Below, piece after piece: positions 1 to 64,000 of a stretch of DNA of 64,000 nt (positions are counted from its first letter, which is position 1; every line of letters starts with the position of its first letter). Source of the stretch: Symbiodinium sp. CCMP2592 (lineage: Eukaryota > Sar > Dinophyceae > Suessiales > Symbiodiniaceae); the NCBI GenBank assembly GCA_905221615.1, contig CAJNDT010000146.1, positions 75,001 through 139,000 on the forward strand. Reading direction: 5' to 3'. A model generated the notes under the pieces. It was not told where the DNA came from. It saw only the letters and a program-made list of their open reading frames with translations, and did not search any database. The translations under genes were made by a program, and so were the position numbers.

Positions 1-3000
1 GACCGTTCAAGACCTCGCCGATTTGATCTGGCGAACCCCAAGAGGTCGAACGCGAAGGGGTTTGGGGCCGTTTAGGGTTTCAAGGATTCATGAAAGGGCT
101 CTTTAGGCTTCAGGACTGCTGTAGTGTTGACAGGGTTCAAGGTTTAGGGAGCGAGGCGTCCTGGGTTGTAGACTCCAGATACACGGGAACATCCAATAGG
201 GAAAAGCATTTAGGGGGCAGTTCTGAGCTGTGGACCCTGTTGTTAAGCGTGTGTAGACTGGGGGATTTAAAAGGAACCTCGGATGCTAAGGCCCTATAGC
301 CTTACACCTTATAAACCCTGACCCTTCAATTCGAGAAGTCTAGCGAAACCCTGCAAAACAAGCGCAGCCGGCCGTTTGAGTCTGCAGGCCGTGGGCCCAA
401 GATGCTTTTGCTTTCTCCGAGGGGGGGGGGGGGGGGGGGAAGGCAGAGGATACGGCATATTGTGCTATGTCGTGTTACATCGTATGAGATCAGTCCGAGC
501 TTTCAAAAGCTTCAGCCGTTGACCGAGACCCTGAAGACGTAAACTCGCGAAGAGATAGTTCTACCCCACCATCTACTGCTCCCCCCCCAGCCCTTTGTAC
601 TATAAAGCCTTGTAGAATCGAACCGTTACGGACTCTAATCTCAAAGCTCACTTAGATGCTGGCGGCGTAGGCCTGAAGCTTCGAACTGTGAGCGATGAGA
701 CCTACATCGAGCCGCTTGCCTTTGGAGTGCGAGGGTATGCTTGTATGCATATACCTATAACTACCCCTATAGCGATATCCACAATACGTGTATCTATATC
801 TATACCTATATCTATATCTGTAGAATATGTGTAAAGAGAAAGGGCTTCGGGGGGTTGCGTATTAGGCTTAGGTTGCGACGACTGTCTGAATCGCGTAACT
901 TGGGGTGGTGTTATCTAAGACATGCTTTGACCTACCTGCCTTTTTAAGAGAGGACGTGCTCATTAGCCAGTCGACGTGTAGGGTCCTTATTTTCGTTCCT
1001 TTTTCAATCACTGACCTACAACACTAACCATGCTAAACCCAAGTACCTGACTGTTGGGTCCTACCCTTACGGCCTCAGGGTGTCAGGACTTGGTTATAGG
1101 CCTCGTATTGGTTATAGCAACAGTTACCCTACTCCTAAACCCATCTCTACCCAACAACCTCCAAGCAAGGATGATTCGAAAGTCGCATGCCGAGAACAGC
1201 AGCTCAGCGGAGAAGGGCCAGGGTTGGCTTTGAAATCGCCGCTATTGGGGTTCAGGGTTCGGGATTAGAGTTTAGGCTTCGGGCTTTGGGATTTAGGACA
1301 CAGGGTCTGGGGCTTAGAGTTTATGTAGAATGCCAGAGTCGGGAGGTGGAATGAATCAACTGGGTTGTGAGAGGCGGTATACGGTTAGCATGGGACCAAG
1401 CTCCCCATAACTTGTCAAAGAGTCCTCCTAACGCGAGATCCAGGTGTTATTACGCAAGCCAAAAGTTTGCGCCTGACTTGAGCAGTTTCGAGAGTTTACG
1501 GCTTTGTTGCTTGGGAGCTTTAGGGCTCTAAAGGGCTCTCGCCTTTAAATCCCCGATCCCTGCAAGCCCTCATAGCAACTCTTCAACTAACCGTGAGAGT
1601 GTTAAAGCATGATAAGACCGTAATCTCGCAGCCTTACAGTAATAAGTAAATTAGATCCGTTAGAACGGTGGTTTTGGAGCATGTTATGGCATAACATCAA
1701 AATCGGAGCCCTGGGGAATAGTGCCGTAGTTATATAGGCCCTCCTACATTCGACAGCCCAAGGATGGGGGGAGCTCTATGAAGGCTGGGAGAAGGACATC
1801 CCCTCCCAATATGAGCCTTGGAGTCCTGAATATAGGGCCATAAATTTATCAATGGGACTCTGGGGCTGGATTATATATTATGGTAGATGTATGTATGTGC
1901 TGCTCTATTGGGTTTAGAGGGGTTCGGATCTCAGCACTTTCAGTAGCTTTGTTGATGTTCAGGTTGTCTATAGAGTTTGAGTAAATGAGGTGTTGACCCA
2001 GAGGGCTCCTTACCTCTTGCATGGAGGGTGCAAAGACAAACATAGGTTCACAGCATCGCTTTTGGTCCGTGGCTCAATGCATTGCGGGTTCAGAAGCCCC
2101 TCAGACCACTACCCTGATACCCTGCAAAGCAGGTATCCCACACAGCCTCAACCCTGTAAGCCCCATGTTCAAATTCCCGGAGCACCATACTCCCTGTAGC
2201 CCATAAGTGCACATCCGAGGATGTGCAGACGCCCGCCCATATTTAAACAGGGTCCGTGGATTCAGTGGCGCTTCACAGGCCTGCACTGAACCGTAAGGCA
2301 ATCTACACAGCTACAGCCCCCAGCCCGAGAGCATACGCTCTTGAGACCCTAAAGTCGAAACAGTTCAACTTACTATTGATATCGGAGGAGCTAAGGAGCC
2401 AGGGATGATGATAATCCCTATTAAAATAAGGAGCTAAAGAGCCAAGGGACCCTTCAAAACCACTGGCTAGTCAAGCCTCGATCGCCTTGGGCTTGAACTC
2501 GCATGGCACCGATGCCGCGATGTTGGTCTGGACTGCTTCGGATGCCAAGTCAAAAGAGTACATAATTCCGGGCAGCCGCCCCTCCATGTGTACATATAAG
2601 CGTTTGTAAAGCTTGTGAAAAGTACCAGAATCATATCAGAACCCATTAGGTTGGATGGCGGGGTGGAGCCCTGCGACCCTCGTCCAGAATCGGATGAAGA
2701 GCTTTGCAAGACAAGCTTTTCTTTCGAAGACTTACAGACATAAACGCGCTGAGGAGCACCAGGGGCCTTCTTTGGAAGAAGAGCATGCTATGCAGGCTCG
2801 GCTAGCATTTCGAGGGATGACGTACGTGTCTGCGATTATGGTTGCCTTTTAAATGGTTGTGTGTAAATAGGACCTGTCGTGGTTTACGGATTCTGGGACG
2901 TTTCGGGTGCTTTTCGGCGTCCAGGATATGCAGGACGCGCCGTTTTCGGATTCAGATGATTTAGAACGTGGGGTTCATCCCTCAGCACTGATACCTGCGT

Positions 3001-3700
3001 TGCCTCCTGGTCTTGTGTTGTTTTAGAGCTGCTTGTTGCAGCACCCTTCGCAAGCGACACTTCATCAAGTGCTAGAAGCGTCCCCAAGGATTCAAAAGAC
3101 GCTGGGTCGCATGCCATACTCCGATACTGCAGGGCTCGCGTTGTTCGACGAAGCTATTCAGCTCCCGTTCTAGAGAAAGACAATCATGTGCTGTCGGAGA
3201 TATCCAAACTTGTGTTAAATGGCCCGAACCCCCCCAACCCTAAACCACCATAAACAGCTGTTGCTGTCCGCCTTCGAGGCTTCTCCAAGCAGCGCTGAGC
3301 CCGTCAGCCCACCACCTACGAGTGTTCCGGAGGAGGCGGCTTTGAATGCCAATTGTTTTAGGGCTTGAGTTGTCTATAGTTCTAGGCGCAGTGCTCAGGG
3401 TACCTGACTTCTTTCGCATGCTTGTGCGTTCATGTGTGATGCTGATAGAGGGTTTGCTTTTGGTGGCTTTTTGGGGTCTAGGGGCTTTTATGTTTCTTAG
3501 ATAGTCACAAATAGAGTTGAGTTGCAGAGACGTCTTGCGGAGGTTCAAACAAAAACCTGCTTCTGCCTTTGGCTACCTTACCTACAACCCCAAACATTCA
3601 TGACGCTTCAAGCAGAATCGGAACGAAGTGTGTGCCATCGTTCCTGAAAAACGGCCCGGAAGGACACTACCGGTCAGGTTGGGGTTGAGGTTGCTCAGGC
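1..3700. other. Spacer with weak exon candidates
   Basis: No gene is recognised here. The stretch is rich in decayed telomere-like words (GGGTTTAGG, CCCTAAACC) and has a 19-base poly-G run at 421-439. Five short open stretches read like exon peptides on the + strand: about 672-735 (LKLRTVSDETYIEPL), 2476-2551 (LDRLGLELAWHRCRD), 2655-2852 (includes SLEEEHAMQARLAFRG), 3131-3220 (SYSAPVLEKDNHVL) and 3250-3357 (SPSSAEPVSPPPTSV). They could be upstream exons of the SAP-domain gene that follows, but no domain or continuous splice chain supports this. They are recorded as candidates only. Confidence 0.25.
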
Positions 3701-3739
3701 CCGACGCTAGGGATACCAAAATTGCAACTCCCCTGCCAG

Positions 3740-3987
3740 GGTCTGCGAGAAAACACAGTGGCGCAGCTTCGCGCGAAGCTTCGCTGCATAGGCCTAGATG
3801 ACACAGGCGGGCAACGGGGGAGAGGCGCTTCAGGTTTGAGGCTCAAGGCTTGTATATGCTGTAAACGAAAACTTGGTTTCCCAGAGACGCAACGACCAAG
3901 GAACACAAACAAGTATTAGGGACAAGGCGCTTGACTTGAACAGGACACAACCTGGGTACCGGGGGGGGGGGGGGGGGAGGAGGTTAC

Positions 3988-4025
<38 letters not shown>

Positions 4026-5034
4026 GTTTTTATGTGTATATTATGTATATACACACGCATATATACACACATATATATATATATAGTCATATACATGTTG
4101 CACTGACTCCCTAAACCCTCCGTGGGATAAACCCTCCGTGGGAGTGACTGATGACGGTTAAATAGCCACACTGCGGTGGGAAGGAGCAGCTTGCCCTCCA
4201 AGCTGCCCAGCCATAGGTGCTTCAGGAAAAAAGGTATCCGCCGAAAGGTGTCCGCTCGTCCCTTCAACCAAAAACTAGACTCCCCAGCCGCCCTATTCCT
4301 GGACAAAAGCACCAGAGGCCCCGCCAATTCCTCTAACTTACACTTACAGCTTATAAGAGTCTGGCTTATGATTGAGAAGCTGTTCCGACCAGAGTTGAGC
4401 CCAAACCTCCCAAGGCATGTCACTGTCTCTACGGGCAGGTACGAAAGCCGAGCTCCGGGCACGCTTAGCCCAGGCGATGGCGTCGTCGCAGGTGAGAGAT
4501 GTGGGCTAACTGGGTTGAGCTGTACATGTGGCTTCTGATTGCCGCTCGTTTAGCGCTTTGAGTTTGCGAGTTTATAAGTGTTTATCTAAACCCTGAACTG
4601 TAATTGTAGTACCTGCTGTTGGAGAACATATTTGACGGCATTTTTTTTTGTACGGAGCACCAGGCCGTAGACTACTATAACGGCCTCAATAATTTCCTAG
4701 ACTATGTTTGGGTTTCCTTATTGAAAGTGTAGTAGAACATACCCAGAAACCCCATTCTAATTATTAGGGACCCTACATTGCTTTCTTCTCCAGAGCTGCA
4801 AGGTTACATTCTCTCAGGAATGGTTCAGGCATGCTGGCATGGAGCTGTCCACGGCGTTGTATCGATCGCTCATGCGATGTGGCTTAGGGCGGATGTCTCC
4901 AGGGTGGCAGAGGTATAACAAATCCCATGACATCCCTAGACCCTATACCCATACCCCAAAGCTCTTCCCTCTTGCACAGGAGTCGCTGGGATGAGCACTG
5001 GCCTCCCGATGGGCACCAACGACCGGCACGGGGG
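3740..5034 (+). CDS. SAP-domain protein, first recognised exon block
   Basis: Four exons join in frame: 3740-3806, 4439-4491, 4803-4912 and 4980 to about 5034. The first two encode a SAP motif split by a GC-AG intron. NTVAQLRAKLRCIGLDDTG runs into TKAELRARLAQAMASSQ, matching the SAP pattern of two helices around a Gly-Leu-Asp..Gly-Thr-Lys-Ala-Glu-Leu core. SAP domains bind DNA or RNA, often at scaffold-attachment sites, so a nuclear or nucleic-acid role is inferred. The third exon contains MELSTALYRSLMRCG, which I do not assign. The fourth reads SRWDEHWPPDGHQRPARG, and its frame may stay open to 5145. Donors are GC, GT (GTGAGA) and GT (GTATAA); every acceptor is AG|G and the phases agree across all four exons. 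No start codon is identified, and the protein probably continues into the block at 7.06 kb. Confidence 0.5.
4668..4776. mobile_element. MITE-like element, family B copy
   Basis: About 109 bp lie in the intron between the second and third SAP-gene exons. The left end ACTATAACGGCCTCAATAAT and the right end TAATTATTAGGGACCCTACA are diverged inverted repeats. The layout matches the better preserved copy at 53207-53314. No coding capacity is present. Confidence 0.4.
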
Positions 5035-5639
5035 GGGATCATCCTGTTCCATTGTCTTGCGACCAACAATCTAGCTCCTACTGCTGCCAAACAGAGCCTG
5101 AAATCCACTGCTGAGGCCCCTGAAGTATTGGGAATAACACAGTAGAGCAGTATCTGGGTTGACACTGCACCCAAACCACTTCTTTGGCTCTCTTGGGTGT
5201 AGCATCGGCGGTTCAGATCAAGTTTTGACCAACGCTAGGCCTTGTGAGGGACTTCAAAACCCGCAAGTTTGCAGCATCTGCGGTCTGGATCGAACCAAGC
5301 CGAGCTGACCTAGGCTTGCCGCAGGCTTGTAGACTGTCAGCGAAAGAAACCATAACATCAGATCCTTATCAGGAGCTTTGCAGCTGTTAGTTGGATGCTC
5401 AAGAGACTATAAGTCTAGTAGTGCTTGTGTACTGGGCCGGAAACCTTACCTGCCAAGTCTCCCGGGTCCAGCATGCTTGGGATCTGAATAAGAAGCATGA
5501 ACCCCCATAAACACCAAAGCCGGTAGACACCACTCCTGCGAACCCACGGCCGAGCTGGTTCAATTCTAGACCCCGCTGCATGCCAAGACAGCAGAGAGAA
5601 GAGCAATCGTTCAAGGACCGTCCTGCCTTTGAGGCATCA

Positions 5640-6310
5640 GCAAGGTAAGTGGCAATCAGGAGAACCTCATCAGCAAGATTTTTCAGTGGCCACTGATGAG
5701 ACACCAAGCTCGAAGCCCCAAGCCCTGATGCCATATGCCTCAAACACTCATGTCCTATAAAGGCCTAAAGCCCTAAATCCATAGGCAGAGTGTGAGCGTC
5801 AACAAATCCCTAAACCGAACACCCTAAACCAATGGCCCTGCCTTTGTTGGAGCCATGGCACCTGCCCACGCAGGCCGCTTGGAAGCATCAAACGTTTCAG
5901 GACTTGAGGGAAGATTCCTGAAGGTTGATCACCGGTACCGCTTCAGGGCTTCAGTAAGGGGTGTTGCGGTCATGGTCAGGTTTAAATCCAAGTCGCAGGG
6001 TTGAGGGTTGTTAAGGGCTGGGTTTAGGGCTTCAGGTGTTTTATTATGGTGTAGGCGTTGTTTAGGGTTACCACCAGCAGATGTATCATAATATTCTCTC
6101 GAGACTAAAAAGTGCGGAAAGTATTTCCAGATATTGTTCAAATCTTAAACCTCTAGATCTATACACCCACAACAAACCTCACAGCCTGCCAGCCCTCGTG
6201 CTCGCGGCCGCTGTGGTTCCGGCACACGGCGGCTTCCGTCGCTTGGATACCGCGGTGTTGCCTTTCAAGGAGCTTCGTTTTAGGATTTGGTTTCAGGTTA
6301 TGGCTTAGGT
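5640..6310 (+). other. Possible middle exons of the SAP-domain gene
   Basis: Between the two supported exon blocks there are open stretches with usable splice sites, but I could not link them in phase. One ends at about 5646 before a canonical GTAAGT and reads QQREEQSFKDRPAFEAS in one frame. One begins after ...CGCAG near 5875. One at about 6190-6300 reads ALVLAAAVVPAHGGFRRLD. They may belong to the same gene. No domain is recognised, and the choice of frame is uncertain for each. Confidence 0.25.
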
Positions 6311-7058
6311 TACTCCGGGCATTAATTTCAAGAAATGTGGTCGGCTTCAGCTGTTTCGTTGCCTTTACAACCCGTCGATAAGAAATGTCTTACTCTCATG
6401 TCGGAGCGACTCGTGGTTCTTTTGAAGCTTTGAGACCCTGAACCCTAAGGATCATACAACAAACGGTGGAGTTTAATTGCTTCAAAGGCTGACGTGCGAA
6501 GGCTTGGGGTTTAGAGAAGACGTGTGTGTGTGTATGTGCAGGCATAAAGGATTCCGAGACTGTTATGTTGCTTTATGATTCAGGATGTGCAGTCACTTCA
6601 TCGTTCAGGATTTACGTTTATTGAGAGCCTGGGCATAGGATTTGGGTGCGTATAAGGTTCCGGAGGTGTAAGCATGAAGATGCCGACAGAGCACATATTG
6701 TCAGAAGACGCGTCTAGCTGTCTCTGGGTGACGGGGCTTGGAAAATTTCTCGCTGCTTGGACAAGTTGCTGCTACCCATTGAGCGTTTTCATGAAACAGC
6801 TTTTCCAGAGGACTCGGGTGGATGCCTGCATAGGTAGTTTTCTGGAGAAGTAGACTTCGCTGCCCGAGCCAAAACCAAAAGCATCCAAAAGAGAAAGCCA
6901 CCAGAAGCGACAGAAGATTGCACTCAGAGACAGTCCCAATGGAAACGGCTATTGGATCTGCACGGTTTTTCTGTACATAGCTGCGCTTTGTGGTCCAGGC
7001 ACGATGAGCTCGAGTGCCCTAGCAACTGCAACCTCAAACTGCAAACCTTTACCCGCAG

Positions 7059-7549
7059 GACGTGGATGAGGATCACGCAACGTTTTACGTCTTCAGAGAT
7101 GACATCGTCATGTTCCCTATTACCTACTCCATACCCAAGGCGACGCTGCCAGCAGTGTTGAGGTTTTCGAATGTAGTGGGCTCAGTGTAAGAGTATACAT
7201 GATGGTGGCCTGGTTTTTGAGGGCTTTGATTTTGGATTCTTAATGGTCTTGAGGCTTGACGGACTACGTAGGGTTTTGTGCTCGGGCTATGAGGCACAGG
7301 GACTTGTCTTCATACAAGGTCGGCTTAGGCCTAGGTATTGCAATGAACTATTTGCTGATGCATTTCCATTTGGACTGAATGTCCTTGTTGGTCTGCTATC
7401 ATTCCTACATGTTGTCCATGAGCCGAATGAACCCCGAACATGACAGAGTCCATTGCAGGAGCGCATCTTGGACTACGTACCTGAGAAGTCGCTCTTTGCC
7501 CCTTTTCTCCGATTGGATGATGGAAGGGCTCGAAAGGGATTGTATTCTG
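7059..7549 (+). CDS. Unrecognised protein, exon pair (probably same gene as SAP block)
   Basis: Two exons join at phase 0: 7059-7154 and 7459-7549. The first follows CCGCAG and encodes DVDEDHATFYVFRDDIVMF then PITYSIPKATLPA, ending before GTGTTG. The second follows TTGCAG and encodes ERILDYVPEKSLFAPFLRLD then DGRARKGLYS, ending at a canonical GTAAGC donor in phase 1. The composition is typical of a soluble globular protein, with no membrane segment. I do not recognise the family. The same strand and similar exon sizes suggest it continues the SAP-domain gene upstream. Confidence 0.4.
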
Positions 7550-7853
7550 GTAAGCCCGCAACCACCAATATGGTCTGGTGTTCGAGGTCGGCCCTAAGCC
7601 CCAGTAGGGATCGGCGCATGGAATCGTACTGGTGAGCAGGAGGTCAGCTTGCATCATGCAGTGGGGATCCGTGGTCCGGTGTGTGAGACTATGAGGTCTT
7701 ATGGGGGCTGCATGGTGGAGGGTGTGGGAATGAAGATTCAGCGTGAATGTTTAGGGCAGGAATAGACGAGCTATCAGAGTACCATGAGAGGGCCAATATT
7801 CAATGAGGTGCCTGAACTCCCAAAACCCGAAAACCCCCAAATCTAAACCCGAG

Positions 7854-8375
7854 GCGATGAACGACTCAATGAAGTCGTTCCAGTATAAGAACTACCAGTT
7901 CGGCCCCATGCAGGCGCGCCTGTAGGCTTCTGGGTTTCTGTCGGCTGGCTTGGGATTTTGGATACCCTACACAAGTGCAGCGTGGAACGAGACAGCTGTC
8001 CTGGCGTGACGTTGCAAGCCAGTTGCAACAGGATGCCCTACACTCTACACTGTCCCACACCAAACGGCCAAGCCTAAATCTAGTATCCACCAAAAAATCC
8101 TTACACAGCTAATATGGAACAGCCAAACCGCAGGAAGGACCCTCGTGAGTTCAAAGCCGTGGACTCTTCCCACCCTCAGAGCGCACCTTGCTCTCCCACA
8201 GCCCCCCCCCCCCCCAGACTCCGTGAATTCCGAAAGAATCACATGCAGAAGCCTTGCGACCTTGAACAATACAGGAGGAGGAGTACCACCAGCACATCCA
8301 GAAGCATCGTTTCGGAGACACCCGGAAGAGCCTTGGACTCTTTCAACAGTTTTTGGGGCTTGTTATGCGGCTTCA
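7854..8375 (+). CDS. Unrecognised protein, three-exon chain
   Basis: Three exons join in phase 0. 7854-7913 encodes AMNDSMKSFQYKNYQFGPMQ and ends at a GC donor. 7981-8031 encodes RGTRQLSWRDVASQLQQ and ends at a GA donor. 8275-8375 encodes EEEYHQHIQKHRFGDTRKSL then GLFQQFLGLVMRL and ends at a canonical GTAAGTA donor in phase 2. The GA donor (CAG|GATGCC) and its acceptor (CAG|GAGGAG) share the CAGGA word typical of introns in this window. The second acceptor is AG|C, the only one here not followed by G. The charged, helical sequence gives no domain. It is likely a 3' part of the gene beginning at 3.74 kb, but the link from 7549 is unresolved. Confidence 0.45.
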
Positions 8376-11300
8376 GTAAGTACATGTTTCAAGACAAAGC
8401 GTGCTAGGTTTTTAATGATCTATACTGGGGTTTCAACTGTACCGGGTTTGAATAGCTAGTGGTTCATGTGACAGCAGGGGTGCATTTGGGGTTCAGTCGG
8501 TTTTTCGCTTTCATAGGGTTACGGGAGTTTTTGTGTGGGTGGCTACTTTGGGTTGTATTTTCCATTCATGAAGCCTGTAGAGATTGGGGTCTGTGTTTTT
8601 GCTCGCAGTTTTTTACATTTAAAGGTTCTGCCAGTTTTTGGGTCTGAGGGTATTGGTGTCTTGCTTGAGACCTGTCCATGTTGAGCCACACAAGCCCGGA
8701 TTTGGAGAGGTTCGATGCTCTCACCACATCATTGGTGCTTTTTGGAGCTTGTGTCCGTAGCCTGCGGATCCAGTCTTGGTTTATATACTGGTACTTTCTG
8801 TGGAGGGAGGGCTTCGGAAAAGATTGCAAAACATGCGTATGAGCATCTGTGCTCTAGGAGAACGCGCTTCTAAGTTCCAGCTCTGTGGTGGGCTTCGAAA
8901 CTTGCAAGGCAAAACATGAGCCTCTGACATACAACGGCTGGCAGAGCCCGGAGACCTGACTAAGGGTCCCTCATTGAGTGGGACCTTAAGGAATAGTTAC
9001 ATAATCCTTGGTGAGGGAGGTAGCGAACTCTTGTTGAACAGGACTTCTGCCACCCTCAACCCGAGTATCGAAGGACTACAGTCCTCAAAGTCCGTCCTCA
9101 AGTTTGAGCCTCGACCCTTAAGTCTTAAGCCGCGCCTTAGCTAGCGGGATACCCCTAAACCCTAAACCCTCCCTGGGGAAAAGCTCAGGAAAGGCGGTTT
9201 CGACTGCTTGCGGCACTATGAGCTGCCTCTTGGGCCGAAGGGCTCCAAAGGGGGGCCCAAAGGCCCCAAAGGTGGTGGGATCAAGAGGTTTAGAGTTTAG
9301 GATTTAGGGTTTCAGAAGCGTCGTTTGCAAGGCACCACGATTGGTTGAGAAGGGGTTTGAAGGTTACAGACTACAGATAGGTGCGGGGGAACCCAAATCA
9401 GGGTCCTTCTTCCCCTTTGGAGGCCCTTGGTTGGGCAGGATTTCTATTATTTTGCGGCGTACGGTTTTAAGTTGGTCTTGGGTTCGGCTTGTTGGACTAG
9501 TGCCGAGGATTGAGGATGCAGGATAAATTTCGAAGCTCCAGGCTACAGGAATTACTAACATGTTCAGGCTTTCGACGTCTTAGGGTTCAGGGACCGCCAT
9601 GTGTTCGAGAAGGGTGGTTAGGGCTTCGGGTGTTTCGGGTTTAGGGTTTATGTGGGATCTCTGATCATCCGAGTCTGCGTTCAAAAAAATGTGGGATCTC
9701 TTTAACACTGTCTTGTGAGGCTGTCAGGAGTCAGGACCCTTTCTTGCGCACCTCACAAGAACGGGGCGCCTGTGTGTGAGTGTGTGTGTGTGTCTTCACG
9801 CAGAAGGGATTACTGATCTTGGTCTTCCGGCCTTGTCAGCATTAGCAGAAAAGCTTCGAGCGGGAGAGTGCTCCGAAGCCTCGACCCAGTTCCTAGAACC
9901 TGAGACCGTGAGCCGGAACCTCTACATCACTGCACCCCAAAGTCGGGTTTCGGGTGTGGACGCCCCAAACGTCAATCCCCAACCCAGGTTAGCCAATGGC
10001 TGCATACCCATTTTCCACGACTTGGCTGCACAGCCGCAAAAACTGTGAAGGGATGGGGTTTCTTTTTGCGTATCATGCTGGTTGCTCCTGGCTTTGTAAA
10101 GGGGTCAGGGACTCGGGTTTAGGTTTTACGGCAGGGTTGGTGTCCAGGCTTGCGGGTGTTAGGGTTTGGGGGGATTGACAATTTGACCATGAACAAATTT
10201 TCGCTGTAGCCAGGCAACTACCACACTTGAGTTCCAAACCTCAAGCTCCCTTGCCAGCAGCCGTCAAAGCTGTCCGCACACACCTCATGCCCTACATCCA
10301 AAACCAGATGTATTCACAAACTTTACATGTAGTTGAGTTTGGAGTCTCAGGGCTTCTCCTTTTTGGAGTACTATAGGTCGAAGGAACATGGTGCTTTGTG
10401 CTTGGGGTTGGTGTGTGTGTGGTAGCATGCTTCGGGAGAAGGATCCTGCGGGGAGGTGGGCGCGCTGTTCTCAGTAAGGCTAAAAATTTGGCTTAAATCT
10501 TTTTTCAAGGCACTGACTACGCAACTAGATTGTGTGAGGCTTCGCAAATACATAAAGGAACCTCAAACTTCAAAGCGTGGAAATTCAGGACGTGAAGTCC
10601 AAACCCGAGACCCAAAGCAAAACCACTGTTAGAGAGCCCATTGCTATTATTGCTCGGATGGCTCTTCGCGCCTGGTTTATCGAGATGGGGCAAAGCTCGG
10701 TGCGAGTTTTCCACCTGGAGCTGGCTTTTTACACACCATGGCCATGGAAAATCAAAGCCCCAGTCTGTTTGGTTGGGCTGCCAAGTTTTGTCCTGTCAGG
10801 AACACCTGCCACGGAGCTTGCTCCGTCCGTTGCCCAAGAGCCTGCTGATGGAAGCGAAGGCGGGGCTCTTCAGTCAGCGACGGTGCTTTCAAGAATAGGG
10901 GCTGAGTGAGTAGCCTTCAAGCCTTTAGGGTATAATTGTACCATGAACACTAAACCTTAATACATGAACCTCTACATAGCTCCTCAGCAAACACAGTAGG
11001 TGTTGCTGTGTATTGGCAGCGACTGCATATCATCTATCGGGGTTCAGATCCGGGAGCTTAGAGAATGTTTGCACAGAGGAAGTTTGCAATTCTAATGTAG
11101 TTGGTCTTAGTCAAAACCATTGTTGCAATTGCTTTTTAATAGTTTTAGGGGCGGGTGTCAGTGTACATTTATACAGTCTCTGCCAGTCGAGCCTCGACTG
11201 ATTTGTCAGTGTGTCCAGATGTGGAGCTTCCGCTCAAAGTTGCCAAAAATATTGTGTGTGGTATAGTCACTCTAAAGCCCAAGGGTCCAAGTACCTGATA

Positions 11301-12100
11301 ATCATATACTAGCCTAAACCCTAAACAATAGTCATATCCATATAGAAGGAGATACCATACTACTACGAACCAGTGCTAAACCCGTCGTTTTACTCTTCAA
11401 TGCAAGCACTTTTCCGGGAGCCGCTTTATGGCCAGGACCCCATCATAGAGGAATGGTCCCAACCCCAACAGGGACGCACTTTCAAAAACTTCCTAGACCC
11501 TCCATCTATACCCTCTAGGAGCCCCGAAATACCCATTAGTTCAGACCACACCCGCGTATTGGAGGGTAGAAGGAGATCTGAGGCTACTCTCAAATCTCAG
11601 CCCCGGCACCGGCGAAGCTTGTTAGAGCTGACACCGTGGTCTTGATATGGGTGCATACATTTTCGGTGCCTTGTTATGAGTGTTGCATAATTTCGCATAT
11701 TATAGTATGATATACCATGGTATACCCCAAGACCTTGCATATGGTACAGGCCCGTACTGTACAGTCTGGGTGTTGAGTTTGCGGTGCTTCAGATTGACAG
11801 GTTCATGTCGTGCTTCTTTGGAGTCTACTCGATTCTTCCTCGTCCTTCCACTACTTTGGGTTGTGTGTGAGTGTGTGACACAGTGAAGCCCGCACCCGCA
11901 TTTTCATTGGGCTACGGCATCCACGACAGGTACGGTTGCTTCCAGTGAACTTGCTGTCGACGTCTTTATGTATACCATTGCCCAAACCCATGCAATCATC
12001 GCGTGCTTCGCACCAGGTTTCCACTCACAGCAGCTGTGTCATATAGCAGGGTATCCAGTGCGAATGCTCAGATAAGCACATTAGATTGCCCACATGTGTT
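8376..12100. other. Spacer with weak exon candidates
   Basis: No recognised gene. Open stretches that might be exons on the + strand are 8689-8843 (contains SHTSPDLERFDALTTSL), 9806-10048 (GITDLGLPALSALAEKL, which resembles one leucine-rich-repeat unit), 10798-10896 (EHLPRSLLRPLPKSLLMEAK) and 11373-11645 (QALFREPLYGQDPIIEEW). A poly-C run lies at about 8203-8215. Decayed telomere-like words are common. None of the candidates can be chained into one protein. Confidence 0.25.
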
Positions 12101-12139
12101 TGCCATTTTAACTAGTACAGATCCTCTAGCATTACGATT

Positions 12140-12670
12140 TTGATTGTTATCGTGATTATTCGTATCGTGCTCTTGTTAGCTGCTGCTCAGAAAACTGTGG
12201 GTGGGTTTCTTGCTTGCATGTGGGGTGCACGTGGTTTCTACAGTGCTCAAGCTCTTCACATGCCCTTTCTCGTGCTGTGTCCACCCAACATGGGAGCAGC
12301 AGCTTTTCGTGGGGCCCAGGACTGTTGCGCTGCTCAGGCTGGAGATGATACTGACCAAGGGGCGTCTCGCAGAACGGTGCCTTCATTGATTGGCCTTGGA
12401 GATTGGGAGGAGCCCATGTGCACGTACGATTGCGATATGGACATGGGGGACGGGGAGACAACGAAGGACAATCCGGACACCTTCGGGGGAGAACTGCATG
12501 GGGCGCGGTTTGCCACAGAATCTCTCATGGTCCGGCGGGAGCCGCGCGGACTGCATAGCCGACTGGAGCAAAATGCCCAACTGGCCTTTGACGACGAGAT
12601 CGCACGCGCAGTCCCGTTGGCGGACACTTTGCGCGCGATCGGATATCTTTGGCGACTACACCCGAATTAG
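12140..12670 (+). other. In-frame open stretch upstream of the SHTW gene, ending in TAG
   Basis: This stretch of 176 codons is in the same frame as the downstream membrane-protein exon and ends with TAG directly before its ATG. The later part (ATESLMVRREPRGLHSRLE, then FDDEIARAVPLADTLRAIG) reads like coding sequence. It may be the N-terminal part of the same protein interrupted by a nonsense codon. It may also hold an intron whose 3' end is AATTAG. The first 40 codons are hydrophobic and less convincing. Confidence 0.35.
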
Positions 12671-14122
12671 ATGAGCCAGGAACAGCTGTTGAAGCTATGG
12701 CGATTTTCCAAGAAAACAAGCTCATTCGATGCATTTGTGTCTCACACCTGGTGGACACCGGGATCTCAGAAGTTCATTTCTTTATTACTTCGTTTCTACT
12801 GGCACTATGCCGTATTTGCTGTCATTGTGGCGAGCACGGTGATCCTGATCATGTACAGGCTGGACATCTTGCCCATGCCTTTAAGGTTCACATCACAGTA
12901 CGTTTTATTCCCAAGAACCATTCCCTGTGGGCCGTGGGCGAGTCTGTTCGCATTCCCGGTCTCGCTCATTGCCTTACTTTGCGCTCCTCTCGTGCCCTGT
13001 TCGAGCTTCGATATTTTCTACGATGTTACATGCATTCACCAAACGGATCCGGTGATGCGCGAACGAGGTATATATGGTATCGGCGGCTACCTGACCGTTT
13101 CCAAAGAGCTCCGCATTTTGTGGTCGGTGCCTTACTTGACTCGAGACGCGGTCACTCATGAAAAGATGTTTGTCGTTGTTAAGTATATTGAGGAGAACGG
13201 CAAGTGCTACCAATACTAGTGGTAATAAAGAGCTTCCAAACAAAAACGGCCAGGACTGTGGTGTATATTCGAGCTCGCTGGATACCGCAAGGCCAATCCA
13301 GAAGGCAAGATCGTTTTCCAGCCGGTGATGGTTGAACGTCACTTCTTCGTGCTCTGGGTCTGCATGTACTTGGTCACATGCATATTCCAGTTCCTGAACA
13401 CCGGCTCAGCCAGGGGGGCGTTCCTCATCGCAGCCGTTGTCGGTTGTTTTGCTCTCATTCCCGGCATCCATGAAATTCGGAGAGGCTTCCAGGAGCAAGA
13501 GCATAGTCTACAGAACATGGCAAACTTTGACCTTGAGCTCGTTTCGTGTTCCAGTGATTTCGACAAGCGGTTTATTGTCGCGGCGGTCAGCCAGTGGTAT
13601 GGAAGCGCCGATGCATTCACACAATATGTTCGTGGGCCTTTGCGGGATGAGCTGGTGCAAGTGGTCGCCGAGATGCAGGCTCCCCTGTCGTACTGCTTGT
13701 TGGCATATTCGCCTATTGCCGGAACTCTAGTGGATGTTCTGGGGGCACTTTGGCTCGCCGGCGCCCCCAGCGAGATCATGTTGGCCTTCGTGCTGGGACA
13801 GGTGCTGTCGTCCGTCTTGCTGACCACAGCCCAATTGAAACTCCTGTTCATGCTCGCGAGGCACTATGCTCAGCCCAGGTTTGCAAGCCGCAAAATGGAC
13901 TACATGCAGACTGTTGGTGTATCGCTTCTCTTTCTCATGCTCGTTGCTGTTTCGTTTGTGAGAACTTATCTGTACTATACTTTCGGAGTTCCTGGTGCCG
14001 TGGTGTGCCTCTTCGTCATAGTGATCATATTCATTGCCACGTTCTTTCGCGACTTGAAGCAGTTATGGGACCGGCTTCGCCAAGGTGTTTTGGGACTGGG
14101 CCTTAAAGGCCAAAGTCCTTGA
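12671..14122 (+). CDS. Polytopic membrane protein of the FDAFVSHTW dinoflagellate family
   Basis: Two exons, 12671-13142 and 13254-14122, are joined by a 111-nt intron with a GA donor (CTC|GAGACG) and a CCAG|GACTG acceptor. Splicing restores PYLTR-LWCIFELAGYRKANP, a block I recall as conserved in this family. The N-terminal part has the signature SSFDAFVSHTWWTPG and, later, DVTCIHQTD and RGIYGIGGYLTVSKELRILW. About six to eight hydrophobic segments follow or surround these, for example HYAVFAVIVASTVILIMY, FFVLWVCMYLVTCIFQFL and VVCLFVIVIIFIATFF. The family is expanded in dinoflagellates and its function is unknown to me; the SHTW part loosely resembles TIR-like modules. The frame is also open upstream over 12140-12670 but is cut by a TAG immediately before this ATG. 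The real N-terminus may therefore be further upstream, behind an intron ending in TTAG, or the copy may be damaged. Confidence 0.7.
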
Positions 14123-14456
14123 ATTTGCATCGCTCCGGCATCCCAGGGTCCAAATCCCCGGGGGGTTTTGTTTCTGAAGCAAGGAGTAGAACACGCCAGG
14201 TCAGTCACGGGTAGAGTTTCGCGATCTTCTACCCGAGACATAATACCAAAGGCCGGCGCGATCTCATGGAGAACTGTTGGTCTTAGTACTTTCACATATA
14301 GTTATCGTCTTCATAGTGCTATGTTTGATGTGCTTCTTGCAACAGCTGGGCTGCAAAGGAATTTTCGCATCACGGCGTGAGAGACTCGACCTTGCACCAA
14401 TTTGTGTCTTTTGGCGTGAGACGGAGAAGATCTGCAGGGTTTAGGGCTCCAGTCAT

Positions 14457-14517
14457 CTAAATAGTAGGTTACTGACAATATATTATATACCCCCAGTAAC
14501 CGTAACCTACTATTTAG
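14457..14517. repeat. Perfect 16-bp inverted repeat (fold-back)
   Basis: The left arm CTAAATAGTAGGTTAC at 14457-14472 and its exact reverse complement at 14502-14517 flank a 29-base AT-rich loop. This may be a small non-autonomous transposon or a stable hairpin. It lies just downstream of the SHTW membrane gene. Confidence 0.7.
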
Positions 14518-14627
14518 GTAGCCCTAGGGGTTTCATTGGGGCTTCGGCAGTTTCGGAGAACTTCTCCTCGCCAGTGCCAAGGCGCTCTTCGCCTTATCCT
14601 GGGAGGCCGTGGGCCGAGGAAGGTTTG

Positions 14628-14746
14628 GGGTTTTGGGGTTTAGGGTTTAAGGCTTTAGGGGTTTAAGGGTTTAGGGGTGTAAGGGTTTAGGGTTTAAGAG
14701 TTTAGGGTCTGGGGTTTAAGATTTAGGGGTTTAGGGAGGTTTTTGG
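14628..14746. repeat. Decayed telomere-like tract (TTTAGGG type)
   Basis: This is a G-rich run of imperfect TTTAGGG units (GGTTTAGGGTTTAAGG, TTTAGGGGTTTAAGGG and similar). Units vary by one or two bases, so it is an old interstitial tract and not a chromosome end. Confidence 0.75.
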
Positions 14747-14828
14747 TGTTCACTCGCCGAGGGGTTCTTAGTTCAGGGACCATAGTTCGAGATAAAGGGA
14801 CTTATAACGACTCCAGGTTCAGAGTTAT

Positions 14829-14938
14829 TGGGTTCTTGTTCAGGAATTTAGGTCAAGTACCATAATAGGTGTCTATAGTAAAGAACATGCTTTCTTTATT
14901 ATGGTGACTGAAACTATAGTTCTCTAATCAAGAACCCA
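14829..14938. mobile_element. Nested fold-back element, MITE-like
   Basis: The outer arms TGGGTTCTTG (14829-14838) and CAAGAACCCA (14929-14938) are exact inverted repeats. Inside are further inverted pairs: ACCATAAT/ATTATGGT (14859-14866 and 14898-14905) and CTATAGT/ACTATAG. The 110-bp unit would fold into a long hairpin and has no coding capacity. This is typical of a miniature inverted-repeat element. Confidence 0.55.
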
Positions 14939-15087
14939 GGTTTGGCTTGGGCCTTTGGGGTTTAGGAATTGAGTTTTTTTTTTCCCCTGGCGTCGGGCCG
15001 TCCGGGTTGGGGGCGGCGCCTCGTGCAGCAAAGGGCTGATGCTGGAGCTCTTGGAGGTTTGCACCAGATCTTTGCAAAATATACTCA

Positions 15088-15110
15088 CATATATATATAT
15101 ATGTATATAC

Positions 15111-15150
<40 letters not shown>
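15088..15150. repeat. AT microsatellite
   Basis: Alternating AT, interrupted by GTATATACATATGTG. Low-complexity peptides read from it (YIYIYI) are not genes. Confidence 0.85.
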
Positions 15151-15152
<2 letters not shown>

Positions 15153-15474
15153 ATTTTATGCGTACATATAAGTATGTATACTTATGTATGCTAGTGTAAG
15201 CACAGTTTTAGCCACTCACCGACCCTTGACCTCAAACCCTCAAGGCTAAAGCCTGAACAAAAATAGAGCACTGGCCCTTCAACTCAAACCATACATCACT
15301 AAAAGCCATAGCCATGCGAGACTGGCAAAAACATAGTTTGCCACAAATCCCTACACCCTAATCCTGACAATTCTGTACCCAGAACCCTACCAACTTCAAT
15401 GTTAGTTCCTAACTTAGCAGCCTTAAATCCGTCATTCAAGAAGCCGTTTCTGAACAACATCTCAGAACACAAGT

Positions 15475-18100
15475 TTGACGAACATTCCGCGCAAAGCATC
15501 CGTCAAGGAAGCTGCTACAAGTGGGCCGCTGCATGGTTATATGCAAGGGTTTTATAGTTCCTACGAAAAGTCGCACAAAGCTCGAGCATTTGAACATCTC
15601 AAGGCCCGAAGCCTCTATGGAACTCACAGATTCGTATACATCGCTCAGAGAATCAGCTTGGAGCCCCAACTCCTTTGACCCCTGCCGCCCAGGCCACCGA
15701 AACTGGGCCGGGGCATTGCCCATTAAAGCCCGGCGCTGCACAGGCACCCTGAAGGGATGTGGGGTTGGTTATGTTGCCTCAAGTTTTAAGGCGTCAGGTA
15801 TGGAAGAATGTCCCTACTGAGTTCAGTCCCTGGACGTCGTAAACCTTACCTTAAGTTTTAGAGTTCTAGGCTTTGGGCGGGGCTCTGGAGTCTCAAAGTT
15901 GAGGGCTATGGGGTTTAGCATATTTCCCTCAAGCTTTTTGGGGAGAGCCCCAGTGCTCGAACCCGTTGAAGCTCTAAGCCCCAAACAACGTGCCTAAATA
16001 ATTCCTAGAAGTGTTCTCGTTCTTACAGCCCCTTATATAATCGTGCTCTAGTATACCTCCAAACCAAGCGTCTAATCAGTCAAATCCCTAAAGTATGGTT
16101 TTCCCTGCAAGGGTTTCCTTAATTTCGCTCTGCCCAGTATCAAGGGTTAGGACTTCAAGACGATCTTACGAAATACTGCCGACGGTTGAGGAAAAGGAAT
16201 GAACCGGCTTCCGGTAACAGGGGCCAGGACATCGGGTTTACGTGCGCTTTTCGCTATTGGTGCCAGAGCCATGGGGTTTCACAACCTCGCAGCTTTTCAG
16301 GCTGTGATCGCAACTGATTTTTGCTGGCTGCAAAGTCAGCTCCCCTGAGAAGCAGTTGAGATAAACTCCGAGCCATAGCTGTACGAGGTTGGGATACAGC
16401 ACCCGTCAGTATGGAATCGAAAGAATACACACACACAACACACCGGGAAGACAACAATAAACAAGAATCTCTCACCCCCTATACTCTGAGCCCTCCGCAG
16501 CCCGATCTTCTAAATCCTATGAGGTTCCTAAGCAAACCGTCGTGATGAAGCCTTCGGTTCGTACTTCTCATGAAGACTTGTAAAATCTTCATACAGACAT
16601 GCGATACCCCTCCAAACCATTCCAAACCTTTTTATGAAGATTCAGAGAAGCTTCGTCAAACCCTCAACCCTAAACCCTCGGAGCAGAAACACATTCTTAA
16701 ACATGTCAGAGACCGGTCTCGGAAAAAATCAGCGCAAAATTCACCGTCATAGGAAACCCGACGCGCTGAATAGAATAAACCTGTACTCCATCCTTAAACT
16801 ATGATAAGAAGCCCAGAGCACAAAATTCGGTTCAGATCGCTGTTCAACAAAAAAGCTGTAGAAGAGGACCTTGCACAGAGTTTGCTTCGCTGGACAAGCG
16901 ACCCTTGGACTTTCTCTGTGTGAGTGTGTGCTGTTTTTTTGGAGGGGGGGGCCGGGGATTCGGGGTTTAGAGTGAGGAATTAGCTTTGCAGATGTTAGGA
17001 AGTTGGGGTCTAGAGTTTAAGGCTACTGTGTTTGGCAGCAAGGGACTGTTTCTGAGATTAAGGATACAGCGTTTAAGGTTCAGGTTCAAGGTTTAGATTC
17101 GGTGCTTGGTGCGTCGAGGCATGCTGATTAACGGCTCAGGGTTAAAAAGGACTTAGGATGCAGGAAGGCTCTGGGTTCGTACATACTTGCGCTTAGGCTT
17201 GTGGGGTTTAGGTGTAGTGTTTTGGGATTTAGTCGGTCCAGCCCGTTCTGGGCTTGGAGGATTGAGAAATTGGGGGGGGGGGGGGGGGTTATAGGTTGAA
17301 GATGGTGGTCTAGGTATATGCGAAGCTTAAAACTAAACTCTAAACTTGCTAGACAAACGCGCGACTCAGTACACCCCAAGCTTGAAAACAGCAGCTAAAC
17401 GGTTGGACGTGGGCATGGTGATGAATGTCGATTGTTCAAATGCTTCGAGCTTCAGTCAGTAAAACGGATTAGTATTCAGCTGTCAAAACATCGCAGAGGG
17501 CTTGAGGGTTTCTAAGCATACTGGGTGGAAAAAACCAGCACTAAACATATTGGGTAAAAAATCATTTCCCCGACATGGTTGGAGGATAGCCTTCGTCTGT
17601 CGCAGTTTTTGGCGCTCACCAGGAGCGGCTGAGCACTGAGCGTGTGGCCAGGCCGGTCGCTTGATTCGTTCGGTTTGGGGTTTGCACGAAGGGTCCAGGT
17701 GCCTATGTCCTGTGTACGTATACGGGTGTGTACCACGGTGTATGTATCATGGTATGTATTAAGTATGTACATACACTACACATGCAAGTCAATAAACAGG
17801 GGTAACACTTGCAAAGCCGAGCGCCCCAAACTTTCACTTATAGGTAGATGCATTATGCGTCAGGAGTGTATATAACTTTGTGCAGTATTTTCGCATGCAG
17901 CTTAGTCTGGAAGCCCTGCAGTCCTCGCATGTTGCTATACATCGGTTGCAGGCTTTTGTTTGTAAGCCGCTTTCCCCCTGTAGCCATGAAGAAATTCTAC
18001 GACTCATCCTCGTCTTGTCTTCTTCATCATCGTCCACCTCGACTGTCTTCTTCGCTTTCTTGCTTCCAGGTACATCCTCGATACCTTGAATATTGATGAG
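15475..18100 (+). other. Spacer with scattered exon candidates
   Basis: No recognised family. Open stretches with peptide-like content on the + strand: 15521-15820 (contains EASMELTDSYTSLRESAW), 16225-16340 (GFHNLAAFQAVIATDF), 16825-16918 (RSLFNKKAVEEDLAQSLLRW), 17392-17458 (AAKRLDVGMVMNVDCSN), 17573-17624 (TWLEDSLRLSQFLALT) and 17898-18065 (LSLEALQSSHVAIHRLQAF). A poly-G run is at 17273-17288. Minus-strand frames are also open over several of these, so strand and frame are uncertain. Confidence 0.22.
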
Positions 18101-18458
18101 TCCAGCGCCTCGGTGCTGCTGCGTGGCAGCAGAGTTTGGAGAGTGTATATAGTGATATAGTGGGACGTTCGGGTGCCCCTACAAATCTGCCTTTTTCCAG
18201 GCCTTTGTGTCACACAAGGGTCTATTGCAAAGCAATGAAATGCTAGTGGTTCGCACGGCTCACAGGCTGCAGTTGAGGATGAGAGGTTTACGGTTCTCAG
18301 GTTTCGATCAGCCTGTTTGGAAACCTGTGGCCAAAGCCATTAGTTATGCCACCGTGCACGGCCCCAAACCCCAAGAACCCTAAAGCCCAGAATACCAATC
18401 AGTTTCGGGTGTTGGGCATAAAACCCCTAACAACCAAGCTACATCAGCATGCTTGCCA

Positions 18459-19400
18459 GGTTCTTACCCTGCTCGGCGTTCGACAACTTCCCCTCGTTCC
18501 TCACTGCTTCAGTCTTTCATGGCCTGGATACTCGGCTATCGGCCTTCATGTTCTGGCTTTTTAGGGTACAGTTGATGCACTGTTGAGGTTCAGGGGTTTT
18601 AAGGTTGCAAGGTGAAGTTTTAGTTCTTTAAGATGCAGGCCCCAAGACGCAGCGTTGAAAGGATAAGGTTTTAGCATCTAGGTTTATGGTTTTAACTGTT
18701 ATGCAGGTTTCGAAAGGCGCGATGAAAGGAGAGTATGGGTCCATTCAGTTGGGTTGCCTCAGCCGTTTACTACTTCAGGCGCATTCTCGTAGTCGCTGCG
18801 AGAATCATGATCCTTCGCATCTATTGTGCTGCGTCGACCCTCAGCTCGCGGCGTCTACGGTTAATTGGATCGAGTTCCACCGACCGCGATCTTTGAATCG
18901 TTCAACACAGACTCGGGAAGCCGTCATGTTGTGTCTTTGGTTTGGCGGCTTTGTTTTCGACTCAGGCACGAAGAAAGTTGTCAGCTTCTGCATGATATGA
19001 CGAATTACTGTTTGTAGGAGTCTCCAATCGCTCGAAATCGCTCGAAATGACATGTCTTCGTGCACATGCTTCGCGAGTGTGAAGTGACAAACCCATTGGT
19101 TGCAGCCGCCGCTGCCAGATTCTCCAAATGCGAGTCGAACCATCAGCCACACGAGAATCGATACCTCCCCCTATTGCTCTGCGATGCTACCCCTCGCCCT
19201 TGCAGCACAGGTTTCGCTGCTCGGCGACAGGCGATCCTGCATCGGATGGGGCATTGCGGATTTTGAGAGTCAGCCTGGCAAAGTAGAAGACTTAGTCGTT
19301 CGCACGTGGCATCGCCTTTACTCGCAGGGATGTGCGCGTTGCGTTCGGCGATTGCCTGCCTTGTATGTCTACTTTCTCGTCTTCCTCGCATAGTAATGAG
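18459..19400 (+). other. Possible exons of an unrecognised gene
   Basis: 18459-18564 follows CCAG and reads VLTLLGVRQLPLVPHC. 18735-18997 reads LGCLSRLLLQAHSRSRCEN and, later, EAVMLCLWFGGFVFDSG. 19060-19392 is open in two + frames; one gives FESQPGKVEDLVVRTWHRLY. GC content is higher than in the flanks and telomere-like words are rare here, which fits coding or recently coding DNA. No domain is recognised, and the antisense frame at 18841-19152 is also open. Confidence 0.25.
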
Positions 19401-19557
19401 AAAATACAGCTACTCAGCAATAGTTTCATAGTTCTGGCCGTACCTGAGATTTAGGACTTGCACCCGAACTGGCACATAGTCTAAATGGCGGTACTAGCAG
19501 TCGTCGTCACCATTGCAGCACGGTAGTTACAGCATTACAACATTCCCATAGTAGTTT

Positions 19558-19602
19558 CAGCAGCAGCAGCTGCAGCAGCAGCAGCAGCAGCGCAAGCAAC
19601 AC
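19558..19602. repeat. CAG/CTG trinucleotide repeat
   Basis: Imperfect AGC units (AGCAGCAGCAGCTGCAGCAG and onward). Confidence 0.8.
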
Positions 19603-19819
19603 TGGGGGTTGAAGTCGTGCAAAAGCTGGACATGCTTGCTTGACTTTACGGCTTCCAAGCTTGGCCAGTCCACATGGGGTTTCCCTTTCGGGGTAGAAGG
19701 TGTGGTGCAGAGGGCTCTGCCCCTGAACCGCAAAGGTCTTTATCCCTAAGCCTCAAGACCTGCAGCAGTGAACCCAGATCCCTAAACCCCTAAACACCTA
19801 AGCCCTAAACGCTGAACCT

Positions 19820-20383
19820 ATGCAGAACGGGCCGATACTCCGACCTTTTGAGCTGCAAATGCTATGGATGAGCTGTGGTGAGCTCCCCTGCATTTTAGGG
19901 CTTATGGTTTGCATGCAGTTTGCTGTTGATAGGATTTGTTGTGCGCAGGGTTTCCGGTCTAGCGTTTATGACGGCTTGGTCATGAGTGCTAGTTTCGAGG
20001 ATTTGCTGCACTTTTCCGGCCGGAACTCACAAAATGCGGTCCGGAAACATCTTTCCTGGCATGTCGAGTCATGGAGGTCCTTCGGGGGCTGTCTCTAGGC
20101 ATACTAGCCGCAGAAACCTGTAGCTGAGAACCATAAACCTTCCAGAGTGAATACTAGGGTCAGCAAAGAGTGCCTGTCTGGTAGGGTCCTGGACGTGCCG
20201 GAGTATGGCTATGCATACCGCTACGACGACGGGGGCACCGATGAGGAACTGAGGCAGGCATTGGGCATTGAGAGGTTCAGGATGGTTTGCGAGCCATGTC
20301 CTCCTCTATCCATTTATAAAGATCCCAGCTCCTACACCCGAGATTTCACCATACCCCGTTTTTCGAAGGCTGGAAGTCTGTAA
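19820..20383 (+). other. Possible exon pair of an unrecognised protein
   Basis: 19948-20098 reads FRSSVYDGLVMSASFEDLLH then FSGRNSQNAVRKHLSWHV. 20183-20285 reads LDVPEYGYAYRYDDGG then TDEELRQALGIERF and is followed by a frame open to 20383. Both are rich in charged and aromatic residues, as expected for a soluble domain. I see no consensus motif and cannot chain them in phase. Confidence 0.28.
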
Positions 20384-20399
20384 TTTATTAACTCCAGGG

Positions 20400-23300
20400 T
20401 CGGACCTTGGAGTTAAAAGATTTGGGAAGGGAAGGTCAGCCGAGTAGGGTTTAGGGACAGGATTCAGGGATTAGGATTTGGGGTTTAGGTGTAGGGTGAA
20501 TTGAGCCGGGCTGAGGGCCTGGATGTAGAGGTCACCGGCTACCTTTTTCAGGATGATAACAGAAATCATAGAAGGTAGCCTAAGAAGGCAGGTTTTCAAG
20601 GGTCCAGGTGGGGTTTTGGGCCCAGGTCTGTTGACGTTGGGGGCTGGGTTTTTAGGGCGCAGTGTAGGCATGCCCGTGCCATCTTCATAGGGGCCCGGAT
20701 CACCCCTTAAATAGATAGAGCATTGACCTGCGGTTCCCAATATAAGTCTAGAACAAACCCGGGCACTGTTCAATTGGGTTTCAACGAGCCGTCTTACAGA
20801 TGCTTCACCAAACCCTATAAGCCTAAACTCCGTAAAGCCTACAGAGCCCAAACCCGAACAGACAAAACCGCAGATTGCATAAGGTCAACTAGATGGAAAG
20901 TGCCGAAAGCCACCAGGAACAAGTCCTAAAAAGGGTTCCAATACTTAGCCGGGTTCGACGAAAGTTTGTTGACCTGAAGACCCTGCTCTGTGGGCATGTG
21001 CACCCCGCCCTGGAAGAGCCACTTCGCTGAGGATTCGCTCGAACATTTGGGGCCAAGGCGGCCTGGGGGTCGTTGCTTCTTGCAAGGTCATGGGTGTAGA
21101 AAAAGCAGTTCCTAAACTTCTAATCCCTACACCCCCAAATGGGCTTGCCTTGAGTTATAGTATAGTCATACTAGGTAAACCGTACAGAAAGAACTTGCTT
21201 ACGATGTCCCAACTTGTTCTTTTGGTTTGTAACGCAAGGTTTGCGGTCTGAGAGACCTCTTAATTTTCAGGGTCCTTGTACATAGGGCTTTAGTCGCGTC
21301 TCTTGTAGTACACGGACCTGTACTGTATAGGGTTGAGTTCTTGTAGTTCGACGTCGCAACTTGGCGTTGTTGCCGAGTCCCCTGACGTTCGGAGCACACC
21401 CTAAACTAGTAAAATTGTAAACCCATGCAACCCTCCACTGCGAATTGTGAGACATGCTTTGGCTCGTCCAGGTTGTAAAGCCTAGGCCGAAACAAATAGA
21501 CCGCAGACCCTACACTATACCCTCTTGAAAACTTCAAACCGCCAATGCTACGGGTGAAAGGCCTTACGCAGAAGAGCCTCCGGTCTCATTCCGGGAGCGT
21601 CGTCGGCAAAGCTTCGAAGCAAGTGAATAGCAGGCAGTGTAGTAGGGGCCTGAAGAAGGTTCACAATCATTCCTGGGGCTTCATTGTTGCAATGACACCT
21701 TTAATGCACCAACCCATCCAAATCCTATTCTAACCAAGGCCCCGGCACTGCAGTTGCAAGTTGCAAGTGTCCAACATTTTGCTAATTACTGGTATTGCGA
21801 CTCATATAACTGCCCCTTGTAGGTCGCGACATAAAGCACGGTTGTGACATAAACTTGCAGAAATTCAGGTGCCTGCAAGCAACCAGCTCGGACATGAACA
21901 ACGATGGGATAGTTCTGGTCAGCCACCAGCTGCCCTAAACCCTGGGCCTGCGTGTAGAAACCCTCAGTCCGGAGAACATGCTGAGCCCTAATCCGAAGCT
22001 TGGCCTTGCAGTCATAATAATACACTGTTAATATACTATCAATATCAATATACTAATAAAATGCTATCAATATACTCTTAATATACCATTGCCTGCCAGG
22101 TTTCACCTTGGGCTTCAAGCATCGGCCCCGGCCATTTTTGCCTTTTGGCCGCCCGGGGGAAAGTGGAGAGCTAATTGGTGTACAGGCTTTAAAAGATTTA
22201 GGTTGAGTATAGGGGCTTTTGGCCACTTGAGCGGTGGTCACTCACAGAGGGCTCCTTTGTTTGGGTGATATGGTTGTTTTTTGATGCAGTGCCGTGTACG
22301 GTATCTGCACTGATTAGGGACGGTCTGGACCATGACCTCGGACCCCTGCAATGCAGCACTCGGTGAGTTTGTGCGAAGCCGCCAAGGAATCGCGAGAACA
22401 TCTCGCAGCGCATACGAGCTCGTGCGGGCCTTATGCCGCAGCGGGCACGATGCTCCTTTGTAGGGTAGCCTGAGCCTGTCACACTTACCGATGTGCTTGT
22501 CTGCATTGATGTGATGCTGTGTCCTACCCGTGTAGGAAAAGCAACGATGCAGACGATGGGTTTCCTGGGCTTGAACACGTACTACATCTTGAATTGAATT
22601 ATTCTAGCACAGTTCTGTCTCGCACGACAAGATTTACAGGAACCACAAACCAGACTCATGTTCCGATTCTCGGAGGATGAAAACGTGTTGTAGCATGTTG
22701 AAGCAGAAGGGATGCGGGAGCTTGCCTTCCACCAGGGGCATATTGCACAACACCTAAAATAAGCAGCACCGGGATAGCATTAGTATTATTTGGGCCACTC
22801 TATCAGGGTTTTTTTATGGTATTAGGGCTTATAAGCACCTGTCGCTTGCCCAAATGAAAACTTCTGATCCCCAAAGACCTAAACCCTAAACGCCCTCAGC
22901 CCTATATAGATCTTGAATGCCCAAAGCCTATAGCCCGAAGCCTCCAACTCAAGAGCCGCAAACCCGAAGCGCAGGTGAGTTTGATCTCATCATCTTCGGC
23001 CGCATGAGTCCCTATGAACCCTGCAACTTCTACGGGGAGTTCGCGGTACCCTGGACCAAGTTGTGTTTTTGTTTTGGTTGTTAATGTCAAGGATCTTTTA
23101 GTGCCGATTTTTGGGTTTCCTCTAGTGTTTTATAAGATGTGTATAGTCTGTAGGGCTTCTGGGTTTAGGGGCTTGCCGGCTTGCGGTTTGGAGGTTCACG
23201 GTTTTGGGGTTCAGATCTTGTAGGGTCTGTGGTGTCTGGGGTTCCGACAGGTGCAGGGCTCGCGTTTCGGATCCGGAAGCTTTCGGTCGCCTTTGCCCTT

Positions 23301-24200
23301 GGCCAAAAACTACGGAGTCAGGCAGTCAAAAAGCGTGGCTGGCAGGGGGAGCAGGCTACGAACTTGGAAACGTACATCATACGTATGCGGCGTTGCATCA
23401 AGAACCGTTTCCGTAGTCAGGGTTACCGTGGATCTAATGATAGGTTTTCAGGTATTAGGTGTTAGTTGGGGTTATCTAAGGGGCTTCTGGTTCGGGTTAT
23501 AGCCGAGTCAGAGTTATACCTCACAAGCCATGATTAATCAAAACCCATTAAGATTGGCTTTAGGTTGCGATGTAGGTAGGGCTCCGCAGTTGTCTATTCG
23601 GACCTTCGATGGCACGTGGTCTACTCGCACAGTTTGGGGGGGTTAGCCACGGTTAGCTGTGCAAGTCTCAGGGTAAACCCTACAGCCTGTTCTATCCGCC
23701 ATAAACTCCCATAACGCTGACGTAGCAATCAGCAGCGCGTATCAAATTCTATATACGTATAAAATGTGCCTTAGGGTACGAACAGCACATGTGTATGCCC
23801 CAAACCCGTAAGTTGCAAACCACATACAAGCTCCTCAGGTAGGCCCTATACATTCAAGTTTGGCAGTGCCAAACACCCCTATCAAAATTGCAGCCCGGAC
23901 TGCAACCCTACAGCAAAGCCTTAACCCCCAGGATGTCAACCGCCACTTTGAGCCCTAATCTGGAGCCTTTTACCGAAGGGCCGTGCCAATGCAGTGCCGG
24001 AATTCTTTCTCGAGGTGTGCCGAGTTCGCAAAATATGTTGGGCTTGTCTTCGTATAAGGTGTGTGCTTCAGGCCTTTTCCACGGGTTCATGGCGTTTTGT
24101 GGGGTTTAGGGAGATTTCCGGCGCGCGCAAGGGCGTTCAGAGGGGTCTGCAGGATCTCATGGTCTCAGTGTGATTGTAGAACCCTCGAGAGATGAAGAGG
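20400..24200. other. Spacer with weak exon candidates
   Basis: Mostly telomere-like words and short repeats. Candidate exons on the + strand: about 20955-21032 (LKTLLCGHVHPALEEPL), 21543-21625 (GERPYAEEPPVSFRERRRQ), 21940-22010 (GLRVETLSPENMLSPNP), 22338-22600 (TSRSAYELVRALCRSGHD, then TDVLVCIDVMLCPTRVG in another frame), 23255-23430 (two competing frames) and 23955-24055 (FYRRAVPMQCRNSFSRCAEF). Nothing links them into a recognisable protein. Confidence 0.22.
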
Positions 24201-24281
24201 GTCTTGGGATGGAACTTGCTGCCCTAGTTGGGTAGCTATCTATAATGTTTGTCAGTCCTTTGCTCGTCGTCTCTGAACGAC

Positions 24282-27200
24282 CATGAACCTGATGGCATAG
24301 CCATGGAGATATCAGCTGTCACCAGCCGAATGCGCAAGGGCAGTGCAACAAACGAAGCACTAGCACTGCCAGCCTTCACACGACATGCTAGTTTTTGAGA
24401 CCTTCAGGATGACTCGCACCCTTTTCCTAAAACTCCGCAACCCAGCAGTTCCGTGTGGGGCAGTGGGCATTCGGATTCACGGAAAGCAAGGAGTCTTGGG
24501 GCTTCAGGCCTTCAGCCTTTGTCTGCCTTGGAGGCGGTTGGAGCCAAGGAGGAGTGGGAAGATTTGAGGTTTAGGGTTTCAGGGCAGCATCGAAAAGGCG
24601 GTTTAGGGTTAAAGTTTAGGGGTTTCTTCATGGGCTTTAAGACAAGAGCCAAGGATTAGCACCTACCCGCGTGAGCGCGTGGCTCTGCTTTACGGCGATG
24701 ACTCAGGCGCTGCTCCGTGATAAGAGGGTCTGCGGTGTTGGGCTGAGGATCTAGGACTGGTTCAGCGTTTTGGCTAAGGGTTTGGAGTTACCAGGACGTG
24801 CGGTCTGAATGAAATGTTCCAGACAGCTAGAGGTCTAGACCTCAAGTTGCAGTCTTCATTTCACGACTTACAGGGATCCGACCCTAAACCCTCAACCTTG
24901 TAACCGTCTATGTTGGGCAAACCTTGGAGTCCGAAGGGAGCCATAGGGGTTCCTTGGCTGTCGGAGGCATCGACGATGCGGTGGTCCGGACACAGCTGTA
25001 CCGCCGCTTGCCGACATTAGCAGCCAGAGCACCCGAGACCCTGAACCACTACCTGGGGGATTTAAAGCATGGGGGTTCCCCGAGCGAGACATCTCGTTAC
25101 CCTCAACATCCTCAACCTCCAAATAGAAGCTGAATGCTGCCATGCTGCGGCTGCCCTAGATGTGGATCTTTTTGGACAGGGCCTGTTAGTGGCAGCCCCG
25201 ATGCAATTGTCAAGCATGCTTTCGATTTTTGACGAGCCGGCTTCGTGCGGCAAAGTTGAACCCTCAAGCCTACGAAGCTCTTGACAAAAGCTTTGTCAGA
25301 AGACAACATCTTCATGGAGTCTTGTGAACAGGCAGCAGAGAGCGCTTTAAAAAGCCCGTAAGAAACAGGCAGCATCTTCCACTTGGTAGCCCGGATCATG
25401 AGCACCTCCTTCAAAGATATTCTTATAAGAATCCAAGACAGCCTGAAGTCCCAAGGTACCGGCAGCATGAACTCCGGTCTGGGTATGGTGCCTTTGCACG
25501 ATACTGTCGCTAGCATGTCTCATCCTCTTCGGCCCGATGTACCCATGTAGCTTTGTATAGTATATACTTCCGCCCTCCAATAGGTATGTAGGTAGTTCTT
25601 CAAGGCCAGACTGTATATACCAGGGTAAACAGATGGTCTGTGTTATGCACTCAAAGACTCAAGGTGCCATGTGTACTAGTTGGCACCTGGCAGGATTTCG
25701 CAGGTCTCGCTTTGAATTCAAGCATTTCCGGGTGTAGCATCACTGGCTTGGGGGGGATCAACTGGGACTTGGGCCAGGGTTGATCGGTTTATGCATCCTC
25801 ACATGATCACGGAGCTAAGCAACTTAAGCACAGGGTTGCAAGAAGGGCATGAGCAAAGCAGCCACCCATGGCCCTGCCAATTCCATTAAGTATGGTAATG
25901 GAGCTTCGGCTTTGATGTTTCGCCGTGCTTTCATACAAGCCCAATTATTCAGACATGTCCTTCCTTGCCGACAAAGTTTTCGCATGATGTACATTTTGGG
26001 CTTAAATCTGCGGTATTCGACGTCTTGGACCCGTGGAGCTATAGCGGGCCCAGAAGGTGAGCATGAACTGGCGGCGACACAGTAGCAAGAAGTCTGAGAA
26101 CCATACTCAATACCAGGTGCGTTTTGCGCAATGCAAATCAGCATCATCGTTCCCGTCAGCCGAATCATTTTCTGAGGCCTTATTGCAACACTGTACATGT
26201 TTTACGTTTGAATCCTGAACCTTTACTGCTTATGTATCCGAATGTTGAATCGAACGGAGTCCCTTTTGGTTTCGGGATGCTCCCCACAGCAACTTCCGAA
26301 ATCCGCCCGACACCCCAATCCAAGTACAGTGGCTTGAAGAATGAGTAGCAATATCCGCTTACGGTACTGATGTAGCTATACTGGACTCATCGTTTGGGCA
26401 GCACCCTTAAACCCTGGAACCCGATATCCAATCTATGAAGCTCCAAGACCTTATCACACCCAAACCCCATGGCCTCCACCACAAACGACCATGGAGGTTT
26501 TCATGAGGGAGATGCTGCCTTTCGTATCGGAAGGCATGGAACAGTTCACTGGATCCGTCTCTCTGACTGCGAACTTCATTTACTTATCACAACATACGTA
26601 ATGTCCTTTCGGGGTGACTCGCAAGTGTCTAGGGTCGCAAGGTTTAAGCTTTAGTAGGGTTGCGCAATGGGTTTGTATAGATTCACCTTCACTACTTCAG
26701 GCTTAGAGTTGTAGTCAGGGCCTGTGAAAAAAGCGTTTGGCGATAGATTGGGATCCGGCGACAAAGCAGGTCCTGCAGGGGAAACACTGCGGCCGGTTGA
26801 TGGCCGTTTGCTTCAACCTGGTTGCTTCTACAAGGCCGGGAGCTCGTGGATACGGTTTCTTTTTAAGAGGTTGATGCGCTTGAAGTTACCAAGATGCGTA
26901 GTTCGCATATTGGCGATCTATCCTGATGTTCGGTTGCATTTGCAGGAGCGTATCTTGAGTAAGGTTGCCAGAGGAAGAAAAATCTTCTTTTCTTAGATGC
27001 ATGTCCCGTAGCTATTATGGTCGCGCAAGTGATGGCCCTTCGCAAGGAACCGGCAGAAGCCAGCAAACCCGTTTGGCCAAGAAGGGAGCCATGCTCTCCG
27101 AAAGGAATGGCATTTCTAAAGATCGGTCCGTCGGCTGTTAGGGCTCAGGCGATCCAAAGTGCATGAGTGACCGCTCGGTTGCCCATTTACCGAGAAGCCC

Positions 27201-28101
27201 ATACCAGAAACCCCAAGCACAAAACACCAACCCCAAGACTTTGAACCCAACCTGAATCCGACCCCTACAAGCCCGGACCCCACAAACTCAACCAGAGGAA
27301 TGGCTTGACTTCTTCTCCCAATGGCGACCACAGGACCCGACTCTGTGTGGCCCAAGTGTTGGGTGTGACGGTCTTCCAGATTACTTGGTGCTTTTTTGCC
27401 TGCAACAGCTGCAACAGTGGTTTCAGAAGCTGTTTGCTTGGCTTTATCAGGCGTTAGTGTTTGTGGTTCAGGCATTGCACGGGTTCGGGGTTTCGGGTTG
27501 AATTGTCAGATTTGGGCTTATGATTGGTTACAATGTGCCAGCACTTAGTGAAGGTGGGGTAGTATTATCATGGTACTTGTCTCATTTTGAGACGGGGTTT
27601 TCCTTAATTTTTGGGGCATGCAAGTGTTTTGGGTCTATGCTGGGGTCCTTTGCTTCCTAAAGCTGTTGGATGGAGCATGTACCGCTGCCACACACTGGGG
27701 GCGTAGGCTCCAATGAGCGACACTAGTCACGATGTCGCAGCGCAAGATGCCAAAAGCCACGGCAGCCTGCTGTGCTCCTTTTGCAACCGCGGCATCGAGA
27801 CTCCACGCTAAGCTCTGGGCTTTCCCAGAGCTTTGCAGCTCCTCATTCTGTACTCCGCATGATGTGCACTGTGGGGAGGGTTTGGTTTCGGTGCTTCGGA
27901 CAAATATGGAGTACAGAGAATCAAGGCGGTTGGGTTTTCTGGGTGTTGGACGGCTCAGAATTTAATGACGGCATAGTGGTTCAGGGCAGTATCGCGGCAT
28001 TGACTTCAGGGTTAGCCAGGACTGCGATGAAAATTCCAACTGCCTCTGGGAGTGCGCAACTTGGCAGCTGCTGGAAGGGGCTTTACGGTGTTTTAAAGTA
28101 A
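24282..28101 (+). other. Region dense in exon candidates, gene(s) unrecognised
   Basis: Open stretches follow one another more closely here than elsewhere. 24282-24395 reads GIAMEISAVTSRMRKGSAT. 24658-24728 reads APTRVSAWLCFTAMTQALL. 24906-25284 is open in two + frames. 25257-25548 has one TAA (ESCEQAAESALKSP, stop, then IFHLVARIMSTSFKDILIRI). 26490-26596 reads FMREMLPFVSEGMEQFTG. 26724-26996 is open for 90 codons. 27296-27471 reads EWLDFFSQWRPQDPTLCG and ends at a GC donor. 27915-28101 reads GGWVFWVLDGSEFNDGI and ends in a stop. Antisense frames are also open at 25112-25516 and 27116-27475. I recognise no family, and some candidates may be chance. Confidence 0.3.
26724..26996 (+). CDS. Hypothetical 90-residue open frame
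   Basis: The frame begins GTG AAA AAA GCG, so no ATG is certain and it may be an exon, not a whole gene. It reads FGDRLGSGDKAGPAGETLR, then FLFKRLMRLKLPRCVVRILA, and ends KVARGRKIFFS. The second half is basic and amphipathic. No family is recognised, and no signal peptide or clear membrane segment is seen. Confidence 0.25.
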   Translation: MKKAFGDRLGSGDKAGPAGETLRPVDGRLLQPGCFYKAGSSWIRFLFKRLMRLKLPRCVVRILAIYPDVRLHLQERILSKVARGRKIFFS

Positions 28102-28264
28102 ATATAGTTGTTTTTTTCAAAGTCCCTTCATAGTGTCCTTGGGCAGACTTAATTAAGACACCCCGCAAGCTGCAGCTTAATTGTTACGTAAGATTACGGC
28201 CTCCGAGAGTGTTGGTGTGAAAAAGCGAGTGATGGCCCTTTCGATTCCGACTTTCCCACGTGGG

Positions 28265-28290
28265 TAGGGTTTAGGGTTTAGGGTTTAGGG
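28265..28290. repeat. Short perfect telomere-like run
   Basis: More than three exact TTTAGGG units in a row. This is one of the least decayed interstitial tracts of the window, suggesting a recent insertion. Confidence 0.85.
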
Positions 28291-28836
28291 TGACATTGAT
28301 TGGGTTTATGGTTTTCGGAGTCTGGGTTGAGGGCTTTCAGTTTGAGGCTGAGAACTAGACGTGTGGAGCTTGGGCTTTAGGAACCTGGAGAAGTGGCTGC
28401 TCAACCGTAAGCTTGAAAAGACGAGAGAACAAGAGCTTAGGTAGAGCTTAGAACACGTAGTCCGAGTTTCTATGGTTTTCATACCTTACCCCCCTTAAGC
28501 ACTGAGCCTAATCGGGTTTAGAGCCCTGAGTTCTGGTTTCATGGTTTATGCTTCGGGAACAGGACCGTAAACATGCTAAGATCCGACGTATCGATGCAGA
28601 GGGTGGGACAACAGGAGCTCAAAAAATCTAAACCCTGAAGCCCGCAGGCTTTAGGATGCATGGCTTCAGGACTCAGAGCTTCAGCTTGAACCAGAAAACC
28701 CCAATCCTAACCTAACCCTAAACCCTCATCCCTCCTGACATCTGGACCTCAGGTGCAGTTGCAAAAAGGCCCTCAAAAAAAGATTAGCAACAAGAAAAAC
28801 CCTAATCCCTAACCTGACCCTGTGCAAGTTCTGCAG

Positions 28837-28904
28837 GTGGCACATGGGAGGTGCTTCTCCCAGAAGATTGAAGACCACCTGGAGTGCTTCGGCCTCCAGA
28901 GCCT
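28837..28904 (+). CDS. Candidate exon abutting an inverted-repeat element
   Basis: After CTGCAG the frame reads VAHGRCFSQKIEDHLECFG then LQSL. It stops being protein-like exactly where a MITE-like element begins (GCCT|GTATGG). A GT donor could thus be supplied by the target site and end of the element. Sequence after the element (ATCACCTTCAGCGCTTC) might be the resumed exon or the acceptor region. The protein is unrecognised. Confidence 0.35.
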
Positions 28905-28905
28905 G

Positions 28906-29034
28906 TATGGGGGTTTCCGAAATTAGGAACCCTAAACCCTAAACCCTAAAGTGCCTTAATTTGGGGTCCTTATAATAAGGACCCTACTATTCAGGGTGCT
29001 ATATTAGGATCCCCTATTTTCGGAAACTGCCGTA
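28906..29034. mobile_element. MITE family A, copy 1, with telomeric insert
   Basis: The ends TATGGGGGTTTCCGAAA and TTTTCGGAAACTGCCGTAT are inverted repeats. The centre contains the small palindrome GGTCCTTATAATAAGGACC. Sister copies are at 43433-43528 and 59099-59207, with a degenerate one near 46933-46999. This copy alone carries exactly three CCCTAAA units at 28930-28950. TA or TAT at both borders suggests a target duplication. Confidence 0.7.
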
Positions 29035-29165
29035 TCACCTTCAGCGCTTCTAGGGTTTTGGGTTTAGGGTTCATTAAGGAACTCTAAACCTGTAGAGTTT
29101 CAGGCTTTAGAGTATTGGGTTTGTGAGTTTACAAGGTTTAGCGTAAGTTTTAGTGTCTTCGGGTT

Positions 29166-29753
29166 TTGGGGGGTTTACAGTTTTCGGGTTTCTGCCCGGA
29201 TATTGCGAGACCCAAAGTTGATGGTTTCGGGTTCAAGGGTTTGAGGTTGATATGGTATATTAAGGGTTACGGGTTTAGGGCCAGGGTTCAGAGATCCGAG
29301 TTAGATATGGCACGCTTACAAGGGTTCTATAAGGGTGCTAGACTCGTACTGGACGAGATCGTGAAGGACCCAATCAATGATTGATCAGGACATGTAACCC
29401 TGGAAATCTGTGACAGGACTCTTTAGTCAAAGGGTTTTAGGTCCGGGATCTTGTGTGTTCGGGTTGAGGCTGCGGATATGCATCACCCCCCGCCCCCCCA
29501 AACTGAAGCCTCCAGGTCGGACCTTGCGCCTAAACAAGCGCAGTTGTTACATCATTCTGACCTTAATGCGCAGGGTTTAGGGAAGGGGAAGTCTTTAAAA
29601 AGGTCCTTGAACTTCCAGATCATCTCGCCCCCCAGCGATGCGCCGGCATTGAAGCAGCTGCCCGGCTGCAGTTGTCCAGGCCCCGGGTTTCCGTTTGTTC
29701 CTCGGCACCGAGTCCTTTTCGAAGAGTCCGAGGCAGAGGCTTCTAGGAAATGA
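29166..29753 (+). other. Open stretches upstream of the glutamine synthetase gene
   Basis: 29296-29384 reads SELDMARLQGFYKGARLV then LDEIVKDPIND and a stop. 29585-29753 reads SLNFQIISPPSDAPALKQL, then VLFEESEAEASRK and a stop. Either could be the terminal exon of an upstream gene. About 226 bases separate the second stop from the glutamine synthetase ATG; this would hold its 5' leader and trans-splice acceptor. I found no spliced-leader remnant there. Confidence 0.25.
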
Positions 29754-29979
29754 GGGTGCTGTGTTTGCAATGGCCGCCTACCTCCTGTAGGTGGGGACTC
29801 AAGGTAGCGTAGGCTCTAGAATCCAGAGTGTGTCAGTGTGTGGTCTGCAGCTCGCCTGCAAAGTCAAGTTGATTCCCGTCGAATGCAAGCTGTTGGAGCT
29901 CGAGCCTAACTTCCGCAACTGGCGTGCATAGCCTCCCGCTCTGAACCTGGAAAGCTCTCTTCGAAGCCTTTTTGTAAGC

Positions 29980-32900
29980 ATGGCTGAGAAGAAAGTCGAC
30001 CCAGCGACCGGCGAGGCGTACACGCTGAAGGAGCTCATGGCACACTACAAGGGGACTTACAAGAAGAAGGAGTTGGAGGAGTACTTCGACAACCATTGCA
30101 AGCCCGTGAAAGTTCGACAGAGCAAGGCAAAGGCGGCCAAGCCAACGAAGGACGCCAAGCCTGAACCCAAGGCGAAGGCCAAGGCGAAGGCGACGGCAAA
30201 AGCAAAGTCCGCCCCATCAAAGCCCAAGGAGGCGCCCAAGGAGGATGCTGAGCCCAAGGGCCTCCGTACCGGCAAGGACGGCGGCGCGTCGGCCCTGGCG
30301 AAGCTCCGCAGCTTCAGCCGCTGCGTCCTCGCCGAGTACGTGTGGCTGGATGCCGATGGCGTCACCCGCTCGAAGACCATGACCATGACTGCCCGACCTC
30401 TCAAAGTCGCAGACCTGAAGGTTTGGAACTACGATGGAAGCAGCACCGGCCAGGCGGATGGGCACAACTCAGAGGTGCTTCTGAAGCCCCGGGCCATTTT
30501 CAACGACCCTTTCCGCGGCTACCCCCATGTCATGGTGCTTGCCGATGCCTGGCAAGCCTGGGACGACAAGCCCGCTAAGAACAACACCCGTGCGACATGT
30601 GCGGAGACTATGGACATGTACAAGTCGCTGGATCCTTGGTTCGGCATCGAGCAGGAGTACACCTTGATGAAGCCAGGACGCGTAGGTGAGAAGGCCAAGA
30701 CACCACTGGGCTTCAACAAGGACGACTCCGAGCCAGCACCCCAGGGCCCCTACTACACCGGTGCGGGCTACAACGTCGCCATCGGCCGCCCCGTGGCAGA
30801 TGAGCACTACAAGATGTGCATGGAGGCCGGCGTCAAGATCTCGGGCATCAACGCTGAGGTCATGCCGGGACAGTGGGAGTTCCAGGTTGGCCCTTGCCGT
30901 GGCATCGAAATGGGCGACCACCTCACCATGTCTCGCTACATCATGCTCCGCGTCACGGAGAAGCACGACTGCGTCTGCTCCTTTGACCCGAAGCCGAAGG
31001 AGGGTGACTGGAACGGCGCAGGCTGCCACACCAACTTCTCCGTGACTCCCATGAGGAGCCCTGGTGGCTACGACACCATCATTAAGGTTTGCGAGGCTTT
31101 CGGCAAGGTCGCCAAGGAGCACATTGCTGAGTATGGTGAGGGCAACGACAAGCGCCTCACCGGAAAGCATGAGACCTGCGACATCAACACCTTCAAGTAT
31201 GGAGTCGCCAACCGCGGCGCTTCCATCCGCATTCCGCGGGATGCTGAGAAGGCCGGCCGTGGCTACATGGAGGATCGTCGACCTGCGGCCAACTGCGACC
31301 CCTACCGCGTCACCAACATCATCATGAAGACGACCGGGGAGTGCCTCAACGCTGAGATCGTGGAGGCCGGGGCGAAGATGCACACGGCCTTCGTGTTCAT
31401 CAAGCCCCATGCCGTCACCGACAAGGTCCAGACGCTGGTGAAGGACAAGCTCACGGAAGGTGGCCTGACCATCAAGAGTGAGGGCGCAATTAAGGCCGAA
31501 GTTATCGACAAGAAGAAGCTCATTGACATCCACTACGGCGCCATCGCGGCCAAGGCGGTCATGAAGAAGCCTTCGGAACTCACCGTGCAGGAGAAGGCGC
31601 AGGCAGAGTTCGAGAAGCAATTCGGCGTCGCTTGGAGCAAGGCGGGAACGCATAAGATCCCAATTTATAGACCCCTCAGCACGTATACCGAGAGCCTTAT
31701 GACCAGAACCCGAGAACATAAGGGAGCTCTTCAAAATGTCAGGTGATGGAAGATGGCCTGGTCTTCAACGCCATGGACGGTGCTAAGAAGCTGGGGATCA
31801 GCCCCGACGAGCTGGGTAAGAAGTACGACGCGCTCAAGAAGGGCGAGACCATCATCAAGTTCGGTGGCGGCTTCTACTGCGGCAAGGTTGACAGCATCTA
31901 TGTCATCAACGGCTTCTACATGAACATGCGCTCCAAGTTCACCGCGCCAGGAACGAGCATCTACTACTACGAGGTGGAGTGGAAATGTGAGCCCTAAGCC
32001 ATCCGAACACTACAAGCCGTCTAGAACCTTAAACAACCCTACGAGGTGGAGTGGCCCGCGGACAAGATGAAGTGGGAGGACTTCCGAGGCAAGTTCCTCG
32101 GGCCTACCGACCCGGCACAAGCCCCTGCCAGCTCCCTGCGCAACCTCATCTACAAGGACCGCAGCCCGAAATCCCAGCAGCCCTGGACTTCAGAAAGCAC
32201 GTGCACCCCAAACCCTGAGCACTGCAAGAATCTATGCAAGCAGGACAGCCCGGAACACTCCAAAACTGAGTTTTTGTCAAATGCCCTCCCCAGAGGGACT
32301 GGCCTAATTAATCCAAAGTGTGAGACTCTATATAACGAATCACCAGGACTGGAGTGATCTCGGACTCAAGGCGCAGCCGGATACCGGTGACAACGGCGTC
32401 CACGCCTCCGCCTCCCCCTTCGAGGCCTTTAGGGTGTACAGTGGTAATTATAGCTATATAGGGCCCATATAGGATAGAGATAGAGGATTTAAAGGGGCTC
32501 AGATTTCTTGTCGATGTCGGTCTTCGGGGGTTCCAACGGGAAACGCTTCCAGGCACTGGCGGAGCGCTGCAACTGGCTCCGGGCCTCCATGACCAAGGAT
32601 CCCTTCGGCAAGGCTCCAAGCAAGGTTTCTAGATTGAGGGTTTAATTAAGGTCTACGGTTCAGAGTTTAAGGTTATGAACTTGTGGGACTTATGACTTAT
32701 GGGCTTAGGATCCCTTCGGCAAGGCTCCAGCAGTCTCCAGTGAAGTTCCGTCTTGATTAAGCTCGTGTGATGGTTAGGGTCCTACAACTAATGTGAAACT
32801 GGTTAACCAAATAGGAGCTGCAGTGGAGACGAGGTTTATTATGGGTTTGTATGGTTTAGACGGGTTCCACTACTTCCGTCAGTGTGTCTGCCTATTTATC

Positions 32901-33000
32901 TGTATACCTACCTGTCATCTGCATGTGTGTAGTGCACCGTACATAAAGAAATAAGTGCAACATCAAATACCAAATTAAGTGAACCAATGTTGTCCCTTTA

Positions 33001-33056
<56 letters not shown>

Positions 33057-34304
33057 AATATATCTCTCTCTCCGAATATATGTATTGTTGTTTGTACATG
33101 TGCATTTTTATCTGTATGTATAAGTATAGAGTATAGATATAGATGTATAACCTCATGTATGCTTGCATGGATGGATTGGTGGATGTATGTATGCACGCAT
33201 GCTTGCATTTACCCGTGTTTTTACATATAAGTAGATACGTGTATGTATGTATATACATATATATATATATATATATATGACATATATGTATATAAAAATA
33301 TAGATATAAAGATACATGCATACATACAGGCATACAGACACACATGCATAACTATACATACACAAGCACGCAGACATACCTGTTATATAGGTTCGCGTTT
33401 TAAAAAGGTGTTTTGTGTGTAACTTGAGGTGATATGTCTATGTGTGTTCTTTAGCTTAGGGTCTAGAGATTTCGGGTTAGGTTGGGTGGAGAGCTTTCCC
33501 TCCCCGGCAAGGCGCTGCTGGCCAGCGGCCTCACCCCCGGCATGGCGAAGAAATGGTTCGAGGAGCCCTAAACCCTAAACTTTCGATAAAACCCAGACCC
33601 TTTAGAAACCCTAAAGCCTTGAGCCATAAACCCTAACCCGCTACTAAACCCTTAAAGCCCTGAACCCTAAGAAGTGGTACGAGGACCCGGCTTTGGAGTT
33701 CGAGGGAGGCAAGAAGTCCGTCTTTGACATGCTGGAGGATACCAGGGCTTCCTGAAAGGGCGCGAGTTCTAAGTTCGGGCTTTGCGGTTTAGGTGTAGGG
33801 TTTGGTGGCACCTCAGTCTCTGCTGAAAAAGGGTTTGGTGAGTTTTTCTGAAAGCGTGACGTGAAGACGTTCCTTTGTATATAAACGAGGTGCCATGCTG
33901 CAGTGCGTTAGGTTAGTATAGGCTTTGTAGGGAGTGTCTATAGAGGGATCTTCGCTTTAAATGTTGGAGCTTGTGTGCATAGAAGAACGTAGAGGATTTG
34001 TATGCCTACGGGAACTATCAGGTTTAGGGCTTTGCGAATGTTGAGGGGAGAAATTTAGGGCTGCATCGGCTGCAGCACTGAACATTTAGGGTTTCAAGCC
34101 CAGCTAGGCTGTAACTACATGAAGTTAAAGAAGTTAGATAACGGGTTCTAGGACTCTGAATTTGAGGGCTTCAGAGCATCATTGGGGTCCCACAAAGGAT
34201 CTGTCAAAGAAGCTTACAGGGGCTTAGGGTTCAAAATGCTGGAGGATCTGGATGCCGGTGACTGCCTGAAGAAGTGCAAGGCCATCGCCGCAGCCAACAA
34301 GTGA
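29980..34304 (+). CDS. GLUL: Glutamine synthetase fused to nucleoside diphosphate kinase
   Basis: Exons 29980-31641, 31743-31973, 32046-32156, 32347-32424, 32553-32612, 33512-33562, 33684-33737 and 34245-34304 splice in phase 0 to 768 residues. Residues 1-45 are a small helical module (YTLKELMAHYKGTYKKKELE) and 46-100 a Lys/Ala/Pro-rich linker. Residues about 105-460 are a complete eukaryotic-type glutamine synthetase (ATP + glutamate + ammonia to glutamine), with WNYDGSSTGQA, GIEQEYTL, MPGQWEFQVGP, WNGAGCHTNFS and NRGASIRIPRD. From 467 an NDP-kinase fold follows: FVFIKPHAV, HYGAIAAKA, GPTDPAQAPASSLR and NGVHASASPFEA with the likely phospho-histidine His687. An NDP kinase could recharge the ADP made by the synthetase; that coupling is inference. 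No targeting peptide is seen, so it is probably cytosolic. Intron donors are GC, GT, GA, GC, GC, GA and GA, all with AG|G acceptors. Several introns lie between long direct repeats. Confidence 0.85.
31642..31742 (+). other. Intron 1 of the glutamine synthetase-NDPK gene
   Basis: 101 nt with donor CAAG|GCGGGA and acceptor GTCAG|GTGATG. Removal joins GVAWSK to VMEDGLVFNAMDG, inside the NDPK region. Unspliced, the frame runs on to a TGA at 31744, so retention would give a 588-residue protein with a broken kinase domain. Confidence 0.7.
31967..32054 (+). repeat. Intron 2 between 16-bp direct repeats
   Basis: CTACGAGGTGGAGTGG occurs at 31967-31982 and again at 32039-32054. The 72-nt intron 31974-32045 starts GTGGAG and ends TACGAG, so the AG|GT junction sits inside both copies and YEVEW is encoded on either side. 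The intron interior has CCCTAAG and CCTTAAAC words of telomere-like type. Confidence 0.8.
32596..32729 (+). repeat. 23-bp direct repeat with optional microexon
   Basis: The 23-bp word starting AGGATCCCTTCGGCAAGG is at 32596-32618 and exactly repeated at 32707-32729. Splicing can run 32598-32708 (GA-AG), then use a 15-nt exon 32709-32723 (DPFGK) before a GC donor. Alternatively it can skip the second copy by using the GC donor at 32613. Both give the same protein. Confidence 0.75.
32613..33511 (+). other. Long intron with CT and AT microsatellites
   Basis: Intron of 899 nt in the simplest model (GC donor after GGCAAG, acceptor CCCCGGCAAG|GCG), with CGGCAAGGC at both ends. It holds an almost pure CT run at 33001-33054, a repeated CTCTCTCCGAATATAT word and an AT run near 33258-33279. 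No gene is seen inside. Confidence 0.65.
33546..33743 (+). repeat. Intron with imperfect 20-bp exon duplication and telomere-like filling
   Basis: AAGAAATGGTTCGAGGAGCC (33549-33568) and AAGAAGTGGTACGAGGACCC (33670-33689) match at 17 of 20 positions and flank the 121-nt intron 33563-33683. The intron (GA donor, CGAG|GAC acceptor) begins GAGCCCTAAACCCTAAAC and ends AACCCTAAG, so much of it is CCCTAAA-type sequence. Confidence 0.75.
33726..34250 (+). repeat. Last intron between 12-bp direct repeats
   Basis: ATGCTGGAGGAT lies at 33729-33740 and 34236-34247. The 507-nt intron 33738-34244 has a GA donor and a GGAG|GAT acceptor inside these copies. Its interior has decayed GGTTTAGGG words. Confidence 0.75.
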
Positions 34305-34582
34305 GCATCAGAACAATTTCGGCCTCGGGGGGCCTTTGAATTTTGCAGCTCTGGGCCCAAGGGTGCTGAAAGCCCGGACTAGGCACGGACAGCAGAGCTG
34401 CTCTTTTGACCCCCTCTTGTGCTTGTGTTCATGAAAGCTGGAGAGGACCCAGGTTTCCTCAGTAGAAGCTTTAATGAATATATTAATTAGAGTAGTGTTT
34501 GGGGGTAAATTAACCATATAATTATGACAAGGTTTATATAGGCCTTTTATTTTCAGATCTTCTTGCGGGGACGGGTCCCCCG

Positions 34583-34753
34583 ACCTTTCGGGACTCCATT
34601 GCTGACTTTTGTCCGCTCTTTCGAAGATCGCAGAGTCTGCAACTTGCCTCTCACTATGGTGGCGGTTGCAGATCCCCTGCTCTCTACCAAATGTTTGACC
34701 CTAGAGGAGCATGTCCGCAAAAGACCTTCCCGAACCTGGAGCTAAGCAGCTAA
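34583..34753 (+). other. Candidate terminal exon, unrecognised
   Basis: Open for 56 codons to a TAA: FRDSIADFCPLFRRSQSLQL, then SPALYQMFDPRGACPQKTF. It lies 280 bases after the glutamine synthetase stop. A competing + frame at 34563-34745 is also open. No domain is recognised. Confidence 0.25.
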
Positions 34754-34775
34754 GGCACACCCACGTACCTTAATA

Positions 34776-35900
34776 TTGCGGACAGCCCCTATCCGATCTA
34801 TATCGAGATGTAACAATCAGACACAGAAGGCACCGCGCAGCAACATCCCGAAGTGCTGCCAAGAAGGTCTGTGCGGTCTTGAGTCATCACTCTCTGCCGC
34901 AGAGTCGAGCACTGGAGAAGCCTGCTACACTCCCCATGGGAATCGTGTAAACAAAGCCCCGAAAACCCTGAAATTTGTTAACCCTCCCGGAAGGAAGCAC
35001 GGCTCCCTGAATCAGGTTTTGCCACACGGGCTTTCTTCTGCAGGCTCTCTCCGCCAAAGTTGAGCGTGGTTTGCAACAAACACACGTCCCACTGCAAGTG
35101 TGTGCTGAGTAGGCCATCGGTGCATCTCATGCTCTACTCTGCTGGGTCTAGAAGGTTCTTACAGCTAAATCGCGAGTATCTCTCGCAGGGCTTTAAGGCT
35201 TGAAGGGCCAGCCTTGTCATTCCCGACGCCCGAACCCTGAGTCTATGCTTCGGAAAGATAGTCTGTAGCATTCCTCCGCACAATGTAACAGCCGCTTCTT
35301 AGCACATGAGAGCTTGTGAAGATGAGGTTCGTAGCAGTGAGCTGGGGAGGGTCGAGATGAGGCTTGAAGGATGTTGGTCTCCTTATGCCGGCAGAAGTTT
35401 GAATTGACGGCTCTCTCACGATCTAGGGTTCATTCATTTCTGTGTCTTGAGAGTCCATATCCAAGCAACAATTACTTGGCCGTATCCGTTGCGGTTGTTC
35501 TGGCAACTGCACATGCTCTTGCCGATTGCAGGTGGTAGCTGCTTTGAAACTGCCGGGCAGCTATCTTAGAAGGCTACCTGTAGTTGCAAAGCCTGGGAAT
35601 CTTCTGAACGAGCTTGCTGTTAACGATTTCACCGTCAGCAAAAGGCCTGGAGACTGAAAGTGAAAGCTCAAACTCCCCGTGAAGCCATGAAGAACTCTTG
35701 TAAGCCTCTTGCGAACAAAATCCGATATACAAAAACACAAATCGTGAACCTTCAACTCACAACCCCCACAACCGTAATGCAGCTCTGTTCCGCAGACGGC
35801 GTTGCTCATACAGCGCTTGCAGCCGAACGACTGCCTGGACGACCAGTCCCTTGGTACGTAAACTACACCAAGGTTCCTCCCTCCCTCCCTCCCTCCCTCC

Positions 35901-35942
<42 letters not shown>

Positions 35943-36620
35943 GTCTCTCTCATAGAAGATGGGGTCTGACCATGAGGGTGCAATGTGCTCAACACCGAGA
36001 CTACGCCAGGTTGAAGGTGTAGGCGGCTTGGGGTTTGCAAGAGGTTTAACAATTTGAGGTGTAGAGTGTAGAGCTACACGATTCCACTCTACATGACTTT
36101 CAGGCTGATGGTATTTGGAGCTTCAAGGAGTTAAGGGGTCCAGCCTTGGAGTGGACTTGTGATGGTTTGGGGTCCTGTCAGGGCTTTACACCCTAAGCCA
36201 CAGCTGCGAACGCGTGGTGCTTCTTTTTTTTGTCTGAACTCATGCAGGAAAGTCGCTGCAGAGAGAGCGGGTCGTTGTGTTAGGGATTCTGGCTTGAGGG
36301 AGTCGGGTCGGTGTTTGGACTTGCCGGTTTGGGCTGAATTTCGCGTGGCTCTTGGAGGTACTGCAGCAATTTCTGCGACGTGGCACTAGATCTTTTCACC
36401 GGCACCTTGCAGGCAGGCTACGCGCCCCGCTTTCATGCACTTTTCTTCTTCTAGACGAATCTTTCCACCTGCATGGACTCGCCACACAATGGGTCTCTCA
36501 TTTTACTGAGTTTGTGCAATCGACATCCTTAGCGCGGGATTGGGAACCAGTTACATCATGGTGGCCCAACGGACCCTTTCTGCGGAAGCTGCATCTAAAG
36601 GCAAGAGATCTCTAAGAGCA
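34776..36620 (+). other. Spacer with exon candidates
   Basis: Open stretches: 34776-35063 (ESSLSAAESSTGEACYTPHG); 35307-35405 (ACEDEVRSSELGRVEMRLEG); 35532-35657 after TTGCAG (VVAALKLPGSYLRRLPVVAK, then NELAVNDFTVSKRPGD and a stop); 35775-35870 (CSADGVAHTALAAERLPG); and 36361-36615 (FLLLDESFHLHGLATQWVSH). The last is an 85-codon frame with the most protein-like composition of the set. No family is assigned. Confidence 0.27.
35875..35938. repeat. CCCT then CT microsatellite
   Basis: CCCT tetranucleotides pass directly into CT dinucleotides. Proline/serine/leucine strings read from it are artefacts. Confidence 0.85.
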
Positions 36621-37019
36621 GGAGAAAGCAGGAGCACTCCATAAGCCTTAAGCCCTTTTGTGCACCCTTTAGGGTCCAAACCCCGCCCCCCTTGCTATAC
36701 ACCCTAAGCATTAAGCCCACGTATGAATGAACTCGGAGTGGTGGTCTTCAGCGAGAATGCAGAAAGCCCATGTCCGAAGTTCATGAGGACCCACGTGATT
36801 ATATCATATCATGTGGTATGTGTATGTATATATATATATATGTATACATATAGATATACACACATATACACACATATACACACATGCACAGTTCGGTTCT
36901 ATATGGGTCTCTTCTACAAAAGGCTGTAATTACGATTTCAGAAGGTTTCCACGGAGTCCACCTGGGTCCTATTCGTTAAGGTTGCATGGGTTGTACAAGT
37001 GTTCTATGAGGACTTATCA

Positions 37020-39100
37020 TGGGGTAGTTAGTATGGGGCGCCCGAGTCGTTTAGAGCCAATTTTTGCGGCCCCGAGCCCCCGAAGACCAACAACCGGATT
37101 CCCCCCGATTTGCTTCTCGAACTTGAGCGTGCTTCAGCCCCTCCACAACCTTCGAGCTTTTGATTAAGCATATTTTGTAAAGTCAAGCGGAACATCCATT
37201 ACATGTCTGAAGGCAGACTGCTCAGTTAGTGAGTTTTGGAAACTCTACGTCATGACTTCTAGTTCCTGCGCATGTGAAGCCAGAAGTCCCAGACTCTTTC
37301 AGGCAGGAGTCAAACCCTAAATAAGAGCACAACAGCATGTTATGGACAGTGACTCTAAACCCTGAACTCTGAAGCCTACGCCCAATCTAAAGCCCTTATG
37401 AATGGTGGTTCGCAGCAGGAGATGCCGTCTGAGCCATTCTTCCAGCAGTTCGGTCATTTGACCAAAATTGGTGGGACCGGAAACGGGGGGGTGGTAGGTG
37501 GGTTGGGTTCAGAGAGTACGGGGTTTCGTTTGGGTATCACGGTTTGGGTTTTGGGTTTTGAGGGGGGTGGGCGACCTTGTGTTTCGGGTTTGAGCTTTAG
37601 GGCTGTGGCAGTGAGTGCTCTTGCAACATGAAGTCATATCACAGAAGCCTTGGAGAGCGCTAATTTAGTGTAAGGCTCGCAGGCCCCCTTGTAGAGCTTG
37701 GTGTTTCCATTTTCACCGCAGAGCTTCCCCGAAACTTCTGAACTGATTTCCTTGTCAGTCCATGCCCTGACAACTCCCAAGACCTGAAAGCCACCGTCAA
37801 ATCAGAAAACCCTATAAACTTAACCCTAGCATCATAAACCCTTTTCCCAACACACAAGCGCGAAGCGCTCTTCGCGTGCCCAAAGCCGGAAATCCCGAAA
37901 GATTCAGCTTCAGGTGTGCTCAGGGCTTAAAGGCTTCATGGGTGGCCTCAGGGCTTTAGGCCCTCGGATTGTTGGAGCTTTCTGTTCCACAAGTAATCAG
38001 CTCAAGCCGTGTAGCGCCCCTTTGTATCAAGTACCCACAAGGGTTAGATCTACAAGCCCTACACGCAGATGCTCTCAAAGCTTGGCTTGTCGGGTTGAGG
38101 ATGGTGGTGCGAAACGAGTCTCGAACTCTTTGAGTTCCTCGAGGGCTTACAGAGAAGGAAGAGTTGAGCATAGAGGTGCTGTTGAACAGACACGTTTTCA
38201 AGGGACCCAAAGGGCTCAGAAGGATTGGGGTTGAGTGTCAAGCCCCAAATTACATGCATATGGTCGTTTCTGAATCCCCGACATGCACGGCATCTAAAAG
38301 TAGCATCACGCATATTGCCGTTTTCTCCTGGTAGTTGTTGTTTGTTTTCGTGAGGGTCTTCTAAGGTCCTCAACGAATCAATGTCCTTCGGCATTCTGAA
38401 GACCTGTGAAACTACAGTAGATTGGGAGGACGGACCAAGCACCACACTCCATGCAGCCCGAATTTTCAGCAAGCCCTGTTTCTGGGCCTTCGTCTGAGGT
38501 GTTACACCCCAGCACATCTTCTTCCTACTGGCCCAGGCTTGGTTGCCTGGCGACTAGAAGTTAGATTTACGCTCTGGTAGGGTCCAGAGGGTCAAGGAGG
38601 TTTGAAGGAGGGCTGAAAGGTTCCGGAAGGGGTTGAGGGTTGAGCTGCCTTTCGATGTCAGAGTTGAGTTTGTGTTTGTTTAGCATACGTACTTCCAGGA
38701 TGCAAGGCTGTCGCCGCCATACCTCTGCACAACAACACGACGCACCGCAAGACAAATCCCGGCCAGGGCTGTGCGGGGGCCGCCCTGTCCATGCAGCCAG
38801 GAGATGATCAGGCCATTGTCGGGGCATCGTCACTGCTCTTCTCTATAGTTGGCAAAGTTGAGGGCCATCACGGAAGCCGGGGGTCTGGTCCTGTTTTGGT
38901 ATAGTAGAATAGTATTTTGGGGTGTAAGGAAAGGTATGTACACGCTTTTGGTCTGCGCTTTGGACGTGTCACGCTTTAGGCCGGCCGGTGTGTGTATGCG
39001 CGGACTTCGGTGGTGCTTACAAGGCTTATGGAGAAGGATGCAGAAGCAGGCTAGTTCTGGATTCAGGGTTCACTCAACTTGATACCTGCAAGTCCTGAAG
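37020..39100. other. Spacer, no recognised gene
   Basis: 37035-37160 is open in two + frames (one reads RIPPDLLLELERASAPP). 37398-37631 and 37914-38234 are open but repetitive in G-rich telomere-like words. The antisense frame 38059-38517 is also open. Nothing is recognised. Confidence 0.2.
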
Positions 39101-39656
39101 CCTACACCCTAAAGCGGTCTTAAACCATAGTAGCACGATCCGGTTCCAGCCCGTCCCCATGCAGCGATCTCATCAAGATATACCTAAAGCCTTGTTCTCA
39201 TCATTACGGCCCCTCACAAAGAAGCTCTCATTCCCTCCCTCTCTCTCTTTCTCTCTCTATCTGTAGGTGTATATATGTCTAGAAAATAGAGCCGTATTGG
39301 CACCCATGAGCGCCCCATATTTCGCATGCCAGGCAGTGCTCGTGTTCGGGGGTCCTGAGACCGGGCCTTTGGCCTCGGAGTGGCAGCTCAGGATGCTACT
39401 GGCACAAGGCGCGGAGTGGCAGGGGTTGATACTTGTTCATGTTTCTGTTGAGGTTGGTTACAGGTATGTAAAAACTTTATCGAGTTCTTAGTTTCAAAAT
39501 GTAATTAACTACTTGCATTTTTGGTGTGCGCGAGCCAGGTCTAGTTTCATTGTTTCTGCCGCAGCCGCCAAGTCGGTTTGAATTATCGAGCTGAGGGTCC
39601 TCATTCCCAAACCAAACAAGAAAATCAGGGGTGAACAATATGTGCGCGAGCGTGTC

Positions 39657-40085
39657 GTTGATGGTGATGATGATGATGATGATAATGATGATGATGATGA
39701 TAGTCACGGTGATGTTAGGCCCAAAGCCTTCTTCGTAGACCCTGAGCCGCAAGATCTTTCGCCCACATAAGCTCGGCTCAGGATATCGCGTGCACCTCTT
39801 CAATCCCATGGGCGAGACCCAGGCCACGCCAATCCGATTTCCAGAGACGGCAGCCTGAAATCTGCAGAATAAGAAGGATGCTAGTGACACTAGTGTCCGC
39901 CGTCGTCGTGATCGTGGTCGTCGCAGGTCGTCGTGGTCGTCGTCGTCGTAGTAGTAGTAGGTAGTAGCAGCAGCAGAAATAGGAGTAGGAGTGGGAGGAG
40001 GGGGAGTAGGAGGTAGGAGGAGTAGGAGGTGTCGTATTCGGAGTGGGAGTAGGGGTCGGAGTCGGAATAGCAGCAGCATAACACG
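39657..40085. repeat. Compound trinucleotide repeats
   Basis: GATGAT units at 39657-39701, then at about 39893-40080 a chain of CGTCGT, GTAGTA, GCAGCA and GGAGTAGGA units. The tyrosine/aspartate/arginine-rich minus frames over it are low-complexity artefacts. Confidence 0.8.
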
Positions 40086-40240
40086 CAGACAACGCCGCTT
40101 TCAGCATTGCTTCTTAAAAAGGAAATGTTCGACTCTTCTGCACAGGTTGCATTGCATCAAAAAGGGCTTGCATGTGTATGACAAGCCGTTTCAGCTGAGC
40201 TTCAGAATTTTCAAGGAGACGTTGCCGTGGCTAGGTTCCT

Positions 40241-40444
40241 GTGCGCTTCCACTCCGCTTTGGCCACCGAACGCCTGGTGGCACACCCTGACGAGGCTGAA
40301 CTAGTGGTTGATAGACAGTGCTTGGTCTATGGCTTTCCATACAGGGTTGCTATTGGGCTACAGGTTCATCAGCAACCTATTGGCACGTACAGTGTAACTG
40401 TGAATCTTACCGTCAAAACGTTTACGTACGTTATCCTGGCATAG
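40241..40444 (+). other. Candidate exon, unrecognised
   Basis: The frame reads TERLVAHPDEAELVVDRQCL then VYGFPYRVAIGLQVHQQPI and TYSVTVNLTVKTFTYVIL before a stop. Alternating hydrophobic residues suggest beta strands. The in-frame start at 40241 is GTG-like, so this is more likely an exon than a gene. Confidence 0.3.
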
Positions 40445-40754
40445 GTGAAGGACATTGAAATCCAGAAAACACAAGAGTCAGGTGCATCCGAAGCATGGCT
40501 TCTCGATGGCTCTGGTAGTATCACCATGTACGAAACAACCAACCCTGAACTCGATACCACAGACTCATGACTCTGTTTTGGAAGTTTCTGGTGTCGGTTG
40601 AAGCCGCTTAACTCTCGACAATCCAACAACCACTGCATATAAGCCGTAGACACGGTTTAGACCCTTACATCACAGTTTAACACAGCGGCAGCAGCAACAA
40701 CAGCAACAACCTCCTGAACCCTTGACCCTGAACATGCCTTGCCTGGATTTTCCG

Positions 40755-41215
40755 AGTGCGAGCGCCGAAACCCTAAACCCTAAACTAAACCCTATTACCC
40801 CCTAGAACCCCAAAAGCCTAAACTAGTCCATAAACCCTACACTAAACCTATGTCCCGGCCCCTACACCCTTTCAAACCCTATACCCCTAACCGCCCTAAC
40901 CATCTCTGATGTTTACGAGAGGTCCTGGAGCGCTGTGCATTTCTGCAAGCCGAGGCCCGCGTCTGCTGCGGAAAGTTCAAGCGGTTGGGGGTTTTAGGCT
41001 CTAGGGTTGGTAGGGTTGTAGGGTGTGTCGGGTGACTAGGTTTTTAGGGTTTTGGGTTTTAGTGGGTTCTGCGGTTATAGGGTTGGGTTTAGGTTTCGGG
41101 GTTTAGGGTTACAAGTAGGGGCATAGGGTTTAGTTTAGAGTTTTGGGTTTAGGGTCTACGGGGTTAGGGGCTTATAGGGTTTGGGAGTTTAGCGTTTAGG
41201 GTGTGTAGGGGGGCA
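40755..41215. repeat. Two facing telomere-like tracts
   Basis: 40755-40905 is CCCTAAA-type (CCTAAACCCTAAACTAAACC). 40985-41215 is the opposite TTTAGGG-type. The tracts thus face each other across an 80-base gap, like the remains of a head-to-head insertion or two separate events. Confidence 0.6.
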
Positions 41216-42099
41216 TCTTAAGCTCGTTGGCTTTGGGCAACTTGTGGCCTATGGAGTTTTGTGTGATGATTACAGTCCGGTAAGTGCGATCTTAGCTTAG
41301 ATGTTCTGTTTACGCGATTTATGTCGTGCGACTGGGTTTTGCTTCTGGGTTGAAACTGATGCTACGACTGAGTACTCGGAGTGGCACCGTTCTGTTTTTT
41401 TTGGTTTGTCTTCGGCAAGATCCCTTAAACCCGTTTTGACGCCCTGTTCTGCAGTTTTCCGGCGCCTTTGCTGTCCTTCTCGGCCGTGGCCGCAGCGGCG
41501 CGCTCCGCTGCTTAGGTGAAGGCCCCTGGTCCTGATCCAAGCTTCATTTCTTTGGGTATGTTGTGGTGTTCTAGAAATCTGCTGTTCGACTAGAGGATCC
41601 TAAGGTTAGAGAGGTTTACGAAGCGGCTCTGAGACTAAATGCTAGCATATGGTTTTATGGAGACTCGGGTACCAGGTTTAGCCGTTTGTCGTGCTGCATT
41701 GAGGTTGCATAATCATTTCGGGTGAGCAGTGCCTACATTTGCGTTTCTTCCTGACGAGATTTGCAGCTGTCGAATTGGGTGAGTTTGCTCATACAACCCC
41801 CGCAGTCGTGAAGGCTTCGAGTTAGGATTCCAGTGCGCCGAAGGCTTCAGGGGGTCTGAAGATTGTTGCGTCCCTGAGTCGATTTCGGAATTTCCAGCCG
41901 TATGGTTTGAGAGTTTGGGCGCAGGTGGTGAGTCGAAATCCCGTACAAAGCCCGGGAAGAAGTCTTAAGTCGGATCCGAATCTGCGCAGGTTCGGTTTTT
42001 AGAAACCACTGAACTCAAGTCTTAAGCGAATGCACAAGTACTCACCCTACTGTAGTACTACTGATGATATTGCTCTCTTGCCAGTGAAGCTTTGCCGAG

Positions 42100-42963
42100 G
42101 CTTCTTGCCGACGTTTCTCTCGCTGCAGCTGCCGGAGGACAATGCTTCCTCCTGGCTGCTGGGCATGGACCCAGATTGAGCTCTCCTCCTTATCACTATC
42201 ATCATTACCATGAATACCTAGTACTGTTAGAACTGTGCCGTCAAGCGTTTCCGATGCAGTCGCTCTTTGGGGCATCATAAACATCTAAACGTGGTTCACC
42301 GTTTCAAAGTACAGTAAGCACGTGTCCGGCAGGCTGTTCCGAAAGTATGCTAACACACCAGAGCGAATATAGGTGTCTTAGTTAGGCCTAGTCCACCGGA
42401 ATTTCGCACCCTGCGACCTACACTACTTCAACCTTATCAAAAGACAAAGGAAACCGGGTAAAACCCTTAACCGTAATACCCCCAAATCCTGAACCCCATT
42501 ACCAGCAACCTCCCCGAACCCCTCCCCCTCAGAAGTGCGCCGGTCTGGGCACTCGGGAGGGGAACTTCGGTTGCCAGAGCACCATCGGGGGCTTCTTAAA
42601 CCAGTTTCCACTTCACAGGGGTGAGTGAGAGGCAGGGTTTATATTGGGGATTCGGTGAAAGGTGAGTGTAGCTTCGGCTCCTCGTTGACAATTCATGAGA
42701 ATATGTTTTGGGGTTTAATGCTGCGGGGTAACGACCCGGCTCCACATGAGGTCGAGGGCTTAGAGTGTCTTGTCGGATCTTGAGGCTTGTCAGAAAGGGG
42801 AATGATTTCCGGAGGTTGGCTTGAAGGCTTCAGGTCTCGAGAGCAAGGGGATCTAGGGCGCATCGCGTAGCAGCTTGCAGCGCTGAGGGAGCTGATGGCA
42901 GTGCTCCTGGCCGTTGGCTACTGTCACTTCAAGGCTTTTAGGGCAGCCCCAGATACTTTGTAG
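42100..42963 (+). other. Exon candidates, one with good splice sites
   Basis: 42533-42620 follows CCCTCAG and ends at a canonical GTGAGT donor. It reads KCAGLGTREGNFGCQSTIGG then FLNQFPLHR and is the best candidate here. 42100-42170 (LPTFLSLQLPEDNASSWLL) and 42871-42963 (QLAALRELMAVLLAVGYC) are weaker. No family is recognised. Confidence 0.3.
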
Positions 42964-43339
42964 GCTCAGGGATTGGAGCTTTTGAGATTTATTGCATACG
43001 GGAGAAGTACAGGGATGGCTTGGAGTTCTTTGCGCTCTGACATTCTGAGTTCCGGGAGGTTTGGGGGAGAGCAGCGAGGAGTGAGTGAGACTTTTATGGC
43101 CACCGAGCATTCATTGGCCGTAGCGGCCTAATGACTCCGCACCACTGCACAAACCAGGCACTTTGCCCAGACGTTTGAGATAGGAATACTATGAGTTAAG
43201 GGTCCGTCTGAGGAGTCTACTACAATGTGCCCCCCCCCCCAAAAAAAAAATTGGTTCTGATTCCTATTTAAAGCCTCCCTAGATTTGACCGGATGGTCGA
43301 AGTCCCCCAAAAACAAACGTCCGAGCAATCTGCAAATCT

Positions 43340-43375
43340 CGCCTAAACCCTAAACCCCTAAACCCTAAACCCTAG
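43340..43375. repeat. Telomere-like run (CCCTAAA type)
   Basis: About four near-perfect units, just upstream of a MITE family A copy. Confidence 0.75.
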
Positions 43376-43432
43376 GCTCCTGTGGGCTTAGAGTTTGGAG
43401 GCCAGGGCATAGAGCTACACACATGGGAGCTT

Positions 43433-43528
43433 CCGACAATTAGAGGTACCTTATTTTGGGGCCTTCATAATATGGGTCCTACTATTTAGGGTAGTATATT
43501 TGGGTCCCCTATTTTCGGAAACCCCCAT
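43433..43528. mobile_element. MITE family A, copy 2
   Basis: Starts ATGGGAGCTTCCGACAATTA and ends TTTTCGGAAACCCCCAT, which are inverted repeats of each other. The interior aligns with copies 1 and 3 (TTTTGGGGCCTTCATAATA) but lacks the telomeric insert of copy 1. Confidence 0.7.
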
Positions 43529-43960
43529 ATATGATGAAGAAGATCTGTAGTAGCCTCACACCGAGAGAGGATAGCAGCTTTAGCAATGACCATGCCAGCT
43601 GTGCTTCTCATACTGCTCCTCCTCGCACTGCTGTGAAAGCCACGGTTGGCTACAGCTGCTAGGCCCTAGACCCTAAACCCCATAGATCCCTTTAAGGACC
43701 CCTATAGATCCCTTTAAGGACCCCTTTTTTAAGAACCCTTACTAAGTCCCCTACCGTCAGGCAACCCAGCTCTCGGAGCACTCCTTGGGGACTCTCCTGG
43801 GCGATTTGGTCACTTTCTTGCAGAATTGCAGGGTTTGTCGCTTCGGACTCGTCGACGGGCATGTAGAATTGTGGTCTGGCTCCTGATCAGGTTCAGGGGT
43901 TAGGATGACCCTAAGCCCTAAACCCAAACACTGCCATCTCCTTACCCTCCTCCAGTCCAG

Positions 43961-44167
43961 ACGTGCATCAACCCGAAGCTTTCCCACAATGCGCATCGGG
44001 GCACCGGGAAGTTGAAGAAAGCTCGCACTGCACTTCACGAGGTCACGGACAAGACCTTGGGCCTTGGTTGGCGGGAGGCCCGTGCGGCTGTGATGGCGCC
44101 TCCGGCCCCTGGCCCCTGGGCTGCACTGCCTTTGGTTAGAGGCTTCGGGTTTAGGGCTTCCGCTTAG
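43961..44167 (+). other. Candidate exon, basic protein
   Basis: After CTCCAGTCCAG the frame reads TCINPKLSHNAHRGTGKLKK then ARTALHEVTDKTLGLGWREA and stays open to TAG at 44165. It is strongly basic in the first half. The minus frame over 43757-44224 is open for 155 codons, so strand is uncertain. No domain is recognised. Confidence 0.32.
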
Positions 44168-44224
44168 GGGCTGAGACTGCAGAGTGTTTGGCTTGGGGCG
44201 TGTAGGGTTTGGGATTTGGGGCAT

Positions 44225-46200
44225 TCAGGTTGGGTTTGGGTGTTGATTTTGTCAGTAAGGCTGTGTGGGTGTGTTGATGTTTGGCTGGGGGGTCCATCAT
44301 TCAATGGAGGCTTTTTGGTCGTCACTTTGCTTTAAAGCTGCATGTACTGGATTTTAGATCTTCTTCATCGCAGGGCCGGGCCCGAGAAAGCCAAAAACTA
44401 GGCTTTTTCTGAAGAAAGCGAGCCTTGCAGCCTCGCAGATCCATGAGACAACACCCGAAACGCAGAACCTAAAATCCAAATCCTAGAGAATAAACACTCC
44501 ACAACGACTCAGCAGACCCTGCAGTCGATACCTGAAAGCCTGAACCCGCTCAGCACGAAAGGTTCGCAGCTCCATGCGAAAGTTTGCGAAAGCGCTGAAT
44601 CAAAAAGATATGTTGGCTCGGGCTTACACTGGGTCTCCAGACGGCCTCTAGAGTTTAGAGTTTGTAGATGCTGGATTCAGTAGTAGGCGTTACAGTCTCG
44701 TAGGCTTTAGGTGTTAGTAGGATTTCGGGTCCAGGGATTCTGTAGCTGTGGGTTCTAAACGGCTTGCATAGTCAACAGGGCGTTACAGGTCCCAAAGTCT
44801 CTTGGCTTGTTTGTTACTTGGGCCAGATATTGTGAAACCCCCAATTCTGCGGAGGTGTGAGGGCACTTGCTTGGCTTCCTGAAGTACATGATCATGTACT
44901 GTTGGCAGGGGCCGGGACGCTAAACCCTACATCCCATATTCTAAACTCCAAAGTCTCAACCTGCAGCCCTCACTTCTGAGCCCCAAACCCAGACCCCCAA
45001 CAGCCTAATATAGAGCCTCATATTCTTGCACTTATAGAACCCTTAGAATGGAAACCTATCCCAAGCCCGAAGCTTAGCCTATGACCCGCAAACACACGTG
45101 GAACACCACCCAATTCCGCAACGGCAGCTGCTCAGAGTTCACAGAAAGCTGAGTAGCATCGAAGCTTGCAGCCGGATTCTCAGAGAGATTTTGCTCAATC
45201 TAGAGATCTAAATTTGGTCTAAATAGTTAATATCCTTGTAGGGTTTCGGTTTCAGGATAGTACTGTGCTAACGGGATTCTACAAAGTCTACTTTGGAGGT
45301 TGAGTGTAAGAGTTTGAGACAAGGTTTCTAGAATACATGCAACGCCTAGACCTCTGGAGGGCTCCATTACTCCCACAATCGCTGGCAACTTAGTAAGCAA
45401 CGCTATAAGCAGGAGAAGTATACTTCTACGCACTTGCAACCCCAACGAGGGTACTTATGCCACTACCCAACGCCTCCCGTGAACCTTCAAGTTGATCCTA
45501 GGAGGACGTAGGACTTAGCCTTTGAAAGGGTGCCTCTCAGGTGTCATCAGGCTTCGGATTTCGGGTTTAAGGCTCTTTGCACCAACAAAAAAGCCGCATA
45601 CAGAGGTCTAGGCGGGGCTATCGGCCTTCCCGGACAGCCATACGACATGTGATGCCAGCTTTTAGTTTAAGCAGGATTCTCGCCACGGTTTAGGCGCTTG
45701 GGGATTGCTGCGAGATTTCCAGAGGTTTTGGGGATGGCGCTGGTGCGAGAAATCCCAACGGCATAGTAGAGCCGTCAAATCAGAAATTTTCATTCCCCAT
45801 TAGCTTGACTCGTACAGCACCCACAGCCGCAACTGAGGCCGGACCGCGAAGGTCCCATTCAGAAGCTGGCCTGGCTTGAAAAAATCCATCCCTAAACTCC
45901 CAATTCCGAATCCTGCATGTGCAGGTTGAGAGGTTTCATTGCCCAAGAGCCCGAAGCCGAAACGCGTGCCTAGTTGTGAGTGTTGTGTGTGCTAGCTAAA
46001 CCCCGGAATCATGCCAAAACCCTGAACCAAACAGCCCTAAACCCCGACGAAAACCCCGAACCCCCTGGTAAAGCCACAAGAGATCACCAACGCTCAACAA
46101 ACACAACTTTATGAAACCCTAGAAGTAGATCCATTTCACAACCCCTAAACCTTAACCCCAAAGCCGGAAACCATAAAACTCGGACCGGAACCCTTCAGAA
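44225..46200. other. Spacer, nothing recognised
   Basis: Only short frames and decayed telomere-like words, often as CCGAA, CCCTAAA and AACCCC strings. No splice-bounded open stretch of note. Confidence 0.5.
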
Positions 46201-46223
46201 ACTCCGAGATTTCAAGGCCAACC

Positions 46224-47400
46224 ATGGCATATCCGAGTCCTGGCGCTGTTCCGGCGTCACCCCGGTCGAGCAATGAGGGGTCGCTGGGCTTTGGCTTTAA
46301 GGGTTCCTTACTGTGCATTTATCAATACCCCTCGTCAAAACAGGCCCAAACAGAAAGACCCAAGTCCAGCTATCACGTGATTATGGTCACTAAAAGGTTT
46401 AAACTTGGATGTACAAGGGCTGCGAGCTTGGATTTGCCTGCTGAAGGCGGTCTTCGCTTTAAGGATGTTTGGGGAATCGGGTTTATATGGGTGTTTAGGT
46501 TTTCGGTTCAATTGTATTTTTTAAACGGCGTAGGTGTAAGTTTCCGGATGTATGGTATGGTATCAGGTGGAGCTGCATCAACTAAAATGTTTGGGGCCTG
46601 TGGTCCGGGAGCAAGGAACCCCGAAAGCTTTTTTTGGTTCATAGGATGCTTGTGCGCATGACTTCCGCATTGCATGCCTTTGACGTTTGTGGAGCAGCAT
46701 CTGCCCTGCAGAAGCCCGAAGGTTCTCACGTTTTGGTTTTCCGAGGAATCCGGACAAGTAAGTTCAAGCAAGTCTTCTAGAGGATTTTTTCATCCCAGAG
46801 TCCTAGAATCTAAACGCTTAGGTCAGACGACGAGGATGATGGTGAGGCGCGAGTGCCCGCGGTCTGTCAAGCCCGGCGGGGTTTCATCTTCGTGGGCAAC
46901 ATCGGTTTCTTCAAATTTAAGATTTAAGAGTACCTTTTTTTCTGGAGTCCTTGCAATAAGGATCTGACTATTTGAGGTCTATGTTGCCGCCCCCTGTATT
47001 GGTGATGCAGGAGTGCTCTGGGTCTGCAGGCCAAAGTTTCCTTCTCGTACGGGATGCTTTTCTTCGAGCGAGTTGATCGCAAGCCACATTGGCAGGTCAA
47101 GCCCGCCTTGTGCCCCAGCTCTTTAGGATCATGCTTGGTAGTTTGTTTCATAGGAGTCGTAATTTTCGAAAAGTATGCCATGTACTGTTTGTCTTAGTTA
47201 GAGCTGGGTCACATGCAAGCGAGATGTTCGCGCAACTGCTTGGAGTTTGGGGGGCTTTTGCAGGCAATGATCAACGTCCAGAGAGCAGAGCTCGTACGAG
47301 GGCACAGGCGCGAGAAATTTGAAGCAACATTTAAGGTGGTTCATGGTGTTGCGATTTGGAGATCGGTTTTTTGGCGGACGAGGGTCTGGTTTTAGGGACT
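46224..47400 (+). other. Exon candidates with a degenerate MITE copy
   Basis: 46224-46661 is one open frame of 145 codons beginning MAYPSPGAVPASPRSS; its second half is low-complexity. 46658-46780 is a 40-codon frame (MTSALHAFDVCGAASALQK). 47048-47197 (GMLFFERVDRKPHWQVK) and 47213-47395 (EFGGLLQAMINVQRAELV) are further candidates. A worn copy of MITE family A lies at about 46933-46999. No protein family is recognised. Confidence 0.27.
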
Positions 47401-50400
47401 CTGGTGTTCGGCTGATCTTGTTTGGGAGTTTCTGCAGGCCGCAGGGTTTAAGCTTCCGAGTGTGGCTTTGGAATTCAGGGTATCGGGGTGAGTTTGGCAG
47501 AATTTATACATCGAAGGCGGCTCTTTTTCATGGTGCTCAGGCTTTAGTGCTCAGGCTTTAGCCCGTTGTCCAGTGAGCTTCCGTTCAGAGATTAGGAGTA
47601 GAGAGGTGGTAGCCTAGGATTGAGTGCTTGTTTCAGTTCGGTTCGCGGCCAACCCCAAAACCTCAACCCCCAAAGCCTGATCACCTAGTCCTTCAATTCC
47701 AAACCCAAAAAGGCTCGAACCGCTAGCAGAGGCCCACGCACTCCAAGCACCGCCGCAACCCCAAGCCCTTACAAATCTCTGATAAGGCCGTATCCAACCC
47801 CCCAGGTACACCGGCGTACAAGGTCCAGACTCAGATTCTCATAAGGCCCTAAAAGGCTCAGAAAATCTATGGAACCCTTAAGAGGATGCACAAAGCACGC
47901 AAAACGGAGCTATACAACCCCTTAGAAACCCAATAGCCCCCTTAACCAGATCTATGACCTCCGCAAGAAGATACCGTAACTTAATGCCCTCACCTGATGA
48001 GGCCGGTCGTCGTATCCGAAGTGCCGGTTTATGTCGCTTCGTCTGCATGGCCCCCTTAGAGGAGGACAGCGTAACACTTGTGTGCAAGCAGGTGGTGACC
48101 TGCAAGCTCAAGTAGCCTCCAGTCACCGTAAAAAAACGAGCCATAAAGAAAACCAGTAGACTAAAGGAGAGAGCAAGAGAGCTGTGCGGGGCAACAGGGG
48201 CCTTCAGGTTCAGGGCTTGGGGTTGTCGGGGGCTGTATGGGCTCAAGGCTTCCGGAGTTGATGATGTTTGCAGGGTGAAAGGTATACTGTACTGGAATGA
48301 TGTGTTACTTCCCTTATCGTTCTGTTTTCTCTAGTTTAGGGTGCTGTGGGGTGGGCTCAATGTAGACCAAGCCCCTTGTATGGCATGGTCTTTGGGCCAA
48401 AAGCCTCAAGCGATGGTACCTTAGAGCCTTAGTTCAAGGCTGCTTGACTGTTTTAGAAGACCTGCAGAATGTCCTTCAGCAGCATCTGCACCCCATAGAG
48501 CCCCACGGGACCCGAGTTTCCCGAAGCCCGAGCCTCCCGCAAAACCTTAAGACACCCAATGCAACTTCTAAACCTTACATAGCTCTTTTTTGAACTCAAC
48601 GGAGCTCAAGACTCACATCAACCAACGATTGCAGAAACTTAACCAGTAAAGCTAGAGCTTCAAAAAACAAACAACAACTAAACCGTAGATTTCTAATCCC
48701 CTGTACCTCCCAATCCCCAAGCACCTAAACCCCAAATCTCAAAACCCCTAAACTTTACCCTAAACCCTAAACGCTAAACCCCTAAAGCGAGGTTGCCTTG
48801 GAAGACCGCGATGGACGGAGGTTTGAAGACAAGGGCAGCTGCAAGTGGGCCACACGGCTTTCTGCTCCCTAAACCCTAAACCGTGGGCATCTGAGGGGTG
48901 TTTTAGGTCTGCCTTGAGACCAGTGGCTAAAAAAGGCATTCAGGGCTTAGGGTTGAAGGTCCATGTTGCTTTCGGATTCTTTTGCAGGCTTTCGACATGT
49001 TTGTACAAGGTCTGTTGTAGGTTTCGCAAGGGGTTTCTAAGGGTTCCTTATGTTTTTTCAAAGGGGGGTTATGTCTTCTCTGGGGATCCGGTGTTGAGGG
49101 CGACGGTTCAATTTTGAAGGGACGTTCTGGGCGTAGTGTTTTGACCTGAGAGCTTTGGAGTTGCGGGCTCGGGGTCTAAGGATGCTTATAATGGAAGCAT
49201 GGGCTCTCAGACCCAGGCAAGTCTTATGCACGTGGCCCCTTGTTCCACTTGTTTCAAGCTCCCTTATCGCCTAACCCTGACCGTAAACTCAGCGCGACAG
49301 CCCCAAACCCTAAAACCCCTCAAATTGTATTGAAATCAGAATAAATCAAAGACTTTCTGTAAAGGCTCGCAGCAACCCGAAAGCCCGAAGCCCTCTCATG
49401 CTCCATGCGTGCAGGCAGAGGGGAGTCGGGGTCTATCCGAGGGCCTCAGCCGAACGTTGCCGCAGGTATTCGGGATCGGAGGCTGGATTATCAGGTCTTA
49501 TATATATATATATATATGTATGAACATTGACTCAGAGGTCCTCGGATTTCGGCTTGGAGCTTTCGGGCTCACAGTTGTATCTTTGGCATATAGGATGCAG
49601 CACCCTGAGCCAAACTGAAGTAGGCCTACGGCTGCAAGTTCGAGCTAAAAATGGTTAATTTCCGGTTTGTTTGTCTGTGGTGTCAGGCACCTCAGGCACC
49701 AAAGGCGCACTGCCAGCCAGGCCCTATACACAGGCCCCAAAGTTGAGGTTAATCCTGGTCAGGGTATAGATACAGTAGATGGAGTACGCACCAGCAGTAA
49801 TGTAGAAAGCTGAACCATGACAAAATTACAAATACAATTCCTTAAAGGGTTCTTTATTTGAACTTAAAGCCTGGCATGCCCAAATGAAGGCCCTATAGTA
49901 CATAATTTTCGGCCGTAGACCAAACGTGTTATGGCTGACAGTGCTGCTGGAGGGATCCCTACCATAAAGCCGAAGCCCTGAGTACGAGGCATTGCACACC
50001 CTACGTGACCATAAACCCAATATAGTATATCGGAAAAGGGCTCAGTGACTCCCAGGTAAAGTACCGATGGATGCGTGGTCCACGAATTCAGCCTTGCTTT
50101 TACCATCCGCACAAGATGCCACTCCGGCTGACTGGAAACCGAAAGGGAGTTGATTGCAACCATTCAAAAAGGCAGGAGGCCTAAGGAGGATGATCTCATG
50201 TAAGAAGAGTGTTGCCCTTGTGACTTTGCGGCTTTGGATATTGTTGAGTGCCAATCTTGTCAGTGGCGTTAGTATCATTGTCCTTGCTGTTATTTTCAGG
50301 ACTTGATGGGTTCGTTTCCAGAGGCTTCCAATAACCACTGCCCTTAACCCCCTGCGACAATCTCAAGTATGGACTGCGGTTCAGAATTGATTTGGGCCTA

Positions 50401-50700
50401 GCACATGCATTTCGTGGAACTTGGTCTTGCTTAAGGGGAAAGAGCCTGGCCTCAACGGAACACTGTTCAAGACTGCCCACCCTCGAGGCGTCTCTGCCTC
50501 TACTCTGAGACCCTGCGATAGGAGTTGCCATTTCCAACTTCAACCCATCTCCAATCTCAAGCCTACCTGAACCCCAAATAACCTTCCCGTTTGTTGGTAG
50601 TGGTCAGTTTGTGCCTGCTGCAAAAACCCACGAATGCACGCTTTGCACCTGGCCCTAACATGTAAACTTGATCTCCAATCCTCTAAGCCTTTATGGCCAG
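47400..50700. other. Spacer, nothing recognised
   Basis: Decayed telomere-like DNA dominates (for example CCTAAACTTTACCCTAAACC near 48745). A 15-bp tandem duplication (GTGCTCAGGCTTTA) lies near 47530-47560 and an AT run at 49499-49518. Minus frames at 47878-48246 and 50196-50543 are open but unconvincing. Confidence 0.4.
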
Positions 50701-50766
50701 TCCCTGTATATTGGGGTTTAGAGTGTAGGGATAGGGGTTCCGGGGTATAGGGTTCATAGGTTGCAG

Positions 50767-50899
50767 TCTTACTTCCTGAAGCTGTCGTCCTCAACCGAGC
50801 ACGGCTGCCAGGTCCACAATCCGTGATGTGGCCAAGACCTGGAGACACTACTGCTCCCGAGAGTGTTTCCTTAGAGGCGGCGACCACTGCAGCGGATTC
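50767..50899 (+). other. Candidate exon with canonical donor
   Basis: Lies between TTGCAG and GTAAGTAG and reads LLPEAVVLNRARLPGPQSV then TAPESVSLEAATTAAD. It is possibly an upstream exon of the CCR4-type gene or of another gene. No domain is recognised. Confidence 0.3.
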
Positions 50900-53500
50900 G
50901 TAAGTAGCTGGGTGTATCAGGCTGAGTTTTGGGCAAGGAGGCTGAAAGTGTTGTAGGCCCGGGGTTTTGGGGTTGAATCTGAAGCGGGGGAAGGGCTCGA
51001 GAGTTCGGCGTCTCGGGTGGAGGATTTGACAAGTTCATATGGTAAGCTTGAGAAACAGCATTCGCATGTACACCTAATAAGAGCGGCATCAAAACCGTGA
51101 AGCTTTGAGCCCCCTTGAATCGTGAGCCTGCTTAACACCAAAGACCCTTACGCCGCGTATAGCCCTGCGTATACACACGTTTTCTTTGTACACACTGGTT
51201 TATCTATTTGTGTTGGTTTAGTGTCCTCTTAGAATTTGTTGAACCCCAGTGTTCATGAATCCCGCTGCTCGCTGCTGTCTGGAGGATGGCACACTCTGCC
51301 ACAGCATTCCTGGAACCCGAAGCCTGAGGAGAACGAAGCAGAGGACTGCAGTCGGAAGGGTTTCAGAGCCTTTGTTTGTGAGGTTGTCATACATCATAGG
51401 GTTCCCTTTCGTTTGGGGCTTAGGGATTCACAGGCGGTTTGGGTTGGAGGTTGAGGATTTGGGGAATCATCACGATAGCTTCGATTGTTGCAATGGTTTT
51501 AAGGCTAGGGATGTCCCAGTGAAATTGCACAGCACTGGGCGGCGAAGCAAGAAGCCCGTTGCAAAGCAAGGGATGAGCATGTAAGGCAATAGGGTTTGGG
51601 AACTCTTTCCTTCAGGTGCTGCCCTAGCATTCGGCTGTTCGACGGGGCTTGGTACCGAGTTCGTCCCTCACCTGGTCTTCAGCTTCATGATGGTGTCGTC
51701 GCTTGCTTCCCACGCCGAGTGAAGTGATGACTTGGGGTGAAAAGCATATGGAGCGGCTGGTACTTCTCTGTGGCCATGCCGGAAAGCACGGTGTGGCACG
51801 AAGCCTTGGGTTTGATGCGTGATGACTTGCCTACTTAGACATGGCCCTCGGTGCAGCATACTGCTCCGGTTTGCAAGGCTGCCTGCAAGTTTAGCTTATA
51901 CTATTGGTGTCATGGTTTGCCCTAAAAGTTTGGAAAACAGCTGACGCAACTGTGAGTAGCGGAGGACCGTCGTGCCCGGGTCTGCTGAGACATTAGACAA
52001 CGGATGGCACTTTCTCGCCTAAGCGTTGAAGGCTTGTGATCTAATCTAGGCCTTTGTGATCCTGGGTGTGTTCTCAGGCTGTCGATAGCCGAGGTTTTCC
52101 AGATGCCAGTGCCTTGACACTCCAAAGTAGGCAAAGTAGGTATGCGGTATACAATGGTATACATTTTTTTGTCAGTATTATACAGTATACATATTTGAAA
52201 CCTTTGCATGTGTAAGGTATCCATTGTAGAAGTTTTAACATGTTAAGCATTCCTTACAAAGCCCAGAAATCAGCCCTACAGAACATTGCCTTTGCAGGAT
52301 CCGATCGCTCAGTGGACAGAGGTGGGGAATTCCCGCCACTTCGGCACAGGCTGTCTTACAAGGTGTTTGGAATTCGAAGAGTCTCCATGCATATTGGTAA
52401 AATGTAAAATCCGGCTCGACTTCTAGCCTAAAGAGCTTAATTACTAATGTGCCGCGGCTTGTTTTCACAAGCTGGTGTCATTGTGCTTGAAAGATATGCC
52501 AGAATCGTCCCGGTATAATCAGTTCCAGATACTGCCAAAACTTGGCTTACATGGGTTGGTAAAGGGGAGCCCCGGGCGGTAAGAGAGACAGTGCATCCCT
52601 TTGCTTCCTTAGGGTTGTACAGGTTTCCTTGGATTACTTCAGGGTTGTTTTAGGTTTTCTTTTAACTATAAGGTTGTTTTATGGTGTTGAGATGTAGGGT
52701 CAGCCACAGGCATTTCTGTCAGTATCAGCCGAGGTCAGTACAGCCCAACGCAGAACGACATCGAGAGACCCCTTCGCTTGGTGCCTTCTCTTGGAAAGGG
52801 CCATGGGTTCTGAGTGCTGAGTTCATCCCAATCCTAAGTAAGCCCCGAAGCCTGTCAGACTTGCTGCGCTATGCCTCAGGAGCCAATAAAGTGATCCTAA
52901 AAAAACCGGGTTTCGGCAAAGTATAATAGAGGAGGGCCCAGTGGTGTAGAGGTCCTTGTAATATTGGCGTCCATAGGGTCTAGGCTTGAGGGTGGCAGCT
53001 GTTTTCGTTCAGTGCTTACTAGAGCGACCGTAATACGAATTACCAATACTATTTTGGTGGAAATAATATACCCCCGATTCCTATTCTAATTACTAAGGCC
53101 CCTATAGTAGGCTTGAGGGTAGCAGCTGCTGTCGTGCAGTGCTTAGGCTTTGGGGTTGATGAAGGATGCCTCGGCTCATCAGACTCGAAGAAGGTGTGGC
53201 CCAAACACATAATATAGGGGCCTAAAGAATTACCTATACTTTTTTGTTTCCTTAAAATGAAAACATAATGGGCCCCAAAACCGTGTTCTATTTATTGAGG
53301 CCCCTATATTATATGCGGATGTAATCAAGAAGCCGCTGATCTAAGGGTCAAAGGATTAGGAGATCTCAACCTTCCACGTTGTAGGGCTTGGGGATTACAG
53401 GTAATGAATGCCTGAGCCACACAAGGGATTTACTGTCTCAGGCTTTGTTGTTCAATCACCCAGACCCATTCACAATACTGAACTCAGGGTCAACCTGGCC
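50900..53500. other. Spacer upstream of the CCR4-type gene
   Basis: Open frames at 51249-51584 and 52681-52926 could contain exons of the unrecognised N-terminal part of the CCR4-type protein. I could not match them to the plant-type N-terminal region. MITE family B copies lie near 53030-53105 and at 53207-53314. Confidence 0.3.
53207..53314. mobile_element. MITE family B, best copy
   Basis: The ends ATAATATAGGGGCCTAAA and TTGAGGCCCCTATATTAT are inverted repeats over about 17 bases. The interior is AT-rich and non-coding. Related diverged copies are at 4668-4776, about 53030-53105 and about 63860-63975. Confidence 0.65.
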
Positions 53501-53529
53501 CCTTAAGACGACAGCTTCCGCTACCTCAG

Positions 53530-56500
53530 GACATCATTCCGCTGACGAAGAGTGGGAAGGAGGCCTGAAAGGGACCTTAACGCAGAAGTAGACTCAAGAC
53601 CCCAAGCCTCAAACTTTGGCTTCAAACCTTCCACTCTAACCTCTCAGTCTAAAGCCGGTTCGGGCGTCACAGTTGCTACCAAGTCTGGCTTGTGGGCTCG
53701 ATTCTAACCATCAAGTACGAGACCTGTGCATGGGCAGCTGTCTAGTGTTATGTAGCCCATTCTGCCTCCTAGGGTGAATCTCAGAAACAATGAAGTTCCC
53801 TATAAGCCCTATAGGACCCATTCCCGGCCAGGCAAAGGGGAAGATGACAATCACGACAGGGACGGTCATCCCGACGCCAAAGGAAGCCCGCATGCGCCAG
53901 ATGATCAGTAGCTGGGCCTTTCATCTGGGTGGTTGTGCTGGGCTTAAGGGTTTGGCAGGTAGGGCTTGGGGTTTGGGAACAGGTAGGAGGATCTGCTGAG
54001 TCGTTCCATGTTCTTAATTAAGTGTATACTTAACTGTAACATGAAACCTGGTTGTAACGAGCAAGGTCCCCGTACTGCGGCGAAGCATCGGGCTCAAGGG
54101 ACATTGAACGATGCCCTGCTCTAGGGAGGTCTGAGTGCAAGAATCAGAGATGAAGGTTTTAATATGACAGCTGAGGGTCCAAATACCTGCTAAACGTGTA
54201 TTCCGCCAGATTTAAACCTACATTAATTACGAGTATACGACCCCAGTACTTAGTCATTGGGTCATTTGGACCCGTAGATCAAGGGTGCAGAGAGCTACTT
54301 GTTCAGCGTTTGAGCGCATCAGCCCATAGGGCTTAGTACTTAGGGTCTCTAGGTGCATATTTGTTGTTGCTTTTGTACTCTAGGCTTGGACCGTTGATGC
54401 TTTATGATCTTCCTCCATTGTAGGTTTCCCACATGCCTACCCCAGGCAACGGTGGAACCTTCAATGCGGAGTGGCTGCAAAAGCAGTTCAAGGCACTGCA
54501 AGCTCTTTACCCGTGAACCTGAAGCCCTCAAATCCTTCAGAAGCCCTCAAATCCCTCAGGCCTGAACCAAAGAGTTGGGAGAGGGATGCAGGTTTAGTAT
54601 GACGTGGCGTGTGCTGTGCATATGACGCAGTCTGGCTTTCGTCCTTTGTGGAGGCTTTGCGCCCATCTATTGCTTAAGCTCTCATCCCTTTCAGCCCTTG
54701 AAACCCTGAAGACTTGAATTCTTTACAGAATCCTTACAGAAACTGCATCCCTAAGCCCTTCATCCCTTCCAAATACTATCAAAATCGGAGGGGTGGCCAC
54801 AATAAACCATCGGAAACTGTTTTCTGTTATTCGTGGGTATTTCTGACTTTATTCTCACTTTTGAAGGATCTTGCTCCTGCTCTGGCTCTTGAACCCGCGC
54901 TGGCTTTTGCTCCTCCTTCTGCTGCGTCTCTTGCTCTCGCTCCTGCTCTTGCTGTTGCTCCCGATCCTGCTCACTGATCCTGCTCTTGTTCTGCTCCTGC
55001 ACCAACCCCCAAATGCAAATTAGGTTTTACGGGGCAGAGATGATTTCTGTAGGATTGGCCCCAAACCATAATTGTTACTAGAGGGTGTTTAATAATAAAT
55101 GGAAGAACGGATTATTTAAGCCTTGTAAACATTGAAAAATGCTGTTCGCACTCATAAACATGCCCGAAGCTTGAATTCGAATAATTTTAGATCCTGGAGG
55201 TCTTTAACTGGAACATCTTGGCCGACCTCTACGCCACGGAAAACGTGGCTTTCCCTGGGGTTAGTGCTTTAGGGTTTATCGGGCTTAGGGGTTTAAAGCC
55301 TTAGGGTTTCAGGGTTTGGGGTGCAAGGGTTTAGGCTTCATTCTTTCAGGGTTTTCCAGTTTGGGTTCTGGTTTGAGGAGTCGACCAGTTGCCCAGAAGT
55401 GGTGAGAGTAAAGGATTTTCCTTGGAATGGAACATGTTGGGGCTGAGGTACAGAGATGTAGTCACTGTAGTCTTTGCACCTGAGTCTAATGGGAGGATCC
55501 AGCTGGTGAAGCTTCCATGTACATCGGCTATGGACTGCAGTACACTCTGCACCGACCAAGGTCTACCCCTACTGTGAGAAGTGGGCGCTTAGCTGGAATT
55601 GGCGGAAACACCTCATCATCAAGGCCGGCAGTTCTAGATTTACGGGCGCGGATTTGAGGATCTCGCTGCAAAAAGACTTGCGAGACTTGAGAAGTTGAGG
55701 CCGTTGGGTTTCTTGCACTACTTAATCCAGGTTACCCTTTTCGGGCTCAGGATTTCGAGGATCGCTCGGGGGCTGGCTGAGGAGGTGTTTTGAGCGCATC
55801 CTTTGGGAGTGATGAATATCTCGAGATGTTACGATACACGCCTCGTGTAAGAACCTGGTTGAGAAAGATAAGGTTCCCAACCCCGCGAAATCGCAGGGAT
55901 CATATCAGGAACCTCACACTGTAGGAGCCTAACAAGAGCCACAAGATAAAGTTCAAGCAGGTCCTACATCCAATCCTAGCAGCACCTTAAACCCTACCTG
56001 AACCGTAAGCTGAGGCATCTCCATTCCCAAAAAGGGACAGTGCAGCCCAAAAGCTGTTGTGATGGATCGGAGCTCTTCGCTTCGGGCTTGAACTTTGGTT
56101 GTTGATGTATGAGACCTTGGGTTTGGAGTGGGCCCCGAGGACTGAGAAACGCTTGAGCGGAATGTCTTCTAAGCCCTGCCGATGCCTTCACCTTAAATCC
56201 TGCACCCTCCAAGCACTACAACCTCAGACTCGACAAGCCCGAACCCCGCCTAGCCTGGCATCTGATCGCCACAGGAGGTGAAGTCCATGGGCGCAGACAT
56301 CATCACCCTGCAGGAGGCGTGTGGCACATGTTTTGGCGGCAGGGCTCAGCGGCAATGGCTTAGGCCGCGACGGAGAGGGCTTAAGATTTCTCAGTGATTT
56401 AGGGTTTTATTTTCGCTCTCAAGGACAGGATGGGAATTCGAGGTTGAGTAATTTAAGTGGTGATTTCATCCAGGAGTTGGAGATTGTTTTGCTTTTTCCC

Positions 56501-59500
56501 AGCCTGCCCTGCGAGCTACGAGGCCCACCGGCCCACGTACCCCTGAAGCCCGAAGGTCTCTTTCGCAAACAGCCTCTAAGACTGGTATAGTAGCCCGGAT
56601 GATTAAGAGCACTATCCATTGGGAACTGTTGCTACAGTGTAAATATGGACAGACAAAAGTCCAGACCCCGAGTACAAGGTTCCGAGTCTGCTTATAGTCC
56701 TTGGAATGGGCAACCATCCCGTGAAGGCTGCATCAAGCAGCCTTGACGCTCAAAAAGCAACCAGCCAAAGTCGCTGCAACAATCGTCCCAGTGCCAGCGC
56801 TGCAAAGGGTGCTTTTGCCACCAGCACCATAGTCTGGCTGCTTCTGCACTTGCCCTCCCTGCAAGTCTGGCTATGAAGATGGCCGTCACCCTGTATGGTG
56901 CACGCTGATGCGCTCAGCTGCAGCCAACACGGCCCACTCTCGGTCGTATCTTCCTGCGCGCTCGATTCACCGCCACACGTGGTCGGATGAGTCGGTGAAC
57001 CATGCACCACCACCCCTTTCGAAGAGATGGTGCTGAGACGACGGTGTGACGATGGTGCTGATGAGGATACTGATGGAGGTAGCCGCATAGCAACTACAAA
57101 AAATCAAATCACGTCAGCAGCGGCAACGAGGACAATAGCAACATGAAAACATCATGCTGACAAGGGGCATCACCAACAGGAACAAATGCGCTTCAAAGTG
57201 TGATACATCCGAAGGCAGGCAGCCATATGTCTAAGGTCCAGAAGGCGTACACGTGAGTGATACACACCGTAAAACTTCATCAAGCAAGCCAGCCTTGGTC
57301 CCTTAGAGGTCCAGAAGGATGCCTTCGACGAGTGGTTTAAGCCTGAGTTGGCTGCCGATGGCTACGACGGCCTGTTCCAACAGTCTCGGGGCTGTCGAAC
57401 TTGGAGGGTTACGGAATCAGGTCTTGAGGTTTACGGGTGAGGGCTTAGTGGCTTGGGGTTTTGTTGTGGTTTTTGGAGTTGGGAATTGGAGTTCACAGCT
57501 AGAAGGGGTTGACAGAAAGGGCTTGATGCTGTTTATAAGGGTTTGCTTTGGAAGTTTGAGTTTTAAGTAGCGGAGCCAACACACCTCAAACAAAGAGATA
57601 TATTGTGTTTTGGTCATATGTTTTTTTACCAGGCGCACTGCTTCCTCTATAGTGTTCAGGCGTTGGGGGTTCAGGGTCAAGGTTGAGGGGTTTAGGGTTT
57701 GAGGGTTGTTTGTCTTGGGGTTTAAGGTCGAGGCCGAGGGTTCGAAGGTTTGTTCTTGGTGCAAGGTTTACAGTTTACACCTAGCCGGGGAATTCTCTTG
57801 TGAGTGTGGGCTTTTGGGCTGTTGTGACTGTGGGCTTTTGGGGCTTGGGACGGTTCAGCGAAGGGTGCACTGAATTGCCGCAGTATGAAACCTGTGATTG
57901 ATTTTTACAGGCTTATGGCCGTGTGTTGGTCCGAAGAACTTTATCAGCCCTTGACCCGAAAGCCGCAAAGGTCTTGATAGAAGCCAAATGTACAAACCCG
58001 ATCCCGGCCACCTTAAACCCAAACCTGAAGACCCCCAAGCTTTAAAACCACAGCCTTATACCCCACGCCCCAAAACCGCTTACGACATAAACCTGTAAGT
58101 CCTTTGAAGCCTGCACCCTTTAAAGTGCGAACCAAAGAAGTTCAAGGAATCCTTGTAGATCCCTTAAAGCCACCCAAGGAAGAAAACCCTCAACCCCTTA
58201 GAGCTCTTTACAGTCTAATGCAAGGAAGAAGCTATAGATCCCTGACAAAGAGCCCTAAATGGAACCAAATATAGATCCTCGAAGCCCTTCTGAAACCTTT
58301 GAAAGTCCGAACTCAGAGCCCTTAGGCCTTAAGGGAACCAATTACAGATCCTGGAAGCCCTCTTGAAACATGTACATAGAAGTTCGAACCCAGAACCCCT
58401 CAGGGAAGCATTGTAGATCCCTTGAAAAAGCCATGTTGAAACCTTTACACTCCGAGCCCAGGAAGAAGCGAGATCCGATCTTCCACCGTGGAAAGCCTCC
58501 TGGGCAGCATCTGAGGTTCTGGCTTTAGTGCGGGGGCCCCTTTAAGAGCAGGATCTGGCTTAGGGGGCCCGCTTTCTTGGAAAAATGTGGGCTCGCGTCA
58601 AGGGCTTCACGGCGATCTTATGCGGGTTCTGTCGGTTTCAGGGTTACGGTTTCTGTCGCCTTCACTGATCACGGGTTTCGGCTTGTGCGGCTTCAGCTTA
58701 AATGGGACGTTCGGGTTGCGCTGTTTGGAGTTTCGGCGTTGAGATGCAAGGTGAATGCGCAACTCTGGATCCCAGGGCGGCCCCAGCGATTCACAAGATG
58801 CCAGCCCCATGCCTGTGCCACCCTGATCATTCGGCCGGCCACCTAGAACCCTCAATAAACCCTTATCGCTGGACCACTGCAAACCCCACCAAGCAGCAGC
58901 GGTGTAGCTGTTAGGGTGTCGAAGGGAGTAGGGTGCTCAGCTGTGCAATTACAGTACGGGAAGCAGGGTTTTGAGTTTCTGGTAGGCTTCCAATCCGGCT
59001 CAGAAAGTGGTGTTCCTGGGTTTCTGTGCTTTATATGTCGCGGGCTTCTCCAAGCAGCAGTAGGGGTCGGCCTCACAGTTCGCACATACAACATATTATA
59101 CGGGAGTCTCCGAAAACTAGGGGTGCCTTCTTTTGGGGTCCTTATAATAAGAGTCCTACAAGTTGGGGTACTGTATCAGGGTCCCCCCATTTTCGGAAAC
59201 TCCCGTATAGTAGAACAAGCCACAAGCCCCCGTTGCAATTCCTATAAGCAAGCAAACACCCAGGTACACCAGCGAGGGCTGTGCGACGTGTCTTAGCTCC
59301 AACAGGCTTAGACTGAACCCTGAGACGCAAATATTCTTATAGCCATGCCCACCCCCCAGTCAAAAGCAGCACATTAGATTCTGGATCCCATGAGCCCCTA
59401 CTTGAGTATTTGGCCCCTGTAGAAGAGATTGAGCATCTTGGTGGGAACTGGGAACTTGGGTATGGGTTTGCAACTAGTTTTCGTGGTTTCAGGTGGGATT

Positions 59501-60238
59501 TGAGGATTTCGTCTGTTCGGTAGAGTTGGCTAAATAGACAAAGGTTTAAAGTTGTGAGATTCGAGCTTTTCGGCCGTTTAATGAAGGTTTTACTTTGTAC
59601 TCGGGTAGGACACCTGCAGCCGCTTGAGAATGCAGAATCGCAACATAATCCCACTGCATTTACGCTGGTAAGTTCGCCTAGGAAAAAGGGTAATTGGGTT
59701 TATGGCTTGGTAGGAACCCTGAACACTGCTTTCCACAAGCCTCATTAAGAAAGCCGCTGTCGCGCCGCGAAGGTTACAGGGAGTTTCTGTTGTAAGGGCT
59801 ATCTGGTTGTCGTCCCTGCTTCCGGGAATGCCTGATTCGGTTGTGACTGCATCTTTCTTCTGAGTGTTGCTAGTACTACTATGCATTATTGTTGTTGGTG
59901 TTGTTGTTGTTGTTGTTGTTGTTAGCATGATTAGCTGCCCGCTCTCATGGCTAGTAGTGGAGCAGGTAAACTTGGACCTCTTTCGGCTCCTAGAACCCCA
60001 ACAAAGGCCTAGGAGTTCGATGTTATTGGACTAGACGATTGCAGAAGGGGACTCCTTTGGGTTTCTTTTGCTTGCTAGGGGCGCACCCTGACCCCTAACC
60101 ACAATTAGGAACCCTTTAAGTTTAATCCTAAGACCTAAAACCCCTGAGTGCCCCAGGTTCTGGCGAGTCTCCAGGTTTAAGCGAGTGGAGAAGGCTATCT
60201 TCGACTACGACAGGCTTTCCCAACAGGACAAGTGTCAG
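53530..60238 (+). CDS. CCR4: CCR4-type deadenylase (endonuclease/exonuclease/phosphatase fold), N-terminal half
   Basis: Exons found by homology: 53530-53562, 53832-about 53906, 54424-54492, 55200-55244, 55561-55623, 56275-56316, 57309-57382, 58462-58494, 59264-59287 and 60157-about 60238. They encode DIIPLTKSGKE, GTVIPTPKEARMRQM, FKVFNWNILADLYATEN, YPYCEKWALSWNWRKHLIIK, VKSMGADIITLQE, VQKDAFDEWFKPELAADGY, KKRDPIFHRGK, YTSEGCAT, FWRVSRFKRVEKAIFDYDRL. This order matches CCR4 proteins, which shorten mRNA poly(A) tails in the CCR4-NOT complex. WNILADLY and the metal-binding Glu of LQEVQ are present. Donors are mostly GC (five of eight resolved), with AG|G acceptors. The second half of the nuclease domain (GDFN and SDH motifs) was not found before 64000. 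One more weak candidate is near 60645-60700 (GARDLVLIVK). The 5' end is also missing. Confidence 0.75.
54521..54562. repeat. Tandem duplication of about 20 bp
   Basis: GAAGCCCTCAAATCCTTCA is followed at once by GAAGCCCTCAAATCCCTCA, inside a CCR4-gene intron. Confidence 0.7.
54868..54995. repeat. Period-6 low-complexity tract
   Basis: GCTCCT/GCTCTT-type hexamers. The + frame reads Ala-Leu-Ala-Pro and the minus frame Glu-Gln-Glu-Arg. It lies in the CCR4-gene intron 54493-55199 and is judged non-coding. Confidence 0.65.
58130..58460. repeat. Degenerate tandem repeat in a CCR4-gene intron
   Basis: Four or five diverged units of roughly 75-85 bp share words such as TAGATCCCTTGAAAAAGCC, CAGATCCTGGAAGCCC and TTGAAACCTTT. 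They end at the acceptor before the exon at 58462. Confidence 0.5.
59099..59207. mobile_element. MITE family A, copy 3
   Basis: The ends TACGGGAGTCTCCGAAAA and TTTTCGGAAACTCCCGTA are nearly perfect inverted repeats. The centre is GGTCCTTATAATAAGAGTCC. It lies in the CCR4-gene intron 58495-59263. This is the cleanest copy of the family here. Confidence 0.75.
59889..59923. repeat. TTG trinucleotide repeat
   Basis: GTTGTT units inside the CCR4-gene intron 59288-60156. Confidence 0.85.
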
Positions 60239-60649
60239 GGTTTAGGGTTTCATCACCATGTAGGGTTGCATTTTGTAGGCGTTTAGGTTTAGGGTTTTAG
60301 GATTCAGAGTTTCATGGTTCGGGTTTAGTAGCGTTAGCAACGTGTCAGCGTCACTGGAGCGGGTGCCCATGGCTACTGAGGCGGCTTCTGTCCTTCCCCA
60401 ACATGGTTTCGGAACACTTCATCCTGCTTTAGTGGGTTAAGGGGTGGTTATGGACCAGACGTTTGAAAACATTTATCCCAGACCCCCAGCCCGAAAACAT
60501 ATACTACAGCTTAAACCCGAAATCCCGAGTCCGAACCCGACCGTACCGTAACTGAAACCAACCGAGGGGCTTTCTGAAAAGAAGGCCTTTACCAGAACAT
60601 TGGTTGACAGTTCAGTTACAGGCAGAGTGTATACAAAGACTTCACCTGC

Positions 60650-61480
60650 GGGGTGCTAGGGATCTTGTCCTCATTGTAAAACAGAATCAGGGTTTAGGGT
60701 ACACGGAGCTCCCTCTTTCTGAAGCCTTCAGACCTTGTGGTGTTGATTACAGATCTGTTGCACCGGGAGTCAGCCAGGCTAGGTGCTTCGGGGATGGGGG
60801 ACGGGTTGGGGTCGGTAAGCTTTGGAGTTTAGTTATGGCTTTACCGGAACGGTAGGCAGGGTCGGTGGAAGGACACATGGGTCTTCCCGAGGAGGCTGGA
60901 TCATACTCTTGGAGAGCAGGGCTCACGGCACTAAACACGAAGTTTGGTAGAGATTTGCATCTGCTTGTATAGCGCAGTGAAGGCAGGCTATCAGCGCCTC
61001 TTGACAGCCTGACAGATTCCAACCTTCAGAACGCGCATTCCTCACGACCGGCCGGATGTACCATGGCTCCGTCACACAGCTGTCGCTTGCGCCGCCACGC
61101 CTGCATCTATCATCAGCACAAGCACAAACTAGTGGTGTGGCCTGGCTTAATTAAGAAGCATGATGGGGAATCATTGGTTGCTTCTGTGCTGCCACGACCT
61201 TCTAGCCTAGGTGTTGCTGTAGGGTTTTTGGAGTCAGCTCGCGTATTTCCACCACCACCACCACCGACAACTCCCAGATCGATGGATCAATAGCTGAACC
61301 AATGCAGCCAGCAACGACGTCATCACCATGAACGGCAACAGCTTGCAACAAGATGTCATCACCATCAGCAGCTACAGGAGCAGTGCTGAGGAAAGGACAG
61401 TGCAGGACAACAGTTGAGACCAGCATAAACAGCACCGGAGGTGGCAGTCGGTGTGCACTTCCGCCACCAGTCTGGCAATG
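60650..61480. other. Spacer after the recognised CCR4 exons
   Basis: Apart from one weak candidate (60645-60700), nothing is recognised. The antisense frame 60747-61022 and the + frame 61063-61293 are open but carry no motif. Confidence 0.35.
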
Positions 61481-62133
61481 GCAGCAGCAGCAGCAGCAGC
61501 AGCAACACCGCCACCGCTACGACCACCACCCGCTGCCACGCGACTACCACTAAAGCAGCACCACTGCCACGACCACTGACACAACCACCGCCACCACCAG
61601 CACCACCAGCAGCAACAGCAGGAGCAGCACCACCACCACGACTACTATAGAAGCCGATACGACGGTCTTACCACAACTGTCAGTAAGAAACTAGTACTGG
61701 TATTACTCCGGATAGTAGTAACACGGAACAGTTGTAATGGTTGTAGTTGAAGTTGTAGTAGTAGTTGTTGTTGCTGCTGCTGTTGCTGTTGAAGTTGCTG
61801 TTGCTTGTGTGGTTGTGGTTGTGGTTGTGGTCGTGGTCTGTGGTTTGTGGTTTGTGGTTTGTGGTCTGTGGTCTGTGGTCTGTGGTTGGTTGGTTGGTTG
61901 GTTGGTCGGTTGGTCGGTTGGTCGGTTGGTCGGTTGGTCGGTTGGTCGGTTGGTCGGTTGGTCGGGTGGTCGGGTGGTCGGGTGGTCGGGTGGTCGGGTG
62001 GTCGGGTGGTCGGGTGGTCGGGTGGTCGGGTGGTCGGGTGGTCGGGTGGTCGGGTGGTCGGGTGGTCGGGTGGTCGGGTGGTCGGGTGGTCGTTGTTGTC
62101 GGTGTTGTTGTTGTTGTTGTTGTCGGTGGCAGT
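61481..62133. repeat. Chain of microsatellites with stepwise changing unit
   Basis: AGC units (61481-61503) and ACC-rich sequence (about 61560-61640) are followed by GTT/GCT (61741-61800), GTGGTT, then GTGGTTT and GTGGTCT (to about 61883). Next come GGTT (61884-61905), the 8-mer GGTTGGTC (to about 61960) and the 8-mer GGTCGGGT (to about 62090). GTT units end the chain at about 62133. Each unit differs from the next by one substitution or insertion. Confidence 0.85.
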
Positions 62134-62264
62134 GCTTGGTGGCTGGCAAGTAGATGCTGCTGTACATGTCGTAGCAGTACCACGTTGTGGCAGTGTAGGG
62201 CCTACAGGGGTAGTGCATGTAGCAACAGCAGCAATAGGTGCTATGGCTGTTACAAGAGACCCCA

Positions 62265-63831
62265 GAAGACAGCAAGGATCGGCAAATACTCGAAGAAGGC
62301 CGACTGCTTCGACCAGACAGACCTGAGAAGGCATGCAGCCCATGTCGCGTCCTGGATCACCTACGGCGAGCCGGACCAAATTCCGACAATGGACGAGATC
62401 AAACTCTTGAAAAAGTTCATTGACAAGATGGATGGTGGGCGTCTGCCTCGTCGACTGAGAGATGTGTTATCGGACATGCAATCCGTGCTCCAGTCTCTCC
62501 CGAAGCCTGCCCATGAGGCTTGGAATAAGGCGGAAAGGCAGCTGCAAAAGAGCCTTCGAAAGTTGCACCGGCGCGGTAATGAGTTAGTGGAAGACGCAGT
62601 GGTGGTCGCTACACATGATGACTTCCCCAAGGCAGAACGCAAGGCCGATAAGCATGATTTCCTGCAAGTAACTGAAACGGATGATTTGGCCCCGGCATCT
62701 CCTGGTACATCTGCCATCGCTGACCAACACTTGAGACTATTCAGGAAGAGGAATGAATGGAGCTTTCTGGATGACTCTCAGAAGCTGGAGCGCTTGAAGC
62801 AGGCCGAAGAGGCAGCACGGCGTCCACGGAGCAGCCTCAGCCAAGCAGAGCTGACAGACATCATCAACACTGCCGCAGCTTGCCTCGCAGCTCCTCACAG
62901 ACAAGCGAAGACACGAGATGATGATGTTGCTGCCTGCGAAGACGCCGGAACTGCTTCGGAATCGGAGGGTCCGAAAACGGCTCTACAGAAACGCGCACGG
63001 TCGTTGCTGCTGGTGGCCCTCCGTGTATGGCGGCTGAACCAGTTCGATTGTCATACCATCCAGCATGTCCTGGAATTTCTGCAAGAGAAGATCAAGAAAT
63101 TTGAGGACAATGTTGGACAGATTCAAGACGCTGCTGCCGGGAAGGCTTGGATCAAAATCAAACAGGCTGTCGATGTACTAATGCCTGGCGCAACGGCGCC
63201 GTCGAGCTCCGAAGCACAAGGTGCAGAGGCCCAAGCTCAAGCTGTTCGTGACCACAAGCCTTACAAAGCCGGAGTAAGATTGGAGCGCCAGAGCGGCATC
63301 CAGAACATCAGCTGGAGTGTGGTGGGTGCGGCATGGGAGTGCCGAGAGTACTCGAGAAAGGGCACAGGATGGAAAGCCAAAACTCGCACGTTTAAAATTA
63401 GCAAGTTCCTCGAGCAGGGGCTTGACAATGAGGCGGCCGTCGAGGCCGCACTGCAAGAAGCAAAGGCCTATCGCGAGGAGCTCGTTCGCCAGGGCAAGTT
63501 GAAGCCCCCGAAGCCGCGACCCCCACGCTCAACGGTCAGGGGCGTCACCTTTGACATAAGCAAGAAGAAGTGGCTGGTGCGGCTCTACCATCCTCTGCAC
63601 AAGAAGCATGTGCACATTGGCGTTTTCCGTGCTCAGGAGGAGGCCGAAGCCAAGGCCCGGGATACAGCTAAGCAGTTCGGGATTCGATCCGAATACGAGG
63701 TGCTGCAGGTGAAGAACAGTTCAGGGCGCGGAATGTCGAGGCTCAGGAGTGGCTCGCCCAACGCCGCATCGGAGCCCAAGAAAAGGCTTTCAGTGTTTAA
63801 GGGCTCTAGGTTTGGGGGACAGGGCTTATAG
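62265..63831 (+). CDS. AP2-like domain protein, dinoflagellate type
   Basis: The frame gives about 522 residues to a TAA or TAG-type stop at 63831. The usable start is unclear: the frame stays open upstream through the microsatellite, so coding probably begins after an acceptor near 62259-62270 (CCCCAG or GACAG). Residues 1-250 are helical and charged (DEIKLLKKFIDKMDGGRLP, LERLKQAEEAARRPRSSLSQ). A Trp/Arg-rich domain follows at about 63262-63500 (GVRLERQSGIQNISWSVVG, then TFKISKFLEQGLDNEAAVEA). A second copy at 63535-63690 (RGVTFDISKKKWLVRLYH, then HIGVFRAQEEAEAKARDTAK) has the three-strand-plus-helix pattern of AP2/integrase-type DNA-binding domains. A DNA-binding role is inferred. The tail after about 63740 turns into GGGCTTAGGTTTGGG-like spacer words, so the true 3' end may be a donor near 63770. 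Confidence 0.65.
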
Positions 63832-63859
63832 GGTTCCAGAACCAAGCAACTCACGGCAA

Positions 63860-63975
63860 TACAGGGTCCTTAACAATTACCATTACGGGGGGTTCCTTGT
63901 TATATTTATAGTATATGATAATATATAATAAACCCCAGAACCCTATTGTAAACATTCAGGCCCCTTTCTTACGCG
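63860..63975. mobile_element. Diverged MITE family B copy
   Basis: Left part CAGGGTCCTTAACAATTACC and right part GTAAACATTCAGGCCCCTTT resemble the ends of the 53207-53314 element. The interior is very AT-rich (TATAGTATATGATAATATAT). Confidence 0.4.
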
Positions 63976-64000
63976 TCTCAACCCAGTTAGCAGAGAAGGC

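Follow-up and report, generated by a model that had tools for sequence, protein, structure and literature searches.

Several introns of a GS-NDPK-like gene (glutamine synthetase and NDPK) are associated with inserts framed by direct repeats. The reading that we favor, at a probability of about 0.4, is that these repeat-framed inserts are scars of break repair in which telomere repeats were added, turning the sites into introns. Such repair may be one of the intron-making routes in this genome. The analysis centered on a 64,000-nt stretch of DNA (the window) and on a related gene from which the window copy appears to be derived.

Structure and origin of the GS-NDPK-like gene

The proposed splicing of the gene yields a single open frame of 2307 nt, and its introns have GT-, GC- or GA-AG boundaries; all three donors are reported to be in use in dinoflagellates (PMC11453091). 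The open frame and the paralogue described below suggest that these are spliceosomal introns. The first 1661 coding nt are intron-free. The product matched Pfam Gln-synt_C and Gln-synt_N, and its score for Pfam NDK, 23.8 bits, falls below the cut-off of 27. The features are as follows.

29980..34304, + strand: GS-NDPK-like gene, start to stop codon; 2307-nt coding sequence, 8 exons
31642..31742, + strand: I1, GC-AG; no long repeat (2+1); not a parent intron position
31967..31982, + strand: I2 repeat copy 1; 7 nt exon and 9 nt intron
31974..32045, + strand: I2, GT-AG, 72 nt; 16-bp exact repeat at both ends; parent intron position; also in the fragment on contig C4168
32039..32054, + strand: I2 repeat copy 2; 7 nt intron and 9 nt exon
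32157..32346, + strand: I3, GA-AG; no long repeat; parent intron position
32425..32552, + strand: I4, GC-AG; no long repeat; parent intron position
32596..32618, + strand: 23-bp repeat copy 1, across the I5 donor; 17 exon and 6 intron nt
32613..33511, + strand: I5, GC-AG; parent intron position; 5′ end borderline similar to the parent intron
32619..32706, + strand: I5a, 88-nt insert between the 23-bp copies; TTTAGGG-like, coverage 0.53
32707..32729, + strand: 23-bp repeat copy 2, inside I5, 111 nt downstream of copy 1
33563..33683, + strand: I6, GA-AG; CCCTAAA-like body, coverage 0.85; degenerate ~21-bp repeat 33548/33669 (17/21)
33738..34244, + strand: I7, GA-AG; 12-bp repeat; 5′ end homologous to the parent intron at cds 2247
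57234..57245, + strand: first copy of the 12-bp word AGGTCCAGAAGG, before an exon of another gene
57307..57318, + strand: second copy of AGGTCCAGAAGG, at a coding exon start (KDAFDEWFKPELAADGYDGLFQ), 73 nt on; insert not telomere-like

The window gene is evidently a processed copy; its source, hereafter the parent, lies on contig C1746 and has 47 introns. Aligned coding bases of the two are 90.7% identical, and across the first 1661 coding nt the parent has 34 well-placed introns against none in the window copy; the parent intron at cds 66, which lacks an AG acceptor, was left out of the counts. No spliced-leader relict could be established for the 5′ end of the gene, as 35 of 500 shuffles gave an equally good match.

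Direct repeats at the intron junctions

The sequence-only reading had described exact repeats bracketing successive introns. Exact repeats of 16 bp (31967/32039, CTACGAGGTGGAGTGG) and 12 bp (33729/34236, ATGCTGGAGGAT) are present as described, and the 9-bp word noted at the ends of I5 (CGGCAAGGC) occurs at 32606, 32717 and 33505. The 23-bp repeat (32596/32707, AGGATCCCTTCGGCAAGGCTCCA) is likewise exact, but it straddles the I5 donor and has its second copy within I5, rather than marking the two ends of that intron. The degenerate pair given as 17 matches in 20 at 33549/33670 exists, with 16 of 20 from that start and 17 of 21 from 33548. AG|G lies within the repeat in every pair, as had been observed. 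The repeats do not bracket the introns in succession, however: only four of the seven (I2, I5, I6 and I7) have them, and I1, I3 and I4 have none.

As a null, the donor of one intron was set on the acceptor of another among 26 parent and 7 window introns (1056 pairings). The longest run in these cross pairings was 11, and the runs at I1 to I7 are 3, 16, 5, 4, 9, 6 and 12. The earlier view that the repeats exceed chance holds for the 16- and 23-bp pairs, which lie far beyond the nulls, but is marginal for 12 bp and fails for 9 bp, which is within the null. The 12-nt run of I7 is just above the null, and its identity over 21 flanking positions is equalled by 2 of the 1056 pairings; the score of the degenerate I6 pair is attained by 13. 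For the copy of the exon-end word within I5, i.e., the 23-bp pair, the score of 19 is attained by 1 of 2862 cross pairings.

Intron birth by insertion with a long target duplication, proposed earlier for the whole series, is supported for I2 and I6 and not for the repeat-free I1, I3 and I4, nor for I7, which is inherited, or perhaps I5. The I2 repeat unites both exons, so I2 would have arisen in intron-free sequence. At I2, and at I6, which is older and degenerate, the duplicated sequence equals the joined exon–exon word and the paralogue has no second copy at the junctions; the simplest account is that at least these two introns were inserted once the gene had been processed, into coding DNA still free of introns and with a duplication of 16 to ~21 bp around AG|G. 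Judged by its sequence, I5a is a further insert that duplicated 23 nt across the existing I5 donor. Tandem duplication of an exon piece was considered and rejected: set against the joined 50-nt exon word, I2 shared no stretch longer than the 9-nt repeat itself and I6 none longer than 5 nt. The same introns without repeats in a relative were earlier held to speak against the proposal, and the parent partly presents this picture: it lacks second copies of the words, yet has introns at five of the seven positions, with runs of only 3–4 nt there. Exact junction repeats in its 47 introns do not exceed 7 nt.

Telomere-like filler and its polarity

Seven repeat-framed inserts of 32–103 nt were measured in the window and the parent gene; six are telomere-like, each of these on a single strand. 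The share of random noncoding segments that are as telomere-like or more is 0.057 for I2, 0.033 for I5a and 0.003 for I6, 0.025 and 0.004 for two inserts of parent intron 1272, and 0.004 for that of parent intron 297. The corresponding shares are 0.53, 0.50 and 0.31 for the repeat-free I1, I3 and I4, and 0.56 for the insert at 57246–57306, which is not telomere-like. The telomeric repeats occupy internal sites, covering 0.85 of I6, 0.94 of the parent 297 insert, 0.70 and 0.84 of the 1272 inserts and only about half of I2 and I5a. As perfect flanking repeats coexist with degenerate filler in I2 and I5a, their filler would have been impure at insertion. In parent intron 297, two exact 20-nt copies across the acceptor enclose a CCCTAAA x4 insert, and by eye the added repeats are out of perfect register with the end. 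Serial acceptor copies, the working one included, number four in parent intron 955 and three in 1272; putative joined-exon copies in 1272 were dropped, their left part being explained by common filler. Telomere-like segments are common, with 86 in the sequence scanned, and flanking repeats of at least 9 nt were found at only 4 of the 86, two of these being the parent inserts.

The parent introns are polar, forming a loose inverted arrangement with TTTAGGG-type 5′ ends and CCCTAAA-type 3′ ends (47 introns, one gene), while I2, I5a and I6 are single-strand. Exact telomeric 7-mers were counted in up to 150 nt at either end of these introns. The 5′ ends contain 106 TTTAGGG (shuffle mean 14) and 61 CCCTAAA (shuffle mean 8), and the 3′ ends 8 TTTAGGG (shuffle mean 3) and 290 CCCTAAA (shuffle mean 26). 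The sum of 5′ sense and 3′ antisense words is 396, and the best of 19 other words of the same composition reaches 41; by intron, 36 are for the polarity and 8 against (Wilcoxon 5e-5). Retrogene 5′ ends were also inspected. Genome-wide, within 20 nt upstream of the retrogenes’ spliced-leader relicts, CCCTAAA is found at 71 sites against 11 for TTTAGGG, and at 35 of the 71 a perfect repeat runs right up to the leader. In the 60 nt upstream of 30 relicts, CCCTAAA-type 7-mers number 122 against 1 and occur in 11 of the 30.

Selection for splicing could produce such polarity, the C-rich stretch before spliced-leader relicts likewise serving trans-splicing; we consider this possible, if on the unlikely side. 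CTAAAC can act as a branch site and C-rich tract near acceptors, and G runs aid donors. The enrichment is indeed strongest at 3′ ends (the 290 words), and GC skew in the parent introns is +0.14 at 5′ and −0.17 at 3′ ends. Against this, exact telomeric words exceed dinucleotide shuffles ~7.5-fold (5′ sense) and 11-fold (3′ antisense) and stand far above the 19 same-composition words, the repeats adjoin the first leader base at many sites, and the predicted introns of HSP70 and of a second GS paralogue, on contig C1851, do without telomere words.

For HSP70, 11 introns were placed at their best junctions, blocks with gaps over 3 residues or without a candidate junction being left out; repeats there are at most 5 nt, and exact telomere words number 0 or 1 at four of the five loci and 11 at the fifth. 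In the C1851 paralogue, 15 of 16 introns were used (the gap at cds 442 has no AG acceptor), and no repeat there exceeds 6 nt, while the intron ends contain 2 telomere words. A crude test at the flanks of coding segments elsewhere gave, downstream of exons and at a stricter threshold, 9 TTTAGGG-type against 23 CCCTAAA-type cases, a result against the break-repair model. A second retrogene–parent pair was sought via the L023 protein, which returned one match only. The aldolase genes are tandem arrays. Genome-wide, TGCAGG follows TTTAGGGTTTAGGG more often (4484) than CCCTAAACCCTAAA (2537), counts that are confounded because the word itself is telomere-like. As they stand, they run against a simple genome-wide polarity.

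Break-repair model and alternative origins of the introns

We hypothesize that a staggered break would leave 3′ overhangs with the same word on either side. Telomerase or a telomerase-like enzyme would extend one 3′ end, or both, by TTTAGGG-type repeats, and the ends would be filled in and rejoined, giving exon–word–(TTTAGGG)n and/or (CCCTAAA)m–word–exon. With AG|G in the duplicated word, the left copy would become the donor and the right copy the acceptor; both splice sites being supplied by the word, the mRNA would be unchanged and the insert could survive as an intron. Repeated rounds at one junction would lengthen the intron, and equal capping of free 3′ ends would leave CCCTAAA repeats adjoining the 5′ ends of retroposed cDNAs. 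A wider version is more tentative: free DNA 3′ ends, whether from gene breaks or reverse-transcribed mRNA, would be capped with TTTAGGG and rejoined, exon breaks turning into introns that carry long duplicated AG|G words and telomere tracts set head to head. The polarity and the serial acceptor copies on which the model draws are known from one parent gene, and the 3′-part clustering of all seven introns is left unexplained by it. Also counting against it are the insert at 57246–57306, whose filler is not telomere-like, the impure filler of I2 and I5a, the imperfect register at parent intron 297, and the sampled HSP70 and C1851 introns, in which its marks are missing.

Ready-made DNA, either a non-autonomous transposon (introner) or captured telomere-like DNA, could instead have been inserted with duplication of a long target word, which we regard as rather improbable. 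The 86 telomere-like segments mean that any filler can be telomere-like, the inserts are degenerate like existing genomic copies, and the I6 body can be aligned with telomere-like stretches in introns of the parent (one match, at 74%, spans about 100 nt). Introners are also reported in dinoflagellates, their duplications in Symbiodinium microadriaticum being 4 bp long (PMC9860276). This account does not predict the one-strand purity, the polarity or the abutment to cDNA ends, and the introner families characterized in that report duplicate 3–9 bp. A whole-genome DNA search with 31642–34250, common words skipped, gave no repeated family of intron bodies among the 40 of 1445 candidates that were scored, a mild counterargument; among the matches listed for this 2.6-kb region were the C4168 fragment, coding exons of the parent, the one I6 match and many microsatellites.

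It is similarly doubtful that the introns were kept from incompletely spliced pre-mRNA at retroposition, the repeats arising later by chance or by aborted cDNA-templated repair. Intron-bearing retrogenes are described in dinoflagellates (PMC6050394), and the introns are confined to the 3′ part of the gene (0 of 52 against 7 of 17 AGG sites; Fisher 1.8e-5). Five of seven lie at parent positions, but the chance of at least five shared positions among AG|G sites is P = 0.117, so a shared position is no proof of shared origin; for the same reason, shared positions were dropped as proof of intron regain. Of 26 parent introns, the one that the 5′ end of I7 matches best is that at the corresponding site, so I7 is inherited and its 12-bp repeat is no birthmark. 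I5, with its borderline similarity, may also be inherited. Inheritance of all five shared introns by sequence was abandoned, only I7 being clear; the bodies and ends of I2, I3 and I4 match their parent counterparts no better than other parent introns. Parent intron 741, whose position is shared with the C1851 paralogue and which is therefore old, still has an end repeat, in keeping with retention. On the other hand, I2 and I6 require a spliced state, as their repeats contain both exons, and I6 is at no parent position.

That the repeats are chance or assembly artefacts is highly improbable, and for I2 and I5a this view is already largely refuted. In its favor, the 9-bp repeat, and perhaps the 12-bp one, comes close to chance expectation. 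Against it, the 16- and 23-bp pairs lie above their nulls, a copy of the I2 repeat (15 nt exact and one mismatch) is also present on the independent contig C4168, and pairs of at least 12 bp number 58 in 214,630 bases against 4–11 in shuffled sequence.

Significance and comparison with known systems

How new spliceosomal introns originate has long been asked, and introns are very numerous in dinoflagellates. If true, telomere-repeat repair would tie intron gain to break repair and telomerase, not transposons, and would offer a further reason for introns in retrogenes, beside unspliced templates. It would also leave a countable signature in every dinoflagellate genome, namely same-strand telomere repeats at intron and retrogene 5′ ends and long duplicated words.

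PMC7789003 cites Mendez et al. 2015 (jeu.12230) for identically repeated intron boundary sequences in a dinoflagellate tandem array. Reportedly, these repeats are 2–9 bp long and come from Crypthecodinium cohnii, donor and acceptor sharing one word that the mRNA contains a single time. The window introns resemble them in this arrangement and differ in their 16- and 23-bp repeats, telomere-like filler and processed-gene history. Direct repeats of 4–30 bp near the borders of 213 introns have been interpreted as insertion scars (PMC11782384). Unlike the repeats analyzed here, those were sought within 80-bp stretches around each border at 71–100% similarity and are presented there without telomere-like filler, paralogue or empty-site evidence.

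Mammalian short interstitial telomeric sequences at double-strand breaks share the internal telomeric repeats of the window; repair of the break is reported to introduce them, a duplicated target accompanies some, and one case has head-to-head tracts (PMC2246262; PMC7215372). In these reports, however, duplications are a minority (6 of 130 loci in rodents and 4 of 25 in primates; in the 2020 table, 3 of 66 plus 2 complex ones), none of the human sequences lies in an exon, and they are not shown to make introns.

Introners likewise create introns by insertion, with direct repeats able to supply splice sites (PMC9860276, PMC7789003). They are described as repeated families, often with terminal inverted repeats (72 of 177 families; PMC9860276), whereas the window inserts have long duplications and formed no family among the 40 of 1445 candidates scored. 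The duplications of I2 (16 bp), I6 (~21 bp, degenerate) and I5a (23 bp) lie outside the 3–9 bp of characterized introner families, which include 4 bp in S. microadriaticum and 3–5 nt in Amoebophrya (PMC9860276, PMC7789003), in agreement with the sequence-only reading that their length is unusual. Simple inverted repeats at the ends of introner introns are reported in other dinoflagellates (PMC10666404), and some of these could be the same telomere-repeat product.

The window gene and its parent

The genome searched comprised 1.098 Gb in 5383 contigs, the window being part of contig C146. Four features of the window are referred to here:

29980-34304 (+), glutamine synthetase-NDPK-like gene, predicted to encode a 768-residue protein as one frame once seven introns (I1-I7) are taken out
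57234-57318, duplicated 12-bp acceptor word of another gene, whose exon KDAFDEWFKPELAADGYDGLFQ by eye resembles a CCR4/nocturnin-type nuclease; the exon alone has no match in Pfam
61645-62379 (-), tandem repeat reading PPDHPTTR / NRPTDQPT in one minus-strand frame
62251-63831 (+), open frame of 526 residues beside this repeat, with no Pfam match at E 0.001

The splice junctions of the window gene were inferred from the open frame and a paralogue. Pfam identifies glutamine synthetase in the first part of the protein; the NDPK likeness of the later part is weak (23.8 bits against a family cut-off of 27). An intronless single open frame of 1158 residues at C5245:236276-239587 holds four NDPK-like units in tandem, which share 54-57% identity with the C-terminal part of the window-gene protein.

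The paralogue on contig C1746 (68001-106000; loci L056, L057, L009 and L010) is 90.7% identical over the coding sequence. It has 48 called introns, 47 well placed and one without an AG acceptor; the window copy has none of the 34 that lie within its first 1661 coding nt. Judged from sequence, the window gene is a processed copy of this parent, from which it differs at 72/194 fourfold sites. Class II fructose-bisphosphate aldolase genes form tandem arrays at C1746:105045-111513 and C5204:287790-292157, one of them about 3 kb downstream of the parent.

Five window introns occupy parent positions (cds 1893, 2004, 2082, 2142 and 2247) and two do not (cds 1662 and 2193). At least five shared positions are expected among AG|G sites with P = 0.117, so the sharing calls for no particular explanation. 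That the introns all sit in the 3' part of the window gene is not chance (Fisher 1.8e-5), and the gain model leaves it unexplained. Incomplete splicing of the retroposed template would account for it where introns are inherited.

Direct repeats at intron junctions

The exact pairs of 16, 23, 12 and 9 bp described in the sequence-only reading are present in the window gene, the 23-bp pair lying across the I5 donor; the degenerate 20-bp pair also exists, but at the stated coordinates with 16/20 matches rather than 17. That reading held the exact 16- and 23-bp repeats to be beyond chance. We set donors against acceptors belonging to other introns, in 1056 pairings drawn from 7 window and 26 parent introns; the longest run was 11. 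The junction runs of I1-I7 themselves are 3, 16, 5, 4, 9, 6 and 12: I2 clearly exceeds this null and I7 does so slightly, but the 9-bp I5 end pair does not.

The 64-kb window contains six exact pairs of at least 12 bp that are 40-600 bases apart, non-simple and non-telomeric. Three are within the window gene, two start at 24065 and 58153, and one (57234/57307) is at the start of the other gene's exon, where a 12-bp acceptor word is duplicated at 57234-57318 around an insert (57246-57306) that is not telomere-like.

New and inherited introns

The I2 repeat joins 7 nt of upstream exon to 9 nt of downstream exon. These parts adjoin only when the intron is absent, and I2 was thus inserted into spliced sequence. 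A fragment on contig C4168 related to the window gene has I1 and I2 too, its I2 repeat being 15 nt exact plus one mismatch, which makes I2 older than that duplication. No relation to the parent counterparts was found for I2, I3 or I4; I5 is borderline (score 12.0, rank 2), and the I6 site has no parent intron, the nearest being 7 nt off. The I2 repeat and that of I5a (32619..32706, an insert inside I5) are perfect, and the I6 repeat is decayed.

The first 63 nt of I7 align with the parent intron at the same site with a score of 17.5, rank 1/26 (parent-parent pairs: 99% point 12.4, maximum 21.5), and on this alignment I7 is taken as inherited. Its acceptor word is like the parent's by eye; its 3'-end score is not above that of other introns. 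The proposal of gain by insertion is supported for I2 and I6 but not for I7.

The position of parent intron 741 (C1746:80512-80987) is shared by a glutamine synthetase paralogue on C1851 (L058), yet the C1746 intron carries at its 3' end a copy of the final bases of the exon upstream (GGGCTTCAACAG, lacking one base). Loss followed by regain, or alternatively aborted cDNA-templated repair, may have produced this.

Telomere-like filler and its polarity

In Fugacium kawagutii and, reportedly, other dinoflagellates, the telomere repeat is described as TTTAGGG (PMC11453091). Among the 7-mers of 124 kb of sampled sequence, rotations of TTTAGGG rank at the top once N runs and ATATATA are set aside. 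With one mismatch allowed per 7-mer, background coverage in 4-kb window blocks is 0.06-0.14 (TTTAGGG type) and 0.04-0.11 (CCCTAAA type). Coverage reaches 0.50 in the I2 body, 0.53 in I5a and 0.85 in I6, on a single strand in each; 5.7%, 3.3% and 0.3% of equal-length random noncoding segments (3000 draws) reach these values. I7 stands at 3.1%, and I1, I3 and I4 are ordinary. In parent intron 297, a CCCTAAA x4 insert is flanked by two exact 20-nt copies across the acceptor. Introns 955 and 1272 carry four and three serial acceptor copies (working one counted), separated by CCCTAAA-type filler.

Across the 47 introns of the parent, TTTAGGG-type coverage drops from 0.17 in the first fifth to 0.04 in the last, and CCCTAAA-type coverage climbs from 0.08 to 0.26. 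This polarity is seen in 36 introns and its reverse in 8; the remaining 3 are ties. Exact TTTAGGG- and CCCTAAA-type words (up to 150 nt per intron end, 6863 nt at each end in total) number 106 and 61 at 5' ends and 8 and 290 at 3' ends, against 14, 8, 3 and 26 in dinucleotide shuffles. Summed over 5' sense and 3' antisense, the telomere word counts 396, versus 41 for the best of 19 other same-composition words. Selection on splicing could be the source of part of this polarity, which was observed in one gene. Introns sampled from HSP70 genes and the C1851 paralogue have no long repeats, and telomere words are nearly absent, one HSP70 locus having 11. Two wider tests, of coding-segment flanks and TGCAGG orientation counts, gave no clear support or the opposite direction.

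Retrogene ends

The dinoflagellate spliced-leader sequence (at most one mismatch) is found 318 times in each orientation in the genome, and its backward control 0 times, which marks the genome as that of a dinoflagellate. At 30 loci with relicts, CCCTAAA-type words number 122 in the 60 nt upstream and are spread over 11 of the loci, against a single TTTAGGG-type word; the 60 nt downstream contain no telomere-type words. Genome-wide, 71 distinct exact leader sites, collapsed from 97 rows, have CCCTAAA in the 20 nt upstream, and 11, merged by eye from 13 rows, have TTTAGGG there (binomial 7e-12); a perfect CCCTAAA-type repeat reaches the leader itself at 35/71 sites. A recount of the leader sites, the parent introns, their acceptor copies and the window repeat pairs confirmed the numbers given. 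Such an arrangement at the leader would be expected if repeats were added to the first cDNA strand at its 3' end.

Seven loci (L016, L018, L020, L025, L037, L043 and L044) carry a second relict in series (CCATTTTGGCTCAAG repeated), which may be signs of repeated retroposition.

Staggered breaks as a proposed source of introns

The sequence itself shows the long duplications, the spliced-state target of I2, the telomere-like filler on one strand, the polarity within one gene and the strand-specific retrogene-end repeats. Together these lead us to read the young introns, tentatively (probability about 0.4), as staggered breaks that were repaired and whose 3' ends would have been given telomere repeats. 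What we infer is which enzyme acted, that a break occurred, in what order the steps took place, and that the introns are spliced. No proposal of telomere-repeat addition as an intron source was found in the titles and abstract openings searched. For the repair step, mammalian interstitial telomeric sequences offer a precedent (PMC2246262, PMC7215372).
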